Source of the DNA: Microvenator marinus
GTDB taxonomy: Bacteria; Myxococcota_A; Bradymonadia; Bradymonadales; Bradymonadaceae
Direction of reading: 5' to 3'
NCBI RefSeq assembly: GCF_007993755.1
Contig: NZ_CP042467.1
Location: 2,752,001-2,816,000, forward strand
Length of the DNA: 64,000 nucleotides
In this document: positions 1-64,000 of the stretch, one piece after another
Layout: each line of letters starts with the position of its first letter
Numbering within the stretch: position 1 is the stretch's first letter
Notes under the pieces: model-generated
What the model saw: only the letters and a program-made list of their open reading frames with translations
Database searches by the model: none
What the model was told of the DNA's origin: nothing
Position numbers and translations under genes: made by a program

Positions 1-143
1 TCAGGACAAGAGTGGGCATAAGCCATCGAAATTGGCGCATTTTTTTCTCTCTTCAGATTGCACACAGGTCCGCAGAATCCTACGAACTTGGATGTCTTGC
101 AACGGCCGAGTTGAGGGGAGGATCTAAATTTGGGTCTCAGAAC
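1..143. other. Left-edge noncoding stretch
   Basis: This short stretch lies downstream of the minus-strand RCC1 lipoprotein. I see no convincing gene, hairpin terminator or RNA in it. It contains a pyrimidine run near 40-55, but there is no stem beside it. The open frame that crosses it on the plus strand runs antisense into the RCC1 gene and has no signal of its own. Confidence 0.4.
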
Positions 144-1646
144 TCAGAATGCGGTCGGGAAAATATAGGTGGGCACGCGGCGATCCGTGGTGGAGCCGTC
201 TCCGACCTGCCCGTTTTGGTTTTCTCCCCAACAGAAGAGGTCACCTGTTTGCGAGATGCCACAACAATGTGCGCGCCCACAATCTATCGGGAAGAGCCCG
301 GTACCGCCCACGGCTGGGGCCGCAGTAGGCCTTGAGGTGGTGGTTTGGTCACCGAGTTGCCCGCTCGAATTTTCTCCCCAACAAATCACGTTATCGTCCA
401 CCACAACACATCCAAAGTCGGCGCCCACGGCCAAATCGCGCAATGCTCCGGCCGGAATATCTACGGCAACGGGAGTCTCGGACTGAGTCACGCCGGCTTC
501 GCCAAAGCCTCCGCTGGATTCACCCCAGCATTCGAGCCCAACGATAGGGGAATAGGCGCATGTATAGTCGTCATAAGCGGAGATGGAGATGTAGTTGCCG
601 GTGTTGAGTGGAATGGGACTGTGCGACCCTTCGTCTGGGCCCATGGGGCCAAGCTGGCCGGCCGAGTTATCTCCCCAACACAGGACGCGGAATTCAGGCG
701 TGATGCCGCACATATGAGCACGCCCTGCGGCGATTTCTATGAACTCTTGGCCTTCTTGCGTAATCACGGGTGAACGGATGGTTTGCACAGACGAGCTTTC
801 AACGATTTGATTTCGATTATCGCCAACGCATCGCAACGTATCGTCCTGAAGTTTTAGGCAGGTGAAACCGTCACCTAGCGCGGCCTCGCGAACGGCGGTC
901 GCGAAGCTGAGCGAGGTGGTTGCAGATGGTCGGCTACCTCCCTCATCGTCCCCAAGTTCTCCATTGGCATTGTTTCCCCAACAACGCGCGACGCCGCTCG
1001 TTTGCACCACACACGAGTGAAACGCGCCGGCAAAGACGTCGATGCCGGGTGCTTCTCCGGCCACTTGCACTTCCTCAGGAACCAAGTTCGCCTCATCAGT
1101 GGCCCCAGCTTGTGCAAAATCATTTGCACCCCAACACACCACGCGTCCGTCGGCTTTGGTCGCGCATGAGTGCTCTTCCCCGAGGGCCAGGGAGTCGTAA
1201 AGCGTGTACACGGTCACGCCGATTGTTGCCGTATACACCTGATTGGCGGTCACCTGAATGATGGCATCACCAGGGGCGAGAGCAAAGATAAGGCCCCCAT
1301 CGTCCACAGAAGCAATTTCAGGATTGAGGGAGGTAAACTCGATGGTTTCGATCTCCAACTCTCCGCCTTCGTCATCTACCAGCGCCGCGGTGATCCGAGC
1401 TTGTTCCTGCCTGGCAAGCAGCAAAGGGCGAGGCTGAAGGACGAGCCGAAACTCGGGCTCTGCTTCGGGGATATCTTGAGATGCGTCCTCGCCGGTATCA
1501 GAGTCGGTGCCATCCGAGCCCATATCCTGCGTGTTGGACCCCATATCAGGTAGGACCGTGATTCCATTATCATTAGGCCCCGCCTCTTCTTCACCGCACG
1601 CTCCAAAAACCAGAACAAACCCCACGACCACCATTATTTGGCGCAT
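144..1646 (-). CDS. RCC1-repeat lipoprotein with Ig-like domain
   Basis: Predicted surface or periplasmic lipoprotein of about 500 residues. The start is placed at the third of three consecutive ATG codons, because GGAAGG sits 7 nt upstream; the first two lie too close to it. A hydrophobic leader ends in the lipobox FGAC. It is followed by an acidic, low-complexity Asp/Gly/Glu linker and a bacterial Ig-like (BIG2-type) segment. Seven RCC1-type repeats come next, each with a Cys pair in the pattern SC...VxCWGxN (for example VVCWGAND, ARCWGNN, VLCWGDNSAG). Seven repeats fit one complete seven-bladed beta-propeller. RCC1 propellers in secreted proteins of this group have no established substrate; binding or scaffolding is inferred. 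The gene is divergent from the MopE-like gene, so the two may share a regulatory region. An upstream extension of 43 residues is possible but would bury the signal peptide. Confidence 0.85.
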   Translation of the reverse strand: MRQIMVVVGFVLVFGACGEEEAGPNDNGITVLPDMGSNTQDMGSDGTDSDTGEDASQDIPEAEPEFRLVLQPRPLLLARQEQARITAALVDDEGGELEIETIEFTSLNPEIASVDDGGLIFALAPGDAIIQVTANQVYTATIGVTVYTLYDSLALGEEHSCATKADGRVVCWGANDFAQAGATDEANLVPEEVQVAGEAPGIDVFAGAFHSCVVQTSGVARCWGNNANGELGDDEGGSRPSATTSLSFATAVREAALGDGFTCLKLQDDTLRCVGDNRNQIVESSSVQTIRSPVITQEGQEFIEIAAGRAHMCGITPEFRVLCWGDNSAGQLGPMGPDEGSHSPIPLNTGNYISISAYDDYTCAYSPIVGLECWGESSGGFGEAGVTQSETPVAVDIPAGALRDLAVGADFGCVVVDDNVICWGENSSGQLGDQTTTSRPTAAPAVGGTGLFPIDCGRAHCCGISQTGDLFCWGENQNGQVGDGSTTDRRVPTYIFPTAF

Positions 1647-1886
1647 CATCATACCTTCCAATCGATTTGCTCCGAGTTTACGTGGAAGTCGGGAGGTACG
1701 CAAACGGCCTACTCTGCGATTTTGTTGGTTATTGGACCAATCACGAATCCTCCAAGCCGTTTGATTTTGGCACAAATTCCGGCTACTGTTTGGTTAGTAA
1801 ACGAGACAACCACTTTGATTAAGTAGACTGCACGCTCTGTGCAATCTCAAGACGTGATGGAACACGGTTTTCATCCGAGGCTACAC
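1647..1886. promoter_or_regulatory. Divergent intergenic region
   Basis: About 240 bases separate the two oppositely oriented secreted-protein genes and must hold both of their promoters. I could not place a convincing -35/-10 pair. The stretch from 1785 to 1830 is AT-rich and is the likeliest core for the plus-strand gene. The SD for that gene (GAGG) is at 1877-1880. Confidence 0.35.
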
Positions 1887-4800
1887 ATGCTTCCAAGTTG
1901 TGTTTTTCGCATCTTCCCTGCGTTTCTTGTCCTGTTGATTTTGGGTTGGTCGGGGAGTGCTTTCGGGCAGGCTTGTTCGGTAGTTTGTCCTTTCGTGGTC
2001 GACTGTATGACCGAGTGCGAACTTGCGCCAGGAGAGCCTGAGCTTTGCGAGACGTGGTGTGACCAGTTTGGAGTTTGTACTAACTGCCCAACTCCGACAT
2101 GCCCTGACGAGTGCGCGTTTGTTTGCTCACAAGCAGGGAGCCAATGCGATACACCTTGCACCCGGTGGGATGGAGCGATGTGCAACCCTGGAACATGCGG
2201 AGACGCCGGGTACACGCCACCGGACTGTTCGAAGCAGGGTGGCTACGTGCCTTCAGGTGGGCCTTACGCTTGCTGCGCCGGAAGCGACACCTGCACGTGT
2301 CAGGAGTACGATGAGGCTATCTACGAATGTGTCGGTACGGCTTGTGTTCCAGAACTCAACTTTGGATACGTGGATCGTACTGGCTGCACGAAGTGCGACG
2401 ACGGGAACTTTTGTACCGACGACTCTTGTTCGGGCGGTACATGCCAGTACGCAAACAATGGTAATGCTCGAGTCTGTTATACGGGGCCTCCGGGCACACA
2501 AGGTGTTGGACTCTGTGTTTCCGGTTTGGAACGCTGCGGTGGAGGAGTTTTAGGACCCTGTATTGACGAGGTCATTCCCGCAGGCGAAGTTTGTGGTGGT
2601 AGCGACGAAGATTGTGACGGCATGCTCGATGAGGGCTGCAATTGCTCGCCGCTTGGCAACACCGAAGCGTGCTATCCAGGCCCGCCTGGCACTGAAGGGG
2701 TTGGCGAATGTAGGCCAGGTTTGCGGGAGTGCAGAGATGACGTTTTATGTCAGTCTCCGTTCACAACATGTTGGTCCGATTGTGGTGGGGCTATAGTTCC
2801 GCAACCGGAAATCTGCGACAACCTCGACAATGATTGTGACGGAAACGTCGATGGAATTCTGGAGTTCTGCTACACGGGCGACCCGTTGACCCGGGGCGTA
2901 GGTGAATGTCGGGATGGGGTTCGAGGCTGTGCAGCTGGGGCGTGGGGCCCTTGCAATAGCGAAGTGTTGCCTCAAGTCGAGATTTGTGGAGATGGGCTCG
3001 ACAACGATTGCGACGGGGTTGTGGACAACGATTGCCCGTCTGGATGTGCCGGGCCTGAGACCTGTGATGGAACTGACGAAGACTGCGACGGGTTGATTGA
3101 CGAGGGTGTCACACTTCCAGCGGGCCAAACATGTATCGCGGGATCGGTCTTTCCGAGTTGCGACGGCGTGGTTTGCGATCCGGGCGATGTATGCATGGCC
3201 CCTTCGCTATTCTGCTCGCCTGACGAGACGGGATGCCAGGCAACGAATTGCCCCACCGATACCGACTGCTTGCTCGGCACGTGCTTTACGAACAACTGCA
3301 CGAGTCACGCGGTCTGCGACCCGGGTGACGCCTGCTATAACAACGGCCTTTGCTTGAGTATTACCGATCCATGTAGTGGACTAAACTGCCCCGAAGGCCA
3401 GATTTGCTACAAGGGCGCTTGCTACGACCCTTGTGCATCTACGGCTGAGTGTACCAATCCACTTGAGTGCTTCGACGGACGCTGCGCACCAGACGCGTGT
3501 ACGGCCCCAGATGGCACTATCGTCGCCTGTCCATTCGACGAGGCATGTTATGGAGGTAACTGCTTCGATGTTTGCACTGCCGATTCCCAGTGCGGTGCGA
3601 ACGAGTTTTGCCCGGCGGGCCGTTGCGCCGCGGATAACTGCGAAAACGTCCAATGCCCGGAAGGTGATGTGTGCTTCGGCGGCAATTGTTACGAAGGATG
3701 TGCCGTCACGGATTGTTCGCCAGGAAGCGTCTGCTACGACGAGGAATTCTGCGCCGACCCGACCGAAGATCTTTGCGCGACCTCACAATGCGGCGACCGG
3801 CCATGCTATCAGGGCGTATGCTTCGACGAGTGCACTATCGACACCGACTGCGAAGGCGGCGAGCGCTGTTACGACGGGCGCTGTGTGGACGTAGTGGCAG
3901 GCGCATGTGACGGCGTTCCATGTCCGGCTGGCGAGTCATGCCTTGGTGGCGAGTGCTTCCCGACTTGCGATGGAGATGTGGACTGTTCGGCGGCGAATTC
4001 CAATAGCTTCTGCTACCAGGAGGTCTGCGTAGATTCTACGTCTTGTGCTCCTGGAAAGTGTGCCTCGGACGAGGTCTGCCATATGGGCATCTGTTTCCTC
4101 GCGTGTGGACCAGGTGATGCTTGCCCAGACCCGCTGAGCTGCTTTGATGGTGATGGTCCGGCACGTTGCGCTCCTTCGGCATGCGAGGCCATGGACTCAA
4201 CATTTATCGCGAACTACAACAACAACCATCCGTTCCGCGAAGACGACAAGAGACTCAGGGCGTGGCAGACGAATCGTCCGTGGGTCTTCCCTAGACCGGT
4301 TGTGAGCAACAATCCTCGCGGTTGGACTCAAATCTCAGGCAACTTCTCCGCGAACTCGATTCACCGAGAAGGAAGGGCCCGTGTGACCTTTATCTACGAG
4401 CCAGGCGAGGAGGAGTACTTCATGTTCCTCTCGCACGGCTCGCTCGATCCAGGCCAGCAAAGCGCCGATGCCGTCTATTCGATCCACGTTTTTGATGCGT
4501 ATCCAGGTGTTGAAATCACCGATGACGAAGGTCTTGAGGCGGCGCTCGTGCGTACTGACGGAAACGACAGGCATATTCAGATCATGATCACGACGAATGG
4601 TGCGGACACGGGCTCCGCGCTCATCGGTCCGTTTGAGGCCGATGACGACTGGCAAATCGAGATTTATGGCGCCTTCTATGGGGATGGCATCGAGACTTGG
4701 GAGATCATGAACGGCGAGAATTTGGGCGAGTCCACGATGACGCTTGACCCGCTTCATCCGCTCATCGTCAAGAGCGAGAATTTTTCGGATAGTGAGTATC

Positions 4801-6050
4801 TCGACCCAACGATCGGCACCGTGTGTGAACCGGAGGGACGCGCAGGAATCTGCTCAAAGGGTACGTGGCTCGGTTGCGAAAACCACGAACGCCGATGCAT
4901 TCAGACCGTCAACAGTATGGGTGCGGAGCTTTGTAACGGCGAGGACGATAACTGCAATGGTGATGTAGACGAGCTCAAGAACTTGGTGGTGCCAACCGCG
5001 CAGCAGCGCCAATGGCCCGAGGGCTACAGAGAATGGGTGACCTACGATACAGCCACACCAATCACGGGCTCCACGTACAACCCACAGTCCAACCTTCCAC
5101 TTCTTTACACCCCATTGGCCGCAGACGACCGACGAGGCACCACGACGATGAACCTGCCATGGGACGGACAGGTCCAAGAGAATAGCAACCAGGCGCGCGT
5201 GTTTGCGCATCGCGACCTCTCAACTGGCCGAATGACCTTCGGATTCGTCCAAGGAAAAACGGAGACGAACGCGGGTTGGTCCACGCGCACTTTCGAGATG
5301 GACTTGCGCAGCATTGGCGATGACCGTCTGCGCGACGTTTCCGTGCCATGGTACGAAGACCGCACTGGAGACAATGACCAAGTGTATGAAGAGTATGACG
5401 TTCGCGAGAGCCACGAAGAAGCGGATATTCGTATGCGTATTGAATCCAGGGCGGGTGAAGTTGAGACCGACGCTTTCGTTGTTGGTGTGAGGCCTCTGAC
5501 ACAGCTGAACTGGAACACGGTGGATCCAGAAACCCGGGGATTCCGAGTTCAGTTTGAGTATCCTGGCACCAATCCATACGACTGGATCTTGCATTCTCCA
5601 GGAAGCGTGGACGGGTTGCGGACTGACCGCCAACTCCGCGCCAGAATCTTCCCGCGTCCCATTACTGAAACGGTTTGCCGCTCCAATTCGCCCACCGCGA
5701 CGTGCGATCTAGGACGTTATGCATGTATTGGAGGCGAACTACGCTGTAGTCCGGCAAATAACTCGATTTGTAGCGGATGTCGCGATATCGACGGCGACGG
5801 TCAGCAGGGCTACGACCCTTCGCTCTGTCCTACTGGCACTGATTGTGACGATGGAGAAGCTGCAGTCTATCTTGGTGCACCTGAGAATTGTGATGGGCTT
5901 GATAACAATTGTGATGGGCTTATCGACCAGGTCACTGAAGGCTGTCCAGGTGGCGCGGATGTTTGTGGGCCGGTCGACTGCGGATATCGCAATGTGTGTA
6001 TCTGCCCAGAAGATGCGTCATGCTATTGTGGCGAAGGGCTTGGTGAATGA
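1887..6050 (+). CDS. Secreted Cys-rich protein with MopE-like metal-binding motifs
   Basis: Very long exported protein (about 1387 residues). The start is chosen at the ATG 6 nt after GAGG; it gives a clean signal peptide ending near SAFGQ. The chain is rich in Cys. It contains several Asp/Asn loops of the MopE type, such as DEDCDG, DNDCDG, DDNCNG and DNNCDG, at about residues 240, 310, 370, 395, 1020 and 1337. It also carries a long central run of small disulfide-type repeats (CxGGxC, CxDGRC) at about residues 420-770. Two non-Cys domains lie at about 780-960 and 1040-1250 and look beta-rich. Family knowledge: MopE-type motifs bind calcium or copper in secreted proteins of methanotrophs and myxobacteria. 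There is no MYXO-CTERM tail; the protein ends in a Cys-rich segment. The likely role is a large surface or secreted metal-stabilised adhesin or structural protein, which is inference. Confidence 0.85.
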   Translation: MLPSCVFRIFPAFLVLLILGWSGSAFGQACSVVCPFVVDCMTECELAPGEPELCETWCDQFGVCTNCPTPTCPDECAFVCSQAGSQCDTPCTRWDGAMCNPGTCGDAGYTPPDCSKQGGYVPSGGPYACCAGSDTCTCQEYDEAIYECVGTACVPELNFGYVDRTGCTKCDDGNFCTDDSCSGGTCQYANNGNARVCYTGPPGTQGVGLCVSGLERCGGGVLGPCIDEVIPAGEVCGGSDEDCDGMLDEGCNCSPLGNTEACYPGPPGTEGVGECRPGLRECRDDVLCQSPFTTCWSDCGGAIVPQPEICDNLDNDCDGNVDGILEFCYTGDPLTRGVGECRDGVRGCAAGAWGPCNSEVLPQVEICGDGLDNDCDGVVDNDCPSGCAGPETCDGTDEDCDGLIDEGVTLPAGQTCIAGSVFPSCDGVVCDPGDVCMAPSLFCSPDETGCQATNCPTDTDCLLGTCFTNNCTSHAVCDPGDACYNNGLCLSITDPCSGLNCPEGQICYKGACYDPCASTAECTNPLECFDGRCAPDACTAPDGTIVACPFDEACYGGNCFDVCTADSQCGANEFCPAGRCAADNCENVQCPEGDVCFGGNCYEGCAVTDCSPGSVCYDEEFCADPTEDLCATSQCGDRPCYQGVCFDECTIDTDCEGGERCYDGRCVDVVAGACDGVPCPAGESCLGGECFPTCDGDVDCSAANSNSFCYQEVCVDSTSCAPGKCASDEVCHMGICFLACGPGDACPDPLSCFDGDGPARCAPSACEAMDSTFIANYNNNHPFREDDKRLRAWQTNRPWVFPRPVVSNNPRGWTQISGNFSANSIHREGRARVTFIYEPGEEEYFMFLSHGSLDPGQQSADAVYSIHVFDAYPGVEITDDEGLEAALVRTDGNDRHIQIMITTNGADTGSALIGPFEADDDWQIEIYGAFYGDGIETWEIMNGENLGESTMTLDPLHPLIVKSENFSDSEYLDPTIGTVCEPEGRAGICSKGTWLGCENHERRCIQTVNSMGAELCNGEDDNCNGDVDELKNLVVPTAQQRQWPEGYREWVTYDTATPITGSTYNPQSNLPLLYTPLAADDRRGTTTMNLPWDGQVQENSNQARVFAHRDLSTGRMTFGFVQGKTETNAGWSTRTFEMDLRSIGDDRLRDVSVPWYEDRTGDNDQVYEEYDVRESHEEADIRMRIESRAGEVETDAFVVGVRPLTQLNWNTVDPETRGFRVQFEYPGTNPYDWILHSPGSVDGLRTDRQLRARIFPRPITETVCRSNSPTATCDLGRYACIGGELRCSPANNSICSGCRDIDGDGQQGYDPSLCPTGTDCDDGEAAVYLGAPENCDGLDNNCDGLIDQVTEGCPGGADVCGPVDCGYRNVCICPEDASCYCGEGLGE

Positions 6051-6075
6051 GCGGGAAACGCGCTAAGCTTGCGCC

Positions 6076-7617
6076 ATGTCAAAGCGCTACGAACTCCTAA
6101 AAACAATTGAAGACAGACTCGAAGACGAAAGCGGCACCATCTACAAGGATGCGCCGTTTCGAGTCTCGCTCGTCTATCCGTCCCCCTATCACGTGGCGAT
6201 GTCTTCGCTTGGGTACCAAACGATTTATCGCATTCTGAACCTTCGTGAAGATGTGGTGTGTGAGCGAGCATTTTTGCCCGAAGACCCAGATTTCTGGCGG
6301 CGTTCAAGAACGTCGTTGCTGACCTACGAGTCGCAGAAACCCGCAGCAGATGCCGATATGGTGGCATTCTCGATCGCCTATGAGACTGAGATCGTGGGCC
6401 TTTTGGAGTGTCTTGATTTGGCAGGAATTCCGATCCGAGCGAGCGACCGCGGACCGGGCTGGCCACTCGTGGTTTTTGGAGGTCCGCTCACGAATTCAAA
6501 CCCGTTGCCAGCCGCACCATTTGCGGACTTGATTGTCATGGGCGAGGGCGAAGAGTTGATTCATGTGATCATCGACTGGTGGAAATCCTCAGTCTCGCGC
6601 GAGGCCTTCTTTAGAGATATCTCCGCACTGCCCGGAATTTACGTTCCGAGTATCCACGGCGAGGTCTTGCGGCCAATCGCACAGGTCAATGATTCGAATT
6701 TGCCGGCCTACTCTCAGATTCGCACGCCTAATACCGAGCTTAGCAATATGCATCTGGTGGAGAACGCGCGTGGTTGTCACAGGGGCTGCACGTTTTGTGT
6801 GATGCGCCGCACCACGAACGGAGGGATGCGAACCGTAGAGCCGGAGAGGGTCCTCGCGACCATCCCCGACGATGCCACGCGAGTCGGGCTTGTAGGGGCG
6901 GCCACAACAGACCACCCAAAGATCCTCGATATTCTGCGCGGTATTGTAGACTCGGGGCGCGAAGTGGGGCTTTCAAGCTTGAGGGCTGACCGACTGACCC
7001 CTGAGTTCATGGAACTTTTGAAGCGCGGCGGCGCCCAAACCCTCACCATTGGCAGCGATGGTACCAGCGCACGTATGCGCAAACTCGCCCAGAAAAGCAT
7101 CAAGGATCATCATATTATTCGCAGCGCTGAGTACGTGCGTGATTATGGCTTGAGGCTTCTCAAGATTTACATGGTCTTTGGCTATCCCGAAGAAACTGAC
7201 GAGGATATCGAAGAGATGTTGGCCTTGGTGGAACACCTGTCTTCGATCTGCAAGGTTGCGATCGGCCTGAGCCCGCTCGTCGCCAAGAAGAATACTCCGC
7301 TTGATGGCGTGCCCTACGAAGACCAAAAAGTCTTGGAGAATCGATTCAAGTATATCCAGACGCGGGTCGACAAGGACGTAGAGGTCAGAGCGATCTCGGT
7401 GAGATGGGCCTGGGTAGAATATATGCTCGCGCAAGGTGGCTGGGATATGGCGGATGCCGCCGAAGAGGCTTGGCGTGAGGGCGGTACCTATTCAGCGTGG
7501 CGACGCGCCATCAAGAAGCACCGAAAGGGGCCTGCACCGCTCAAGAAGCCGGCAACAGACCGCCTGACCCCTGGAGCGTTTCTGGGCGAGGTGGATAAAC
7601 GTGCGCCCTCGGCGTGA
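6076..7617 (+). CDS. B12-binding-domain radical SAM protein
   Basis: Predicted radical SAM enzyme of 513 residues with an N-terminal cobalamin-binding-like Rossmann domain (residues about 20-175, including GGPLTNSNP and the GEGEE motif). A TIM-barrel radical SAM core follows. Its cluster motif CX3CX2C is visible at Cys234, Cys238 and Cys241 (RGCHRGCTFC), which should bind the 4Fe-4S cluster. Later barrel landmarks include a GSDG segment and YMVFGYPEET. The C-terminus is a helical tail rich in Lys/Arg/Pro. Members of this family catalyse methylation, methylthiolation or rearrangement. The substrate cannot be told from sequence; the overall layout resembles the YgiQ/TIGR03960-type proteins, sometimes fused to a TIGR03936 half, which is absent here. 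It starts 25 nt after the MopE-like gene and ends 1 nt from the convergent Hsp70 gene. It looks cytoplasmic. Confidence 0.85.
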   Translation: MSKRYELLKTIEDRLEDESGTIYKDAPFRVSLVYPSPYHVAMSSLGYQTIYRILNLREDVVCERAFLPEDPDFWRRSRTSLLTYESQKPAADADMVAFSIAYETEIVGLLECLDLAGIPIRASDRGPGWPLVVFGGPLTNSNPLPAAPFADLIVMGEGEELIHVIIDWWKSSVSREAFFRDISALPGIYVPSIHGEVLRPIAQVNDSNLPAYSQIRTPNTELSNMHLVENARGCHRGCTFCVMRRTTNGGMRTVEPERVLATIPDDATRVGLVGAATTDHPKILDILRGIVDSGREVGLSSLRADRLTPEFMELLKRGGAQTLTIGSDGTSARMRKLAQKSIKDHHIIRSAEYVRDYGLRLLKIYMVFGYPEETDEDIEEMLALVEHLSSICKVAIGLSPLVAKKNTPLDGVPYEDQKVLENRFKYIQTRVDKDVEVRAISVRWAWVEYMLAQGGWDMADAAEEAWREGGTYSAWRRAIKKHRKGPAPLKKPATDRLTPGAFLGEVDKRAPSA

Positions 7618-7618
7618 T

Positions 7619-9166
7619 TTACGCGTTTCTCTGAATTGCGCGACGCAACTCTTCTTCCGAAAGCCCTGACGTGCCTTCCACCGTGATGGACTGCGACCGC
7701 TGAGTCTTAAGGTCTTTGGCGTGTACACTCACGATACCGTCGGTATCGATCTCGAAGCTGACCTCGATGCGTGGGCCGCCCGCGGGTGCAGGAGGAATGC
7801 CCGTAAGGTTGAACATTCCAAGTAGCTTGTTCTGGCTCGCGAGCTCGTGGTCGCCTTGCATCACCGTGATAGAAACCATGTCCTGATTATCTTCGGTGGT
7901 GGTGAAGACTTTGGATTCGCGAGTCGGAATAGAGGTGTTCTTCGGAATGACGGTGCTGAACCTGTCGCCGGCGACTCGGATACCCAGATTCAAAGGTGTC
8001 ACGTCCAAAAGGATGACTTCGCGGACTTCACCGCCGAGGATACCGGATTGAATTGCAGCGCCCACGGCCACAACTTCATCAGGGTTTACGCCCTTGCTCG
8101 GCTTGATCCCGAAGATTTCGCGGACCTTCTCTTGAACGATTGGCATACGGCTCATACCGCCGACGAGCAGAATATCGTCCAGATCGGACTTGGTCAGACC
8201 GGAATCTTTGAGGGCCTTCAAACACGGGCCTTCGAGTCGTTCTACGAGGTCGTAGACGAGGTCGTTGAGCTGCGAGCGTGAGAGTGTCAGTGAGAGGTGG
8301 CGCGGGCCCGACTCGTCCACGGCGAGGAAAGGCAAATTGATATTCGTCTCGCTAAGGGTCGAGAGCTCGCACTTTGCGTTCTCAGCAGCTTCTTTGAGGC
8401 GTTGGAGCGCCATCTTATCATCCGAGACATTAACGCCGGTTTCGCTTTTGAATTTTTCCATGAGGAAATCGAGGATCGCGCGGTCGAAGTCTTCACCCCC
8501 GAGCTGGTTATCTCCGCATGTGGCGATGACTTCAAAGACGCCGCCGCGCAAGACGACCACACTGACGTCAAAGGTACCGCCGCCGAGGTCGAAGACCACG
8601 AGCGTGCTCTCTTTGTCTTTGCCGTATCCGTAGGCGAGCGCAGCAGCGGTGGGCTCGTTGATGATCCTGCGGACCTGTAGCCCAGCGATTTGCCCGGCTT
8701 CTTTGGTGGCGCTTCGCTGAGCGTCATTGAAATAAGCAGGCACGGTGATGACGGCCTCGGTGATTTCTTCACCGAAATAATCCTCAGCAGTTTGCTTCAT
8801 CTTTTTGAGGATCATGGCGGAGACTTCTTGCGGGCTAAACTGTTGCCCGTTTACGTCTACCCATGCGTCGCCATTTGTCGCCGCGATAATGTTAAAGGGC
8901 AATGTCTCGATATAATGTTTAACAATATCGGAATTATACTTTTGCCCGATCAATCTCTTGATATCGTAGATAGATCTTTCGGGATTGATGATAGCTTGGC
9001 GTTTAGCTTGTTGCCCGACAAAACGCTCGTCGCCCTCCGTGAAACCCACGATCGATGGCGTGGTCCTAGACCCTTCACTGTTTGGCAGTACAAGGGGCTC
9101 CCCGCCCTCTACCACTGCCACACATGAATTGGTTGTCCCCAGGTCAATTCCAATAATTTTGCCCAT
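7619..9166 (-). CDS. Hsp70/DnaK-like chaperone lacking the C-terminal lid
   Basis: 515-residue Hsp70. The nucleotide-binding domain is complete: phosphate-1 motif IGIDLGTTNSC at residues 4-14, phosphate-2 motif FDLGGGTFDVSV near residue 195, and adenosine motif LVGGMSRMP near 340. The interdomain linker (VILLDVTPLNLGI) and the beta-sandwich substrate-binding domain are present up to the ISVHAKD-like strand. The chain stops about 15 residues later, just where the helical lid begins in canonical DnaK (about 610-640 residues). It therefore has no lid and no disordered EEVD-like tail. Lidless Hsp70s bind substrate weakly and turn over quickly. The gene is downstream of a J-domain protein on the same strand, 68 nt away, which suggests a dedicated partner. 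Probably not the housekeeping DnaK, since grpE and dnaJ are not nearby; this is inference. Confidence 0.92.
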   Translation of the reverse strand: MGKIIGIDLGTTNSCVAVVEGGEPLVLPNSEGSRTTPSIVGFTEGDERFVGQQAKRQAIINPERSIYDIKRLIGQKYNSDIVKHYIETLPFNIIAATNGDAWVDVNGQQFSPQEVSAMILKKMKQTAEDYFGEEITEAVITVPAYFNDAQRSATKEAGQIAGLQVRRIINEPTAAALAYGYGKDKESTLVVFDLGGGTFDVSVVVLRGGVFEVIATCGDNQLGGEDFDRAILDFLMEKFKSETGVNVSDDKMALQRLKEAAENAKCELSTLSETNINLPFLAVDESGPRHLSLTLSRSQLNDLVYDLVERLEGPCLKALKDSGLTKSDLDDILLVGGMSRMPIVQEKVREIFGIKPSKGVNPDEVVAVGAAIQSGILGGEVREVILLDVTPLNLGIRVAGDRFSTVIPKNTSIPTRESKVFTTTEDNQDMVSITVMQGDHELASQNKLLGMFNLTGIPPAPAGGPRIEVSFEIDTDGIVSVHAKDLKTQRSQSITVEGTSGLSEEELRRAIQRNA

Positions 9167-9234
9167 AGCTCACTCAGCGTTCAGTTCTTCAACAAGGCCT
9201 AGCATCTAGGATACGCCAGAAAACCATGCTTTGG

Positions 9235-10902
9235 CTATTTTTTGAACAGATTTTTAATGAAAGAACCCGGATCTGAGGATTTTCTTTCGTTTCGGATTTT
9301 TGCCAGACGAAGTTCACGTTCGGCTTCGGTGCATGCAGGGTTGAGTTTAAGTGCTTTTTCGTAGTGACGATGAGCCTTATCCAACTCCCCCTGGGCCTTG
9401 AGCAGATGCCCCATAAAGAGCAGCGCGTCAGGCGCTGCCTGTTTATGGCCCGAGTTCATGGCCTTCTTGAGCAATTCTTCGGCTTCAGCGTGGCGCTCAG
9501 GAAACTGCCGGAAGAGCATATAGCCGTAGTAGGTCTGGTACATTCCGTCTTCGGGCACCAGCGTGTAAGCTTGCTCAAAGTGCTTGAAAGCCTCGTTGAA
9601 GTGCTCGCCTTTGTAAGCGCGGTAGCCGTCGTTGAAGGCTTCCTTTGCAGGGTTTGAGAGATTGGGATGGTTGACCTGAGAGGCTTTTCGCTGGAGCGCA
9701 AGTAGCTTCTGACGGCGCTCAGCCTCGAGATCCACCTCTGGCTCTGATGCTTCGGATGCCTCGGAGGCGAAGCTCGATTCCGAGAGTTCATCAAACCCGT
9801 TGGAGCTCTCCAAATCCATGCCTACGCGTGACTGACGGCGCCGACGTTGCTCCTGCCGCTTTCTAAAGCCGGAGAGTCGCTCGATACGTGCCTTTACTTC
9901 CTCGCGTGCTTCAGACGACTCACCGAGCCCCGTCTGATCGGCAGCTGGAGGCGCACTTCGGTCCACCGCGATTACAGGTGTAGGCTTGGGGGTACGACCT
10001 GGCGTCTGGGCCACTGGCTTAGCCGCGACGGGGTTGATCTTGGTTGCCGTGGTCGGAGCCGTAGTTGGAGCCGAATTGGCGCTGAGCGCCTGGGTTTGGG
10101 TCGTGGCCCGCTTCAGGAATGGGTTCGGTGAAGACTCGGATTTAGGCCCCGCCACCGTCTGCTCGCCCTTCTCCACCTTGAGGAGTTCCTGGTAAGAATC
10201 CTTAATAAAAATGAAGATATCCTGCGCGGTGCCCTTAACTTTATCAGAGACGTTTCCACCATAGACATCGGGGTGATGCTCTTTGACCATCACGTAGAAA
10301 CGCTCTTGAAGAGCCTTTCTGCCGCAGCCCTTCCAAAGCCCGAAGACCTCGTACTTGGACTCGAGACGCTTCATCTGCATCCACATATGGTGGAGTTCGC
10401 GCTCGAGGGCAGCAGAGTCTTGTGTTGCCCGGTAGGCCTTGGTCTTTTTCTTTTCGGATTCGTCAAGTCGGTCGCGCTCGCGTCTAGCCTCTCTTTGAGC
10501 AGCCTCGGCGCGATCCTCGGCGGACTGACCTTTGCGCTCGTTCTTGACCTTATCGACGACCGTCTTAAGCTCGGCCATGAACCCGGCTTTCCCCTGACTC
10601 ATGTCGATCATTTCATCGAGCGACGCTAGCGCTTGCCGTAGGGCCTTGGTGCGCTCGTCCTGGTATCGCACGAGAAACACGCTGACGACTTCCTTAAAGA
10701 CTGAATCGAGGCCGATAAGGGTATCGAGTTGTTCAGCTTTTACGCACTCATGATCCACCAAGACGATATCGAAGGTCTCTTGAATGAGGGTCTGCTGCCC
10801 CTTCGACCATCGGTCATCTTCAGTAAACTGAGCTTGGCCCACAACATCCTTTAGGATCTGCACAAGGCGGGGCTCAGCGCTGATGATAAGTACTCGCAAC
10901 AT
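9235..10902 (-). CDS. Pseudo-receiver, J-domain and TPR protein
   Basis: 555-residue multidomain protein. Residues 1-118 look like a CheY-type receiver (VLIISAEPRLVQIL, DIVLVDHE) but lack the usual acidic pocket at the start, so phosphorylation is doubtful. A charged coiled-coil-like segment follows (residues 120-180). Residues 182-245 form a J-domain with the Hsp70-activating HPD motif at 210-212 (KEHHPDVYG). A Pro/Ala/Thr-rich linker (about 260-400) leads to TPR-like helices (420-535) that may bind client or partner proteins. SD AAGGAG lies 11 nt before the ATG. Family knowledge: J-domains stimulate Hsp70 ATPase. The next gene downstream is a lidless Hsp70, so a cognate pair is likely. The receiver-to-J fusion suggests localised or signal-gated chaperone recruitment, which is inference. 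Confidence 0.85.
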   Translation of the reverse strand: MLRVLIISAEPRLVQILKDVVGQAQFTEDDRWSKGQQTLIQETFDIVLVDHECVKAEQLDTLIGLDSVFKEVVSVFLVRYQDERTKALRQALASLDEMIDMSQGKAGFMAELKTVVDKVKNERKGQSAEDRAEAAQREARRERDRLDESEKKKTKAYRATQDSAALERELHHMWMQMKRLESKYEVFGLWKGCGRKALQERFYVMVKEHHPDVYGGNVSDKVKGTAQDIFIFIKDSYQELLKVEKGEQTVAGPKSESSPNPFLKRATTQTQALSANSAPTTAPTTATKINPVAAKPVAQTPGRTPKPTPVIAVDRSAPPAADQTGLGESSEAREEVKARIERLSGFRKRQEQRRRRQSRVGMDLESSNGFDELSESSFASEASEASEPEVDLEAERRQKLLALQRKASQVNHPNLSNPAKEAFNDGYRAYKGEHFNEAFKHFEQAYTLVPEDGMYQTYYGYMLFRQFPERHAEAEELLKKAMNSGHKQAAPDALLFMGHLLKAQGELDKAHRHYEKALKLNPACTEAERELRLAKIRNERKSSDPGSFIKNLFKK

Positions 10903-10955
10903 GGGTTTGAGAACTCCTTAAGACTAAGAGAGTACTTTATCATGAAACTAAAAAA

Positions 10956-13900
10956 TCAGCCTCCCAATTCTTGGATTTGCCGCAACATCTCACGGCGAAC
11001 ACCGATTGGGATTTCCTGATCTTTGGTTTCCTGCATGAAGGTTTGGAATGACTCGAGCGCGAGCTTTCTCTGCCCGAGGTCTTTATAGAGATAGCCAAGC
11101 GTTCGATAAACCTCGGGATTCTTGAATCCGTACTTGATCGCAAGCTGCAGACGCTGAGCACCCTCACGTTGTTTGCCCGTGTAGATGAGGCTCATCCCCA
11201 ATTTGTACTGGGCATCTGAGTTGTCTGGGTTTTGCTCGAGCGCCTTGCTAAAGTTTGCGATCGCAGAGTCGTAAGCTTTTTCCGAATAGTTGGAGTCTGC
11301 CATCGCGAGCAGGGCCTCAGGCATATCGGGTGCGATTTCGAGCGCTTTCGCGATGTCGCTTCGGCCGTCAGCGCTGTAGCCGAGCTTGGAGAGCAAACGC
11401 CCACGATGGATGTAGATCGCTGGGTTTTCCAGGCCGTACGCGGGGTCCACCGCAGTTGCCTTGCGGTACTCGTCAAGAGCCTGAGAGTCCCTTCCTTCAA
11501 GCTGCAGTGCGCGGCCCATGAAGTATCGGAAATTCCCACGGTTCGGCTGATAGTCCAGAACGTGTCGGAAGATTTTCAGCGCGGTGGCGATATCGCCTTC
11601 TTCAAAGGCGGTGCGGCCCACGTAGAAATACGCGTCGTGATACCGAGGGTTGATATCGTACGCGCGGCTGAAGTCCTTCATCGCTGTGTCGTAATTCTCG
11701 CGATCGAAGTGAATACGGCCTCGAATGTAGATATACTCTTCGTTCTTCGGGAACTTCTCGATGACCTTATTGATTTCGTCGATTGCGCGGTCGTAGTTCC
11801 CCTCTTGGCGGTAGGCATCAGCAAGGTACGCCGATAGCCGCACGTCTTGCACGCCCTCGTCTCTAGCCTTTTCGAGGAGCTGTTTTGCCTCTGGGAATTT
11901 CCGCTCCTCCAGGAGCAGCTTGGCCAATGCCAGACGTGCCTCCCAGAAGTTAGGATCTCGATTGAGCGCCTCGCGATACCATTGCTCAGCAGTGTCCCGT
12001 CGCTCCGACTGATAGTAGTACTCAGCCACATCAGCCGCGACTTCAGCGTCGATCAGGGCCGCCTGCTCAACCACTTTCTTTACGTGCTCCTCACCCTTCA
12101 GAATATCCTTGTCAACTCGCCACGAGAGCTTGGCTAACGCGGTATGCGCAAGGAGGAGCTTGGAGTCGATTTCCACCGCGCGCTCGTAGGCTTTTTGAGC
12201 CTGGAGGAAGTCACCACGGTCCATATTGAGGCGGCCGAGATAGAACGGGAACCGAGCGTCGTTGGGAAAGGTCTTCTGTCCTTCTTCAAGCTGGTCGATC
12301 GCTGCGCCCCACTGCTCAAGGCCTGTGTGCGCTCTGACAATGCCGAGCATGACCTCCGGCTCTTTTTGCCCAAGGTTCTTGTTGGTGGTGAAGAAGTTGA
12401 GTGCTTCTTTGAACTTCTTGGTAGCTTCGTATTCGGATGCCAGTGCGCGCAAGGTGCTCGGTCTAGCCGGATCGATTGAAAGTGCCTTGGTAAACGACTC
12501 GATCGCCAGATCGCTTTGTCGCTGACCTTTGTAGACCATACCGGCAATGTGCAGGGCTTCGGCGCGCTCAGTAGCGTGTGCCGCCTCGGCGAGCTCTCCG
12601 CTAACCTTTTCGACGTGAGGCAGCGCTGAGACAAGGCTTCCTTGAACCTCGTGCGCACGGCCTAGCTCAACGAGGCTCGCCACATGATTTGGGGAAGCCT
12701 TGATTCCCGCTTCCCAATGCTTGATAGCGGTCTCAAGGTCGCCGTTGAGGCTCTCGAGCTTGCCTTTCCAATAAGGCCCGATCGCCGAATCAGTCCTAAG
12801 ATCACTCGCCGATGTGAGGGCGATTTGAGCACGGGAGTAGAGCGGATGAGACTTCTTAGTGTCTTCAACCGGAGCTTCTTCGGCCGCTTCTTCAGCTGGG
12901 GCTTCTTCTTCAGCCGGGGCTTCTTCTTCAGCCGGGGCTTCTTCTTCAGCCGGGACTTCCTCAGCAGGTGCTTCCTCGGCAGGTTGTTCCTCGGCCGGCG
13001 CTACAACGCCCTCCGCGAGCTCACGCTCGATGGTCTTCACATCACCAATTCCCATAAAGACATTGGCGTAGAAGAGGAGTTCACCGTCACCGGCGAGCAA
13101 AGGCTCAAGGTAGGCACGAGCAGCTTCTGAATTGCCTTGGGAGGCCTCAAAAGCACCTCGTGCGAGGGCTTCATACCCACCGTTTGCATCCTTGAAGGAC
13201 TGCGCACGCTTCTCAGCCGCGGTCTTTAATTCTTCGCTTGGATAACGCGCCAAGACGAGGGACTGAACGACCAACAACTTCGCGCTATCTTCGCCGGTAA
13301 GATTTGCAGCACCTGCTTGGTCGAGGAGCTTTGAGTAATCCCCATAATTGTCCGAGGCCACCTGTTTGAGGTCCATGCTGACTTCAGCGGCTTTGGTCGG
13401 AACGTTTGTGGGTGTCAGCGGGGTATCGGAAGACATGGCGCTGTAGATGGCATAACCACCGGCAGCGACGAGTACGAGGACCAAAACGAGCCCACCAATG
13501 AGGAGTGGCCCGCGCTTGCGGTCTTCGTCAGCTGCCTGTTCCTGACCTACAGTCGCCGACTCGGCCTGCGGCTCCGGCTCTCGAATACCGGCGCTCTTGG
13601 GCCGGAAGGGGTCGTCGGCGCCGACTGAAAGGTCGACCTTCGCGGTTTTTGGTTTCGGTCGGTCGAGGAGCTCATCACCCCACGAGTCTACACTACCTTT
13701 TGGCGCTTTCTTTTCAGGCGGTACATCCACTCCAGGGCTCAAAGACTTAGGCTCCGAGTCTCCAAAGAGATCGTTGCCGCCGAAGAGATCTTCTTCGTCT
13801 GCTGGCTGGTCATCGAGGAACGAGAAGCCGGCGTCACCGCCAAGGAAGTCGTCGTCTTCGGCTTTTGTAGGTGTAGCATTCGACGTGAAGATATCGTCGT

Positions 13901-14951
13901 CGTCGTCTTTTGATGAGGAGCCGAAGAGGTCGTCATCATCGAGCGCTGGAGCCTGAGTTTTGGGTTGAACCGGTGCGCCAAAAAGATCGTCATCATCCCC
14001 GAAACTCGCCGCGGGCTGCGGCTTGCTCGGCGCGCCAAAAAGGTCGTCATCGTCTGAGCGCGACGGCGTTCCAAACAAGTCGTCATCGTCAGCTGCCGGG
14101 CTTCCGAAGAGATCATCGTCGTCTTTCGGAGCTGGCAAGGGCGCAGCCTTCGGCGTTGGTAGAGGTGGTGCCTTTGGCGATGGAAGCTCCGGAGGCGCTT
14201 TCGGCGAGGGTAATTCTGGTGGGCCACCCTTGGGGGCTGGCAGGTCGAGACCTTTAGGCGCCGGAAGGTCGATGCTCCCTTTTGGAGCTGGAAGATCGAT
14301 CCCTCCTTTGGGTGCTGGCAAGTCGATCCCACCTTTGACGGCCGGAAGGTCGATGCCACCTTTAGGAGCTGGCAAGTCAATACCTTTGGGGGCCGGGAGG
14401 TCGATTCCACCTTTTGGCGCAGGGAGATCAATACCGCCTTTAAGTGCTGGAAGATCGGGAGCGTCTTTGAGAGCTGGCAAATCGTCCGTGAATCCAAGTC
14501 CGAACGGGTTCGCAGCTTTTCCAGCTTCGCGCTGCGTCCAACCGCCCATCATCGTGGCTTTTGGATCGCCTCCAAACGACGGCAATTCAGCGTCGATATG
14601 GGCTGCGAATTCCGGCATTTGAGCGATCGGTGTCCAGGATTCTTTATCGGTTGAAACCTCAGAGTCTTTGGCGACCTTATTGGTCCGGAGCATCATCTGG
14701 ACGGCGCCCACATCGAAAGGCCCGAAGACTTTTCCGTTCAGGCGTTTGACGTAATATTTTTCGTTCTGCAGCGCGAAACCGCCCGAATCGAGCATCGTCG
14801 ATCCGCCAGGCGCAGCCTCAGAGACAGCACCATCTGACTCAACACGGAAGCTGTGCGAACACTTCGGGCAACGCATCGTCATCCCATTGGCAGGGACCCG
14901 AGACGAATCGATATTATAACTTGCGGAGCACGCTGGGCACGTGATCTTCAT
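10956..14951 (-). CDS. GltJ/AgmX-like zinc-ribbon, GYF, TM and TPR protein
   Basis: About 1331 residues. The start is moved to the ATG with AAGGA 8 nt upstream, directly before the MJ0042-type zinc ribbon (CPAC...CPKC, residues 4-30). A GYF_2-like domain follows (about residues 60-115, GKVFGPFDVGAVQ). A Pro-rich tract carries about a dozen copies of DLPAPKGGI-like repeats, and an acidic tract carries DDDLFG repeats. One membrane helix (about residues 478-504) and then an extracytoplasmic region with an Ala/Pro/Glu linker and more than a dozen TPRs complete the chain. Family knowledge: myxobacterial gliding protein GltJ (AgmX) has the same zinc ribbon plus GYF front end, which contacts polarity and motor partners. 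A TPR array behind the membrane span is different from GltJ. The role is likely envelope scaffolding or localisation. Same strand as, and 53 nt from, the J-domain gene. Confidence 0.85.
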   Translation of the reverse strand: MKITCPACSASYNIDSSRVPANGMTMRCPKCSHSFRVESDGAVSEAAPGGSTMLDSGGFALQNEKYYVKRLNGKVFGPFDVGAVQMMLRTNKVAKDSEVSTDKESWTPIAQMPEFAAHIDAELPSFGGDPKATMMGGWTQREAGKAANPFGLGFTDDLPALKDAPDLPALKGGIDLPAPKGGIDLPAPKGIDLPAPKGGIDLPAVKGGIDLPAPKGGIDLPAPKGSIDLPAPKGLDLPAPKGGPPELPSPKAPPELPSPKAPPLPTPKAAPLPAPKDDDDLFGSPAADDDDLFGTPSRSDDDDLFGAPSKPQPAASFGDDDDLFGAPVQPKTQAPALDDDDLFGSSSKDDDDDIFTSNATPTKAEDDDFLGGDAGFSFLDDQPADEEDLFGGNDLFGDSEPKSLSPGVDVPPEKKAPKGSVDSWGDELLDRPKPKTAKVDLSVGADDPFRPKSAGIREPEPQAESATVGQEQAADEDRKRGPLLIGGLVLVLVLVAAGGYAIYSAMSSDTPLTPTNVPTKAAEVSMDLKQVASDNYGDYSKLLDQAGAANLTGEDSAKLLVVQSLVLARYPSEELKTAAEKRAQSFKDANGGYEALARGAFEASQGNSEAARAYLEPLLAGDGELLFYANVFMGIGDVKTIERELAEGVVAPAEEQPAEEAPAEEVPAEEEAPAEEEAPAEEEAPAEEAAEEAPVEDTKKSHPLYSRAQIALTSASDLRTDSAIGPYWKGKLESLNGDLETAIKHWEAGIKASPNHVASLVELGRAHEVQGSLVSALPHVEKVSGELAEAAHATERAEALHIAGMVYKGQRQSDLAIESFTKALSIDPARPSTLRALASEYEATKKFKEALNFFTTNKNLGQKEPEVMLGIVRAHTGLEQWGAAIDQLEEGQKTFPNDARFPFYLGRLNMDRGDFLQAQKAYERAVEIDSKLLLAHTALAKLSWRVDKDILKGEEHVKKVVEQAALIDAEVAADVAEYYYQSERRDTAEQWYREALNRDPNFWEARLALAKLLLEERKFPEAKQLLEKARDEGVQDVRLSAYLADAYRQEGNYDRAIDEINKVIEKFPKNEEYIYIRGRIHFDRENYDTAMKDFSRAYDINPRYHDAYFYVGRTAFEEGDIATALKIFRHVLDYQPNRGNFRYFMGRALQLEGRDSQALDEYRKATAVDPAYGLENPAIYIHRGRLLSKLGYSADGRSDIAKALEIAPDMPEALLAMADSNYSEKAYDSAIANFSKALEQNPDNSDAQYKLGMSLIYTGKQREGAQRLQLAIKYGFKNPEVYRTLGYLYKDLGQRKLALESFQTFMQETKDQEIPIGVRREMLRQIQELGG
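12901..12954. repeat. 18-bp tandem repeat (3 copies)
   Basis: Three perfect head-to-tail copies of an 18-base unit (gcttcttcttcagccggg) run through the linker of the TPR giant. Degenerate copies lie on both sides. On the minus strand the unit encodes Pro-Ala-Glu-Glu-Glu-Ala. It is in frame, so copy-number change would lengthen or shorten a flexible linker without breaking the gene. Confidence 0.9.
13760..14125. repeat. Repeated acidic DDDLFG codons
   Basis: Seven or more spaced copies of a short (Asp)3-4-Leu-Phe-Gly motif are encoded on the minus strand in the disordered cytoplasmic part of the GltJ-like protein. The copies are separated by 12-20 variable residues rich in Ala, Pro, Ser and Lys. 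Regularly spaced identical short motifs in a disordered chain usually mean multivalent binding of one partner. The partner is unknown. Confidence 0.8.
14205..14465. repeat. Degenerate 24-27-bp repeats coding DLPAPKGGI
   Basis: A run of imperfect in-frame repeats encodes Asp-Leu-Pro-Ala-Pro-Lys-Gly-(Gly)-Ile on the minus strand, between the GYF domain and the acidic tract of the GltJ-like protein. Third positions vary between copies, so selection appears to keep the peptide rather than the DNA. The Pro-rich motifs are plausible ligands for the neighbouring GYF domain, because GYF domains bind Pro-rich peptides (family knowledge; the pairing here is inference). Confidence 0.8.
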
Positions 14952-15084
14952 GTGTTCAGTCCTTGTGCGCGTATCGTTCGCAACTGACGCTTCGTCGCGC
15001 AAATAGTGTGAGCGTCAGTTGAAGTGAAGATCTTGGCCGTACCATAAACGCCACCCCCCGATTTGGCAAGATTTAGACCGAGCA

Positions 15085-15741
15085 CTAGTTTTGCTTCGAG
15101 TGTTCAATGATCGGAACTCTTTTTCGAGTGGCCCAACGCTGCAGTCTTGGGTCTGGGTTGACCACCACGGGATGACCCACGGCCTCGAGCATAGGGAGGT
15201 CAGTGTACGAATCGGTGTAGAACCAACAATCATCAAGGCTAACCCGTCTTTCTTTCGCGAGTTTTAGGCTCTCACGCACCTTGGCGTGGCCCCAACAAAG
15301 GCCGCCATCGAGGCGACCGGTGAACCTTCCCGAGTCCACCTCAAAACGCGTTGCGATGAGCGATTCGATGTTCAGGTCTTGGCCCAGAGCCTGGGCAACA
15401 TAACGCGTTGAGGCCGTCAGAAGCACAATTTCGTGACCCTGATTCCTGTGCTTTTCCACTATTTCGAGCATATGCGGCTCAACCATGTGTCGGATTTCGG
15501 CCTCATACCACGCTCGGATTTCGGCCTCGAGGTCGCTCTCTGGCAGCCCTTTGAGTTTTTGGGCGGCCTGCAGCGCAAGGCGCTCTACGTCCACCAGGGC
15601 CAACTTATATCCAAGCAGATAGCCAACGGACTTTGCGAACTCTCGCTTTGAGATTTGACCATTCTTCCACTGGTACTTGACCCAAAGCGTTGCCGAATTG
15701 ACCCGCAACAGGGTCTCGTCCATGTCAAAAAACGCGATCAT
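15085..15741 (-). CDS. HAD-superfamily hydrolase, subfamily IB (SerB-like)
   Basis: Cytoplasmic phosphatase candidate of about 218 residues. HAD motif I is at the N-terminus (FFDMDETLL; catalytic Asp in DMDE). Motif II is LLTASTRYVAQ, and motifs III/IV are a Lys in ESLKLAKERR followed by YTDSYTDLPMLEAVG. A helical cap lies between motifs I and II, as in subfamily IB. Substrate is unknown; relatives include phosphoserine and lysophosphatidate phosphatases. The start is set at the ATG with GGAGGAG 7 nt upstream. It overlaps the end of the pseudouridine synthase gene by 17 nt, so the two are probably translated together. Confidence 0.88.
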   Translation of the reverse strand: MIAFFDMDETLLRVNSATLWVKYQWKNGQISKREFAKSVGYLLGYKLALVDVERLALQAAQKLKGLPESDLEAEIRAWYEAEIRHMVEPHMLEIVEKHRNQGHEIVLLTASTRYVAQALGQDLNIESLIATRFEVDSGRFTGRLDGGLCWGHAKVRESLKLAKERRVSLDDCWFYTDSYTDLPMLEAVGHPVVVNPDPRLQRWATRKRVPIIEHSKQN

Positions 15742-16579
15742 CGCCAAACTCCTCCAACCAGTCTTCCAAACGAGTATCCGGCCTTCCTTGTTCCCGCCAT
15801 TTTTTCACTCGCTCGGTCAGCGCTCCCCACTGACGTTTGCGGATGGCAGCTCTTCCTCCGACATCGGCCCAAAGTTCGTCGGTTTCATCTTCGGAGAGTT
15901 CGCGAAATTGTTCGACTTCGACGTCTAACTCAAAGCTTCCGATGGCCTCTCTATGCAGCGTCTGGAGCGGAAGTCCGGCCACCTTGCACATGCGCCGGAC
16001 CTGCCGGTTTCTTCCTTCGTCGATCTCGATGGCGAGCCCCTCAGGCCGAAGCTCGGCGCGGAGCGCGCGGGCGGGACCATCTTGCAGGTCGAGGCCATCG
16101 AGGAGTTTTCGAACTCTCGAGTCGTCTCGCTCTAGCGGCTCGGGAAGGCCGATGACGTAGCGTTTTCGCACCTCAAACTCGGGGTACATCAGGGCAAACG
16201 TTAGGTCCCCGTCGTCAGTAATGATGAGCAGGCCACTGGTATCTTTGTCCAAGCGTCCAACCGCACATGCGTGGCCCCAGGTCTGGGAATACTGGTCGAG
16301 ACAAGCCCTGCCGTGCGGGTCCGAGTGCGCCGTGATGATGCCGGTCGGCTTGTGGAAAACATAAGTTTTGAAGTCGCGAGACCCGATTTCTAGTGATTCT
16401 CCGGCGATCTCAACCTCATCCGTGGGAAGAACGATATCGCAAGGTTTAAGTGATTGGCCGTTGACTCGCACCTCGTGTAGCCGCTCGTGAGTCACTGGGC
16501 GAGTCCAACCGAGCTCGTCCTTGAGAAATTTGTCGAGACGACGAGGTAGCGTGTTTGAGCGCGGGTTTCTGGGGTGCAT
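15725..16579 (-). CDS. RsuA/RluB/RluE-family pseudouridine synthase
   Basis: 284-residue RNA pseudouridine synthase. An S4-like RNA-binding segment sits at residues about 12-60 (RLDKFLKDELG...VRVNGQ). The catalytic domain shows the family motif GRLDKDTSGLLI with the catalytic Asp, preceded by FHKPTGIITAHSDPHG. The strands KRYVIGLPEPL, RQVRRM and LHREAIGSFEL are also typical. It modifies uridine in 16S or 23S rRNA; which site cannot be decided by eye. A C-terminal extension of about 50 residues is acidic and then basic. The downstream HAD phosphatase overlaps its stop. Confidence 0.92.
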   Translation of the reverse strand: MHPRNPRSNTLPRRLDKFLKDELGWTRPVTHERLHEVRVNGQSLKPCDIVLPTDEVEIAGESLEIGSRDFKTYVFHKPTGIITAHSDPHGRACLDQYSQTWGHACAVGRLDKDTSGLLIITDDGDLTFALMYPEFEVRKRYVIGLPEPLERDDSRVRKLLDGLDLQDGPARALRAELRPEGLAIEIDEGRNRQVRRMCKVAGLPLQTLHREAIGSFELDVEVEQFRELSEDETDELWADVGGRAAIRKRQWGALTERVKKWREQGRPDTRLEDWLEEFGDDRVF

Positions 16580-16607
16580 GACGTTGGGGTGTTTCTAGGG
16601 GATTTTC

Positions 16608-16636
16608 TTGAATTAGAATAATTCCCTCTCTAAGAC
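16608..16636 (+). promoter_or_regulatory. Candidate sigma-70-type promoter for the lipoprotein gene
   Basis: TTGAAT and TAAGAC are separated by 17 bases; TAGAAT at 16614-16619 is an alternative -10. The matches are partial (4/6 and 3/6). The position, 50 bases before the SD of the following lipoprotein gene, is right. Confidence 0.28.
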
Positions 16637-16685
16637 TATCCAACTGACGAGGACAGTGTCCTCGTCGAATGAAAGGAGATATTGG

Positions 16686-17666
16686 ATGAAAAAATTAACT
16701 ATTGCGACTTTGATTCTGATCGGTGCTGGCTGCCAGTCTCAGATTACGGGAAATGAGGGAAACCTGGTCTTTTCGTATACCGCCGATGACAACCTAACGG
16801 ATTTCAACAAGCCGGTGGCACTTGGCGCGAAGCTCGACCTGCGTGTGCGCGAAGCCGGCACCAACCTACCCGTCACCATATCACAGGCGTTCAGCGAGGA
16901 CTCCGACATATTGAACGTGGAGACACACACGGATACACAGCTCACGGTCGCGGCTGGCGTGGCCGGCAACACCCTGATCGAAGTCGAAGCTACGAATCAG
17001 GCGGGCGACCTCATCGCAGATTCAGTGAATATGCGCGCGGACGAGGCCACAAAGCTCGACCTTCGGCACTCTTGCCTCGCACCTGGCGTGGAACGCGGCA
17101 GGTACTTGGCCAATTCTCAACGCGTCTTTGTTCCTTACGATATGTTTACTGAACGCGACGAGCCCGCCATTGGTTATGGCCTCTTCCCGATTGAATTTGC
17201 ACCGGAGGGGGCAGCCGCGTTGGACACAGAGTCCAAGAGCCAGTCGTCTTTCTTTGTGGATCTCGGAGACGTCGGGACGCTCACCATGAGCTCAACTCTT
17301 GATGACGAGAAGCTCGAGATGGTGGTGACGGATGTGGGTGAAGTCGATGGTGCCACTATCGCCCCCGGGTTTGAGAACGTGGCGCTGCTTTCCGGCCAGA
17401 ACGGTTTCGTCTTGGTGGCTCCAAGCGTTGGAGAGGAGATTCTGTGTCAGGCGGCTTTGACGATGAACGCCGAGTCGTTGACCCCGGAAGTCTGCGAAGT
17501 GGTCGTGCCCGGGGATTACGAGGACAGCGAGAAGCCCAACGAATCGCTATTCTTGCGTGTTGAGGGCCTTTCTACGGGCACGTGTGAGTTTGAGGTCACG
17601 TTCCCGGACGGAAATGCCGGAGCGGGTGCGGCCACTACGCTTAGCGTGCAGATTGGAGAGATCTAG
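16686..17666 (+). CDS. Lipoprotein with Ig-like beta domains, function unknown
   Basis: About 326 residues. The start is at the ATG 8 nt after AAAGGAG. The leader MKKLTIATLILIGAGC gives a lipobox with Cys16. The mature part looks all-beta. Its first part resembles a bacterial Ig-like fold (TISQAFSEDSDILNV, TQLTVAAGVAGNTLIEVEA). A second region has LRVEGLSTGTCEFEVTFPDG near the C-terminus with paired Cys. I do not recognise a catalytic motif. The stop overlaps the last 4 bases of the convergent membrane-protein gene. Confidence 0.82.
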   Translation: MKKLTIATLILIGAGCQSQITGNEGNLVFSYTADDNLTDFNKPVALGAKLDLRVREAGTNLPVTISQAFSEDSDILNVETHTDTQLTVAAGVAGNTLIEVEATNQAGDLIADSVNMRADEATKLDLRHSCLAPGVERGRYLANSQRVFVPYDMFTERDEPAIGYGLFPIEFAPEGAAALDTESKSQSSFFVDLGDVGTLTMSSTLDDEKLEMVVTDVGEVDGATIAPGFENVALLSGQNGFVLVAPSVGEEILCQAALTMNAESLTPEVCEVVVPGDYEDSEKPNESLFLRVEGLSTGTCEFEVTFPDGNAGAGAATTLSVQIGEI

Positions 17667-19147
17667 GCGTATTGCGTCTCAGGAATTCCAAGTTCCATGG
17701 CAAGTCGCCGCTCGAAGTCTTCGAGGTCGGCATCGTTCATAGACTTTGTGGACTCATCGGATGAGAAGACCGTCTGTCCGAAAACAATCTGACTCTGAGC
17801 AGCGTTTCGAGCGTCCGTGGCCTCTTGGAAATGAAGGGCGAGCTCGTCAAAGCGCCACAACATGCGGCCATTTTGAGCCTCGACCGGCTCGCCATTAAAC
17901 TCGAGGGCAAACTCCTTTTCGAACTCAGGGTCAAGCATCACGGCCTCAGCCTGGCCACCACGTACCGACTCAAAGACCGTCCTGAGGGCCTTACGCCGTT
18001 TTGATTCTCTGGCTGCTCGCGCCCTTTCGGCGATTCTCAAGAACCATCGAATGATGGGAATTCCGAGCATTGCCGCGCTGAACACAAGAGGTATCCAGCC
18101 GAGGGCGATGGCGACCCCGGCTGTCATTTCAGGAATGGTTCCGGCGTTGTAGGTCACGAGCGTCGCCGAAGACATGAAGAGATTGAACATGGTGAAAAGC
18201 GCGATCCAAAAGTCCGTGGACGCGGCATTTCCCGAAAAAGGCTGAGGCTTAGCCTTATCTTGCCAGACCACGGGGAGGTCACCTCTCATATTCACAGATT
18301 CAGCGGCATCTTCGGTGGCTTTGAGGCGAAGTTCATCAAATCTATAGAGCAGAACGCCATTCTCAGTGACCTGTACATCGCCACCAAAGCGCATGATTCC
18401 GGCTGTTAGGGCGTTTTCGGAATCTTCGAGGCTTAGACCAGTTCGGATAGACCAATCCGCTGGCGTCACGATTCCCTTGTTATTGCGCGCCCATGCAGCA
18501 AAGCGCTGCTGAGCCTTGAGAGGATCCTTGGGGTTTTCAGGGCCGACGACCCAATCGGTAATCTTCTGGTAGAGGGGTTTATCCACCTTATGCTTGAGGC
18601 GTTTTGCGGCGTATCCGCGGGTCTCAAAACCACCAAAACTTTGGTTTCCGTAGCCGGACCTACGGGACCTTGAGGAGCGCCCATCGTCAAATACATTCCA
18701 CCAGAAAACCCATTCGAGGAGCGAGCCCAAGAGTCTAAGCGGCAACATCGCGAGCCCGTTATCACGATCATTACTCTGGGTCAGTGCACCCACAGCGAGG
18801 GCGAGCAAGATGACAATGAACACGATGGTATAGCCCACCAACATGATCATGACCCAGACTTTGAAGAGTAGACGCAGGGCTGCAGTGATCTGCTTTTTGA
18901 GCATGTACCACGTGTGGTCGCGGTCTTCGCCGCGGCGCACTAGCTCGGGATCAAAGCGGTAGAGAAGGTTTCCGTCGTCATCGACATCGAGGTGGGATTT
19001 GTACCAGGAGAGCATGCGCCGGAGTTCGTTTTCCGTTTCTCCGAGACCGATGCCTGTATCGGCCGACACGTCGGCGGCGGTGGCGATTCCCTCACGTTTC
19101 TTAAGACTTTGGAGAATCCTGCTTTCTAGTTCAAAAGATTTCGACAC
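17663..19147 (-). CDS. Membrane protein with a triplicated RFDEL module
   Basis: 494 residues, unknown family. Three copies of a roughly 55-60-residue module end in the same signature: LLYRFDPEL (about residue 65), LLYRFDEL (about 275) and MLWRFDELALHF (about 440). The first two begin with a helix-turn-helix-like stretch (GIATAADVSADTGIGLGETE; GIVTPADWSIRTGLSLED), so the modules may be winged-helix-like. Four membrane helices lie between them in two pairs (about residues 90-155 and 320-375). The first membrane pair is followed by an Arg/Ser-rich loop. A cytoplasmic face carrying the modules is likely. Function is unknown. The gene is convergent with, and overlaps by 4 bases, the upstream lipoprotein gene, and lies 24 nt from the MFS gene. 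Confidence 0.8.
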   Translation of the reverse strand: MSKSFELESRILQSLKKREGIATAADVSADTGIGLGETENELRRMLSWYKSHLDVDDDGNLLYRFDPELVRRGEDRDHTWYMLKKQITAALRLLFKVWVMIMLVGYTIVFIVILLALAVGALTQSNDRDNGLAMLPLRLLGSLLEWVFWWNVFDDGRSSRSRRSGYGNQSFGGFETRGYAAKRLKHKVDKPLYQKITDWVVGPENPKDPLKAQQRFAAWARNNKGIVTPADWSIRTGLSLEDSENALTAGIMRFGGDVQVTENGVLLYRFDELRLKATEDAAESVNMRGDLPVVWQDKAKPQPFSGNAASTDFWIALFTMFNLFMSSATLVTYNAGTIPEMTAGVAIALGWIPLVFSAAMLGIPIIRWFLRIAERARAARESKRRKALRTVFESVRGGQAEAVMLDPEFEKEFALEFNGEPVEAQNGRMLWRFDELALHFQEATDARNAAQSQIVFGQTVFSSDESTKSMNDADLEDFERRLAMELGIPETQYA

Positions 19148-19171
19148 AATGCCTCAAATTCAAAGGGATGC

Positions 19172-20419
19172 CTAAACCGAGGTCTTTCCTCGGGCGCCTC
19201 GCCAGAGAAGGTAAGCAAGGCATGCCAGTGCGGCAAGGGCGCTAACCAAAAGAGTTCCGAACACGTATTCCACGGATTCGGTTTTTAGCATTCGCCCGAG
19301 CACGAGTTCTTGAACCACCGCACCCACCGAGCCCATTCCATTGATCACACCTGCGGCCACAGTGGCACGTTTGGCGGCCCCCACATCGATGGCACCTGCG
19401 CCGGTCATCAGGGCATCCGGGCCGTAGAGCGTAAACCCAATCATGCCCATGCATACCGCGAAGAGCCAGACGCTGCTGCTCCCAACGGTGTAGAGGAGCA
19501 CACACGAGACGACCATTCCCAGAATGAAGACAAATGAGGTGAGCGCACGTCGGCTCTTGAAGACTCGGTCAGAAAGCCAGCCGCAGGCGATCACACCGAG
19601 GATACCCGCGGCATCAAAGACCGTGGAGATATAACCGGCGTCGTCGCCATCGAGGCCGTAATTCTTTTGGAGTAGGAAAGGTGCCCATGACCAAATGGCA
19701 TAGCGGATGAATTTAACGAAGAAGTAGAAGACGCCAACGATAGCGATATTCAGAACAACGGCCCGTGGCCAGGCGACTTCAGCAACCTCATCTCCGTTCT
19801 CGTCTATCTCGGGGACCTCTTCGTCAATATCTTCGAGCCCCACGTCCGAGGGCTTGTTTCGATGGTTGAAGTAGACAAAGACCCAGACGACGAGGAGGGC
19901 GAGCGAACCCGCGAAGAAGGAATACTCGAAGCCCCATGCGCCAAGAGCGAAGGCGGCAAGTCCATTAGCCAGCATGCCGCCAACTTGAAAGTTCGTGGCC
20001 CAAACACCCATGACTCGGCCGCGTTCGTCCTTTCTGAACCATTGCCCCATGGTGCCAACGCAATTCGACCAGCCAGTGGATTGCCCCAGGCCGTTGAGGG
20101 TCACAAAAACCGCGAAGAGCGCGTAGCTATTGGTGATGCCGCACGCTGCATTCGCGGCGATGCTCAGGGCAATACCTGAGAGAAGCACGAGCCTCGGGCC
20201 CCATTTCTGGCCCGCAGCGCCCGCGATGAATTGACCAATGGTATACGCGATCAGGTAAAACGCACCGAGGGCACCCAGGGCCTCGGTATCCCAGGCGTGG
20301 GCGTCACCGAGGTTAGCTTTGACGATAGAGAAAGGCTTTCGGGCAAAGTAGAGGCCCGCGTAAGTGAGCCACGTAGCAGCGAAAATGCGCCAGCGCCAGA
20401 TCTTGAATTCCTTTTCCAT
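19172..20419 (-). CDS. MFS transporter, organophosphate:phosphate antiporter type
   Basis: 415 residues with about 12 hydrophobic helices. The N-terminus FAATWLTYAGLYFARKPFS and the following Gly/Ala helices match the GlpT/UhpT (OPA) branch of the major facilitator superfamily. A helix-4/5 stretch NGLGQSTGWSNCVGTMGQWF is also typical. The central cytoplasmic loop is acidic (about residues 195-215). OPA carriers exchange phosphorylated sugars or glycerol-3-phosphate for phosphate. The actual substrate here is unknown. It probably shares a transcript with the downstream RFDEL membrane protein (24 nt gap). Confidence 0.88.
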   Translation of the reverse strand: MEKEFKIWRWRIFAATWLTYAGLYFARKPFSIVKANLGDAHAWDTEALGALGAFYLIAYTIGQFIAGAAGQKWGPRLVLLSGIALSIAANAACGITNSYALFAVFVTLNGLGQSTGWSNCVGTMGQWFRKDERGRVMGVWATNFQVGGMLANGLAAFALGAWGFEYSFFAGSLALLVVWVFVYFNHRNKPSDVGLEDIDEEVPEIDENGDEVAEVAWPRAVVLNIAIVGVFYFFVKFIRYAIWSWAPFLLQKNYGLDGDDAGYISTVFDAAGILGVIACGWLSDRVFKSRRALTSFVFILGMVVSCVLLYTVGSSSVWLFAVCMGMIGFTLYGPDALMTGAGAIDVGAAKRATVAAGVINGMGSVGAVVQELVLGRMLKTESVEYVFGTLLVSALAALACLAYLLWRGARGKTSV

Positions 20420-20601
20420 GGCCTTGAGCTATCACGGATTTTTTCTGATGACGAATAACGAAACGATGGCAAGTCGAGTGGCCAATTCTTCATCCACCAT
20501 GACATTTCTGGCAGGGATTTCGATAGCCAGAGGGCTCGGACGAACGAAGACATACACCAAAAACCCTAAAAACCAACAACTTAACACCAAAGACTCAGGT
20601 T

Positions 20602-20617
20602 TGGCACACAACTCGCA
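20602..20617 (+). promoter_or_regulatory. Candidate sigma-54 (-24/-12) promoter
   Basis: TGGCAC, five bases, TCGCA. The invariant GG (20603-20604) and GC (20615-20616) are 12 bases apart, as in the RpoN consensus TGGCAC-N5-TTGCW, with one mismatch. Predicted transcription start is near 20628. RpoN promoters need an enhancer-binding activator; I see no activator gene in the window. Myxobacteria use many such promoters. Confidence 0.5.
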
Positions 20618-20627
20618 TTACTAGAGA

Positions 20628-20786
20628 GACGTAAGTGAAAAAGTTCGAAGCTTGCGATTGATTGATTTGATGAAATTGAAATTTTGATGTTTGAAATGAA
20701 AACGCGGTAAATGAACGTGATGGTTGGTTGAATGTCACCGCGAACCTTGAACAAAAGGCCCGAAACCCTTCGGGCCTTTTGTTTTT
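20628..20786 (+). ncRNA. Candidate small RNA or terminated leader
   Basis: The bounds are set by the sigma-54-like promoter and the end of the terminator, giving a transcript of about 160 nt. It has an internal stem (CGCGGT/ACCGCG) and the terminator hairpin, and codes for nothing longer than about 15 codons. It could be a free small RNA. It could also be a leader that attenuates the CCA-adding enzyme gene, which begins 60 nt after the terminator. I do not recognise an Rfam family. Confidence 0.4.
20751..20786 (+). terminator. Rho-independent terminator
   Basis: A perfect 14-bp stem (ACAAAAGGCCCGAA with its complement) closes a 4-base loop and is followed by a short T-run. It is orientated for plus-strand transcription. 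No plus-strand protein gene lies upstream of it within 900 bases, so it must end an RNA that starts in the intergenic region. Confidence 0.85.
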
Positions 20787-20846
20787 GGTACACATCGAAT
20801 GAAGTTGTGGTAAACCCGTCGCCAAGACGTGACGTGAAAGTTTGCC

Positions 20847-22166
20847 ATGCAACGACTCTTTGAAGCATTCAAACGGGCAGGGAAAGAGCTCTATTTAGTG
20901 GGTGGCGCGGTGCGCGATCTGGCACTTGGCGTGCCAATGGTCGCGCTCGACGACCTTGATTTCTGCACGAATTCACGCCCTCAGGAGACTCTTCGAATCC
21001 TCAAGGAAGCTGGATTCACCACATATGACGTAGGGATCGAGTTCGGGACGGTGGGGTGTGTGCTCTACAGTGAGACCGAGCCTGGTTACCCGAAGGACTG
21101 CCAGGTTACGACGTATCGCTCGGCCGAGTACTATCGGCGAGGAAGCAGGCATCCGGTGGTCAAGTATGGGGATACCATCGCTCAAGATTTAAGGCGGCGA
21201 GACTTTTCGATCAACTCAATCGCGATGAATGAGGCGGGTGAGTTCGTGGATCCCTATGACGGTCTAGGGGATTTGGAGCGCCGCGTCTTGCGCGTGGTTT
21301 CCGACCCACTCGAGACGCTCGCCGAGGATCCGCTGCGGATTTTGCGGATCGGTAGATTTGTAGCGCGCCTTGGTTTTGATGTGGACCCGGACTTGAGGCG
21401 CGCCGCGGACGAGCGCGCCGAGCATATTCTGGACATCAGTCGCGAACGCTGGCTACAGGAGATGAACAAGCTTCTTTTGGGGAGCGAGGTTGAGGCTGCT
21501 CTTGAGTTTCTGGCGGAAGTTAGAATTTTGGGCGTCATCCTACCTGAGTTGGCGGGACTAAAGGCCCTGGGCGGCCCTTGGTCGGACGCGATGCGTTTGG
21601 TCGGCGGCGCTCCACCGGAATTGAGCCAGCGTTGGGCGAGCGTACTCTTCTCGGTGGGGGCGTTTTGGGCGCGGGAGCGGCCCGGCCCGCATGCTGCGAT
21701 GCTAGTGGAGGGAATTGCAAAACGCCTGACCTTCGATAACGCGCTTTCTTTGGAAATTCGGACTATCCTGGCTCAGCATCAGACGTTGACAGCGAGCACT
21801 TCGGAGTGGACGGACGCGGCGATAAGGCGAATGGTGAGGGAGCTCGACCCGTTTTGTGCTCAGACTCTGCGCTTTGCGCGCCACGTGGACCAAATTTTGG
21901 GCTCTGGGGACCGAAAAGAATGGTTGGGCGATTTTGAGACGCGAATGGCCGATCTTGAGAAGGCCGGCAACCTTAGACCCGAGCTTCCACGCGGTATTGG
22001 GAAGACTATCGTTGAGACGTTTGGTCTAAAACCCGGCCCGGATGTAGGGCGCCGAAAGGACTTTTTGGAGTTTTCTTTGCTAGATGGCTTGATTCCTGAG
22101 GCAAAAAACGCTCAATTCTATATGGACTACTTAAATGAACATTTCCGCGATGACGCGGAGGAATGA
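20847..22166 (+). CDS. cca: CCA-adding enzyme/poly(A) polymerase-family nucleotidyltransferase
   Basis: 439-residue class II tRNA nucleotidyltransferase. The head domain shows GGAVRD (residues 20-25), the catalytic pair in LDDLDFCT and RRDFSINSIAMN, which contribute to nucleotide choice. The neck follows with AEDPLRILRIGRFVARL. The body and tail domains carry ISRERWLQEMNKLL. There is no C-terminal HD domain, so it is the short form. It should add or repair the CCA end of tRNA; a poly(A) polymerase role cannot be excluded, because the two families are hard to tell apart. SD is weak. It is followed after 12 nt by a large secreted-protein gene. Confidence 0.9.
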   Translation: MQRLFEAFKRAGKELYLVGGAVRDLALGVPMVALDDLDFCTNSRPQETLRILKEAGFTTYDVGIEFGTVGCVLYSETEPGYPKDCQVTTYRSAEYYRRGSRHPVVKYGDTIAQDLRRRDFSINSIAMNEAGEFVDPYDGLGDLERRVLRVVSDPLETLAEDPLRILRIGRFVARLGFDVDPDLRRAADERAEHILDISRERWLQEMNKLLLGSEVEAALEFLAEVRILGVILPELAGLKALGGPWSDAMRLVGGAPPELSQRWASVLFSVGAFWARERPGPHAAMLVEGIAKRLTFDNALSLEIRTILAQHQTLTASTSEWTDAAIRRMVRELDPFCAQTLRFARHVDQILGSGDRKEWLGDFETRMADLEKAGNLRPELPRGIGKTIVETFGLKPGPDVGRRKDFLEFSLLDGLIPEAKNAQFYMDYLNEHFRDDAEE

Positions 22167-22178
22167 ATAGAGGCCGAC

Positions 22179-25100
22179 ATGTCTAGATCTTGGTCCGCCC
22201 GAGAATTATTGGGTTTTGGAGTTTCGAAGCGCGCTGCCGTTTGGTTGGTCGGTGCGTTGTTTATTGCTGCGTGTTCGGACGACGGATGTTCGGATTGTTC
22301 GTGTGGTGGCTTTGAGCAAGGTCCCTATCCCGCAAACGCGCCCCACGTGGAGCTGAGCGGGCAGGTTCGCATCACGCCGAGCGGCTTGAACTTCGTGGAA
22401 GATAACCTGGGCGGAATCGTTGCGGGCGCCTTGCCGGACGGTCTTTCGTTCTGCGTGCCTGAGTCGGATATGATTTGTCAGGGAAGCACGTGCAGTGACG
22501 GCTCGCCTGGTTGCGATCTTTCGATGACCATCGACGATGCCTCGATTTCGACGACCCCACCTGACACCCTCAACGTAGCGGTCATCATCGGCGGGCTTGA
22601 TGAGACTTTGCCGATCGAGATTCTCGGGGCGCCGTGTGAGGCAAAACTGGAGCTTCGTGGCAACTCTTCTCTTCCGGGTCAGATCGAAGCCGGCCTGCCG
22701 GTAACGTTCAGCGTGGATCCGATCACCGAGGACGTTCAAATCCAACTTGGCGAGATCTTGATCAACTTCGACGACCTGAAGATTGAGATCGACCCAGGTC
22801 CGGACGCCAATTTCTTGGAACGACTCACATGTGAAAGTACGGATGCCGTCGCGGGAATTGGGTTCGTACGGGACTTGATCACCGGGCAGCTCACGCCTGA
22901 GCTACAAACTGCGGTAGACGATATTGTAGGCGAGCAACTCTGCCGCACGTGCGACGCTTCGACGCCTTGTTCTGTAGGAACTTGCGACGAAGGTGTGTGC
23001 CGCTATCCCGACGATCGATGTGTACCCCGTACACTTGGAATCGAAGGCAAGTTCTTGCTCGGAGATGCGTTGGCAGATTTCACCGAACACCCTGAATCGG
23101 CGATGGACCTTGTAATCAAAGCGGCCGACTACACCACCGTCAACGACGGTGTGACAATCGCTCTTCGGTCAGGCTACGAGCCAGACATGTTGCGGCGTTG
23201 CGTGCCTTCGGACCCAACACGCCGTCCGAGTGATTCGCCTGTTGCACTGAGCAACTCGATCGTAGGCAACACCAAGCCCGGCGGTCAACCATTCATGTTC
23301 GGACTCGGCTACCATAAACGCGCAGTTCAGCACCTCTTGTGGTCTGTTTGGGGCTCCGGCGCGACCTGCCTGCTCGTAAGCTCTGACTCGCTGGATTCAT
23401 TCTCGCTGAGCACGAGTCTCTTTGCTTCGTTGCTGCCGAGCCTTCGAGATGTCACGGCTTCGGGAAGTGCGGTCTATATCAAGATCGTCCCACAGAAGGC
23501 TCCGGACGTGATTCTGGGCCAGAATACGGTGACACCTTCGGGCGAGTCGTACTCGATCGACGACCCACTGATCACCATCGACTGGAAGGATATGGACATC
23601 CATATCTACGCCTTTGGTCAGGAGCGATGGACGCGCCTCTTTACGCTTCGTGGCGACCTGCAAGTGCCTGTGGCGATCGTGCCCGGCATGAATCAGATCA
23701 CGCCTATTATCGGGGACCTTAGCGCTGCTATTACCAACGTGCGCCCAATCGAGTATGAGCTCGTGGCCGAGGATGAGCAGAAGCTCAAAGATCTCCTGCC
23801 GACCCTGCTGGGCGTGGCGCTGCCTGCTCTTGCGGGAAGTCTTGTGGACCCAATCGACTTGCCAGACCTTCTCGGCCTGCAGCTTGCGATTGGTCAGGAC
23901 GATATTACGAGCGTAGACAATAACGAGATGATCGCGATTTACGCGAACCTCGCGACCACCACTCAACCCTATCGGCTGGGTGTTGAGCCCATCATTACGA
24001 GCTCAAAAGTTCATTACGAGACCAAAGAGTCAGGCTTCCCAAGCCCGAAGGTCGAACTCGGAGTCATGGCGCTACCCACCGATTTGTTTAGTTCAGCCGA
24101 AGAACTTGAGTTCTCCTGGCGCGTTGGTGACGGCTTCTGGAGCCATTGGACGCGGTCCAACAAACTTCAGATCAACGATCCTACGCTCGTGATTCCAGGC
24201 GCGCATCGCGTCGAAGTACGTGCACGTTATATGGGTCGGCCGGAGTCCGAGTCTGCGATTGTTGCGGCACAAGAGTTGGTGATCGACTGGGACGAGCCCA
24301 CGGTTCAGATCGAGCGCAACGGGCTTAAGCTCAGCGCCTTTGTGGAGGACACCGTGCCTCAGGACGTGATGGTTCGCTGGCGGCTAGTAGGTGAGGGTCA
24401 TGACGGCAGCTGGTCTGCGTGGAGCAGCGAGCGAGAATTCGTCCTCACGCACGTACCTGACGGGCTGCGCGTGGATGTTGAAGCGCGTGACCGTGAGGGG
24501 CGGGTTTCGGGAGATACTCGAACGATCCATCAAACCCTTGGTAGTGCTCCTACCGAGCCCAAGACAGGCTGTAACTCGGCAGGTGGTGCACCGCTTTGGG
24601 CGCTGCTTCTGCTGCCGCTCTTCTTTATTCGACGCAAGAATGCCCTGAAGGCGCTCGCTCTCACGGCCGTACTCCTTGGCACGGCGTGTTCTGATGACGC
24701 GACCACACCGAGCCCCTGTGCCTCGTGCCCAGACGGCACGTATTGTGGGCCAGAGAACTCATGCGTGGAAGGCTGCCAGACGGCTCAAGATTGTGCCGAA
24801 GGCCAGCAATGCTCTGACGGTGCCTGTGTCTCTCAATGCGAGGCGAGCTGTGCTGAGCAATGTGGGCCAGATGCGATTTCGTCGTGTGGCACGGACGACG
24901 TCTGTGTGTGCACGGACTATTGTGACGGTGGTTGCGAGGATGGCGCCTTCTGCTGCCGCGATTCGAACTCCTGTCAGGTCCTTGAAGATCCGTGCGGAAA
25001 GACCGTTTGTGACGAGGGCTTTGGTCCTGTTGTGGTCCAAGAACCAAGTGGTGATGAAGCCACTTGTGAGATCGACGCTGGAGCGTGTGAATGCCAGGAG

Positions 25101-26396
25101 CTTCCGCCGCTTCCACTTGGATTCCACGGCATGTACCTGAGCATGGCTCAGGCAGGTTCAACCACCCTCGTTGCCGCTTATAACGCCACGTACACGGACC
25201 TTATGGTCGGTGCTTTCGCAGGTGCCGGAGAACCCGTGTGGTACTTCGTGGACGGCGTGCCGACTTCAGGTGATGTGACGGGTTCGCTCAATGGCCCTCG
25301 TGGTGGTATCCGAGACCGTGGAGACGATCTTGGAACGCATACCGCGATCGCTGTGGACTCCGCGGGTGTTGCCCATATCTTCTATCGTGACGAGGAAGAA
25401 GGCGTCATGAAGTACGCTCGTGGAACCGGCAGCGGCACCGATTGGAGCTTTGAGACAAAGGCCTTTGACGAGACCGTAGGCGCCGGATTCTATCCAGACG
25501 CACTGGTCAAGGACGGTCAAGTTCATGTGGTCTACCTCGCCGATAACGTGGGCGAAGCCGGTGCTGGTTTCAACGCGGAGATCCGACATGCAACGTTTGC
25601 TGAAGGCGATGCGTTCAGCGCCGTGAGCGCCGATTTTGGCGTGGTCTACACAGCGGGAGCGAGCAACCCGTGCGGTGGAGATTGCCGCGCGGCAGACAGA
25701 TGTTTTGTAGCTCAAAGTACGTGTGCAAGGCCTTCAAACGACTGCGCAGGAGATTGCGCCGAAGGCACCGCATGTTTTGAGGGTACGTGTTTGGCAATCT
25801 ATGAGGAGCCAGCGGGTTCATTCCCCGGCACCACCGGACTCTTGAATCAACTTCAAGAAACTACTGACGGCCTTATTCTGAGCTTCTACGACCATCGTGA
25901 TTGGTCCGGCGCTTACACGGTGTTTGATGGCAGCGCGTGGGCAACTCCTACGTTCATCGGGACACCTTCGGGCCCTTATGTTTCGGCCGTGATGGACTCC
26001 AACTCGGAGATTCACGTGGCGTTCATGGACCCTTCTGCCAAGCGGCTCGCCTATCGCGCTCCGGGTGGCGCGGTGGAGATGATCGCCGACGGTTTGAGGG
26101 ATACAAGCGCTGGGTGGATTGTGAACGAGATTGGTGAGGACGTGATGTTACGATTCAACGCGAACGACGAGTTGGTTGCACTCTTTCAGGATGCGACTCG
26201 CCACACCTTGCACCTGGCCACTCGTGGCGGAAACGGTTGGACAATCCAAACTCTTGCTGGACGCGACGTGTTCACGGGCTCACACGGCTTCTATGCCACC
26301 ATGCTCAAAGCCCCTGAAGACATCGTGGTTGCCGCCATGACGTACCAGCAGCGAGAGATGCCACCGTACTCCGAGCCCGTGGTGTACACCCCTTAA
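22179..26396 (+). CDS. Fused secreted protein: MYXO-CTERM-like half plus lipoprotein-like half
   Basis: 1405 residues in one open frame that looks like two secreted proteins joined. SD AGAGG is 5 nt before the ATG. The first half starts with a long leader ending in the lipobox FIAAC and contains a Cys-poor, beta-rich body (about residues 50-790). This body includes repeats resembling lipid-binding or TULIP-like strands (weak), and ends in two Ig-like segments. Residues 796-825 then form a classic sorting tail: Cys798, a hydrophobic helix (LWALLLLPLFFI) and basic RRK. Immediately after it, residues 820-837 form a second lipoprotein leader (ALALTAVLLGTAC, Cys837). The second half has several Cys-rich small domains and then a beta-propeller-like part (about 940-1400) with HVAFMD, HIFYRD and HTLHLA repeats. 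No start codon ATG/GTG/TTG lies at the join in this frame. Either a true fusion or a lost stop. Confidence 0.85.
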   Translation: MSRSWSARELLGFGVSKRAAVWLVGALFIAACSDDGCSDCSCGGFEQGPYPANAPHVELSGQVRITPSGLNFVEDNLGGIVAGALPDGLSFCVPESDMICQGSTCSDGSPGCDLSMTIDDASISTTPPDTLNVAVIIGGLDETLPIEILGAPCEAKLELRGNSSLPGQIEAGLPVTFSVDPITEDVQIQLGEILINFDDLKIEIDPGPDANFLERLTCESTDAVAGIGFVRDLITGQLTPELQTAVDDIVGEQLCRTCDASTPCSVGTCDEGVCRYPDDRCVPRTLGIEGKFLLGDALADFTEHPESAMDLVIKAADYTTVNDGVTIALRSGYEPDMLRRCVPSDPTRRPSDSPVALSNSIVGNTKPGGQPFMFGLGYHKRAVQHLLWSVWGSGATCLLVSSDSLDSFSLSTSLFASLLPSLRDVTASGSAVYIKIVPQKAPDVILGQNTVTPSGESYSIDDPLITIDWKDMDIHIYAFGQERWTRLFTLRGDLQVPVAIVPGMNQITPIIGDLSAAITNVRPIEYELVAEDEQKLKDLLPTLLGVALPALAGSLVDPIDLPDLLGLQLAIGQDDITSVDNNEMIAIYANLATTTQPYRLGVEPIITSSKVHYETKESGFPSPKVELGVMALPTDLFSSAEELEFSWRVGDGFWSHWTRSNKLQINDPTLVIPGAHRVEVRARYMGRPESESAIVAAQELVIDWDEPTVQIERNGLKLSAFVEDTVPQDVMVRWRLVGEGHDGSWSAWSSEREFVLTHVPDGLRVDVEARDREGRVSGDTRTIHQTLGSAPTEPKTGCNSAGGAPLWALLLLPLFFIRRKNALKALALTAVLLGTACSDDATTPSPCASCPDGTYCGPENSCVEGCQTAQDCAEGQQCSDGACVSQCEASCAEQCGPDAISSCGTDDVCVCTDYCDGGCEDGAFCCRDSNSCQVLEDPCGKTVCDEGFGPVVVQEPSGDEATCEIDAGACECQELPPLPLGFHGMYLSMAQAGSTTLVAAYNATYTDLMVGAFAGAGEPVWYFVDGVPTSGDVTGSLNGPRGGIRDRGDDLGTHTAIAVDSAGVAHIFYRDEEEGVMKYARGTGSGTDWSFETKAFDETVGAGFYPDALVKDGQVHVVYLADNVGEAGAGFNAEIRHATFAEGDAFSAVSADFGVVYTAGASNPCGGDCRAADRCFVAQSTCARPSNDCAGDCAEGTACFEGTCLAIYEEPAGSFPGTTGLLNQLQETTDGLILSFYDHRDWSGAYTVFDGSAWATPTFIGTPSGPYVSAVMDSNSEIHVAFMDPSAKRLAYRAPGGAVEMIADGLRDTSAGWIVNEIGEDVMLRFNANDELVALFQDATRHTLHLATRGGNGWTIQTLAGRDVFTGSHGFYATMLKAPEDIVVAAMTYQQREMPPYSEPVVYTP

Positions 26397-26406
26397 GAGC
26401 GCGCTT

Positions 26407-27573
26407 TTAGAGGGTTCCCAGGCTGAACTGCAGATAATCACCTTCGGGGAAGCTCGCGAGGATGGGGTGGTCCACGTCGGCACCCCAGATTCCCTGCATC
26501 ACGTAGCTCACCTGGGCCTCAGCGGCTGCGTCGGCCACAATCCGCCGGAAGTGCTCACCGTGAATATGGCTCGAGCACGAAGCTAGCGCCACATGCGAGC
26601 CGGCGGGCATCACCTCAAAGACCTTGGAAAAAAGACGAACGTACGCCTGGGTTGCTCTTTCCAAATCCGAGCGGCGGTGTGCAAAGCTTGGAGGGTCGCA
26701 GACAACCACGTCAAAAGGTGCTCGGCCCGGCTGAAATTGCTCCAGATAGTCGAAGACGTCCGATGCTACAAACTCATGCGCTTGGGGCACGAGCCCGTTG
26801 ATCTCAAAATGCCGCTCTGCCGCTTTGATGGCGGGTTTCGCGAGGTCCACCGTGGTAGTTCGCGCGGCGCCAGCGGCAGCAGCCGCCAAAGAAAAGGCCC
26901 CGGTATAACCAAAAAGGTTCAGAAGCCGCCGGCCTTTGCTCACTTCGGCAAGTCGCGCTCGATTTGCACGCTGATCGAGAAAGAAACCTGTCTTTTGCCC
27001 CGAGATTGGGTCGCAGACGTATTTCAAGCCGCCTTCGGTGAAGATGACTTCGTCAACTCCGCCCTCCAACCACTCTGCGGTTTCCTTGTCCTGAGCGTAA
27101 ATTTGGCTTCGCCGGACAGCGACATGCTCCACACCAAGGAGCTTCTTCATGAGCCGTTGTGCGGGCTGAAGCCACCTCTCCGCGGCAACACCGTCCACCC
27201 GAAACACAGCCACGTTGGCATAAACATCACAGACGAGCCCAGGGGTTCGGTCGCCCTCCCCGTTCAGCGCCCTAAAGCCGTTGGTCTCCGCATTCGGAAA
27301 CGGCCTCCACTTAAGCGCCTGCCGAATCCGCTGTTCCAAGAGATTGTTGTTCACCGCGACGTCAGGATTTGTGGTCCACGCACGAAACCGAATCGGCGAG
27401 TCCGGGTCCCATACACCGCGGGCTACCCATTCCCAGTCCACGGAGTAGAGGTCTACAACGGTGCCCGCCTTGATGGAGTCGTCAAAGTTGACGGCATCCA
27501 TAAAGACCCATGGATGCCCACGACGAATCACCTCATGAAGAGGTTGATTGAGTTGAATAGCTGGATTTGCCAC
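26407..27573 (-). CDS. rlmI: RlmI-type 23S rRNA m5C methyltransferase
   Basis: 388-residue methyltransferase. A PUA-like RNA-binding region is at the N-terminus (HPWVFMDAV...AGTVVDLYS). The SAM-binding Rossmann domain carries LNLFGYTGAFSLAAAAAGA (motif I), VDLAKPAIKAAERHF and the catalytic VVCDPPSFAHRR. The family (RlmI/RlmK_N-like) makes m5C1962 in 23S rRNA. The start is GTG, and the SD TAAGGC doubles as the stop of the upstream HEAT gene (3 nt gap), so the two are translationally coupled. Relatives of RlmI outside gammaproteobacteria are common and some are of unproven site choice. Confidence 0.9.
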   Translation of the reverse strand: MANPAIQLNQPLHEVIRRGHPWVFMDAVNFDDSIKAGTVVDLYSVDWEWVARGVWDPDSPIRFRAWTTNPDVAVNNNLLEQRIRQALKWRPFPNAETNGFRALNGEGDRTPGLVCDVYANVAVFRVDGVAAERWLQPAQRLMKKLLGVEHVAVRRSQIYAQDKETAEWLEGGVDEVIFTEGGLKYVCDPISGQKTGFFLDQRANRARLAEVSKGRRLLNLFGYTGAFSLAAAAAGAARTTTVDLAKPAIKAAERHFEINGLVPQAHEFVASDVFDYLEQFQPGRAPFDVVVCDPPSFAHRRSDLERATQAYVRLFSKVFEVMPAGSHVALASCSSHIHGEHFRRIVADAAAEAQVSYVMQGIWGADVDHPILASFPEGDYLQFSLGTL

Positions 27574-27576
27574 GCC

Positions 27577-30162
27577 TTAAGACCTTTGCGCGAACCATTG
27601 TTCGAGTAGTTTCTGCGCACGCTGCCTTAGTTTTGACGGCTGATCAGGATGGTACGAAATCTCCAAACCCGGAATGCGCTGGATCTCTTCGTAGACCAAA
27701 TGTCGGATTTGGTCATGTGGTGAATCCATAGCCTTGACGATCCAAGTTGAGCGCTCGGAATCCTTGGCCTCAGCCCACCACTGCTTCCACTCGAAGGGCG
27801 CCGAGTGCTGATGAAGCGTGATATTCTGCAAGCTCGTCATCACCACGCGGTTGGTGTGTTCGGCGTGTTTTCCAAGCAGTTCAATGAGCAGTGGTACGGC
27901 GTCGACGTCGCGCAATCTGGAGAGAATATCGGAGGCCACTTCAACCTTGAGGTCGTCTTGGTCCATCTCGAGAGTGTGGAGCAGCTTTGCTCGAATGGCC
28001 GACTTGAAGTTCGGCGCGTCGGTGTATTGAAGCACGATATGGCGCGCGATCGTCCGCGTCTGTTTATCGCGATCAAATAGGCGCAGAAAGAGTGCGTCGA
28101 GCAATCCGTCTGCCGGTAAGGCCTTGAGAAGCATGGTGGCGTAGAAACGCTGCTCGATGGAGGTCGAGTTGATATAACGTGCCACCACGATCAGCGAAGG
28201 TTCTCCAATGCGCACCAGTGCGGCGAGCACAGGGCCGTGCTCGGAGACAGGAGGCAGGGTTTCCGGCGTAAACTGGTATCTATCAACCCAGAGGCGCCCA
28301 GGAAACATCTCGACCAGAACATCGATAACTTCTTCACCAGCTTCTGCGATTTCGTGCGCGGCATCAAAAGCGACACGAGGGTCACGACTATCCATGAGCA
28401 AGAAGCTTTCTTGCAGGTCTAGCGCGATCGGCCCACTCTCAAGGAGCCTCTCGAGGGCCTCGGGTGGAATGGTCAGCGGGTCGTCGGCATCTGACTGCGC
28501 CTGTTCTTTGTCGCGCGTCTCCAGCTCTTCAGCGAAGTAATCGAACCACGCATCATGCACAGGGCCTGATTTTTCTTCCTGGCTTTGGTCTGCCCAAGAG
28601 TCGGACATCCCCATCATGGTGTGAAGTGAAGACTCAGCCTTTAAGTCTTCCTCCTTATCGTCGTCATCATGGGCAGGTTGCGGCTTGGGAGCCTGCATGG
28701 TGGCGCTGCCCACGGTGGGTGCCGGAGTTCTGGTGCGGCGGCGAGTGAATTTGGCGGGTTTGAGAATGCCCGCCATCGGGACGCCGCGTTTGGTCTCAGG
28801 GATCGGAGTCTCAGCGGCCTCGCTCTTGAAAGCCTCGATACCACCGGGAATTGTGGAGCCCCCGACTGGTGCGCCTAACGCTGGAGGCGCGTCGTCTTCT
28901 CGTTTCTGGGTTTCGACTTTTCGCGAAAGGAAAGACGCTTGGGCCTCGATGCCCCCGACTAGAGTCTTGTTGGAAGTTTCATCACCGAGTGATTTTGGTG
29001 TGACGACCTCAACTTCTGAGCGAACCTGCGATTTTGAAGGCGCGGGGGCAGCAAAATCCGGAGGCGTCGATTCTTCAGCGAGCCCCGAAATCTCCAAAAC
29101 CTCGCCGGTTTTGGGTTTGTCGCCACTCTCGGCGCCTGAAGCCTCAGAGAGTTCTTTCGCCACGCTTTCAGGCACAAGCCTGGTCTCTTCCGCGTCTCGG
29201 AACTCGGCGGGGACTTGAGCTTTGACGGTGCCTTCTGAATCCTGTCGGAACTCGGCGGGCACCTCGGCCTTCACGGTGCCTTGGTCATCAAAACCCGGCT
29301 TGATAGCAGGTACTTCGTCGTTCGACTCGAATAAACCCACGTCATGAATATCGAATTTTTTGGTGGCTAGCGGCAGGCCAAACATGGTGGACGAGGCATT
29401 TGCCTGCTCCTTGGTTATTTTGGGGGCTTCGATGGTTGGTCGCGCCTCGTCCATGTCGAGCACGTCCATCTCTCGAGTTGAGCGCAATAGCTCCCCAATC
29501 GCAGGGCGCCTTCGCTCCTGCGTACCATCTACAACCGAGGACTCGCTCGCGCTGGCCGCACTCTCGGCCGAACCAGGCATCATATGCGGAGCCGCCGAGC
29601 TTTCACGCTGGTCTTCTTTGAAACGTGCCGGAGGATCGGGGACCCGTGCTGCCTCGGGAGGCAAATTCCCAGCTTTCGCCAGTTTGATCACGCGCTCTAG
29701 CTGCTCACCAACGCGCTCACCGAGGCTTTCAAGGTCAGTGCTTGCGATATTCGGAACGGCGGGCTCACCGAGCAGAGAAATGGCCGTCCGACCGCTGATA
29801 GGAATGGCCACACTCGCCAGCGTTTGGGGCTCGGGAATCTCCAAAGTCTGGAAAAGCTCAGTAACTCCGAGCTCCCCTGCGGTACCCACTTGGAGTCCGG
29901 CGCGAACAATCTTGGCGTCTGGAGAGTAGGCAGCACGTGCTGACCGAACTAACTCCAGCGCAAGATCCGTGAGCTCTGGCCAGTCTTGAATCCAGTGGGC
30001 GTGGAGGCTATTCGAGCCGACAATAAGGATACAACGCCGCCCCATGTAGGCGCCCGCAAACCCCATAAAGACGTCCAAGATGACGTCGCGGCTGTAGGTA
30101 TTCTCAACGAATTCAGCAACTTCGTCGGCCGTCCAGCCCTTACCCCATGAATTGGTCGTCAT
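27577..30162 (-). CDS. HEAT-repeat protein with GAF-like N-terminus
   Basis: 861 residues from the chosen ATG; a GTG three codons upstream is possible. Residues about 15-165 look like a GAF or similar sensor fold (GRRCILIVGSNS, LASVAIPISGRTAISLLGEP). A long disordered acidic/Pro-rich region follows (about 180-560). It includes a tandem pair of the peptide VKAEVPAEFR / VKAQVPAEFR. The C-terminal 300 residues form alpha-solenoid HEAT-type helices (ALVRIGEPSLIVVARYINS, ALFLRLFDRDKQTRTIARH, DVDAVPLLIELLGKH). No signal peptide or TM segment is present, so it is likely a cytoplasmic scaffold or sensor. Function unknown. Confidence 0.78.
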   Translation of the reverse strand: MTTNSWGKGWTADEVAEFVENTYSRDVILDVFMGFAGAYMGRRCILIVGSNSLHAHWIQDWPELTDLALELVRSARAAYSPDAKIVRAGLQVGTAGELGVTELFQTLEIPEPQTLASVAIPISGRTAISLLGEPAVPNIASTDLESLGERVGEQLERVIKLAKAGNLPPEAARVPDPPARFKEDQRESSAAPHMMPGSAESAASASESSVVDGTQERRRPAIGELLRSTREMDVLDMDEARPTIEAPKITKEQANASSTMFGLPLATKKFDIHDVGLFESNDEVPAIKPGFDDQGTVKAEVPAEFRQDSEGTVKAQVPAEFRDAEETRLVPESVAKELSEASGAESGDKPKTGEVLEISGLAEESTPPDFAAPAPSKSQVRSEVEVVTPKSLGDETSNKTLVGGIEAQASFLSRKVETQKREDDAPPALGAPVGGSTIPGGIEAFKSEAAETPIPETKRGVPMAGILKPAKFTRRRTRTPAPTVGSATMQAPKPQPAHDDDDKEEDLKAESSLHTMMGMSDSWADQSQEEKSGPVHDAWFDYFAEELETRDKEQAQSDADDPLTIPPEALERLLESGPIALDLQESFLLMDSRDPRVAFDAAHEIAEAGEEVIDVLVEMFPGRLWVDRYQFTPETLPPVSEHGPVLAALVRIGEPSLIVVARYINSTSIEQRFYATMLLKALPADGLLDALFLRLFDRDKQTRTIARHIVLQYTDAPNFKSAIRAKLLHTLEMDQDDLKVEVASDILSRLRDVDAVPLLIELLGKHAEHTNRVVMTSLQNITLHQHSAPFEWKQWWAEAKDSERSTWIVKAMDSPHDQIRHLVYEEIQRIPGLEISYHPDQPSKLRQRAQKLLEQWFAQRS

Positions 30163-30252
30163 CTGAGTCACTAACGCTCACAATGCATAAACAGAGTCTT
30201 AAATTTGTCGTACTTTTCTTGAACGCAGCATAACAAGAGAAGTTAAAGACCG

Positions 30253-30972
30253 TCAAAATAAACCATAGGTTTCACCCTCTTTCGCAAAGTTCAGAAACTC
30301 AGATGTTTCAAAGGTGTCGGGAAGGTGCACAATTCTTAGCTTTTTTCTCAACTCTTCTGGCAATTCTTCTAGCTTTTCGAGAGGGCTATGCGCCGGCCCG
30401 TAGCTCGCTTCGTGAAAGACTAAGTCGGCGTCACTGAGCCAATCAATAAGTTCGGGGTCGAACGCGGTATCGCAAGAGTAGGCCCAGGTCTTACCCGCGG
30501 CGCTGACTCTCATGGCCGAGGCAGGCAGATGGTGTTTTGTAGGTCTTGTGATCACCTCAAACGGACCGATTTTGAAAGACTCATTCCACGGCACTACGTG
30601 AAGGTTTGCAAACTCGTCGAGGGAAGTTTTCCGATGCGATACACCGTCGGACATCACTCCTAACGAAGCCTGAAGGCGTCGCTCCCAGAGATCGCGTGCA
30701 GCCTCGGGTGTGGTGTAGATATCCAGTTTTCGGTGGCTGACGAAGGTGCTCCACGCAAGGAGCATCTCAAGGCCGTTGACATGATCGCCGTGAAGGTGGG
30801 TGATGAAGATCGCGTCGATTTCCTCAGGAGCGCGGCCATGTCCTTTGAGCGCGCGCAGATAGGAATCGGGGCAGTCAATGGCCAGCGTAAAATCATCGTG
30901 CGTGACGAGGAAACTTGTTCCCCAATGCTTCGATGAGAATGCGTCCCCTACACCGACCGCAAAGACTTTCAC
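30253..30972 (-). CDS. MBL-fold metallo-hydrolase (RNase Z-like)
   Basis: 239 residues. The metallo-beta-lactamase signature HLHGDHVNG (about residues 58-66) and later ligands in HHLPASAMRV, CDTAFDPELID and HEASY are present. This fits the short ribonuclease Z/phosphodiesterase-like branch. The substrate is not predictable. Start is GTG and overlaps the stop of the M1 aminopeptidase gene by 4 bases (GTGA). It is presumably translated by re-initiation. Cytoplasmic. Confidence 0.88.
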   Translation of the reverse strand: MKVFAVGVGDAFSSKHWGTSFLVTHDDFTLAIDCPDSYLRALKGHGRAPEEIDAIFITHLHGDHVNGLEMLLAWSTFVSHRKLDIYTTPEAARDLWERRLQASLGVMSDGVSHRKTSLDEFANLHVVPWNESFKIGPFEVITRPTKHHLPASAMRVSAAGKTWAYSCDTAFDPELIDWLSDADLVFHEASYGPAHSPLEKLEELPEELRKKLRIVHLPDTFETSEFLNFAKEGETYGLF

Positions 30973-33494
30973 GACTCGCTCTTCGTTGGCTCCAGCTTGG
31001 CCAGCCGATCCTCAAGACCTCGGTAGGACTTGCGAAGCTCCTCGAGCTCCTTTTCAAGGGCGAGCACTTTTTGGTCTTCGGGGGCGTGGACCTTTTCGAC
31101 GACCCTACCAAGCGAGACGGCGTCTTGCGCAGGAAGTCTCTTCAAGAAAGTCCGCATTTTGGCCACAGACCCACGTGCCTTAAGCTCAACCAACCCCTGC
31201 ACAGCACCCGAACCGACTTTGGTTTCGGGGTCTCGGAGCAGCGCTTCGAGATGCTCTACGATCTGGGCCTGCGCACGTTTGTCCAAAAATGCCCCTAATC
31301 TGCCGAGTGTCGTCGCTGCCATCGCTCGATTGCGCGCTGAAGTGGCGCCGCGTCGGGTCCGCTCCATGAGAATCTCAGCCGCCAGGGCTTCGCGCGTCTC
31401 GCCGAGCGCCTCGATGGCTCCCCATTGTTCTACGCCGCCAAACCCTTCTTTGCGCGCCGCATCGGCGATCTCCACAAGTGGGGCTTCGTCTCGGTATTTA
31501 CCGAGTGTGATCCAAGCGGCTCGAGCGGCAAGGTAGGGGAGATCGCCCTTTGAAAGCCGTTCCGAGATCGCATCTTTGATGTCTTGGTTCTTGTATTTGC
31601 GCGCGCTCGAGAAGAGTGATTGCAAAACCATTGGGTCGGACTCGTCCTTCACCGCTTGCGTGAAGAGACCCTCTGCGTGTTGGGTTCCAAAGTCCGCTAG
31701 AGCTTCCAGAAGTTCCTGTTTAGCGCCCCAAAACTTTTCTTTGGCATATCGCTTCCAGACCGCATCGACGTTGGCCTTTGTGGGCTTTGTTGCCAGAGTT
31801 TTTGCCGCGTGAATGCGCGCGAGGAGTAGATCAGAGTCGAGCCCTGCGCGAAGCAGGGTTTCGCCCGGGTCGAACTCCAATTTCATCAGGACATTCCCCT
31901 GGGGATTGATATGAACCTGAGTCGGTTCAGACTTGGCGCTGAAGGAGCAATGTTCTTTGGATTTGGTGACTCGGAAGGTGTGAGTTGTGGGCTTTCCATC
32001 CACCACCACGAGGACGTCGAGATCGAACGCAAACGCTTGACCTTCCTGGGTTTGATTGACTTCCAATCTGCCTTCACCTTTATCTTTGTCCCACGAATAC
32101 TCGACCTTAAGACTCAGGTAATTTGGATTGTACATCCACTGGTCAAAGAACCGGGTCAGGGTGCGCCCAGATTCAGCCTCAAGGCATCGGCGGAAGTCTT
32201 CTGTTTCAACGGTATGACCTGCAAACTTCTTCAGATAGGCTTTGACGCCGCGGAAGAAGGCTTTGTCTCCCAACTCCTTTCTCAAGGTGTGCAGGCGACA
32301 AGCACCACCGGGATAGAGGTGGCGGTCAAACATATCCCAGGAACTCTCGAAGTTTCGTGTGACGAGCGGACGTTTGTACGCGCCATCGGCTTCGGAGAAA
32401 TAGGCCTGAGCGTTTCGATAAAAATCGTAATGAGCCTCGTCGGCTCCGTACTGATCTTCGAGCCAAAGTGACTCAGTGTACGTGGCCCAGGACTCTTTGA
32501 GCCAGACCTGGGAGAAGTCGCGGCAGACCACGATATCGCCGAAGTACGAGTGTGCCATTTCATGGACGTTGATCTGGTCGACAAGCCACGTGAACTCTTT
32601 GGCAAAGACCTCGTCGAGCACAAAGAGTTCGTCCCAACTCACGAGCGAGATATTCTCCATGGCCCCGCCAATTCCGGGGGCCGCGAACTGGTAATATTTG
32701 GGGAATGGGAAATCAAAATCGAATTTTTTGGACATCCAGGCCATGATTTTGCCTGTACGTCCGAAACTTCGAATCAGGTTCTCTTCGGTATGATAATCCG
32801 GTGCAAAGTAGGCTAGTTCTCGCCCCTCGAATTCGCCGTCTGAAGCGCGTGTGAAGCGGCCAACGGCAAAGCAAGTCAGATAGGCCGGACAACGGATATC
32901 TAGCTTCCAATGGGTCTCTTTGCGTCCACCCTTCAGCGACTTCTCACCGACTTTGAGCCCATTCGCGAGTGCATATACGTCTTCAGGGGCGGTAATTTTG
33001 AACTCGAGAGTGGGCCTCACGCTAGGATGGTCGATGGTGGCAAGCCAATGGCGCGCACGCTCGGTTTCATGGTCCGTGACGGCCCAAAATCCGGCTTCTG
33101 GGTAGTCCTCATCGGGTGATGAAAAGAGGATACCCGAGGCTGGCTCATCCACCAGATACGTGAGTGTCACCTTCTTCTCGTCGCCACGTTTGAGCGGCTT
33201 TAGCGTGAGGTCGATGGTTTGGCCGTCGTAGGAGAACTCGGCGCCCTTGACCTTGAGGTCTTGAAAGCCGACGCCGTTTAGGGCGATTCGACTGGCTCCC
33301 GCGTCTCGGGCAAGCAGTGTGTGCGTCACCTTAAGTTTAGCCTTGCGCTCGGGAATGAAGAGTTCGATCTCGATCTCGAGATGAACGGGCTCAAGCGCCA
33401 GGTCCGGTGCGTGGTGTGGCTCAACGGAATCCGGCGAAAAACCGGTATGACCGTTGGCGCAAGAGCAGACGTGTTTGCCCATAAAAATCGGCAT
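30969..33494 (-). CDS. M1-family zinc aminopeptidase with HEAT C-terminus
   Basis: 841-residue gluzincin. Exopeptidase motif GGAMEN (about residue 278) and the zinc site HEMAH with E312 catalytic and H311, H315 and E334 as ligands (HEXXHX18E spacing is exact) are visible. A beta saddle precedes the catalytic domain. A HEAT-like helical C-terminal half (about 520-780) ends in a coiled-coil-like tail. SD AGAGG is 5 nt before the ATG. There is no signal peptide; a CSCANGH segment near the N-terminus could bind metal. It should remove N-terminal residues from peptides in the cytoplasm. It overlaps the MBL gene and lies 19 nt from the upstream toroid gene. Confidence 0.9.
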   Translation of the reverse strand: MPIFMGKHVCSCANGHTGFSPDSVEPHHAPDLALEPVHLEIEIELFIPERKAKLKVTHTLLARDAGASRIALNGVGFQDLKVKGAEFSYDGQTIDLTLKPLKRGDEKKVTLTYLVDEPASGILFSSPDEDYPEAGFWAVTDHETERARHWLATIDHPSVRPTLEFKITAPEDVYALANGLKVGEKSLKGGRKETHWKLDIRCPAYLTCFAVGRFTRASDGEFEGRELAYFAPDYHTEENLIRSFGRTGKIMAWMSKKFDFDFPFPKYYQFAAPGIGGAMENISLVSWDELFVLDEVFAKEFTWLVDQINVHEMAHSYFGDIVVCRDFSQVWLKESWATYTESLWLEDQYGADEAHYDFYRNAQAYFSEADGAYKRPLVTRNFESSWDMFDRHLYPGGACRLHTLRKELGDKAFFRGVKAYLKKFAGHTVETEDFRRCLEAESGRTLTRFFDQWMYNPNYLSLKVEYSWDKDKGEGRLEVNQTQEGQAFAFDLDVLVVVDGKPTTHTFRVTKSKEHCSFSAKSEPTQVHINPQGNVLMKLEFDPGETLLRAGLDSDLLLARIHAAKTLATKPTKANVDAVWKRYAKEKFWGAKQELLEALADFGTQHAEGLFTQAVKDESDPMVLQSLFSSARKYKNQDIKDAISERLSKGDLPYLAARAAWITLGKYRDEAPLVEIADAARKEGFGGVEQWGAIEALGETREALAAEILMERTRRGATSARNRAMAATTLGRLGAFLDKRAQAQIVEHLEALLRDPETKVGSGAVQGLVELKARGSVAKMRTFLKRLPAQDAVSLGRVVEKVHAPEDQKVLALEKELEELRKSYRGLEDRLAKLEPTKSES

Positions 33495-33513
33495 AAAAAC
33501 CTCTTTGGCCTTC

Positions 33514-35190
33514 TTATTTGCAATCTACTTCTAGTTCGAATTCAACGCGTCTGTCTCGGTTTAGCTCACCGACATGCGCGTCGAGGTCGTTCCAGGGAAG
33601 GAGCACAGATTCTTGGAAAGTATTGGAATTGGCTACGTAAATCGACGTCGCGTCCGAGCCGGTGGCCATGCTCACAAAACTCTTGTCGGAATCCTGTGCA
33701 TCCACCACATTTTGAATCTTGATCGAGTCTTCGAGGAATTCGAACGAGCGCTTGAAAGTCACCTCGGTGCGGGGCTTTCCGGTGATCAGGACTTTTTGGA
33801 GGATTCCGCGGACCACGTTAGGTCCAAGTCTTCCGACCGAGATATTCATGCTGCGAAACGCCATCTGCTTGACTGGGCTCGGCAAAGGATAGCGCCGTTT
33901 CGCCATGGCCCCGCTGGCCACGAAGATCCCTTTTTCAGGCTGGACTTCAATCTTGAAGCTATCGTCGACGAGGTGCGAGACGAGGCAGACCCCATCTTCG
34001 TCTTGGAGTAGAATGCCCGAGTCTGAGTAGATCGGCCCGGACTCATCAAATACCTTGATGACGCCGCCCTTCGCCATGGAGACGATGGCGTAATACGACT
34101 TGGTCTTTTTGACGAAGATTTTCGCATCATCGAACCATCGCTCGAAGGGCTTTCGCGAGTCCTCAAGCAGTCCGTAGCGCTCGGGATTGTAGTCGAGCCA
34201 CGACTGCATCCAATCGTAGACGTAGTGGGCGCACATGCGGTTATCGTCGTTAAAGTAGCGCCTGCGCTCGGGCATCGACCTGTGCAGGTAGGTATCCGCG
34301 ATGCGGCCAGCATTGGGGAAGAAGCGCGACATCACTTCAAATCCATGTGGGTAGAAGTGATACGTATTTCGGCTTCCGTACTCGCCGGCGTAAGAGCCGT
34401 CCGGATGCGTGAAATAAGTGGCGAAATCTACCGCGCTCTCCAGGGATTCGACGATTCTCGGGTCCTGGGATTTTTGCCAGAGTTTCGCGAGGAAGGCGAT
34501 GGAACACGAGTGGTAGCCGGGGTCAGCGCCTTCGTATTCCTGGTACCAACCTTCGTCGTGTTGCCACGAAAGCGTGAGCTCGAGGAATGAGTCCGAGGCC
34601 TTGCGGTACTTTTCTTCACCGGTGATCAGATAGACATTGTAGAGCGCGAGCGCCGCGAACGCCTGGTGATTTGCGAGCTGCCCAGTTTCGTTATGAGTCG
34701 CGAGCCAATCCGCTCGGAGTTTGAAGAACTCGATCATCTCGTAGTCGTGCAGGTCGAGCTCGATATAACTCTCGGTCATGGCGTAAGTGCTGAACACCAG
34801 GGCGCCAAGCGCTTTTTCAAACGGGAAGTAGTCGTCGCAAGTCCCGTCAGGGTGAGACCAATCCATGGAAAAACGGATGGACGCGATAACGAGTTCCTTC
34901 ATCCGCTCAACTTGATAGTACGGATTATTGGGGAACGGGTGTTTGTAGGCCATCGCGAGAGGCAGGCAGAACTCCTGGCTCATACCACATGGAAAATCCA
35001 CCGTTCGATAGTGCCAGAACTCGCGGTCGAAACATCCATAGGTTGCCGAGTACTTGTTCTTATCGATCATCAGAATGATGCGTGGAATCATTCTGAGAGC
35101 CTCGTGAACGTACCAGTCTCTATGGCCTGGAGCCGGCTCGGGAAAACGTTGTGGGGCTTTTTTCGAAGGTTTGAATCTTAGGGATTTCAT
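33514..35190 (-). CDS. Alpha/alpha-toroid protein, heparinase II/III-like
   Basis: 558 residues, Trp/Tyr/His-rich, without a signal peptide. The first about 330 residues have repeated helical hairpins with aromatic and His residues (WYVHEALRMIPRI, DWSHPDGTCDDYFPFEKA, NHQAFAALALYNVYL, THPDGSYAGEYGSRNT). This matches the (alpha/alpha) toroid of polysaccharide lyases and of related GH families. A C-terminal beta-sandwich of about 200 residues follows (YAIVSMAKGGVIKVFDESG), typical of heparinase II/III-like enzymes. Substrate and activity are not established; similar genes often sit near polysaccharide clusters. The assignment is by fold pattern only. Confidence 0.7.
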   Translation of the reverse strand: MKSLRFKPSKKAPQRFPEPAPGHRDWYVHEALRMIPRIILMIDKNKYSATYGCFDREFWHYRTVDFPCGMSQEFCLPLAMAYKHPFPNNPYYQVERMKELVIASIRFSMDWSHPDGTCDDYFPFEKALGALVFSTYAMTESYIELDLHDYEMIEFFKLRADWLATHNETGQLANHQAFAALALYNVYLITGEEKYRKASDSFLELTLSWQHDEGWYQEYEGADPGYHSCSIAFLAKLWQKSQDPRIVESLESAVDFATYFTHPDGSYAGEYGSRNTYHFYPHGFEVMSRFFPNAGRIADTYLHRSMPERRRYFNDDNRMCAHYVYDWMQSWLDYNPERYGLLEDSRKPFERWFDDAKIFVKKTKSYYAIVSMAKGGVIKVFDESGPIYSDSGILLQDEDGVCLVSHLVDDSFKIEVQPEKGIFVASGAMAKRRYPLPSPVKQMAFRSMNISVGRLGPNVVRGILQKVLITGKPRTEVTFKRSFEFLEDSIKIQNVVDAQDSDKSFVSMATGSDATSIYVANSNTFQESVLLPWNDLDAHVGELNRDRRVEFELEVDCK

Positions 35191-35282
35191 CAGTGAACTC
35201 TGAAGATTTAAATGGAGGTATTTATTTAATTCAAAAAGTTTTGGGCCGGACTCAGCCTGTGTTGAGACGGGTTATTAGCACG

Positions 35283-35328
35283 AGTGAAACGGGGTGGGAA
35301 TGAACTTGGTTGGCTCGTGAGTTTCACT
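35283..35328. promoter_or_regulatory. 8-bp inverted repeat upstream of the S41 protease
   Basis: AGTGAAAC (35283-35290) and its exact complement GTTTCACT (35321-35328) flank 30 bases and end at the -10 region of the candidate promoter. A dimeric regulator could bridge the two half-sites. No known operator matches. Confidence 0.4.
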
Positions 35329-35334
35329 TACACT
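35306..35334 (+). promoter_or_regulatory. Candidate sigma-70-type promoter for the S41 protease
   Basis: TTGGTT (35306-35311) and TACACT (35329-35334) are 17 bases apart. The -10 matches at four of six positions and the -35 at three of six. The predicted start would leave a leader of about 45-50 bases before the ATG at 35388. SD AAGG is about 8 nt before that start. Confidence 0.35.
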
Positions 35335-35387
35335 ATTGGGAGACTTCAATCTGAAGCCCCACAGAAGTTTATCATTAAGGCGCGCCC

Positions 35388-38300
35388 ATGCAGAAGATAC
35401 GGGAATACGGCCGGCATATCGTAGCGACAATCGCTCTTACCCTGGCATTTATCCTCAGCGTTCAATTCAGCGATCGCGGGGTCGAATTCGATCTAAACAC
35501 CATCCATTCGGCCCCTGAAAAGCCAGATGGGTACGACTTATCCGCACTCAAGATTCTGAACCGTGTGCTCTTGCAGCTCAAAGATAACTACGTAGAGCCT
35601 GATCGCATCGAGCCCAATAAGATGTTGGTCTACGCGCTCGACGAGATCCAGAAGAGCATCCCTGAAGTTGTGGTCGAGTTCGACAAGGACCTCGATGATA
35701 ACCCGGGAAGCGCCACCGTCGTGGTGAACAACAAGTCTCAAAAGTTCGACATTTCAGGGACCGAGAGCATCTGGGGCATGAGTTTCAGGCTCAAAGAAGT
35801 CTTTGGGTTTGTTCAGGCGAACCTTGAGCCCGACGATGAACTCAAATTCGAAGATGTGGAGTACGCGGCTATCAACGGCATGTTGGCTACGCTTGACCCT
35901 CACTCGATGATCCTGCCACCTCGAAATTACGAAGAGATGCAGACCCAAACAGGCGGCAAATTTGGAGGTCTCGGGATTGTGATTTCGGTGCGCGACGGCC
36001 ACCTCACGGTGATCAGCCCGATCAAAGGAACGCCTGCATCAAAGAAGGGCATCAAGGCGATGGACCGCATCACAAGCATCGGTTCGGAATCCACCATCAA
36101 TATGAGCCTGACCGATGCGGTCAACATGCTGCGCGGCGAGCCGGGCACGGATGTTGAGCTGCAGGTATTGCGAAAGGGTTGGGACGAGCCGCGCAAGTAC
36201 GTGGTGACGCGCGCTGAGATCAACATCAACTCGGTAGATTCACAGGCGCTCAAAAATAAGATCGGCTACCTGCGAGTGAAGAATTTCCAGGCCAATACGC
36301 ACGACGACATGAAAAAGGAGCTTGCGAACCTCAAGAAGACCATGGGCGGCATGCAAGGCCTGATTTTGGACTTCCGAGACAATCCGGGCGGGCTGCTCGA
36401 CCAGTCTATCAAGATCAGCGACCTCTTTTTGGAAGACGGCGTGATCGTATCGACTGTGGGCGCCGGAAACCGCATGAGAGAAAAGCGCGAGGCGAGTCGT
36501 TCGACGGCTGAGCCTGCGTATCCGATCGTTGTTTTGGTGAATTCAGGGAGCGCCTCCGCCTCGGAGATCGTAGCCGGGGCACTCCAGAACAATAACCGTG
36601 CGGTCGTGCTCGGAGACACCACGTTTGGCAAGGGCTCGGTTCAGGTTCTCTACCCGCTCCCAGACAATTCCGCCCTCAAGCTCACGGTGGCTCAGTACCT
36701 GACGCCAGGCGGCATCTCGATTCAGTCCAAGGGCATCACGCCGGACCTTAAAGCCACGCCCGTCATGGTAGCCAAAGACGCGATGAATCTCTTTCCTTCG
36801 ACGAATGTGATTCGCGAAGGAGACCTCGACTCGCACTTGATTAGCCAGCACGTACTTAATACGGAGCCCGGGGTTTTTGAGATTCGATACGTGGATGCGG
36901 ACGCGAGTGCGCGACGCGATGCGATGGCGAGTGCTGAAGAGAGCGAAGAAACCGAAGAAGAGGAGTACGAAGACCCGGACGCCTTCCGCGAAGATTTCGA
37001 AATTCGACTCGCCCAGCAACTTCTGATCAGCGCCAAAGACACCTGGGAGCGCGAAGCGTTCTTAGCGGCTGTGAAGCCGGAGCTCGACCAGTCGGTCGCC
37101 AAGGAAACCAAAGCGTTGGAAAAGGAGCTCAAGAAGTACGGTATCGACTGGCAGGCTGGCACCAACCCTGCCAAACCGAACCTCAAGACTCGCGTGAGCT
37201 TTGTGCAAGACGATGCTGAAAAGACCGGCCCGATTCGTGCCGGAGAAGAGTTCGTGATCAGGGCAGAAGTCACCAATACGTCCAACCAACCTGTGTACCA
37301 GCTCAAAGCCATCACCATCAGTGATTATGCGACCTTCGACGATAAAGAGTTCATCTTTGGAAAGGTGGATCCCGGTCAAACTCGGACTTGGGACTTTAAG
37401 GTCAAGATGCCTCGTGATGTGCCTCAGCGCCACGATATGATCGCCTTCCACTTCAGCGATAACACCCAGACTTTTGCGAATTTGCAGACGCATGTGGACG
37501 CGAAGCTCGACGGCAATCCACAACCTCTCTTCGCGTTCTCTTACGAAATCGTTGACACATCTGGGGATGGCCAACTCTCGCTCAACGAAGAGGCCATTTT
37601 GAAGGTTTGGGTCGATAATATTGGGGTTGCAGACAGTGATGAGACCATCGTGTTCCTCAAGAATCTCTCCAACGAAGCGGTTTATCTCAAGCGCGGCCGC
37701 GAGAAGCTCGAGTCGATTGCCAAGGGTGAACGCGCGTTTGTCGAGTTCGAGTTTAGGGTCAAGGAGGCGCCAAAGAAGGGCAAGATCGACCTTGAAGTGG
37801 ACGTCTACGACACGATCTTCAGACGGCTCACGCAGAAGAAGTTCGCAGTGCCTTACGTTGAGAAGGGTGAGAGCCTCAAAGTGGCTGCCGGTGGGGTAGA
37901 GACCAAAGCTCGGACCAAGGTTTTCAGTGGTGCTTCCTCAGAGACCGAGCTCGCCGCCATGGCCGAAAAAGGCGCCAAATTGGCGGTCACTGGAGAGGTC
38001 AAGGATTGGTGGCGAGTATCACTTGATGGGCGCAATGGCTGGGTTCCAAAGGAGGTCGTAGCAAAGTTAGAAAACACACCTGAGAAGGCCACAGGTTTGA
38101 GCCAATCGGTCATGTACCAGCCACCGCGCATCGAAATGAGTGCAAACCAAGGAATGACGACTGGTGAGTCCATCAGGCTCAGCGGAAAGGTCAACGATGA
38201 TACGGCCCTCAAGGACTATTATATCTACGTCTACAACCGCGATAACGCGAAGTTTAACTCTCGCAAGGTGAAGTACGTCCGGTCGGACTCTGCGAACTCC

Positions 38301-38411
38301 GCCATCGATGCCAGGATTCCGCTCTTCAAGGGCATGAATAGAATTTCGGTGGTCGCACGCGACGCGGACGGCCTGACCACCACCGAGAGTGCGTTCGTCT
38401 ACAGAAAGTAG
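35388..38411 (+). CDS. S41 C-terminal-processing protease with CARDB-like and SH3b extensions
   Basis: 1007 residues, far longer than standard CtpA (about 400-450). An uncleaved N-terminal membrane anchor lies at residues 9-27. A PDZ domain spans about 188-264 (GGLGIVISVRDGHLTVISP). The Ser/Lys dyad is visible: Ser390 in NSGSASASE and Lys415 in FGKGSVQ, 25 residues apart as in E. coli Tsp. The periplasmic C-terminus adds CARDB-like beta-sandwiches (about 600-780; QLKAITISDY, LKVWVDNIGVAD), an SH3b-like module (about 828-894; VKDWWRVSLDGRNGWVPK), and a final Ig-like domain. The SH3b and Ig parts suggest it sits on peptidoglycan or on substrate complexes. Likely role: processing of envelope or lipoprotein substrates. 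The stop overlaps the convergent MBL gene by 13 bases. Confidence 0.9.
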   Translation: MQKIREYGRHIVATIALTLAFILSVQFSDRGVEFDLNTIHSAPEKPDGYDLSALKILNRVLLQLKDNYVEPDRIEPNKMLVYALDEIQKSIPEVVVEFDKDLDDNPGSATVVVNNKSQKFDISGTESIWGMSFRLKEVFGFVQANLEPDDELKFEDVEYAAINGMLATLDPHSMILPPRNYEEMQTQTGGKFGGLGIVISVRDGHLTVISPIKGTPASKKGIKAMDRITSIGSESTINMSLTDAVNMLRGEPGTDVELQVLRKGWDEPRKYVVTRAEININSVDSQALKNKIGYLRVKNFQANTHDDMKKELANLKKTMGGMQGLILDFRDNPGGLLDQSIKISDLFLEDGVIVSTVGAGNRMREKREASRSTAEPAYPIVVLVNSGSASASEIVAGALQNNNRAVVLGDTTFGKGSVQVLYPLPDNSALKLTVAQYLTPGGISIQSKGITPDLKATPVMVAKDAMNLFPSTNVIREGDLDSHLISQHVLNTEPGVFEIRYVDADASARRDAMASAEESEETEEEEYEDPDAFREDFEIRLAQQLLISAKDTWEREAFLAAVKPELDQSVAKETKALEKELKKYGIDWQAGTNPAKPNLKTRVSFVQDDAEKTGPIRAGEEFVIRAEVTNTSNQPVYQLKAITISDYATFDDKEFIFGKVDPGQTRTWDFKVKMPRDVPQRHDMIAFHFSDNTQTFANLQTHVDAKLDGNPQPLFAFSYEIVDTSGDGQLSLNEEAILKVWVDNIGVADSDETIVFLKNLSNEAVYLKRGREKLESIAKGERAFVEFEFRVKEAPKKGKIDLEVDVYDTIFRRLTQKKFAVPYVEKGESLKVAAGGVETKARTKVFSGASSETELAAMAEKGAKLAVTGEVKDWWRVSLDGRNGWVPKEVVAKLENTPEKATGLSQSVMYQPPRIEMSANQGMTTGESIRLSGKVNDDTALKDYYIYVYNRDNAKFNSRKVKYVRSDSANSAIDARIPLFKGMNRISVVARDADGLTTTESAFVYRK

Positions 38412-39412
38412 ATCGCGTCGTCGACTTTGACCTCGCCTTCCCGGCTCAACGCCTGGAGGTGGGTGTCCAGAAGCGCTGCGTGCACCCAGAATCTCTCAAA
38501 TAATGTGGCGGACATGGATTCGGTGGCCATGGTGTAGAGGTCTTTCGGGCCATTCTCCAGGCTTTTTAGCGCGAGTGCCCGGTAGTTCATCTGATGCTGC
38601 CTTGAGCGCTCGAAATGGTCGGCGACACAATTCGATTTTTGAACACCGTGGCCGGGGAAAAGCCAGGCCGTAGGTAATTCCTGAAGACTGTCCAACGACT
38701 TCAGATAGAGCGAAAGGTCATCGTTCATGGCTCTCGAAAGGGGCGTTGGCGTGGCCAAGACGAGGTCGCCCGAGAAGAGCCAGGCCCGTTCGGGCTCCCA
38801 GAACGCTACGTGATAGGGGTCGTGCCCGCGGGCATCAAGGACTTGGAACTTCACGCCTACGTCGACCCAATCACCAAAATCAACGGCTTCGAGTTCAGGA
38901 ACGGCCAGACTTCCGAATCGCTCTTCAATGCCCGCGCGGGTGTGGCGCTTGAGGACCGAGAAGAGCTCGTCGCGCGTCTCTTGTGGCAAGCCGCCGCCTG
39001 GCCGAGGTTGAGGAAACGCGTATTGAGCCCAGGCGGCCCAATCGTAACTATCCAGATAAGCGTGCCAGTTTCCGAGGTGCTCAGAAACCCCGTGGTACGC
39101 AACATGCCGGCCATTCGTGTCCCGAGAGAGGCGTGCGGCAAGCCCCATATGGTCCACATGTGAGTGGGTGTAGAGCCATGTACCAACATCGTCTAGCCCC
39201 CAGCCCATATGGCTGAGCGCGGCTTTTAGGCCTTCGTAGGTCCATGGCCAACCTGGGTCGATGACGGTCAAATATTCATCGGTTCTTAGAAACCAGGTGT
39301 TGATCATCAACGAGCCTTCGGGGTTCTTAAGACGGACTCGGAAGAGACCTTCTTCTGCGAAGGTAAGGGTTCCCCATGGCTGACTGGTATTCCAGGATTG
39401 TTGAGAGTTCAT
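38399..39412 (-). CDS. MBL-fold metallo-hydrolase
   Basis: 337-residue hydrolase with the binuclear zinc motif HSHVDHMG (about residues 81-88), preceded by VIDPGWPWTYEG and followed by FSGDLVL and FPGHG ligands. The order and spacing resemble glyoxalase II-like/RNase J-distant branches. Substrate unknown. Its ATG overlaps the stop of the MutS-like ATPase (ATGA), so the two are co-translated. The 3' end overlaps the convergent S41 gene by 13 bases. Cytoplasmic. Confidence 0.88.
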   Translation of the reverse strand: MNSQQSWNTSQPWGTLTFAEEGLFRVRLKNPEGSLMINTWFLRTDEYLTVIDPGWPWTYEGLKAALSHMGWGLDDVGTWLYTHSHVDHMGLAARLSRDTNGRHVAYHGVSEHLGNWHAYLDSYDWAAWAQYAFPQPRPGGGLPQETRDELFSVLKRHTRAGIEERFGSLAVPELEAVDFGDWVDVGVKFQVLDARGHDPYHVAFWEPERAWLFSGDLVLATPTPLSRAMNDDLSLYLKSLDSLQELPTAWLFPGHGVQKSNCVADHFERSRQHQMNYRALALKSLENGPKDLYTMATESMSATLFERFWVHAALLDTHLQALSREGEVKVDDAIYFL

Positions 39413-40929
39413 GCGTTCGAGCGTGTCTTGAGTTTGAGCCCCAATGCTTTCGCCACCACACGTGCATCGCGCGGCACTTCGTGTTGCGGATTTGGAATCA
39501 GATTGAAGTCCATGAGCTCTTTGAGTGCCTCGAGTGGCTCAGCGGCCCCTGCCATGGCGCGCTCTACTACGTCGCTTTCCGGAAGTCCAGCCACGCGCCA
39601 AGCTTGTCCGGACTGGTGCTGCGCAACCTCAGGGAAGTGTGTGGCGCAGACCACGAGGTGCCCGTCCGCGGCCAGATTGTCCAAGATCTCGGTCGCGATG
39701 GCCGCACCTTCGTCTGGATGGGTTCCACGAGCAACTTCGTCGAGGAGCCAGAGAGCGGGAGGGCTAGCCCCCCACCAATGGACAAGCCGGCTTATCTCTC
39801 TACCAAAGGACGAGAGCCCGTCGGTCATCTCAGCACTCTCCGATCCCACGTAGATGATATGTGATACCGGGCGCAGCACGGCTTCGTCTGCGGGGACCGG
39901 GAAGAGATGGTGCAGGCACCAGTGCGCCAAGCCCCAGGCCTTGAGCACCGTAGACTTTCCACCCATGTTTGGCCCAGCGATAATCGCGAGTTGAGAAAAC
40001 TCAAGGTCGAGGGGCTTGCTCTCAAAATCAACGGCGCGGCTCGCCTTCAGGCGCTCCTCGGAGTCGGACCAGGTAGGCCAGGTACCTTGGATATCGTTCT
40101 TGAGCCGAATCAATGCCCACCGGTGATCAAATTGAGTCACGACTTCTAAAGCTTCGCCCAGCGCGTGAGCATGAGGCCTTAAGATGCTTGCGAGCTTCTC
40201 CCGAACCTCGAACTCGATAGCCTCGAGGTGAAGTTCAGCGTCCCGCAACTCCTCTTCGGCCTTGTTGAGAGCCGGGTCAACGAGCCTCCACACGCCGCTT
40301 TCGTTGGTAAGTCTTGGGTCGGGTTTGGAGTCGGGCCCAGGCCGCCAAAAGCCATGCGCATCAAAGCGTCCCGAGTTGGACTCAAGGATTTGGGATTCGA
40401 GGGTCTTTCGGATTTCTTGAGAGTTTTTTCTGGCGTGCTTTCTTTGAGTTCTGGCGTGGGCGAGCCTCTTGTCTAGCGTGTCCGAGAGCACAAAGCGGGC
40501 CGAGGGTTCAGGCTCCGGGTGGAGCTCAGCCATCAGCGTTTTCAAAGCTCGTTCTTGGTGTCCAAGCTCGGCGTGCAGTCTTGCGAGCGAACCCAGAATC
40601 TCAGCGGCATGAAAAAGAAAACGCTTCAGGAGGAAGAAGTCAGATTCTTCGAGCGTCTGGTCGCCAGAGAGTCTCTGAAGGATTTCACGAGGATCCGAAA
40701 TTTTGGAAAGATGGCCCGTGAAAGCACCCGTGTTTTCGTGAGTTTCCAGCCACGCTTCGAGCTCAAGCAATGCCTCTTTTTGGGCGGTCCACTCTTGCTT
40801 CTCTTGGGCGCTCCAGAATCGGAGCTCGCTCCGCTGAACGCGGCCGATCTCACTCAGCGGCTTGTACCCCGAGCGAAGTCGGTGCACCCCGATGACCTCG
40901 AGAGTCATCTCATCTAGGAACGGCAACAT
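39409..40929 (-). CDS. MutS-family ATPase (MutS2/MutS-like)
   Basis: 506 residues with a MutS-type ATPase core at the C-terminus. Walker A is GPNMGGKST, Walker B is WLLDEVARGT with the following signature THPDEG, and the DGLSSFGREI segment matches the family. The N-terminal half is helical (clamp/lever-like) with long coiled-coil arms (RKHARKNSQEI, LNKAEEELRDAELHLEAI). There is no N-terminal mismatch-recognition domain and no Smr tail, so it is neither canonical MutS nor full MutS2. The small family is best known next to lysine 5,6-aminomutase genes, which are absent here. It forms an overlapping pair with a downstream MBL hydrolase, suggesting action on DNA or a cofactor; this is inference. 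Confidence 0.85.
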   Translation of the reverse strand: MLPFLDEMTLEVIGVHRLRSGYKPLSEIGRVQRSELRFWSAQEKQEWTAQKEALLELEAWLETHENTGAFTGHLSKISDPREILQRLSGDQTLEESDFFLLKRFLFHAAEILGSLARLHAELGHQERALKTLMAELHPEPEPSARFVLSDTLDKRLAHARTQRKHARKNSQEIRKTLESQILESNSGRFDAHGFWRPGPDSKPDPRLTNESGVWRLVDPALNKAEEELRDAELHLEAIEFEVREKLASILRPHAHALGEALEVVTQFDHRWALIRLKNDIQGTWPTWSDSEERLKASRAVDFESKPLDLEFSQLAIIAGPNMGGKSTVLKAWGLAHWCLHHLFPVPADEAVLRPVSHIIYVGSESAEMTDGLSSFGREISRLVHWWGASPPALWLLDEVARGTHPDEGAAIATEILDNLAADGHLVVCATHFPEVAQHQSGQAWRVAGLPESDVVERAMAGAAEPLEALKELMDFNLIPNPQHEVPRDARVVAKALGLKLKTRSNA

Positions 40930-40939
40930 TGTGATCCTG

Positions 40940-40967
40940 TTGAACTATTCGGTCACTTCGGTAGACT
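40940..40967 (+). promoter_or_regulatory. Candidate promoter for the AbrB-like gene
   Basis: TTGAAC and TAGACT with 16 bases between them (4/6 matches each). It lies 29 bases before the ATG of the following gene, with SD AGAGGAG in between. The divergent MutS-like gene starts at 40929, so its own promoter may overlap. Confidence 0.4.
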
Positions 40968-40995
40968 GAAGCGTCAGCCACACAAAGAGGAGCAT

Positions 40996-41508
40996 ATGTC
41001 AAAAGAGCGCCAAGGCGAACCCGCGGACTTTGAGCACGATGAGGACGAGGTAACTCAAGATGAAGCCCATACGGTTGAGCTCGATGCATATACATTGATG
41101 CGCCATATCAACAATCAAGACCGAGGCTCCATTGATCATTCAACCGTCAAGATGCAGGCACCTGATGCGTTCGCTACCATTCCGATGCCTGCTGTGAGTC
41201 TTGATAATTCTGCTTCGTCTAGGGATCTCTTGCAGCCCCATACTAAGCCAATCGATGTCAGCATGATTCAGAAACTACTTCCAGTTCAAGAATTGGAGCT
41301 CGACCTCGTGCCATTAGGTCCTGACGATGAGCCAATTGATCGTAGTGATCAGATGAGCACCACTCAGATTCCGATCAGGCTCGAGTTCGAAGCAGTGATT
41401 GAACCTGGCGGAATAGTGCGGATTCCTCGGCGTTTTCTTGAGTCGGGCCATGTCAAACCGGGCTCAAAATGGGTGGTGGTTGCATCTCAAGGAATTCCAG
41501 ATCGTTAA
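40996..41508 (+). CDS. Small protein with C-terminal SpoVT/AbrB-like swapped hairpin
   Basis: 170 residues. The first 115 are acidic and probably disordered. The C-terminal part (LEFEAVIEPGGIVRIPRRFL...HVKPGSKWVVV) follows the swapped-hairpin pattern of SpoVT/AbrB-type DNA-binding dimers (VDxxGRVVIPKxxxxxLxIKPGDKVxV). Antitoxins and transition-state regulators carry this fold; no toxin gene is adjacent. SD AGAGGAG is directly before the ATG. DNA binding is inferred from fold similarity alone. The long acidic leader is unusual. Confidence 0.65.
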   Translation: MSKERQGEPADFEHDEDEVTQDEAHTVELDAYTLMRHINNQDRGSIDHSTVKMQAPDAFATIPMPAVSLDNSASSRDLLQPHTKPIDVSMIQKLLPVQELELDLVPLGPDDEPIDRSDQMSTTQIPIRLEFEAVIEPGGIVRIPRRFLESGHVKPGSKWVVVASQGIPDR

Positions 41509-41569
41509 AACGGCTTGAAGAGAGCGCATCTGCTTGATTCACATTGCTAATCATGGTTCAAATCAGCGC

Positions 41570-43966
41570 ATGAAGTACGCGACTTTCTTCCTTATCTCTC
41601 TCTTGCTCGTCTCATGCTCTGAAAACGACGAGCGCATTCGCCTCTACAAGACCGAACCTATCGCTCCGAGCCTGACTCGAGGGGTGATCGAAGCCATGGA
41701 ACACATGGGCCCTACCCTTGTGGACGGCGGCATCAACTTTGCGGTGTATTCCAAAAATGCAACGCGCATGGATCTTCTGCTCTTTGACTCGGACGACGTA
41801 GAGAGTCAGCGGGCAACTCGGCAGTTTGAGATGGAGCGTGTGGGAGACGTCTGGAGCCTCTACGTTGAGGGATTGGGCGTAGGCCAACACTATGGGTACA
41901 TCGCCTTTGGACCGAATTGGGAAGAACACCCAGAGTGGATTCCGGGAACGATTCACGGCTTTAAGGCCGACGTGGACTCCAACGGCAACAGGTTCAACCC
42001 GAACAAGCTTTTGATAGACCCTTACGCAAAGGCGATTCACCGTGACCATGATTGGTCCAAGGGAAGTATTGCAAGTGGTCCAGCGCGCACGGAATCTACC
42101 ATCGCGGCCGCGTCCAAGAGTGTGGTGGTCGAGAGTAAACACCAGTGGAGCGAAGCCGCCCTGGAATTCTGGGAGCGGAGAAAAGACCCAAACTTTGAGG
42201 GACACCGATGGAATGAGATGATCATCTACGAGGTCCACCTGAAGGGCCTCAGCGCCGACCCGGCGTCAGGTGTGACGCACCCTGGCACCTATCGAGGGGC
42301 AGCCGAAATGGCGCCTTACCTCAAGGATCTGGGCATCACGGCGGTCGAGTTTCTGCCGATCCATGAAAAACCGCTTGATGGTGGTTATTGGGGCTATAAC
42401 AACCTGAACTTCTTCGCGCCTGAAATCTCTTATGCGGCCACACAGGACGCGCTCGAGGTGATCGACGAGTTTAAGTATATGGTGGATCAGTTTCACCAGC
42501 ACGGCATCGAGGTCCTCATCGATGTGGTCTACAACCACACGGGCGAAGGTGGTCTCTGGCGTGAGAAATTGGAGCTGAACGACACGTCGTTTGATAGCGC
42601 CACGGCAGACCAGTTAGTCAATTTCGACCCTCATGAAGTGGCGGGACTCTATTCGTTCAGAGGGCTCGATAACGCGTCTTATTACGCGACGTCGGCTGAT
42701 GGTTTGACGTATTGGAACAACACCGGCGTGGGCAACCAGACCCGTGCGAACAACTCTCCGATGCGTAAACTGACCATGGACTCGTTGCGCTACTACGTCG
42801 AAGAGCTCCACGTGGACGGGTTCCGATTTGACCTCGCACCGGTGCTCGCCGAGAAGGATAAGTTCTACAACGAGTGGGATGCGATCGAAAACACGGTCAT
42901 CCAAGACATCGTCGAAGACCCGTTGATGCAGGAGTACAACGTCCGCATCATCGCTGAGCCGTGGTCAATTCAGGGTTTCTATCTTGGGGGCTTCCCGAAG
43001 GCTTCCGACTCAGATTTTGGGTGGGGTGAGTGGAACGCTCATTATCGAGATTGGTGGCGAAGCTTTGTCAACGAAGACAACTTCAAACTCAACTCCCGCG
43101 AGGGCGCCATCGACGGCGGCGGCGCGATGACGGGCTCTTTTGACTTGTTCAACTGGAACGGCCGCAAGCCCTATCACTCGGTCAACTTCATCACGGTTCA
43201 CGACGGCTTTACTCTCTACGACCTCTTTTCGTACTACGAGAAGCAGAACAAATGCGGCCCTCTGAATCCTGTGTGTTGCGACCAGCCACTCTCCGCGTGG
43301 TGTGACCGGAACTCGGGCGAAGAACATAATCGCTCTAGGGACTGGGGTGATGAGGCGACCAAACGACAAATGATGCGAAACATGTTTGCCGCGCTCTTGA
43401 TCTCTCATGGCACGCCGATGATCTACGGTGGTGATGAATGGATGCGCACCCAGCTTGGCAACAATAACGCGTACAGCACGCAGGCAGATAACGCCGCAAA
43501 CTGGTTCCAGTGGGGAAATTATTACGCCAAGGACGAGGCGCACCGAATGCACGATTTCGTGCGACAAATGATCAAGGTCCGCAACGAGTTTAGCTTTGCT
43601 TTTGCGCCCATGGACTATGAGTCGAGTGCGCCATTCGCGTGGAAGAGTGCACAAAACACGGACGCCGTGGCCTGGGATTCAAGGCATGTGATGAAGCATT
43701 ATTACGACACGGAAGCTGGCCCGGAGATCTTGGTGCTGATCAATATGGAGCGCGACTGGACGACCTTTACACTGCCTGAAGGGCGAGTTTGGGAGCGCGT
43801 GATGGACACCCAGTCTTACTTCGACACCCCGGATTATCTGGCGGATGTGAACTCGTCCGAGCTCCGATCGACGCATAACGTCTCGCTACAAGATCGCGTC
43901 TTGATCACGGATGCTGAGTACCGCGCCGCCGGCTCGTCCATCGTTATCCTCGTTGCTGAGAACTAG
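41570..43966 (+). CDS. Lipoprotein GH13 debranching enzyme (GlgX/isoamylase-like)
   Basis: About 798 residues. The start is put at the ATG that opens a lipoprotein leader, [16 protein letters not shown] (lipobox Cys16); the longest frame opens with TTG. An N-terminal CBM48-like domain precedes a GH13 catalytic barrel. The catalytic residues are Asp421 (GFRFDLAP), Glu463 (IIAEPW) and Asp545 (TVHDGF). [11 protein letters not shown] and PMIYGGDEW are the other conserved regions. It should hydrolyse alpha-1,6 branches of glycogen, pullulan or starch, anchored outside the cytoplasm. Cytoplasmic GlgX is the usual form, so a lipidated version is notable. The stop overlaps the convergent DUF2200 gene by 4 bases. 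Confidence 0.9.
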
Positions 43967-44319
43967 GCTTCGGCTCGGAGGATTTTCTCCATCTTTTTGC
44001 CCCTTGCCAGCTCGTCGATGAGCTTATCGAGATAACGAATCTCGCGCATGAGGGGCTCTTCAACCTCCTCCACACGTACTCCGCACACAACGCCCTTGAT
44101 GAGCTGACGATTGGCGTTCATGGCCGGAGCTTCGTTGAAGAATGTCTCGAAATCGATCTTGTCGTCGATGACTTTCTGAAGTCCTTGGGCCGAATAGCCT
44201 GTCAACCACTCGATGATCTCGTCGACCTCTGCTTTGGTGCGCCCCTTCTTCTCAGCCTTTGTCACGTAGTGTGGGTACACACTGGCAAAAGACATCCCGT
44301 AGACTTTGTGTTTTGTCAT
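43963..44319 (-). CDS. DUF2200 family protein
   Basis: 118 residues matching the DUF2200 family over its full length: [19 protein letters not shown] at the start, EIIEWLTGY in the middle and the conserved [12 protein letters not shown] followed by [15 protein letters not shown]. Family function is unknown; it is a small soluble protein in many bacteria. It is the last gene of a four-gene minus-strand set and starts 12 nt after the preceding gene. Confidence 0.92.
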
Positions 44320-44331
44320 AGCCTCTTCTCA

Positions 44332-45264
44332 TCATTGGAAGGTCCAGTGAAATTGCACGGTCTCTTGATCGATATCAAATCCAATCCTTGGCCAGTAGCT
44401 TTTCTCGGTTTCACGGAAAAAATCGTCGGATAGTTTCTGGTTGATTCGCCCGGAATCCACGACGGCGTTGACGACATTCCCGACCCAAAAACCGGCGGTG
44501 ATACTCCCGAGCACCACTGTCCATGGGATAGATTCCCAACGGTCCCAGGTGTACCAGGTCAAGGCTCCGAAGCCGCCGGTCAGAACCAGAGAGAGACCCG
44601 CGTCGATCCACCGGCCGTTATAGGCCTGACCTGCTCCTGGAAGCACGGCCGACATGGTGCCGGCCAGCCACGGGGTCTTGAAAGGAAGCTCATCATAAGC
44701 CTGGCGACGCGCGACGAGCTCTAGTGCGCGTGTCCTGAGTTCAGCGTCCGAAATCTGCACGACTTGGGACTCGACGAGCGCCTCGGCTCGCATCACTGCG
44801 GTCAAAGAGCGCAAGTAGAGGATCAGCGGACGTCTCTCGGACTTTGGGTTTTGCTCGAGCACCTTAGAGAGCCCCATATCACATTCGCTCCACGCTCCGG
44901 CGCCCACACAGAGTTCCTGAAGCGCGAGAAGTGTGGCCCACTCTGCCGACTCACCGCCCATCACATTAGAAGCGTTGATGAAGTTCTCAAACGCAAGTCT
45001 TGGCTGCTGATTCCGACTGTAGATTTGGCCGATCATCAAGGGCCCAAGGCTCAAAGAGAGCGAGGTATCGTCCAGCACCATCCAGCGCTTCAGCGATGTA
45101 ATGGCGCGATAATCGTCCGCCTCCCCATAGAGTCTTAGTGCAATCTGGATTTCGATGGTGGCGAGCTCTTCGCGCACACTCTCGAAGGTCTGTACTTCGG
45201 GAGTTTGGCTAAATCCGGTGTCGCAAAGAAGGCAGGCTAGAATGAAGAGCCAGGCTCGTCTCAC
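44332..45264 (-). CDS. Secreted/membrane protein with helical repeats and C-terminal TM region
   Basis: 310 residues. A signal peptide MRRAWLFILACLLCDTGFS precedes TPR-like helices (about 30-160). A glycine-rich hydrophobic region LPGAGQAYNGRWIDAGLSLV follows. This matches the DUF5683/YxeA-like motif in which a small inner-membrane segment with PGxGQxY is followed by two TM helices. The start is GTG and overlaps the stop of the pentapeptide gene (GTGA). Function unknown; the PG.GQ.Y pattern occurs in proteins from Bacteroidota and Myxococcota. Confidence 0.78.
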   Translation of the reverse strand: MRRAWLFILACLLCDTGFSQTPEVQTFESVREELATIEIQIALRLYGEADDYRAITSLKRWMVLDDTSLSLSLGPLMIGQIYSRNQQPRLAFENFINASNVMGGESAEWATLLALQELCVGAGAWSECDMGLSKVLEQNPKSERRPLILYLRSLTAVMRAEALVESQVVQISDAELRTRALELVARRQAYDELPFKTPWLAGTMSAVLPGAGQAYNGRWIDAGLSLVLTGGFGALTWYTWDRWESIPWTVVLGSITAGFWVGNVVNAVVDSGRINQKLSDDFFRETEKSYWPRIGFDIDQETVQFHWTFQ

Positions 45265-47234
45265 TCCTCTTCCTCTTTGGCCTCTTCCTCTTTATCCACG
45301 TCATCTTTAGGTTTTGTCACTTGGCTTTTGGCGATTTCCTCGAGCTTTGAGACATCTGGCGCGGTCGGCTCTGAGTGTGTGGCATCTTGGGCCTTAGGAA
45401 TCGCCGGTGGCGACATCGCTGATATCTCGTCGCTGCTAAGCTCCACGGTAGGCTCACGCTTCCGAAGCGGGGTCGGAACACCTGTTCCCGGCAAGGTTTT
45501 GGCCGACCCTTCGATCTCGGGCTTATTGATCTTTAGCCCTGACTCACTGGACTCCTTGAGGCTCCCAGGCTTCGGAAGCTTAGCCAACGAAGCCGGGACG
45601 CTCTTTGCCCCCATCGCCTCACTGGCCTTTTTTGCAGCCGGCGATTTATTGCCCGTGGCGATCGCCGCGAGCTCGGAGATATCCGTGAGCGATGATTGTT
45701 CGTTGTAGCGCTGCGAGGGCAACTCTGGATGCGCAGGTGCCTCTTCCGCAGCGTTTTTCGGCGGTTGAATGCCGTCAGGCCAACGCGTGAGCAGGTCGTA
45801 GCGAACCTCTTCGAAACGTGCTCCGTCAAATTGCGCATGGGTCAAATCCACGTCGCTCAGGTCACATCGCACAAAGAGGGTATTTCTGAAGCTCGCCTTT
45901 CCAACCTTTGCTTCCTTGAAGTTCACACTCTCAAGGCGTGCGCCGTCAAAGGAGGCATCAGTCAAAGCGGCATGCGAAAAGTCCACATCGGAGAGTTGCG
46001 CCTGTGTGAAGTCGGCCCCTTGCCCACTGGCAGACTGCCCCTGAACGTTGCTCAGATGAGCGCCTCGTAGGTCGGCCGCGTCAAAATTGACGGAGTTTAG
46101 CGTGACACCGTTGAGTTGAGCTCGCTCAAGCACTGCCTTCGAAAGCTTTCCGCCCTGAATATCGGCCCCATCAAGCGTAGCGCCCCTCAAATCGGCTTCT
46201 CTAAGATCGGTGCCCGTCAGACGGACTCCGGAGAGGTTCGAGTCTTTGAGCACAGCTTTCAAGAGCGTTGCGCCACTGAGGACTGTATGAGTCAGATCGA
46301 GTCCGCTCATCGACGCACCGCTTAGGTCTGCGCCTTCGAAATCAGCTCGGTCCAAGGTCGCGCCACTCAAGTTTGCCCCAGACCATTTGGCACCGGCCGC
46401 AAGGATTCCCTCGAGCAGAGCGCCTGAGAAATCCGCTCCGTGCGCGGCTGACCCGGTCATATTGGCGTCGAGGCATTGCGCGCCGCGGAGCATCGCTTTT
46501 GAGAAGTTTGCGTCGTTGGCCTTCGCCCCTTTGAGCTGGGTGCCTTTGAGCTTCGCGCCCACGAAGCTCGCCTCTTTGATATCAGCACCGCTCAGGTCCG
46601 CACCTTCGAGGTCGGCATCATCAAAGCTTACGCCTCTAAGGTTCGTCTCTTGAAGTGAGACCCCGCTCAGCTCGGCCCCACGAAACGAGGCTCCTTCAAG
46701 GATTGCGCCCTGAAGGGTTGCATGACGCAAGTTCGCGCCGTCAAGAATCGCTTGGCCGAGTTCGGCGCCGCTAAGATTCGCCTTTTCAAGGTTGGCGCCC
46801 ACAAGCCGAGCCTCGCTCAAATCGGATCCGCTGAGATCTGCCCCTTCAAAATTGGCTTCGTCCAAGTTAATCCCCTGAAGTTTAACGTACTTCAGGGTAA
46901 CGCCGGCGAGTTGGGCGCGTGCCATGGAACCGCCTGAGGTGGCTGCCGCTGTTGGAGGGATGGTTTTGGGCCGCGATTGGGGTGGCTCAGTAGCCAGAAC
47001 TCGGGGCTCGGGCCGAAATTCGGCCTGAGGGAGAGCCGGTGCCGCATTCAAGGCAGCAGTGAGCTTCTGGAGCTCCGAAAAGCCGAACGCGAGCCCCATT
47101 CCAAGAACGAGGTAGAGAATCTGTTTGACGGCGTCAGGCAAAGGCATAAAGCCGATGATGACGATGATCCCCAGACTAAAAAGCGTGGCGATCGCGGCGC
47201 CACCAAGAATCGTAAGGACTCGTTGGTTGGTCAT
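45261..47234 (-). CDS. Membrane-anchored long pentapeptide-repeat protein
   Basis: 657 residues. Two N-terminal TM helices (about residues 8-30 and 38-55) and a Pro/Ala linker are followed by about 375 residues of uninterrupted pentapeptides of the A(D/N)LxG type (about residues 105-485; SGADLSG, LRGANL, LEGADLS). The protein ends in an acidic, Ser/Pro-rich tail. The repeats should form a right-handed quadrilateral beta-helix of about 18 turns. Long helices like this can mimic DNA or organise membrane partners. Neither function is proven here. It shares a set with a TPR/membrane protein (overlapping), DUF2200 and an upstream small membrane protein. Confidence 0.88.
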   Translation of the reverse strand: MTNQRVLTILGGAAIATLFSLGIIVIIGFMPLPDAVKQILYLVLGMGLAFGFSELQKLTAALNAAPALPQAEFRPEPRVLATEPPQSRPKTIPPTAAATSGGSMARAQLAGVTLKYVKLQGINLDEANFEGADLSGSDLSEARLVGANLEKANLSGAELGQAILDGANLRHATLQGAILEGASFRGAELSGVSLQETNLRGVSFDDADLEGADLSGADIKEASFVGAKLKGTQLKGAKANDANFSKAMLRGAQCLDANMTGSAAHGADFSGALLEGILAAGAKWSGANLSGATLDRADFEGADLSGASMSGLDLTHTVLSGATLLKAVLKDSNLSGVRLTGTDLREADLRGATLDGADIQGGKLSKAVLERAQLNGVTLNSVNFDAADLRGAHLSNVQGQSASGQGADFTQAQLSDVDFSHAALTDASFDGARLESVNFKEAKVGKASFRNTLFVRCDLSDVDLTHAQFDGARFEEVRYDLLTRWPDGIQPPKNAAEEAPAHPELPSQRYNEQSSLTDISELAAIATGNKSPAAKKASEAMGAKSVPASLAKLPKPGSLKESSESGLKINKPEIEGSAKTLPGTGVPTPLRKREPTVELSSDEISAMSPPAIPKAQDATHSEPTAPDVSKLEEIAKSQVTKPKDDVDKEEEAKEEEE

Positions 47235-47258
47235 GGAGGGCTCCCGGAAGTGTGAAAT

Positions 47259-47702
47259 TTAACGTGCGGTTTTCGATACGATCGACGCAATCTTGTTGGA
47301 ATAACTTCGGTTGAACTCCGCAAACGACCCGGAGGGTTGACTCATGAACCAGTTCGGCTGGTTCTTCAGATTCGGAACTGCCTTATTGCCCACAAAAAGA
47401 GCGATCAGAATGGACGAGCCCAGACTGAGCGCCAACACGATGGATAAGAGGCGCCGCATGCGTTCCTCGAAACGAGGTGCACTATGTTGCGTAAACGCAC
47501 TTGCGCCCGTGACGAAGGGAAAGACGAACGCAAACGCGATGGCCAGGACCAGCCGCAATTGAATGTGGTCTACAAATTCCCCGGCCACGGCCCCAAAGAC
47601 CAAAAAAGATGTGTAAATCACCCATATGGTAAGTGGGATCATCATCAACAATACAATGTATTCGGTGACGGATGCTTCTTCGCCTTCTTTTGGCTGACTC
47701 AT
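47259..47702 (-). CDS. Small three-TM membrane protein
   Basis: 147 residues after the start is set at the ATG with AGAGGAG 7 nt upstream; the longer frame begins inside a basic stretch without a ribosome site. Three hydrophobic segments (VLLMMIPLTIWVIYTSFLVF, VLAIAFAFVFPFVTG and LLSIVLALSLGSSILIALFV) are separated by short loops. A cytosolic N-terminus and a charged tail are likely. I do not recognise a family. It is 24 nt upstream of the pentapeptide gene and probably the first gene of that operon. Confidence 0.72.
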   Translation of the reverse strand: MSQPKEGEEASVTEYIVLLMMIPLTIWVIYTSFLVFGAVAGEFVDHIQLRLVLAIAFAFVFPFVTGASAFTQHSAPRFEERMRRLLSIVLALSLGSSILIALFVGNKAVPNLKNQPNWFMSQPSGSFAEFNRSYSNKIASIVSKTAR

Positions 47703-47774
47703 TGACTGACTCCTCTGATTGGGGGCATTGTGCCGATGGTTTGACGCACATGCAACCCCCGACAAAGTATCCCG

Positions 47775-48314
47775 ATGGCCTTAGGCGCAACTATCTATAA
47801 ATTTTCGGTCTCCTTGAGCGATGTAGACCGTGGCGTCTATGAAACATTGGAGGCACGCCTAGCGCAACATCCGTCGGAATCGGACATTTATCTGGTCGCC
47901 CGTGTCTTGGCCTGGACGATTCTATGGCGCGAGGATCTGCAATTCGGACGAGGCGTCTCAACTCCAGACGAGGCGGATATCTGGGCGGGGCCCGATCACG
48001 ACATCGCGCTCTGGGTAGAAATCGGGATGCCGTCTATGGATCGACTCACGAAGATGACCAAGCGCGCTGGCTCAGTGATCGTGGTCCCTCACAAACCTTG
48101 GGAGCCCAACCTTGTTCAACCCGAGAGCGTATTCGGTGCGGATCGTGTGCAAATTTGTGGTCTGGATTTACGCGTTCTTTCAGCGCTCGCCGAAAAGTTG
48201 GAGCGAAACAACTCATGGAACGTGCTCATAAGTGACGGACATATTTGGATAAGTGTGGGTGAGGAGACTTTCGATTGTTTGATTGAATGGGGCCGACTCG
48301 AGCCGGCCGGATGA
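47775..48314 (+). CDS. yaeQ: YaeQ family protein
   Basis: 179 residues matching YaeQ: MALGATIYKFSVSLSDVDRG, then RVLAWTILWREDLQFGRGVS and DIALWVEIGMP. YaeQ proteins have a restriction-endonuclease-like PD-(D/E)XK fold; E. coli YaeQ was reported as a suppressor of RfaH-related defects, and its true function is unresolved. Divergent from the small membrane protein with about 70 bases between. No clear SD. Confidence 0.92.
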   Translation: MALGATIYKFSVSLSDVDRGVYETLEARLAQHPSESDIYLVARVLAWTILWREDLQFGRGVSTPDEADIWAGPDHDIALWVEIGMPSMDRLTKMTKRAGSVIVVPHKPWEPNLVQPESVFGADRVQICGLDLRVLSALAEKLERNNSWNVLISDGHIWISVGEETFDCLIEWGRLEPAG

Positions 48315-48451
48315 TATTTCGGGCATATTGGTGCGTGCGATTCGCAAAATGACACCCAATTGTAACAAAGCGTTCTATTGAACCTGCGTATCGAATCTGC
48401 TACCTCTTCGCCCGCCATAGATGATGAACCTGAACCAATTTTGAGGTCCCC
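48315..48451. promoter_or_regulatory. Intergenic region upstream of the envelope cluster
   Basis: 137 bases precede the first gene of the six-gene secreted cluster. TTGAAC (48378-48383) and TACCTC (48401-48406) are 17 bases apart and are the best promoter-like pair, but the -10 is poor. An AGG 6-8 nt before the ATG at 48452 is a weak SD. I see no terminator for yaeQ. Confidence 0.3.
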
Positions 48452-49411
48452 ATGTTTTTTGCTCGACGTTCACTTTTGATTTTAGCAGCTGGTCTCGCCA
48501 TTTCGGCCTGTGGAGACGCTGACGATCCAACCAAAAACGGAAATAACACCGATCCAAACAACGTGACGAATCCTAATAATTCGAACAACGAGTCGAATAA
48601 CGGAACGGTTGTGGACCCGAACAACACAACGATTGATCCGAACAATCCGACCAATAACAACACGACCGAGCCAAACAATCCTCCGATCGAGTGCGAGGTT
48701 CTTGAGAACTTCTACGGCCAGATTGGCGGCACAGGCGACGCGGGCGGTGGTGCTCCAACGATGGAAGCGCTCGATTACGACGCCAATCTCCAGGCTGTCT
48801 ACGATTCGGTCCCTACCACTCAGGACGACACAGAGACCGAGGACGTCGATGAAGGCCGTGCTGACGACCTGACCATTGAAGTCACCGGTGCTCTCGTGAC
48901 TTCGACCTACGGCGGAAACGTGAGCAACACTCGCTTCTTCCTTCAAGACCAGAACACCGCAATCCGCGTGTTCCTTGATCAAGGCGAGCAGCAAGCGACC
49001 CCAATCAAAGTCGGCCAGCGTTTGAGCTTCACAGTGACCTCGACACGTAACTTCAGTGGAACACCGCAGATCGCTAAGATCAGCGACCTCGTGGTCGACG
49101 AAGAAGGCGCAAACGTTCCTTACGCCGAAGCGACTGGAACCGATCTTACAATTGAGCAGTTTGATCGCATTGTTCGCGTATTCGGCACCATTGAGTCGGA
49201 CAACGGCGAATGTGGTGGTGGAAACAAGTGCTACACGTTCAACCACGGCGATAAGACCACCACATTGCGTTCACGTTCGACGTTCCTTTCGGTTGGCGGA
49301 TGCTACACCTACGTTGGTCCCGTCGGGGCATTCCCTGGCCCATTGGCAACCGGCGACAAGACCATTCAGCTTGACTCGGTCAACTTCGATTGGTTGTTCG
49401 AACTGCGCTAA
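48452..49411 (+). CDS. OB-fold-like lipoprotein with Asn-rich linker
   Basis: 319 residues. The leader MFFARRSLLILAAGLAISAC has a lipobox with Cys20. An Asn/Pro/Thr-rich linker of about 45 residues follows (PNNVTNPNNSNNESNN pattern). A beta-barrel-like domain comes next (about residues 140-235): DDLTIEVTGALVTSTY, RFFLQDQNTAIRVFLD, VGQRLSFTVTSTRNFSGTPQI. This pattern (V..A.V....G...FFLQD....I.V.....) matches OB-fold modules such as YhcR_OBF and those found in extracellular nucleases. The C-terminal 80 residues carry a Cys pair and another beta domain. First gene of a six-gene set; gaps to the next are short. Confidence 0.75.
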   Translation: MFFARRSLLILAAGLAISACGDADDPTKNGNNTDPNNVTNPNNSNNESNNGTVVDPNNTTIDPNNPTNNNTTEPNNPPIECEVLENFYGQIGGTGDAGGGAPTMEALDYDANLQAVYDSVPTTQDDTETEDVDEGRADDLTIEVTGALVTSTYGGNVSNTRFFLQDQNTAIRVFLDQGEQQATPIKVGQRLSFTVTSTRNFSGTPQIAKISDLVVDEEGANVPYAEATGTDLTIEQFDRIVRVFGTIESDNGECGGGNKCYTFNHGDKTTTLRSRSTFLSVGGCYTYVGPVGAFPGPLATGDKTIQLDSVNFDWLFELR

Positions 49412-49440
49412 TCCGTCCCTCGCCGCTCTGAAGAGTGAAC

Positions 49441-50448
49441 ATGTCTCTCCACATTTTGTCCTCACGGGGCTTCCAACCCGTACTCGTTGCCCTCGCGCTC
49501 TTCATGAGCGCGTGTGGTGAGCCGTCCGACCCCCCGAGCGATGCTGAGCGCGCGCGTATTTTAGGTGATGCGGAGATCGTGTTCGTCGAGGAGAAGGTGG
49601 ATTTCACCGACGAGCAATATGACTTCACGGGCCCAACGTCGATTCAAGCCCTCAAGAGCATCATCCCACCGAACGAATTCGTCTGGTACGGCACGAGCCC
49701 TGGCGATCCTCCTCCTTTCGAGGAGGAGGCAAACGGCGTTTACAAGTGTGGCTCGCGAAATCAAATTCGCGAGGTCTCGCAACTCCCAGCGACGATTGAA
49801 GGGATCATCACGCTCCAGCCACGCTACTTCCAGCGCACGGTTTATTGCGATTCTGATGAGCGCTTCTACGGAAGTTATTTCATCGAGGATTCAACGGGCG
49901 GCATCATGGTTTTGAAGGAATCCCGTATCGAGGATTTCTACATGGGAGACCGAGTGCGCCTGCGCGTGCGAGGCCTGGTCAAGTACTTCGATACCATCGC
50001 GGTCTTGGTGTCTGACGAAGAAGAAGTTATCTCAGAAGACAACCCTATCTACTATCGCAACACGAGCCGCGAGCTCGAGGAAGAGGACGCCTACGAGGTG
50101 CACCGAATCCGCAAGAAAGTGGCGTCGTTGCCCACAAATCAGAACTTCAATGAGATGTGTCTTATTGACGTGGACAACCCAGACCTCGATAGTTGCCGAA
50201 AGCCCTGTGCCTTCAACAACGATTGTGAGTCGGGGACGTGCGATTTTGGAAATAGCCAAAACGCTGTGGCCGGCTATTGCACGACGGATGAGGGTGAGTG
50301 GCTGGTCTCGCTCGACCGCGAAATCGGTCAACGCCAACCACGAATCATCAGTCGCGGGGATATTTTGGAAGTTACAGGGCCGGTGGTGAACTCCTTCGGG
50401 CTTAAGATATTGGTATCGCGCGCAGGCCAGATGCGCTTCGTCGAATAA
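49441..50448 (+). CDS. OB-fold-like lipoprotein with Cys-rich insert
   Basis: 335 residues from the ATG 5 nt after GAAGAG; a GTG two codons upstream is possible. The leader ends in the lipobox MSAC. The first domain (about residues 100-190) has LPATIEGIITLQPRYF, RFYGSYFIEDSTGGIMVL and GDRVRLRVRGLVKYFDT, which again fits an OB-like fold. A short disulfide-type module follows (DNPDLDSCRKPCAFNNDCESG). A second OB-like segment ends the chain (RGDILEVTGPVVNSFGLKILV). It is a paralogue in architecture, though not in close sequence, of the preceding lipoprotein, from which it is separated by 29 nt. Confidence 0.72.
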   Translation: MSLHILSSRGFQPVLVALALFMSACGEPSDPPSDAERARILGDAEIVFVEEKVDFTDEQYDFTGPTSIQALKSIIPPNEFVWYGTSPGDPPPFEEEANGVYKCGSRNQIREVSQLPATIEGIITLQPRYFQRTVYCDSDERFYGSYFIEDSTGGIMVLKESRIEDFYMGDRVRLRVRGLVKYFDTIAVLVSDEEEVISEDNPIYYRNTSRELEEEDAYEVHRIRKKVASLPTNQNFNEMCLIDVDNPDLDSCRKPCAFNNDCESGTCDFGNSQNAVAGYCTTDEGEWLVSLDREIGQRQPRIISRGDILEVTGPVVNSFGLKILVSRAGQMRFVE

Positions 50449-50483
50449 GTTTTTGAGAAACGTTACTCAGTAGGTTTAGAAAG

Positions 50484-52175
50484 ATGAAATCACGTTTGTT
50501 GAGTCTCGCTGGCTTCGCAGCGGTATTGACCGGGTTGCAACCTGGAATTCTCGTGGCTCAGGAAGATCCGGAAGTGGATATCGAGCCATCGTATGTGGAG
50601 CCAGACCCAGCTCAGGACTCCGCGGTTGCAACCATGCCGCTCGCCGAGGCTCCGGAGTTGGAAGAGGAGAAGTTCCAAGTGTTCTTCTCACTCTCGACTG
50701 AGTTCGTTGCTACGGACAATCAGGACTATCGCGATTACGAGCCTACTCAGCCTGAGCCGTGGATCGATATCTACGACACCGACGACCGCGCGAATATCTT
50801 CTACACGCGCGTCTCGTCTGGTTTTGGCTACCAGGTTTTGGATGATGTGGGCGTGCAGCTTTCATTGAGTCACTCCGGCCTTTGGGGCGGGGATAAAATG
50901 GGCGGTGCCAACGCATTTGGCGGCTTCCTCTTCATGGACCGCCTTTTTGTTGAATGGAATGCCGTCAAGTTGCCTGGCGTGGAGATCAGCACCCAGATTG
51001 GACGTCAGCCGTTTGAAATCGGCGGCGCCTATCGCGACTACTTCTTCGACGACGTGATCGACGGTGTGATTGTGGATATCGACCTCAAGAAGGGCGGCAA
51101 AATTCGCCTGCTTCCGGTCGACCTTTACAGCTCAACTTTGAGACCTGACGACGTAAACCTTGCTGCCGGAATTAATTCGGTGGGCACGATTCCTCAATCG
51201 TCTTCGGCGCGCTACGACGGCGATACCAACACGTTCCGAATGGGCGCGATCTATGAGAACACCGAACTGGTCAAAGGCCTCGAGCTTCGCGCCTTCGGGT
51301 TCTATGCGGATATCGGCGCTTCGGGCCCGCTTGGAACCGGCTCCGACCGGACCTTCGGTGGTGCACACGGAAACGTGGCAGACAACGACTATAACTGGAT
51401 GGCAGGAACTCGAATTGGCTACACCATCGATGCGGGCAACTTCAAGATGCTTGCGTACGGTGAGTTCGCGCGCTCCGGCGGTCTCGATCGCAAAGCGACC
51501 AACCTCGGCCTCTTCGATGTGCTGACGGAGGGTAACGCGTTCGGTGCCGGACTTTTGCCAAGCCTGACGGTCAACGAGAACCTCGGTGTTCGTGGTCGCG
51601 TGCAATTCTTCATGGCCGACGGGGCTGACCATGCTGCAGATGGCGGCATGATGTTCAACCACGGCTTCGTGTCCTTCAAGGGCGCTCAGATCGGTGGACT
51701 TGCTGCAAACCGCATCGCGGGCTGGCACCCATCCGCTTATGTTGCAACTGATGGAATCTCGCACGACCCGCATGCGCGCGAGCGTAAAGCAGGGACCATG
51801 GTGATCCACGGAGGAATCGGCCTCGACCTCATTAAGAAGCTTTCGCTCGACGTCGATTTCTACACGTATGCTGATACTTCAGGCACGAACTACGACTTCA
51901 CTCAGGCGATTACGGACTCGGCTGAGCTTCCGTTTGGCTACGATGAATTTGATCTGCGCGCTCAGGAACGCCTCGGCAAAAACCTCGGCTTTGAGCTCGA
52001 TTCGAAGCTCGCGTTCAACCCGAACGACGTGCTTGGCTTCTACGTTGGGGGCGCCGTGATGTTCGCGGGTGACTTCCACAAGATCGAAGTAAGCCGCCGA
52101 GTAGGCACAGCGATCGGTGCAACCGAGCCTGACCTCTTCTGGGCCGTTTCTGCTGGTACCAATCTCACGTTCTAA
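50484..52175 (+). CDS. Outer-membrane beta-barrel (porin-like)
   Basis: 563 residues. A signal peptide ends near LVAQ. A short acidic, Pro-rich plug or linker (about 25-60) leads into repeated amphipathic strands of a beta-barrel: FFSLSTEFVATDNQ, YTRVSSGFGYQV, GVQLSLSHSGLWGG, RLFVEWNAVKLPG. The chain ends in Asn-Leu-Thr-Phe, and a terminal Phe is the usual outer-membrane insertion signal. About 16-18 strands are possible, as in AlgE-type alginate export porins or substrate-specific porins. Cargo is unknown. Position in the middle of the phosphodiesterase-lipoprotein cluster suggests uptake or export linked to it. Confidence 0.78.
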   Translation: MKSRLLSLAGFAAVLTGLQPGILVAQEDPEVDIEPSYVEPDPAQDSAVATMPLAEAPELEEEKFQVFFSLSTEFVATDNQDYRDYEPTQPEPWIDIYDTDDRANIFYTRVSSGFGYQVLDDVGVQLSLSHSGLWGGDKMGGANAFGGFLFMDRLFVEWNAVKLPGVEISTQIGRQPFEIGGAYRDYFFDDVIDGVIVDIDLKKGGKIRLLPVDLYSSTLRPDDVNLAAGINSVGTIPQSSSARYDGDTNTFRMGAIYENTELVKGLELRAFGFYADIGASGPLGTGSDRTFGGAHGNVADNDYNWMAGTRIGYTIDAGNFKMLAYGEFARSGGLDRKATNLGLFDVLTEGNAFGAGLLPSLTVNENLGVRGRVQFFMADGADHAADGGMMFNHGFVSFKGAQIGGLAANRIAGWHPSAYVATDGISHDPHARERKAGTMVIHGGIGLDLIKKLSLDVDFYTYADTSGTNYDFTQAITDSAELPFGYDEFDLRAQERLGKNLGFELDSKLAFNPNDVLGFYVGGAVMFAGDFHKIEVSRRVGTAIGATEPDLFWAVSAGTNLTF

Positions 52176-52185
52176 GGTCCTGATT

Positions 52186-52896
52186 ATGCGTAAGCTCCTA
52201 TTCGCCGCTCTCCTCTTGGGAGCGTGCGACACATCAGACCCGGGGATTCCTGCAAGTCAGCCAGAATATCGCTGGGATTTTGACTCCTGCACATCCGGCG
52301 AGCGGGGAAGTATCACCATTAACGAGGTGAATTTCGCGGGAAGCGTGACCGATGACGGAACGCTTGATGCCGACGATATTTTCATCGAGTTGTGGAATCG
52401 ACACCCTCGGCCGATCAACGTCTCCGGCTGGAGACTCAATGTCTACGGGAAGACTGAGGGTTACGTACCGGACGAAGGGTACCTGATTCCTCAGAACGAC
52501 CGAACCATCCCAGTCAACGGCCATTTTGTGATCGCGAAGAAAGCCGATGGCGCATTTGGCGACATTGCCGACGTGATCATCGAAGACCTTGAGCTTGGAA
52601 AGTCACACTTCTACGTAGAGCTTCGCGATTGCGACCAAAAGCTCATGGAGAGCGCCGGGCATCGAGAGGTTCCGGTGTTCTCAGGTGGATACGATTTCGT
52701 GACATCACGCTCCATGGAGCGCGCACAAATCATTTTCCAGAACCGTGGAACCATGGCCATGAACTGGCATGCGTATTCGGTGGATCTCGGGTCAAACACC
52801 ATTCGTGAAGGCTGGAGAGAGCGCACGCTCGCAAGCCCAGGAATGGCAAATAGCCCGGATTACTCCGGTTCATCAGCCTCGGGAGATTTCGAATGA
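52186..52896 (+). CDS. Lamin-tail-domain (LTD) lipoprotein
   Basis: 236 residues from the ATG with TAAGG 8 nt upstream; it begins just after the barrel gene's stop. Leader MRKLLFAALLLGAC has a lipobox. The single globular part shows the LTD pattern: GSITINEVNF...FIELWNRHPRPINVSGWRLNVYG...GHFVIAKK, and Cys pairs. LTDs are immunoglobulin-like domains; in bacteria they are attached to secreted nucleases and phosphodiesterases, often for DNA or surface binding. No catalytic residues are visible. The stop overlaps the next start by 4 bases (ATGA). Confidence 0.8.
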   Translation: MRKLLFAALLLGACDTSDPGIPASQPEYRWDFDSCTSGERGSITINEVNFAGSVTDDGTLDADDIFIELWNRHPRPINVSGWRLNVYGKTEGYVPDEGYLIPQNDRTIPVNGHFVIAKKADGAFGDIADVIIEDLELGKSHFYVELRDCDQKLMESAGHREVPVFSGGYDFVTSRSMERAQIIFQNRGTMAMNWHAYSVDLGSNTIREGWRERTLASPGMANSPDYSGSSASGDFE

Positions 52897-54185
52897 GAAA
52901 CAGCATCTTAATTCTGCTCATTTCATCTCTCGCCGCGTGTTCGACGGAAGAAGTCACCTATCAGTCGGCGCTTGAGACCAAATCCGAGTTCTTTTTGAAC
53001 CGCGAGGAGGATGCGAGAGCCCGCCTGCTTCAGGAGATTCGCCAAACGCGAGATACAATCGACGTCGCCGCTCAGAGCATGACGGACGTGGAGCTTGCGA
53101 ACGCAATTATCACCGCAGCTAAGGCTGGCGCCAGGGTTCGTATCGTAGGTGACGAAGCCGCGAAATCCGATGACGGATTCTCGCTGCTCGACGATTATCG
53201 CTCCGAGATCCTTTTCGACGACGACGATAATAACGACTCGACCTTCAGCGTGGTCTACGGAAACGGCGAGCTGAGGTATCTACCCGACCCGACGCTTTCG
53301 CCTCTCCTCGACAACTGTGGCTACGCCACAATCGGGGACAAGATTACGTGCCCGAGCTCAGATCCATTGCGTCCGCTCTCGAATCGCCTGATGGTGCGGC
53401 CTGACGAATACAACGTCATGAGCCATAACTTCATCATTCTTGGCGACCGAGTCGTCTGGAATTTCGCATCACCCTTTGACGACGCGTCGACAATCCCGTT
53501 GGCGTGGCGACTTGACGGCGAGATGGTGCGTGAGTCCTTCTGGCGCGAGTTCAATCAGATGCACGCCGGGGTGTTCGCGACCACGCTCTCTATCTACAAC
53601 GGCCCAATCAAGTCGGGCGGTCAGTGGTCGCCGATCTACATCACCGAATTCGGTGAGTTCCACATGCGCTTTGGTCCACAAGAACGTGTGATCAAGACGC
53701 TCATCGACGATGCATACAAGTCGCGGGCAAACGTCTGGATCATGACCAATGATCTCAGCGAGCCATTCCTCTTGGATGCACTCGATTACAAGAAGCGAAA
53801 CAACTTCGACGTGCGCGTGATCGTCAACCGTGACGAACAAAACGACGAGCTGGTCGGACGCCTCATCGACTTGGACGCTCGCTACGCCCCAGCCTCTCTC
53901 GACTATGTTCCGACGATGGTGGTGGTGGACTCCGAGCCCAATAGGCTTGGTGAGGTGGAGAAGCGCCGCATTCACGTGATTTCACACCCCGTGTGGAAAA
54001 CCGGTGCGTTCCAAACCTTCCCGAGCACTCCAAACGATTACGTTGAAATCTACAAGAGTGATTACTTCACCGACGGCCTGATGTGGTCGGTGGTGGCGTA
54101 TCCAGGGCAAGAGAACGTGATTTTGGATCAGATGAAACGACTTTGGGAAACCACATGGGCAGCGTCCACGGAGGTCGAACTATGA
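52893..54185 (+). CDS. Phospholipase D-fold lipoprotein with both HKD motifs degenerate
   Basis: 430 residues, leader with lipobox SLAAC. It follows the two-lobe PLD layout (DTIDVAAQSMTDVELANAIITAA, KAGARVRIVGDEAAK in lobe one; a second lobe near residues 270-430). The HxK(x)4D motifs are lost: lobe one has H178-N-F180 with D185, so Lys is Phe; lobe two has V339-P-T341 with D346, so both His and Lys are gone. It is therefore probably a pseudoenzyme. The gene is translationally coupled to an intact PLD that begins at the ATG overlapping its stop. A regulatory or binding role for its active neighbour is likely (inference). Confidence 0.78.
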   Translation: MRNSILILLISSLAACSTEEVTYQSALETKSEFFLNREEDARARLLQEIRQTRDTIDVAAQSMTDVELANAIITAAKAGARVRIVGDEAAKSDDGFSLLDDYRSEILFDDDDNNDSTFSVVYGNGELRYLPDPTLSPLLDNCGYATIGDKITCPSSDPLRPLSNRLMVRPDEYNVMSHNFIILGDRVVWNFASPFDDASTIPLAWRLDGEMVRESFWREFNQMHAGVFATTLSIYNGPIKSGGQWSPIYITEFGEFHMRFGPQERVIKTLIDDAYKSRANVWIMTNDLSEPFLLDALDYKKRNNFDVRVIVNRDEQNDELVGRLIDLDARYAPASLDYVPTMVVVDSEPNRLGEVEKRRIHVISHPVWKTGAFQTFPSTPNDYVEIYKSDYFTDGLMWSVVAYPGQENVILDQMKRLWETTWAASTEVEL

Positions 54186-56053
54186 ACATCTCTAAGATGA
54201 TTCTCGCGCTCGGTGCTCTAGGTGTTTTGGTCAGCGGTTGTAACGACCCGGGCACCGATTATCTGGACCTCTTTACCGAACCTCGTGTTCAGATCTTTTT
54301 CAACGAGCCCGGCTCACGTGCCGAGGGTCAGCGAAATCTGAACCACGAAGATATTCTGGTGGAGCGCATCAATGCTGCAAAAACCTCGGTATCGGCCGCA
54401 CTCTATGGTTTCTCGTCTCAACCTGTGCGTGACGCTCTGGTTCAGGCCCACCTTCGCGGTGTGAATGTGCGAGTTGCAGGTGATGCCAAGCACTTCCTTG
54501 GCCACGATTCGGGCTTTGAGGAGCTTCAGAAGCACCACGTCCCCATGCAGGTGGGCAACCAGTGGCATATTCAGCACAACAAGTTCTTCGTTATCGACAC
54601 CAAGATCGTGTTTGTCGGTACAGGCAATATCAGCCCCACTGACCTCCACCGCAACAAGAACAACTGGGTGATCATCAATCACGATTATATCGCTCAGGAT
54701 TACCAGGACGAGTTCGACCAGATGTTCGAAGGACGCTTCACCGCGTCCAAGCTTCGAAATGGGAACCCGAACTTCTACACAGTTGGCGACACCAAAGTTG
54801 AGGTCTATTTCTCACCGCAGGAAGATGCGATGGGACGAATCCTCGAGGAGCTTGAGGCTGCCGAGAACGACATCCACTTCACCATTTTCGCGTTCACCAA
54901 AGACCAGGTTGGCTCGCGATTTGTGGATAAGCATCGAGAATTCCAGGCGTGGAATGAGGAGAACGGCCAGGCCGACCTTCCTCCTTTCACTATCGACGAT
55001 TCTCCAATGCAGCAGAAAAAGGTTGTTGGCGTTTACGACCGCAGCCAGATTCACGGTAACTTCCTCTATCACGAAGTCTATCGCCTGAACTCGAGAGGCA
55101 TCCCTTCGAGAATGGATGCGAACGAGAACTCGCGTCTACCCGGCGATTATCAAGCAGGTGGTGGTCGCCTTCACTCGAAGACGATGATTATCGATATGTT
55201 CGGTGACAACCCGCGGGTTATCACGGGGTCGTTCAACTGGTCTGCTGCTGCAACGCTCTCAAACGACGAGACCATGTTGATCTTCCATGGTCGTCGTGTG
55301 GCCGAGGAATACTATCGTGAATTCCAAAACATGTGGGGTGGCGGCAAGCAAACTGGGCAAGCTGTCTGCAATATCATGGACGGCTACGTCGAAACGGGTA
55401 GTCCACTCTGCAGCACGGATATCGAACCTGGCGATCTGATTATCAGCGAGGTGATGTGGGATGGTTGGAATGGTCTGATCGACCCGTCTGACCGCACGGG
55501 AACTCGCGATCCGATTGATAACGACGAGTTCTTCGAGATCTACAATGCAACCGATGAGCCTATCAATCTTTCACTCTTCACGCTCAATAGCGCGTACGAT
55601 GCGAAGATGGGCTTTACTCCGGGCACCGTGATTATGCCGGGCGAGTACTTCCTTGTCTTGGACCACAACCTCGTGACCTACTCGGACAATAGCCCTCAGA
55701 ACGGCCAGCACGCCTACAACTCTCCGGATTTCGTGGTCAATATCCCGAACGACCCGCGGATGCCTCGTCTGAATCTGCCGAACTCGAGCATGTACCTTGA
55801 ACTTCGAGATGCCAATGGTCGCGTGATCGACCGAGTTGGCGACGGTGGTCCTCCGTTTGGTGGTGGTCGTCGTGGTGATGGGTCAGGAATCGTGAACTAT
55901 TCGATGGAACGCATCATTCGAAACGGTGATGGTGGCGACGGAACACAACGTAGTAGTTGGAAGACGTCCAATGCCCCACAAGGTGGAGAGCGCGTCAACG
56001 AAGAGTTCCGCGACATCATCATCGCGACTCCTGGCGAGCCAAACTCTCAATAG
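54182..56053 (+). CDS. Active-site-intact phospholipase D/nuclease lipoprotein with C-terminal LTD
   Basis: 623 residues. Start is the ATG overlapping the stop of the pseudo-PLD gene; leader ends in VLVSGC (lipobox). Lobe one carries the intact HKD motif H132-x-K134-x4-D139 (QHNKFFVID), with GTGNIS behind it. Lobe two carries H331-x-K333-x4-D338 (LHSKTMIID) with TGSFNWS behind. Family knowledge: such PLD-fold enzymes cleave phosphodiesters; bacterial members include Nuc endonuclease and phospholipases. An LTD follows (about residues 415-560; DLIISEVMWDG, DNDEFFEIYNATDEPINLS). The C-terminus is Gly-rich. Substrate (DNA or lipid) is not determined. Last gene of the cluster and convergent with the stress-protein gene, 16 nt away. 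Confidence 0.87.
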   Translation: MNISKMILALGALGVLVSGCNDPGTDYLDLFTEPRVQIFFNEPGSRAEGQRNLNHEDILVERINAAKTSVSAALYGFSSQPVRDALVQAHLRGVNVRVAGDAKHFLGHDSGFEELQKHHVPMQVGNQWHIQHNKFFVIDTKIVFVGTGNISPTDLHRNKNNWVIINHDYIAQDYQDEFDQMFEGRFTASKLRNGNPNFYTVGDTKVEVYFSPQEDAMGRILEELEAAENDIHFTIFAFTKDQVGSRFVDKHREFQAWNEENGQADLPPFTIDDSPMQQKKVVGVYDRSQIHGNFLYHEVYRLNSRGIPSRMDANENSRLPGDYQAGGGRLHSKTMIIDMFGDNPRVITGSFNWSAAATLSNDETMLIFHGRRVAEEYYREFQNMWGGGKQTGQAVCNIMDGYVETGSPLCSTDIEPGDLIISEVMWDGWNGLIDPSDRTGTRDPIDNDEFFEIYNATDEPINLSLFTLNSAYDAKMGFTPGTVIMPGEYFLVLDHNLVTYSDNSPQNGQHAYNSPDFVVNIPNDPRMPRLNLPNSSMYLELRDANGRVIDRVGDGGPPFGGGRRGDGSGIVNYSMERIIRNGDGGDGTQRSSWKTSNAPQGGERVNEEFRDIIIATPGEPNSQ

Positions 56054-56069
56054 AGTTCGAACAAGCGAC

Positions 56070-56975
56070 TTAAGTTCGTTTGTACAAGAGCACCGGCTTG
56101 TCCGATTCCCGAAGGACCCACTCGGCCGTGCTCCCCAGCACATGCTCCATACCTTTGCGGCCGTGCGACGCCATGACGATGATGTCGGCGCCATTGGCCT
56201 CTGCAGCGTCTAGGATGCCGCTGTGGATGCTTGTGACCACTTCCACACTCAACGGGTGAGCTCGTTCGCCAAAGCTCTCAGCGACGTGCTCAAGCTTTTT
56301 AGAAGCCTTCTGGATGAAAGGTTCCATTGCCTGCGGCCCAACACTTGGTAGCCCTGGATAGAACGGCGTGACCGGAGCTTCCAGGATGCAGTGGTAGAGC
56401 AGAATCTGGGCTTCTAGGGCCTGGGTGAGCTCCAACGCCAGTCCAAGCGCGGTATCGCTTTCGGGTGAGAAGTCGTGGGGGCAAAGGATACGCGAGACGT
56501 GAAGATCGCCCGCGCCCTGAGGCACCACAAGGACCGGCGTGGTCGCGCCACGAATGACTTGGCTCGCCGTGGTCCCGAAGAAGAACTTCTTGAGACCCGA
56601 TGCGCCGGTCGCGCCAAGGATCAAAAGCGCCACGTCGTCTCGAGAGCTTGCGTCCACCACCATCTCAACGGGATGACCGAGCACCACCCGAACATCCACC
56701 CAATCCTGCAGCCCCAATGTCTCTTCTACGAATGCATCGGCCTGAGCGCTGGCCGCTTTCTTCAGTTCTTCTAAGGACTCCGGTGAATCGAAGAGCACAT
56801 GAAGAGCATTGCCAGATGCACGGATATTTACCACGTGTAGCACCTCAACCCTGAGGTCCGACTCTCCGGCGAAACGCCCGGCCAGACGCAGTGCCGCACG
56901 GGAGGCCTCGGAGAGGTCCGTGGCCACCATGATGGTTGAACGTGGGTCGTTCTTCTGAGGCTGCACGATGGTCAT
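56070..56975 (-). CDS. Tandem universal stress protein
   Basis: 301 residues with two Usp domains. Each ends in the ATP-binding motif GX2GX9GS/T: GATGASGLKKFFFGTTASQV (domain one) and ASHGRKGMEHVLGSTAEWV (domain two). Domain one starts with IMVATDLSEASRAALRLA. Tandem Usp proteins bind ATP or act as stress regulators; role here unknown. It lies 3 nt downstream of lpdA and probably shares its transcript. It also faces the PLD gene tail to tail. Confidence 0.92.
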   Translation of the reverse strand: MTIVQPQKNDPRSTIMVATDLSEASRAALRLAGRFAGESDLRVEVLHVVNIRASGNALHVLFDSPESLEELKKAASAQADAFVEETLGLQDWVDVRVVLGHPVEMVVDASSRDDVALLILGATGASGLKKFFFGTTASQVIRGATTPVLVVPQGAGDLHVSRILCPHDFSPESDTALGLALELTQALEAQILLYHCILEAPVTPFYPGLPSVGPQAMEPFIQKASKKLEHVAESFGERAHPLSVEVVTSIHSGILDAAEANGADIIVMASHGRKGMEHVLGSTAEWVLRESDKPVLLYKRT

Positions 56976-56978
56976 AGG

Positions 56979-58385
56979 CTAGATATGGAGCGGGTGACCG
57001 GTAGCGGCGTGAGCGGCTTCGCCCACAGCTTCGGCCAGTGTTGGGTGTGGGTGAATGGTAGCGATGAGCTCGTCCAAGGTGCTCTCAAGCTGCATGGCCA
57101 CAGTGCCCTCGGTAATGAGCTCCGTAGCCTTTGGACCCACGATATGAAGGCCCAAGACTTGGTCGTACTTCTTCTCGGACACGATCTTCACGAAACCATC
57201 GGTGGCGCCGAGAATTGCGGCCTTTCCGATTGCAGAGAATGGGAAAACGCCTGTGGCCACGTCGTAGCCCTTTTCTTTGGCTGCTTTCTCCGTGAGACCC
57301 ACGCTGGCCACTTCCGGTGTGCAGTAGGTGCAGTTCGGGACGAGGCCGTAGTTGATTGGGCGTGGGTTGCGTCCAAGGATGTGGTCCACAGCGTGGATGC
57401 CTTCTTTTGAAGCCACGTGAGCAAGCCAAGGTGTGTTGAGCAGGTCACCGATGGCGTAGACCCAGTCCTCCGTGGTCTGCATAAAGTCGTTCACAGGCAC
57501 AAATCCGCGGTCGTCGAGCTTGATCTTGGTCTTGTTCAGACCCACGTCTTCGAGCACTGACTTTCGGCCGATGGCCACGAGCACGTGCGAGGCTTCCAGC
57601 TCCTCCTTCTTTCCGTCCGCGCCTTCGACCTTGAGCTTCACGGTGTCTTTGACGCGCTTAAGCTCTGTCATTTTGGTGGACGTCAGGACGGTCATTCCTT
57701 GTTTCTTAAACGACTTTGCGACTTCGGCGCTGACTTCTTCGTCCTCAATTGGGAGCACGCGGTCCTGGAGTTCAATGAGCGTGACCTTGGAGCCGTAGCG
57801 CAAGAAGACGCTTGCGAACTCCGAACCCACGGCACCGGCTCCGAGCACCACAAGATGTTTTGGGATGTCTGGCAACTGAAGGATATCGTCAGAATTGAGG
57901 ATTCGCTCGTGATCGACTGGCGCAAAGGGCATGTCGCGGCAAGCGCTACCTGTGGCGAGGATCACATTCTTTGTGTTGAGGACGGTCTTTTTCCCGTCTT
58001 TGTCGGTGACGCTAACCTTGCCTCGACCGTCAATACGGCCATGCCCGAGGTGGACATCGACCTTGTTCTTTTTCATGAGGTATTTGACGCCACCGGCGTT
58101 CTTCTGCACGACCTTGTCCTTGTAGGCGTGCATCATATCCATGTCGATTTTGGCGTCTTTGACCGCGATTCCGAAGTCTGCAGCGTGGTTCATCTTCTCG
58201 ATGAGATCCGCCGTATTGAGCATGGCCTTTGTGGGGATACACCCGCGCAAAAGACAGGTGCCGCCGAGGCGTTCGGTGGACTCTTTCTCGACGATCGCCG
58301 TCTTAAGACCACCCTGAGCTGCGTGAATGGCTGCTACATAGCCGCCGGGACCACTACCGATAACTACCAGATCGTACTGACTCAC
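56979..58385 (-). CDS. lpdA: Dihydrolipoamide dehydrogenase
   Basis: 468 residues, full length. FAD-binding GxGxxG is VIGSGPGGYVAA; the redox disulfide is Cys44-Cys49 in GGTCLLRGCIPTK; the NAD domain has GAGAVGSEFAS; the C-terminal base is His447 with Glu452 (HPTLAE). It reoxidises dihydrolipoamide for pyruvate or 2-oxoglutarate dehydrogenase or the glycine cleavage system. No E1/E2 genes are in the window. Start is GTG with AAGGAG a few bases before it. The redox motif CLLRGC differs from the usual CLNVGC, but spacing is kept. Confidence 0.95.
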   Translation of the reverse strand: MSQYDLVVIGSGPGGYVAAIHAAQGGLKTAIVEKESTERLGGTCLLRGCIPTKAMLNTADLIEKMNHAADFGIAVKDAKIDMDMMHAYKDKVVQKNAGGVKYLMKKNKVDVHLGHGRIDGRGKVSVTDKDGKKTVLNTKNVILATGSACRDMPFAPVDHERILNSDDILQLPDIPKHLVVLGAGAVGSEFASVFLRYGSKVTLIELQDRVLPIEDEEVSAEVAKSFKKQGMTVLTSTKMTELKRVKDTVKLKVEGADGKKEELEASHVLVAIGRKSVLEDVGLNKTKIKLDDRGFVPVNDFMQTTEDWVYAIGDLLNTPWLAHVASKEGIHAVDHILGRNPRPINYGLVPNCTYCTPEVASVGLTEKAAKEKGYDVATGVFPFSAIGKAAILGATDGFVKIVSEKKYDQVLGLHIVGPKATELITEGTVAMQLESTLDELIATIHPHPTLAEAVGEAAHAATGHPLHI

Positions 58386-58490
58386 AAGGGACTCCTTGAA
58401 CTAGGACAAAGTCAACGCGTGGAACGTAGTTCGGCGCATTGGAACGGTCAAGGTGTACAAGAAGTAGAAGCGGCTTGTAGTCGGTCGATC

Positions 58491-58907
58491 TTAGTGGGTG
58501 TGACCGTCGTGTTCGCCTTCGTGGTCATGGTCATGACCGTGGCCGTCATCGGCTGGTGCTGCGGCACCTTTTTGCTTGAGCATCATGCCGCATGTTGGGC
58601 ACTTTCCATCACCCTTTTCGAGGCTTGCGTACTCAACGGTTCCCATATCGCAGTACCATGCTCCATCAGGGATTTGCTCAGGTTTGACGGGTGGGTCAAA
58701 CTTGGTGCCCTCAGCGGTCACTTCGACCTTAGCATCAGCCGATGCACCCGACTCAGCGGCCTTTTCTGGGGCTGCTGGCTCCGCTGGAGCCTCAGCTTCG
58801 GCGGTCTTCTCGTCCACCGGCGGATCGACGGTGGCGCCGTCGTCTTTCTTCTCACACGCTCCGAGCACAAGAGCGAACATCATCAACACGGGGATAAACA
58901 ATTTCAT
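58491..58907 (-). CDS. Heavy-metal-binding lipoprotein with His-rich tail
   Basis: 138 residues from the ATG with AGGAG 8 nt upstream; it overlaps the CusA stop (ATGA). Leader MKLFIPVLMMFALVLGAC has a lipobox. An Ala/Pro/Glu linker leads to a heavy-metal-binding domain (YCDMGTVEYASLEKGDG followed by CPTCGMML; family pattern YxCPMHP...CPxCGM). The tail is His-rich (DDGHGHDHDHEGEHDGHTH). Co-transcription with CusB/CusA points to periplasmic copper or silver binding and delivery to the pump. Metal choice is inferred. Confidence 0.88.
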   Translation of the reverse strand: MKLFIPVLMMFALVLGACEKKDDGATVDPPVDEKTAEAEAPAEPAAPEKAAESGASADAKVEVTAEGTKFDPPVKPEQIPDGAWYCDMGTVEYASLEKGDGKCPTCGMMLKQKGAAAPADDGHGHDHDHEGEHDGHTH

Positions 58908-61900
58908 GGGTCTTTCTCCTCTAATTCCGTGAGGGGGTTTCTTTGCCGCCACCATAGACGGATTTCCTGATCTGCGCAGTAAAGAACTGGCACAATAAAC
59001 AAGGTCACAAGTTCAATAGCCATGCCGCCGAGGGCCGGAATCGCCATGGGCACCATGATATCCGAGCCTCGCCCCTGCGAGGTCACCACGGGCAAGAGGG
59101 CGAGCAAAGTCGTTCCGGTCGTTAAGAGGCATGGGCGCACGCGGCGCAGGCCAGCCTCAAGAACGCGGGCGCGAATCTCAGCGCGGGTATCCGGTGTAAA
59201 CTCGTCAAACTGTTGTTTGAGGTACGTGGACATCACCACGCCATCATCCGTGGCGATACCCACCAACGCGATGACCCCAATCCAAACCGCTACCGAAAGG
59301 TTCATGGGTGCGACCTGAAAGAGCTCCTGCATCGATGTCCCAAAGACGTCGAAGTTCAAGAACCACGGCTGCCCATAGAGCCAGATAAGGATAAACCCAC
59401 CGCTGACCGCAACCACCACACCTGTGTAAATAATAAGAGCACTAAACGTAGATCTAAACTGCAAATATAGAAGCAAGAAGATCACGGCGAGCGCGATTGG
59501 AATCAGGACTTTCAGGCGCTTTTCACTACGCACCTGGTTTTCGTAAGAACCTGTAAAAACATAGGACACACCAGCAGGGAGGACGAATTCACCCGAATCT
59601 ATCTTTTCCTGCAGAAAGCGTTGTGCTCTCTCCACCACATCCGCCTCCGCAACCTCTGCCGTCTTATCGAAGATGACGTAGCCTGTGAGGAAGGTGTCTT
59701 CGGACTTGATGGACTGCGGGCCGCGTACGTACATGATTTCAGCGACCTGCTCGAGCGGTACTTGCGCACCAGAAGGCGTGGGTACGGAAAGCCGCATCAA
59801 GGCTTCAATCGAATCGCGGTCTTCGCGCATGTAGCGCACGCGAACAGGATATCGCTCGCGACCCTCCACCGTCTGAGTCAGCGGCATACCCCCTACTCCA
59901 ACCTGAATCACGTCCTGAACCGCTTGAACGCTGAGCCCAAGGCGCGCCATCGACTCGCGTTTGAGTCGGATTTCGAGGTACGGCTTTCCTTCGGTACGCT
60001 CGGCAAAAACCGTTTCCGGCCGAATGCCTGGGACCTCTCGGAGTAAGTCCTCTAGCGCGAGTCCCACCTTTTCAATGGTTGCCAGATCCGGGCCGCGGAC
60101 CTTCATTCCCATGGGCGCACGCATCCCGGTTTGTAGCATGACAATACGTGCGTTGATGGGCTGCAGGAGCGGCGCAGAGGTCATTCCGGGCACCTCAGCC
60201 ACCGCCACAATCTCCTGCCAGATGTCCTCCGGGGTATTGATATGCTCGCGCCACTGCCTGACCCGTGTTCCATCGGCTTCGACTCTGTACTTCGGCTTGT
60301 AAGTCACCACGGTCTCGTACATCGACACGGGAGCCGGGTCGAGCGGGCTCTCAGCGCGCCCGAGTTTACCGACCACATCCTCCACCTCAGGGATGGTCTT
60401 GATGGCGGCATCCATCATTTGAAGCTGCTTTTTTGCCTCGCCGATGCTCGCGTGCGGCATGGTGGTTGGCATCACAAGGAATGAGCCTTCATCAAAGGGC
60501 GGCATAAATTCACGACCAAAACCCGGCACGCTATGTGCCACATCAACCACAACCTCGTGGGTGCGAACACTCTCCGGAAGCCACGAGAAAACCTTTGGAA
60601 ACCCTTGCCACGCGGTCAGTCCAAAGAGCACAAAGAGGGCAGGCAGAGTCAGGAAAGTGAACTTATTGTCGAGCGTCCATCTCAAGACCTGGGGATAAAC
60701 CTTGAGGAAAACTGTGAAAACCCCCATCAGGCCAAATATGATGGAGCCCACAAAAACGAGGTTGATGAGAATTCCGTCTTCCCAGCCAAGAGGCATCCAA
60801 TTTTCGGTGAGCAGCCAAAGGATTGCCAAGACCGCAACCGCAATCTCAATCCATTTCGGCCACGGCTTGAATCGTGCCGGAGAGAGCGCGACCGCAAAGC
60901 GCACCGCGGCCATCAACATCACAAAGAGGCCCATCCAGACGTTGAAAAACGTGAGCACAACACCGGCACCGAAGAGCACCCAATCGCGGAAATGTTGTTG
61001 ATGAAAAAGCGCGCGCACGCCCCTCTTCTCAAGGTTTTCTGGCGCTTTCCACACGATCAGGTGTGCCGCGGCAGGGAGCACAAGCACCGAGAAGAGGAAC
61101 GCCGCCAACATCGCGAAGGTCTTGGTATAGGCTACGGGGGTGAAGAGTTTTCCTTCGGCATCCGTGAGCGCAAAAACAGGGAAGAAGCTCACGAGCGTGG
61201 TCAAAAGTGAGGTCAACACGGCGGGCGCTACCTCGGCTGCTGCGTCTCGAATCAGCGGGCCCCGCGGCTTGTCGGGCTCCTTCTCCAGATACTCCACGAT
61301 ATTTTCCGTGAAGACGATCCCCATATCCACCATGGTCCCGATCGCAATCGCAATGCCGGCGAGCGACATGATATTTGCGTCGATGCCGAAGACCTTCATG
61401 GCGCCAAACGTGCCAAGCACGCCGAGCGGCAACATGAGTGAAATGAGTATCGAGCTTCGGAGGTGATGTAGCAGGAGGAGCACCACGATGATCGTGACCA
61501 GAATCTGCTGCCATAGCGCCTCAGAGAGCGTATCGAGCGTCTCCTGAATGAGCTCGGAGCGGTCGTAGAACGGAACGATTTTTACCTTTGAGACGGTGCC
61601 GTCCTCGAGTTCGCGTGTCGGAAGTCCCGGCGAGATCTCGGCGATCTTCTCGTGCACGCGTTTCAAGACCGCCATCGGGTTCTCGCCGTACCTCGCCACG
61701 ACCACACCTCCAACGGCTTCGGCACCTTCCTTGTCGAGAATTCCGCGGCGCTCCTTCGGCCCGATACTCACCCTCGCAAGGTCTCGAATTCGCAAGGGCG
61801 TCTCGCCGCGCAACGCTACGACTGACTCCTCAAGGTCTTTGGTATTCTTTACAAATCCCACACCCCGAATCACGTATTCGATCTGATTGATCTCCATGGT

Positions 61901-62623
61901 CCGCGCGCCCACATCGAGATTGGATTCGCGCACGGCTTTGGCGACCTCTTGAATGGAGATATCGTTTGCGCGCAGCGCCTCGGGGCTGACATCGATTTGA
62001 TATTCGCGCACGTGCCCACCCACGGACGCCACCTCGGCCACGCCATCCACCGCGAGTAGCGCGTAACGCACCGTCCAATCCTGAACGCTTCGGAGCTCGT
62101 GCAGGTCCCAGCCGCCCACAAGTTTGGAATCCGGTCCAGGCGTGTGCCCCTCAAGCGTGTACCAAAACACCTGTCCAAGCGCCGTGGCATCGGGACCAAG
62201 CATCGGATTGACTCCGCCTGGAAGCAGACCTTCACTCAAGGAATTGAGTTTTTCGAGCACGCGTGAGCGGGACCAGTAAAACTCGACGCCTTCCTCGAAG
62301 ATCACATAGATGCTCGAGAAGCCGAACATCGAGTAGGAGCGCACGGTGCGAACGCCCGGAATGCCCAGGAGTGCCGTAGTGAGTGGGTAGGAAATCTGGT
62401 CTTCAATGTCGCGTGGGCTGCGGCCCGGCCACTCGGTGAACACGATCTGCTGGTTTTCGCCGATATCCGGAATCGCATCTACGGGGACGGGATCTCGTGG
62501 AAAGTCGGAATCCCACGCAAAGGGCATGGTGTAGAGCCCGCCAAACACGAGGAGGCCCATCAGAATCAGGACGATGAGCTTATTCTCGATGAAAAAGCCG
62601 AGCGTGGTTTTCCAGGCGTTCAT
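58904..62623 (-). CDS. cusA: CusA/CzcA-type heavy-metal efflux RND transporter
   Basis: 1239 residues from the ATG that overlaps the stop of the CusB gene. It has the RND layout of 12 TM helices and two large periplasmic loops. Signature stretches include PVDAIPDIGENQQIVFTEWPG, SMFGFSSIYVIFEEGVEFYW, the TM4-type MVDMGIVFTENIVE and a periplasmic MRAPMGMKVRGPDL. The Met-rich metal path and the CusB and HMBD neighbours favour Cu+/Ag+ over Zn/Co/Ni. It drives proton-coupled metal export through a CusCBA-like complex. It is longer than E. coli CusA (about 1047) mainly because of extra residues around the TM hairpin after TM6 (VAVLAILWLLTENWMPLGWEDGI region). Confidence 0.93.
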   Translation of the reverse strand: MNAWKTTLGFFIENKLIVLILMGLLVFGGLYTMPFAWDSDFPRDPVPVDAIPDIGENQQIVFTEWPGRSPRDIEDQISYPLTTALLGIPGVRTVRSYSMFGFSSIYVIFEEGVEFYWSRSRVLEKLNSLSEGLLPGGVNPMLGPDATALGQVFWYTLEGHTPGPDSKLVGGWDLHELRSVQDWTVRYALLAVDGVAEVASVGGHVREYQIDVSPEALRANDISIQEVAKAVRESNLDVGARTMEINQIEYVIRGVGFVKNTKDLEESVVALRGETPLRIRDLARVSIGPKERRGILDKEGAEAVGGVVVARYGENPMAVLKRVHEKIAEISPGLPTRELEDGTVSKVKIVPFYDRSELIQETLDTLSEALWQQILVTIIVVLLLLHHLRSSILISLMLPLGVLGTFGAMKVFGIDANIMSLAGIAIAIGTMVDMGIVFTENIVEYLEKEPDKPRGPLIRDAAAEVAPAVLTSLLTTLVSFFPVFALTDAEGKLFTPVAYTKTFAMLAAFLFSVLVLPAAAHLIVWKAPENLEKRGVRALFHQQHFRDWVLFGAGVVLTFFNVWMGLFVMLMAAVRFAVALSPARFKPWPKWIEIAVAVLAILWLLTENWMPLGWEDGILINLVFVGSIIFGLMGVFTVFLKVYPQVLRWTLDNKFTFLTLPALFVLFGLTAWQGFPKVFSWLPESVRTHEVVVDVAHSVPGFGREFMPPFDEGSFLVMPTTMPHASIGEAKKQLQMMDAAIKTIPEVEDVVGKLGRAESPLDPAPVSMYETVVTYKPKYRVEADGTRVRQWREHINTPEDIWQEIVAVAEVPGMTSAPLLQPINARIVMLQTGMRAPMGMKVRGPDLATIEKVGLALEDLLREVPGIRPETVFAERTEGKPYLEIRLKRESMARLGLSVQAVQDVIQVGVGGMPLTQTVEGRERYPVRVRYMREDRDSIEALMRLSVPTPSGAQVPLEQVAEIMYVRGPQSIKSEDTFLTGYVIFDKTAEVAEADVVERAQRFLQEKIDSGEFVLPAGVSYVFTGSYENQVRSEKRLKVLIPIALAVIFLLLYLQFRSTFSALIIYTGVVVAVSGGFILIWLYGQPWFLNFDVFGTSMQELFQVAPMNLSVAVWIGVIALVGIATDDGVVMSTYLKQQFDEFTPDTRAEIRARVLEAGLRRVRPCLLTTGTTLLALLPVVTSQGRGSDIMVPMAIPALGGMAIELVTLFIVPVLYCADQEIRLWWRQRNPLTELEEKDP

Positions 62624-64000
62624 TTCGCCACCTGTTCCACGAGGTACGCTCCCGTGTTGACGGACTCCTCGATCTCCCCGCACATGCGCATCGTGGCGCC
62701 AAAGTAGGCGTTATCGATCTTGCCTTCTTCCTGAATCCACGAGGCGCCACGGTTGTTGAAGGCCATCGGGCAATGGGCCAACGCGAGTGATTTTTCGGTG
62801 GGATTCCCAAAGATTTTGAGAAGTCGTTCGATGGCTGCGCTCATCGGCTCAAACGGCGCGCGTGCGCCCTCGAGCGTAGTGGAGTTCCCGAGTGAACGCG
62901 CGGAGTAGAGGAGTTCATCACGGACGGATTTCCACGCCGCCGCGAAAAGCTGACGGTCGGCATTCCCCATGCCGATGGCCTCAACGGCATTGAGCATCGT
63001 CTGGTTGGCGGCGATCGCATCGGAGTGGGAATCTTCAGCCAGCGCCTTTTGAATCTGGAGATAGGCGTCTACTACCGCGGCGAGCTGGGTCTTTTCGTCG
63101 GCGTTGATTTCGACCACGTCGTCGAGCGGGTTCTCTTGCGTATCGTCGGCATAGGACATCATGCTCAACCCCCCCCGGATCTGCAGATCCGCATCGAGCG
63201 CAAACGCACCGTGAATCACCACGCGCTCAGCCTCTTGAAGCCCGGCCACAACCGGGTAGACCGAGCCCATTTTGGGGCCCAGACGCACCTCACGGGAGGC
63301 GTAGGTAGGGACGTCCCGACCTGGCACCTCCACGTAAACGATGCTGCGGCGGCCGGTGAAAATTGGGGCCGTTTCGGGAATCACGAGAGGAGCCGCGCCA
63401 TCGCCGGAGCGCTCCACGGAGGCCTGAGCATACATGCCGGGCAGGAGTCGGCCGTCTGGGTTCTGGACTTCGACTCGGACCTTCGCCACACGGCGGCTCG
63501 CGTCGAGCACGGGATCGATGAATGCGATCTCGCCCTCATAAGCTTCCGGCAGACCATTGAACTCCAGTTTGACCCGTTGGCCGAGCTCCAGAAGTGCGAG
63601 GTCGGCCTCGTAGGCTTCGAGCTGGACCCAGACCGTGTTTAAGTTTGAAAGCTCGTAGAGCGGCTGTCCGGCACTGATATACGAGCCTTCCGCGGCGAGC
63701 CTCTCCACAACGGTACCCGCAAACGGGCTTCGAATCTGAATCTGCGTTCTAGGACTCGACTCGCCCTCCATCTTCTGAATCTCTGTGTCAGGGACGCCAA
63801 GTAACCTGAGCTTGGTGCGCGCCGCCTCGAGCGTGGTTTGCGCACCGCGCCGCGCCAGATCCGAAGCATCTTTGAGCCCCTCGACCTGCGCACGCGCCAC
63901 AACAAGCTCACGATGCGCGGCATAAACCTCCGGACTATAGAGCGTGGCAATCGTCTGGCCTCGCCGGATTTTCTGACCGGTCACTGTGACGTGGAGTTTG
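62620..64000 (-). CDS. cusB: CusB-type periplasmic adaptor (cut by window edge)
   Basis: Partial; the start lies beyond the right edge, and in frame the sequence continues upstream as KLHVTVTGQKIRRGQ. It has the adaptor layout: barrel-sandwich pieces (GQTIATLYSPEV; IRSPFAGTVVERLAAEGSYI), a coiled-coil hairpin, beta-barrel and membrane-proximal domains (YVEVPGRDVPTYASREVRLG). The C-terminal about 130 residues are a DUF3347 domain (CPMAFNNRGASWIQ, MRMCGEI). DUF3347 is known from copper-related adaptors and contributes Cys/Met ligands. It overlaps cusA by 4 bases. Confidence 0.9.
   Translation of the reverse strand, partial: KLHVTVTGQKIRRGQTIATLYSPEVYAAHRELVVARAQVEGLKDASDLARRGAQTTLEAARTKLRLLGVPDTEIQKMEGESSPRTQIQIRSPFAGTVVERLAAEGSYISAGQPLYELSNLNTVWVQLEAYEADLALLELGQRVKLEFNGLPEAYEGEIAFIDPVLDASRRVAKVRVEVQNPDGRLLPGMYAQASVERSGDGAAPLVIPETAPIFTGRRSIVYVEVPGRDVPTYASREVRLGPKMGSVYPVVAGLQEAERVVIHGAFALDADLQIRGGLSMMSYADDTQENPLDDVVEINADEKTQLAAVVDAYLQIQKALAEDSHSDAIAANQTMLNAVEAIGMGNADRQLFAAAWKSVRDELLYSARSLGNSTTLEGARAPFEPMSAAIERLLKIFGNPTEKSLALAHCPMAFNNRGASWIQEEGKIDNAYFGATMRMCGEIEESVNTGAYLVEQVAK

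Follow-up and report, generated by a model that had tools for sequence, protein, structure and literature searches.

The window considered here, 64 kb of the single-contig 5.85 Mb genome of Microvenator marinus, contains six open reading frames (A to F) between positions 48452 and 56053, all on the + strand, which are called as five lipoproteins and one outer-membrane barrel. Gene A (48452-49411) encodes an OB-fold-related lipoprotein of 319 aa with an Asn-rich linker after the lipobox Cys; it is followed by B (49441-50448), a DUF5689/DUF5818-like tandem OB-fold lipoprotein of 335 aa, and by C (50484-52175), an 18-stranded outer-membrane beta-barrel of 563 aa. Gene D (52186-52896, with its ATG at 52186) encodes an LTD lipoprotein of 236 aa, E (52893-54185) a catalytically dead PLD-fold lipoprotein of 430 aa and F (54182-56053) a lipoprotein of 623 aa, predicted to be a PLD-fold phosphodiesterase with two HKD motifs and a C-terminal LTD. 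The first-pass annotation had described six consecutive same-strand genes with ATGA couplings, a terminal Phe on the barrel and lipoboxes on the other five proteins. The genes are indeed arranged in this way, the D/E and E/F joins are ATGA overlaps, and the terminal Phe of C recurs in all 14 orthologues that were aligned. The lipoboxes call for a distinction: a signal peptide and lipobox Cys start A, B, D, E and F in the window, but several orthologues of E, those of Lujinxingia included, have no lipobox, so that lipidation cannot be regarded as a conserved property of E.

A promoter-like motif, TTGAAC-N17-TAC, is found 74 nt upstream of A (48378-48403, + strand) and follows a pattern shared with orthologous clusters: TTGA[AC]N-N17-TA[GC] occurs 5' of A in 8 of the 11 clusters compared (shuffles: mean 0.075, maximum 2/11), this pattern having been picked post hoc and being absent from the strict consensus scan. 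The motif common to the regions 5' of A is thus sigma-70-promoter-like, and the site scan gave no promoter- or terminator-like sites above chance inside the cluster. Taken with the ATGA overlaps, these observations make A to F look like one operon. No starvation-type regulatory motif was evident upstream of A, where the sigma-70-like motif is found instead, and no sign of regulation by phosphate starvation or of induction on contact was seen. Outside the cluster, the - strand at 45261-47234 encodes, upstream of yaeQ, a protein of 657 aa that starts with a hydrophobic N-terminal segment, contains numerous pentapeptide repeats and has an acidic tail.

Conservation and inheritance of the gene set

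The first-pass annotation treated the six genes as a single system, and they proved to be conserved together at the level of the order, the class and the phylum. Within the order, every one of the 26 genomes gave an F match (E <= 0.001), nearly all of them having a close orthologue, and A to F are collinear wherever contigs permit. Barrel C is present in 33 of the 57 class genomes, and the fetched members of class families f3 and f6 show an identical set in identical order. In the phylum sample, 61 of 380 genomes encode C, and the set was present in all 20 loci that were fetched, as far as the contig reaches, B and C being separated by a 2.7 kb insert in one of them.

Scanning the genome collection with a single F sequence gave no match, and the F alignment as query gave 66 named loci. 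Fifty-six of these contain close relatives of F (Lujinxingia vulgaris, Lujinxingiaceae, Bradymonadaceae and many delta-proteobacterial or Myxococcota MAGs) and have the cluster in the same order and on the same strand within the available sequence; the ten others, from other phyla (Chitinophagaceae, Synechococcus and others), encode distant F homologues of 24-30% identity that stand alone. Where contigs are long enough, the B-F order holds throughout Myxococcota, in at least nine families, and no counterexample was seen among the 56 named Myxococcota loci. As the same order and strand recur in 56/56 Myxococcota loci, and also in the order, class and phylum samples, a chance origin of the A-F gene order is rejected. 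Gene A is absent or unrecognisable in seven loci of the collection scan; some lineages are thus without a recognisable A, and the constant core is B-C-D-E-F, usually preceded by A. Three MAGs titled Klebsiella pneumoniae (L138, L153 and L162; CAMAXZ010000001.1, CAMCWU010000190.1 and CAMASI010000027.1) carry the Myxococcota operon, and these titles are probably mislabelled records.

Trees of C, E, F and their concatenation agree with the host classification and recover the class as one clade (22/22, support 1.0), so inheritance of the operon has been mostly vertical. The flanking genes, compared by all-against-all BLAST, are lineage-specific and not conserved. The largest groups in that comparison were antisense shadows inside the operon; the true neighbours, read by eye, resemble dnaX in some Bradymonadales and an FAD-linked oxidase elsewhere, again according to lineage.

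The encoded proteins and their candidate substrates

The model of C (pLDDT 72.3) has 18 long strands and matches AlgE (Foldseek E 2e-14; VIA Z 23.8, 357 residues, rmsd 3.4), the next-best VIA matches being OprD/Occ porins at Z 19-22, in keeping with the outer-membrane barrel recognised in the first pass. Hydrophobic and polar residues alternate in and out in nearly all strands, which supports a membrane barrel. The lumen has conserved inward R252, R269 and R310 facing D190, E267, D302, D335, D464 and E504, and is not net positive. A PDB sequence search with the C profile gave no match, and Pfam Alginate_exp was matched weakly by only 2 of 14 C orthologues (best E 0.006); with no recurring partner genes either, identity with an alginate export system was rejected. 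A domain search of all six proteins gave no TonB-dependent receptor with a plug domain, and SusCD/TonB-dependent uptake was likewise discarded as an identity. One C orthologue (L040:6283-8487) has a long His/Lys/Cys-rich N-terminal extension (KCKKDGKCKKGDKCKK...).

The closest solved relative of C being the alginate exporter AlgE, the operon might export or finish a phosphodiester-containing surface polymer, C acting as the exporter, F as a transferase or trimmer and the OB proteins as glycan binders; OB folds can bind oligosaccharides and PLD enzymes are capable of transphosphatidylation. We regard polymer export as quite improbable, since C matches uptake porins of the OprD family almost as well as it matches AlgE, the sequence relatives of F are nucleases, and no gene family recurs beside the operon across lineages that could serve as a polymer synthesis partner.

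F scores over the Pfam cut-offs for two PLDc_2 domains (E 1e-36) and for LTD (E 6e-12, 46.4 bits against a cut-off of 34.3), and both of its triads, H132/K134/D139 and H331/K333/D338, are invariant in 31 orthologues across the phylum; the intact HKD motifs and the PLD-LTD architecture reported earlier are both confirmed. E also matches PLDc_2 (Pfam E 3e-10) and is homologous to F (hhalign 99.7%). The earlier designation of E as a pseudo-PLD extends beyond the window, as its HKD triads are broken in 20/20 orthologues of the order and in 27/27 rows of the phylum-wide set, and E is thus, judging from these alignments, a conserved dead paralogue of F. D falls just under the Pfam LTD cut-off (PF00932: 31.7 bits, E 2e-7, against 34.3) and is homologous to the LTD of F (hhalign 99.5%, E 9e-23), which confirms the second LTD domain of the original description; a PDB sequence search with the D profile gave no match. 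The genome of the window (G000) has 12 LTD matches, ten of them outside the operon and mostly in long open frames (e.g. C1:2085553, 4811039 and 1014806). In one relative, a further PLD-domain protein, which is also long, is encoded shortly downstream of the operon (G015:C157:9134-9538, at L123).

Searched against the PDB, the F profile matches the Nuc endonuclease (1byr, E 5e-20), MitoPLD/Zucchini and NucT (3e-15), a phospholipase reaching only 5e-6, and when each half is searched alone Nuc and MitoPLD come first. Because both halves match nucleases best, and phospholipases weakly or not at all, nucleic acid is favoured over phospholipid, and the prediction that F is a nuclease of the Nuc/NucT/Zucchini kind is well supported at the sequence level. 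The first pass had proposed degradation of either DNA or phospholipid; the profile matches favour the DNA side of this proposal. Alternatively, F might act on lipids at the surface as a phospholipase D or cardiolipin hydrolase, either to attack prey membranes or to recycle lipids, with C importing the released head groups. Many phospholipases and cardiolipin synthases likewise have two HKD domains in a single chain, several matches carry the name mitochondrial cardiolipin hydrolase, and the Bradymonadales are predators (PMC7460792). We consider lipid hydrolysis improbable, however, as the best matches are nucleases, true phospholipases appear at E 5e-6 or worse, the NCBIfam cardiolipin synthase models score far under cut-off, and OB-fold proteins would have no obvious part in it.

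The first two lipoproteins had been described as OB-fold-like, and both descriptions are upheld. For B, the model consists of tandem OB domains (pLDDT 77.5); its Foldseek matches are mostly ssDNA-binding proteins, with POT1, RPA and SSB on top, and the second aligner, VIA, returned OB domains of tRNA synthetases, CST, MCM and RPA with Z up to 10.7, many rows being tRNA-synthetase and MCM domains. As both aligners return OB folds, the fold of the B model is firm, and nucleic acid as its ligand is only likely. OB folds bind sugars and proteins too, oligosaccharides included. DUF5689/DUF5818 were weakly matched in Pfam by 10-11 of 12 B orthologues, with 10 of 12 and a best E of 1e-4 for DUF5689, B of the window reaching 14 bits against DUF5689, under the 28.6 cut-off, and a PDB sequence search with the B profile gave no match. 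A alone has no Pfam match; it is homologous to B (hhalign 96.5%, E 7e-10), and one A orthologue has two tandem copies of the module and a weak OB-fold match. In family f6, second A-like OB lipoproteins are encoded near the operon by divergently transcribed genes (L089:11334-12371, L090:2323-3555 and L091:14500-16128). The only domain fusions that could name a substrate are the tandem A modules and the fusion of one B orthologue to about 15 thrombospondin type 3 repeats (L051:6112-9000); such repeats are often found on surface proteins.

The resemblance of B to DUF5689 suggests another possibility, namely that the operon serves natural transformation by taking DNA across the outer membrane: the OB proteins would bind DNA, F would trim or nick it, C would admit the strand and ComEC would act at the inner membrane. 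Riemerella anatipestifer cannot be transformed naturally without a DUF5689 surface protein and an adjacent outer-membrane protein (PMC8459023), NucT contributes modestly to transformation in H. pylori (PMC5714352), and ComEC was found in 49 of the 57 class genomes, that of the window included. But the DUF5689 match of B lies under the Pfam cut-off, long DNA is unlikely to pass through a narrow barrel of the AlgE/OprD type, and ComEC and PilQ are just as common in genomes that lack the operon, so no specific link appears; we judge a role in transformation to be distinctly unlikely.

The Bradymonadales are reported to lack a complete purine pathway (PMC7460792), and links with nutrition were also sought by distribution. 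The presence of purL does not track that of the operon: the genome of the window has purL and the cluster-free family f4 is without it. CNT carriers, 5'-nucleotidase, ComEC and PilQ are near universal and therefore give no discriminating signal. Dependence on purine, competence or nucleoside salvage was thus rejected as a phylogenetic correlation, none of purL, ComEC, CNT, 5'-nucleotidase and PilQ giving a signal.

A possible route for nucleic acid across the outer membrane

As far as can be read from its sequences, the operon probably encodes a system, not described before, that captures extracellular DNA. In the mechanism that we propose, the OB lipoproteins A and B would hold nucleic acid, probably single-stranded, that is extracellular or entering the periplasm, and F, the two-HKD enzyme, would cleave it into pieces. 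E, the dead PLD protein, and the LTD modules present in D and F would serve as a scaffold or as substrate-presenting partners, the AlgE/OprD-like C would let fragments or nucleotides cross the outer membrane, and ordinary periplasmic nucleotidases and inner-membrane nucleoside carriers would complete the process. We give this reading, with capture at the outer membrane, cleavage by F and passage through C, about an even chance of being correct. Homology and fold suggest nucleic acid as the substrate, co-conservation suggests that A to F form a complex, and the system would lie at the surface with C transporting inward, as in the product import first proposed.

Several observations favour the uptake of nucleic-acid fragments: B to F, usually with A, are strictly co-conserved in order and strand while the flanks change; the halves of F are closest to Nuc and MitoPLD/Zucchini, its whole profile matching NucT as well; and the Foldseek matches of B are dominated by ssDNA-binding proteins. 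The LTD of F and the adjoining OB protein recall ExeM and the LTD nuclease of marine DNA degraders, NucT and the Riemerella DUF5689 protein provide precedents, and the thrombospondin type 3 repeats on one B orthologue favour placement at the surface. We also count for it the two CNT nucleoside carriers and the 5'-nucleotidase of the host genome. The same reading is weakened by the range of ligands that OB folds accept, together with the many VIA rows in which B matches OB domains of tRNA synthetases and MCM, by the lumen of C, which is not net positive, by AlgE, which exports rather than imports, the C-type fold serving both directions, and by the single HKD per chain of Nuc and NucT, F having two as in many phospholipases. 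A bolder version seems to us rather unlikely: in it, the paired OB lipoproteins, the active/dead PLD pair and the AlgE-like barrel would form one phylum-wide complex, undescribed so far, by which DNA or large oligonucleotides pass the outer membrane without the type IV pilus secretin, to serve either nutrition or transformation.

A five- to six-gene outer-membrane system that is intact across a whole phylum and has no described function is rare. If nucleic acid is taken up, the operon would constitute a new outer-membrane route for DNA or its fragments, tied to a conserved active/dead PLD pair, and it bears on the feeding of predatory and marine Myxococcota. A cultured carrier exists, Lujinxingia vulgaris, which makes the system directly testable.

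Comparison with known systems

The first pass knew of no described system with this gene order, and our search of the literature on LTD with PLD and the outer membrane (mostly open literature, few subscription papers) likewise found no description; the parts of A to F are known families by sequence and fold, and it is the system itself for which no description was found. The best solved matches of F are Nuc of pKM101 and NucT of H. pylori, the latter a membrane-associated PLD nuclease for which a part in salvaging purines from DNA has been proposed (PMC5714352); both resemble F in their PLD fold, HxK(x)4D motif and export. By contrast, F is a lipoprotein with an LTD and two HKD domains instead of a single one per chain, and its gene shares an operon with those for a dead paralogue, the OB proteins and a barrel.

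ExeM is organised as LTD-YhcR-EEP, and its LTD and OB-like regions are required for full nuclease activity (PMC6085458). The ExeM/Xds enzymes resemble the A-F set in that a phosphodiesterase located outside the cytoplasm is accompanied by LTD and OB-like modules, but in A-F the catalytic domain is PLD and not EEP, the modules are mostly separate lipoproteins, and a dedicated barrel is present. As the domain search found no EEP catalytic domain in any of the six proteins, identity with an ExeM-type nuclease was rejected. Barrel C is 18-stranded like AlgE and OprD/Occ (VIA Z 23.8 and 19-22, respectively) but has only about 10% sequence identity with them, and no alginate genes lie around it.

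In Riemerella anatipestifer, RA0C_RS04915/RA0C_RS04920 offer a similar pairing of an outer-membrane protein with a DUF5689 surface protein, both needed for transformation (PMC8459023), although no PLD or LTD partner is reported there and the homology of B to DUF5689 is weak. The marine DNA degraders Ca. Izemoplasmatales have clustered genes for extracellular DNA breakdown and import, including a protein with nucleic-acid-binding, nuclease and LTD domains, but their gene set is another one, and nothing corresponding to the barrel or to the pair of active and dead PLD proteins appears in the excerpted text of that study (PMC8289736). As A to F fall outside the definitions of ExeM, of alginate export and of TonB-dependent uptake, and in view of the literature search, we rate the operon, from its predicted proteins, as belonging to the extracellular nuclease and uptake kind, with an architecture that appears both unusual and ancient.
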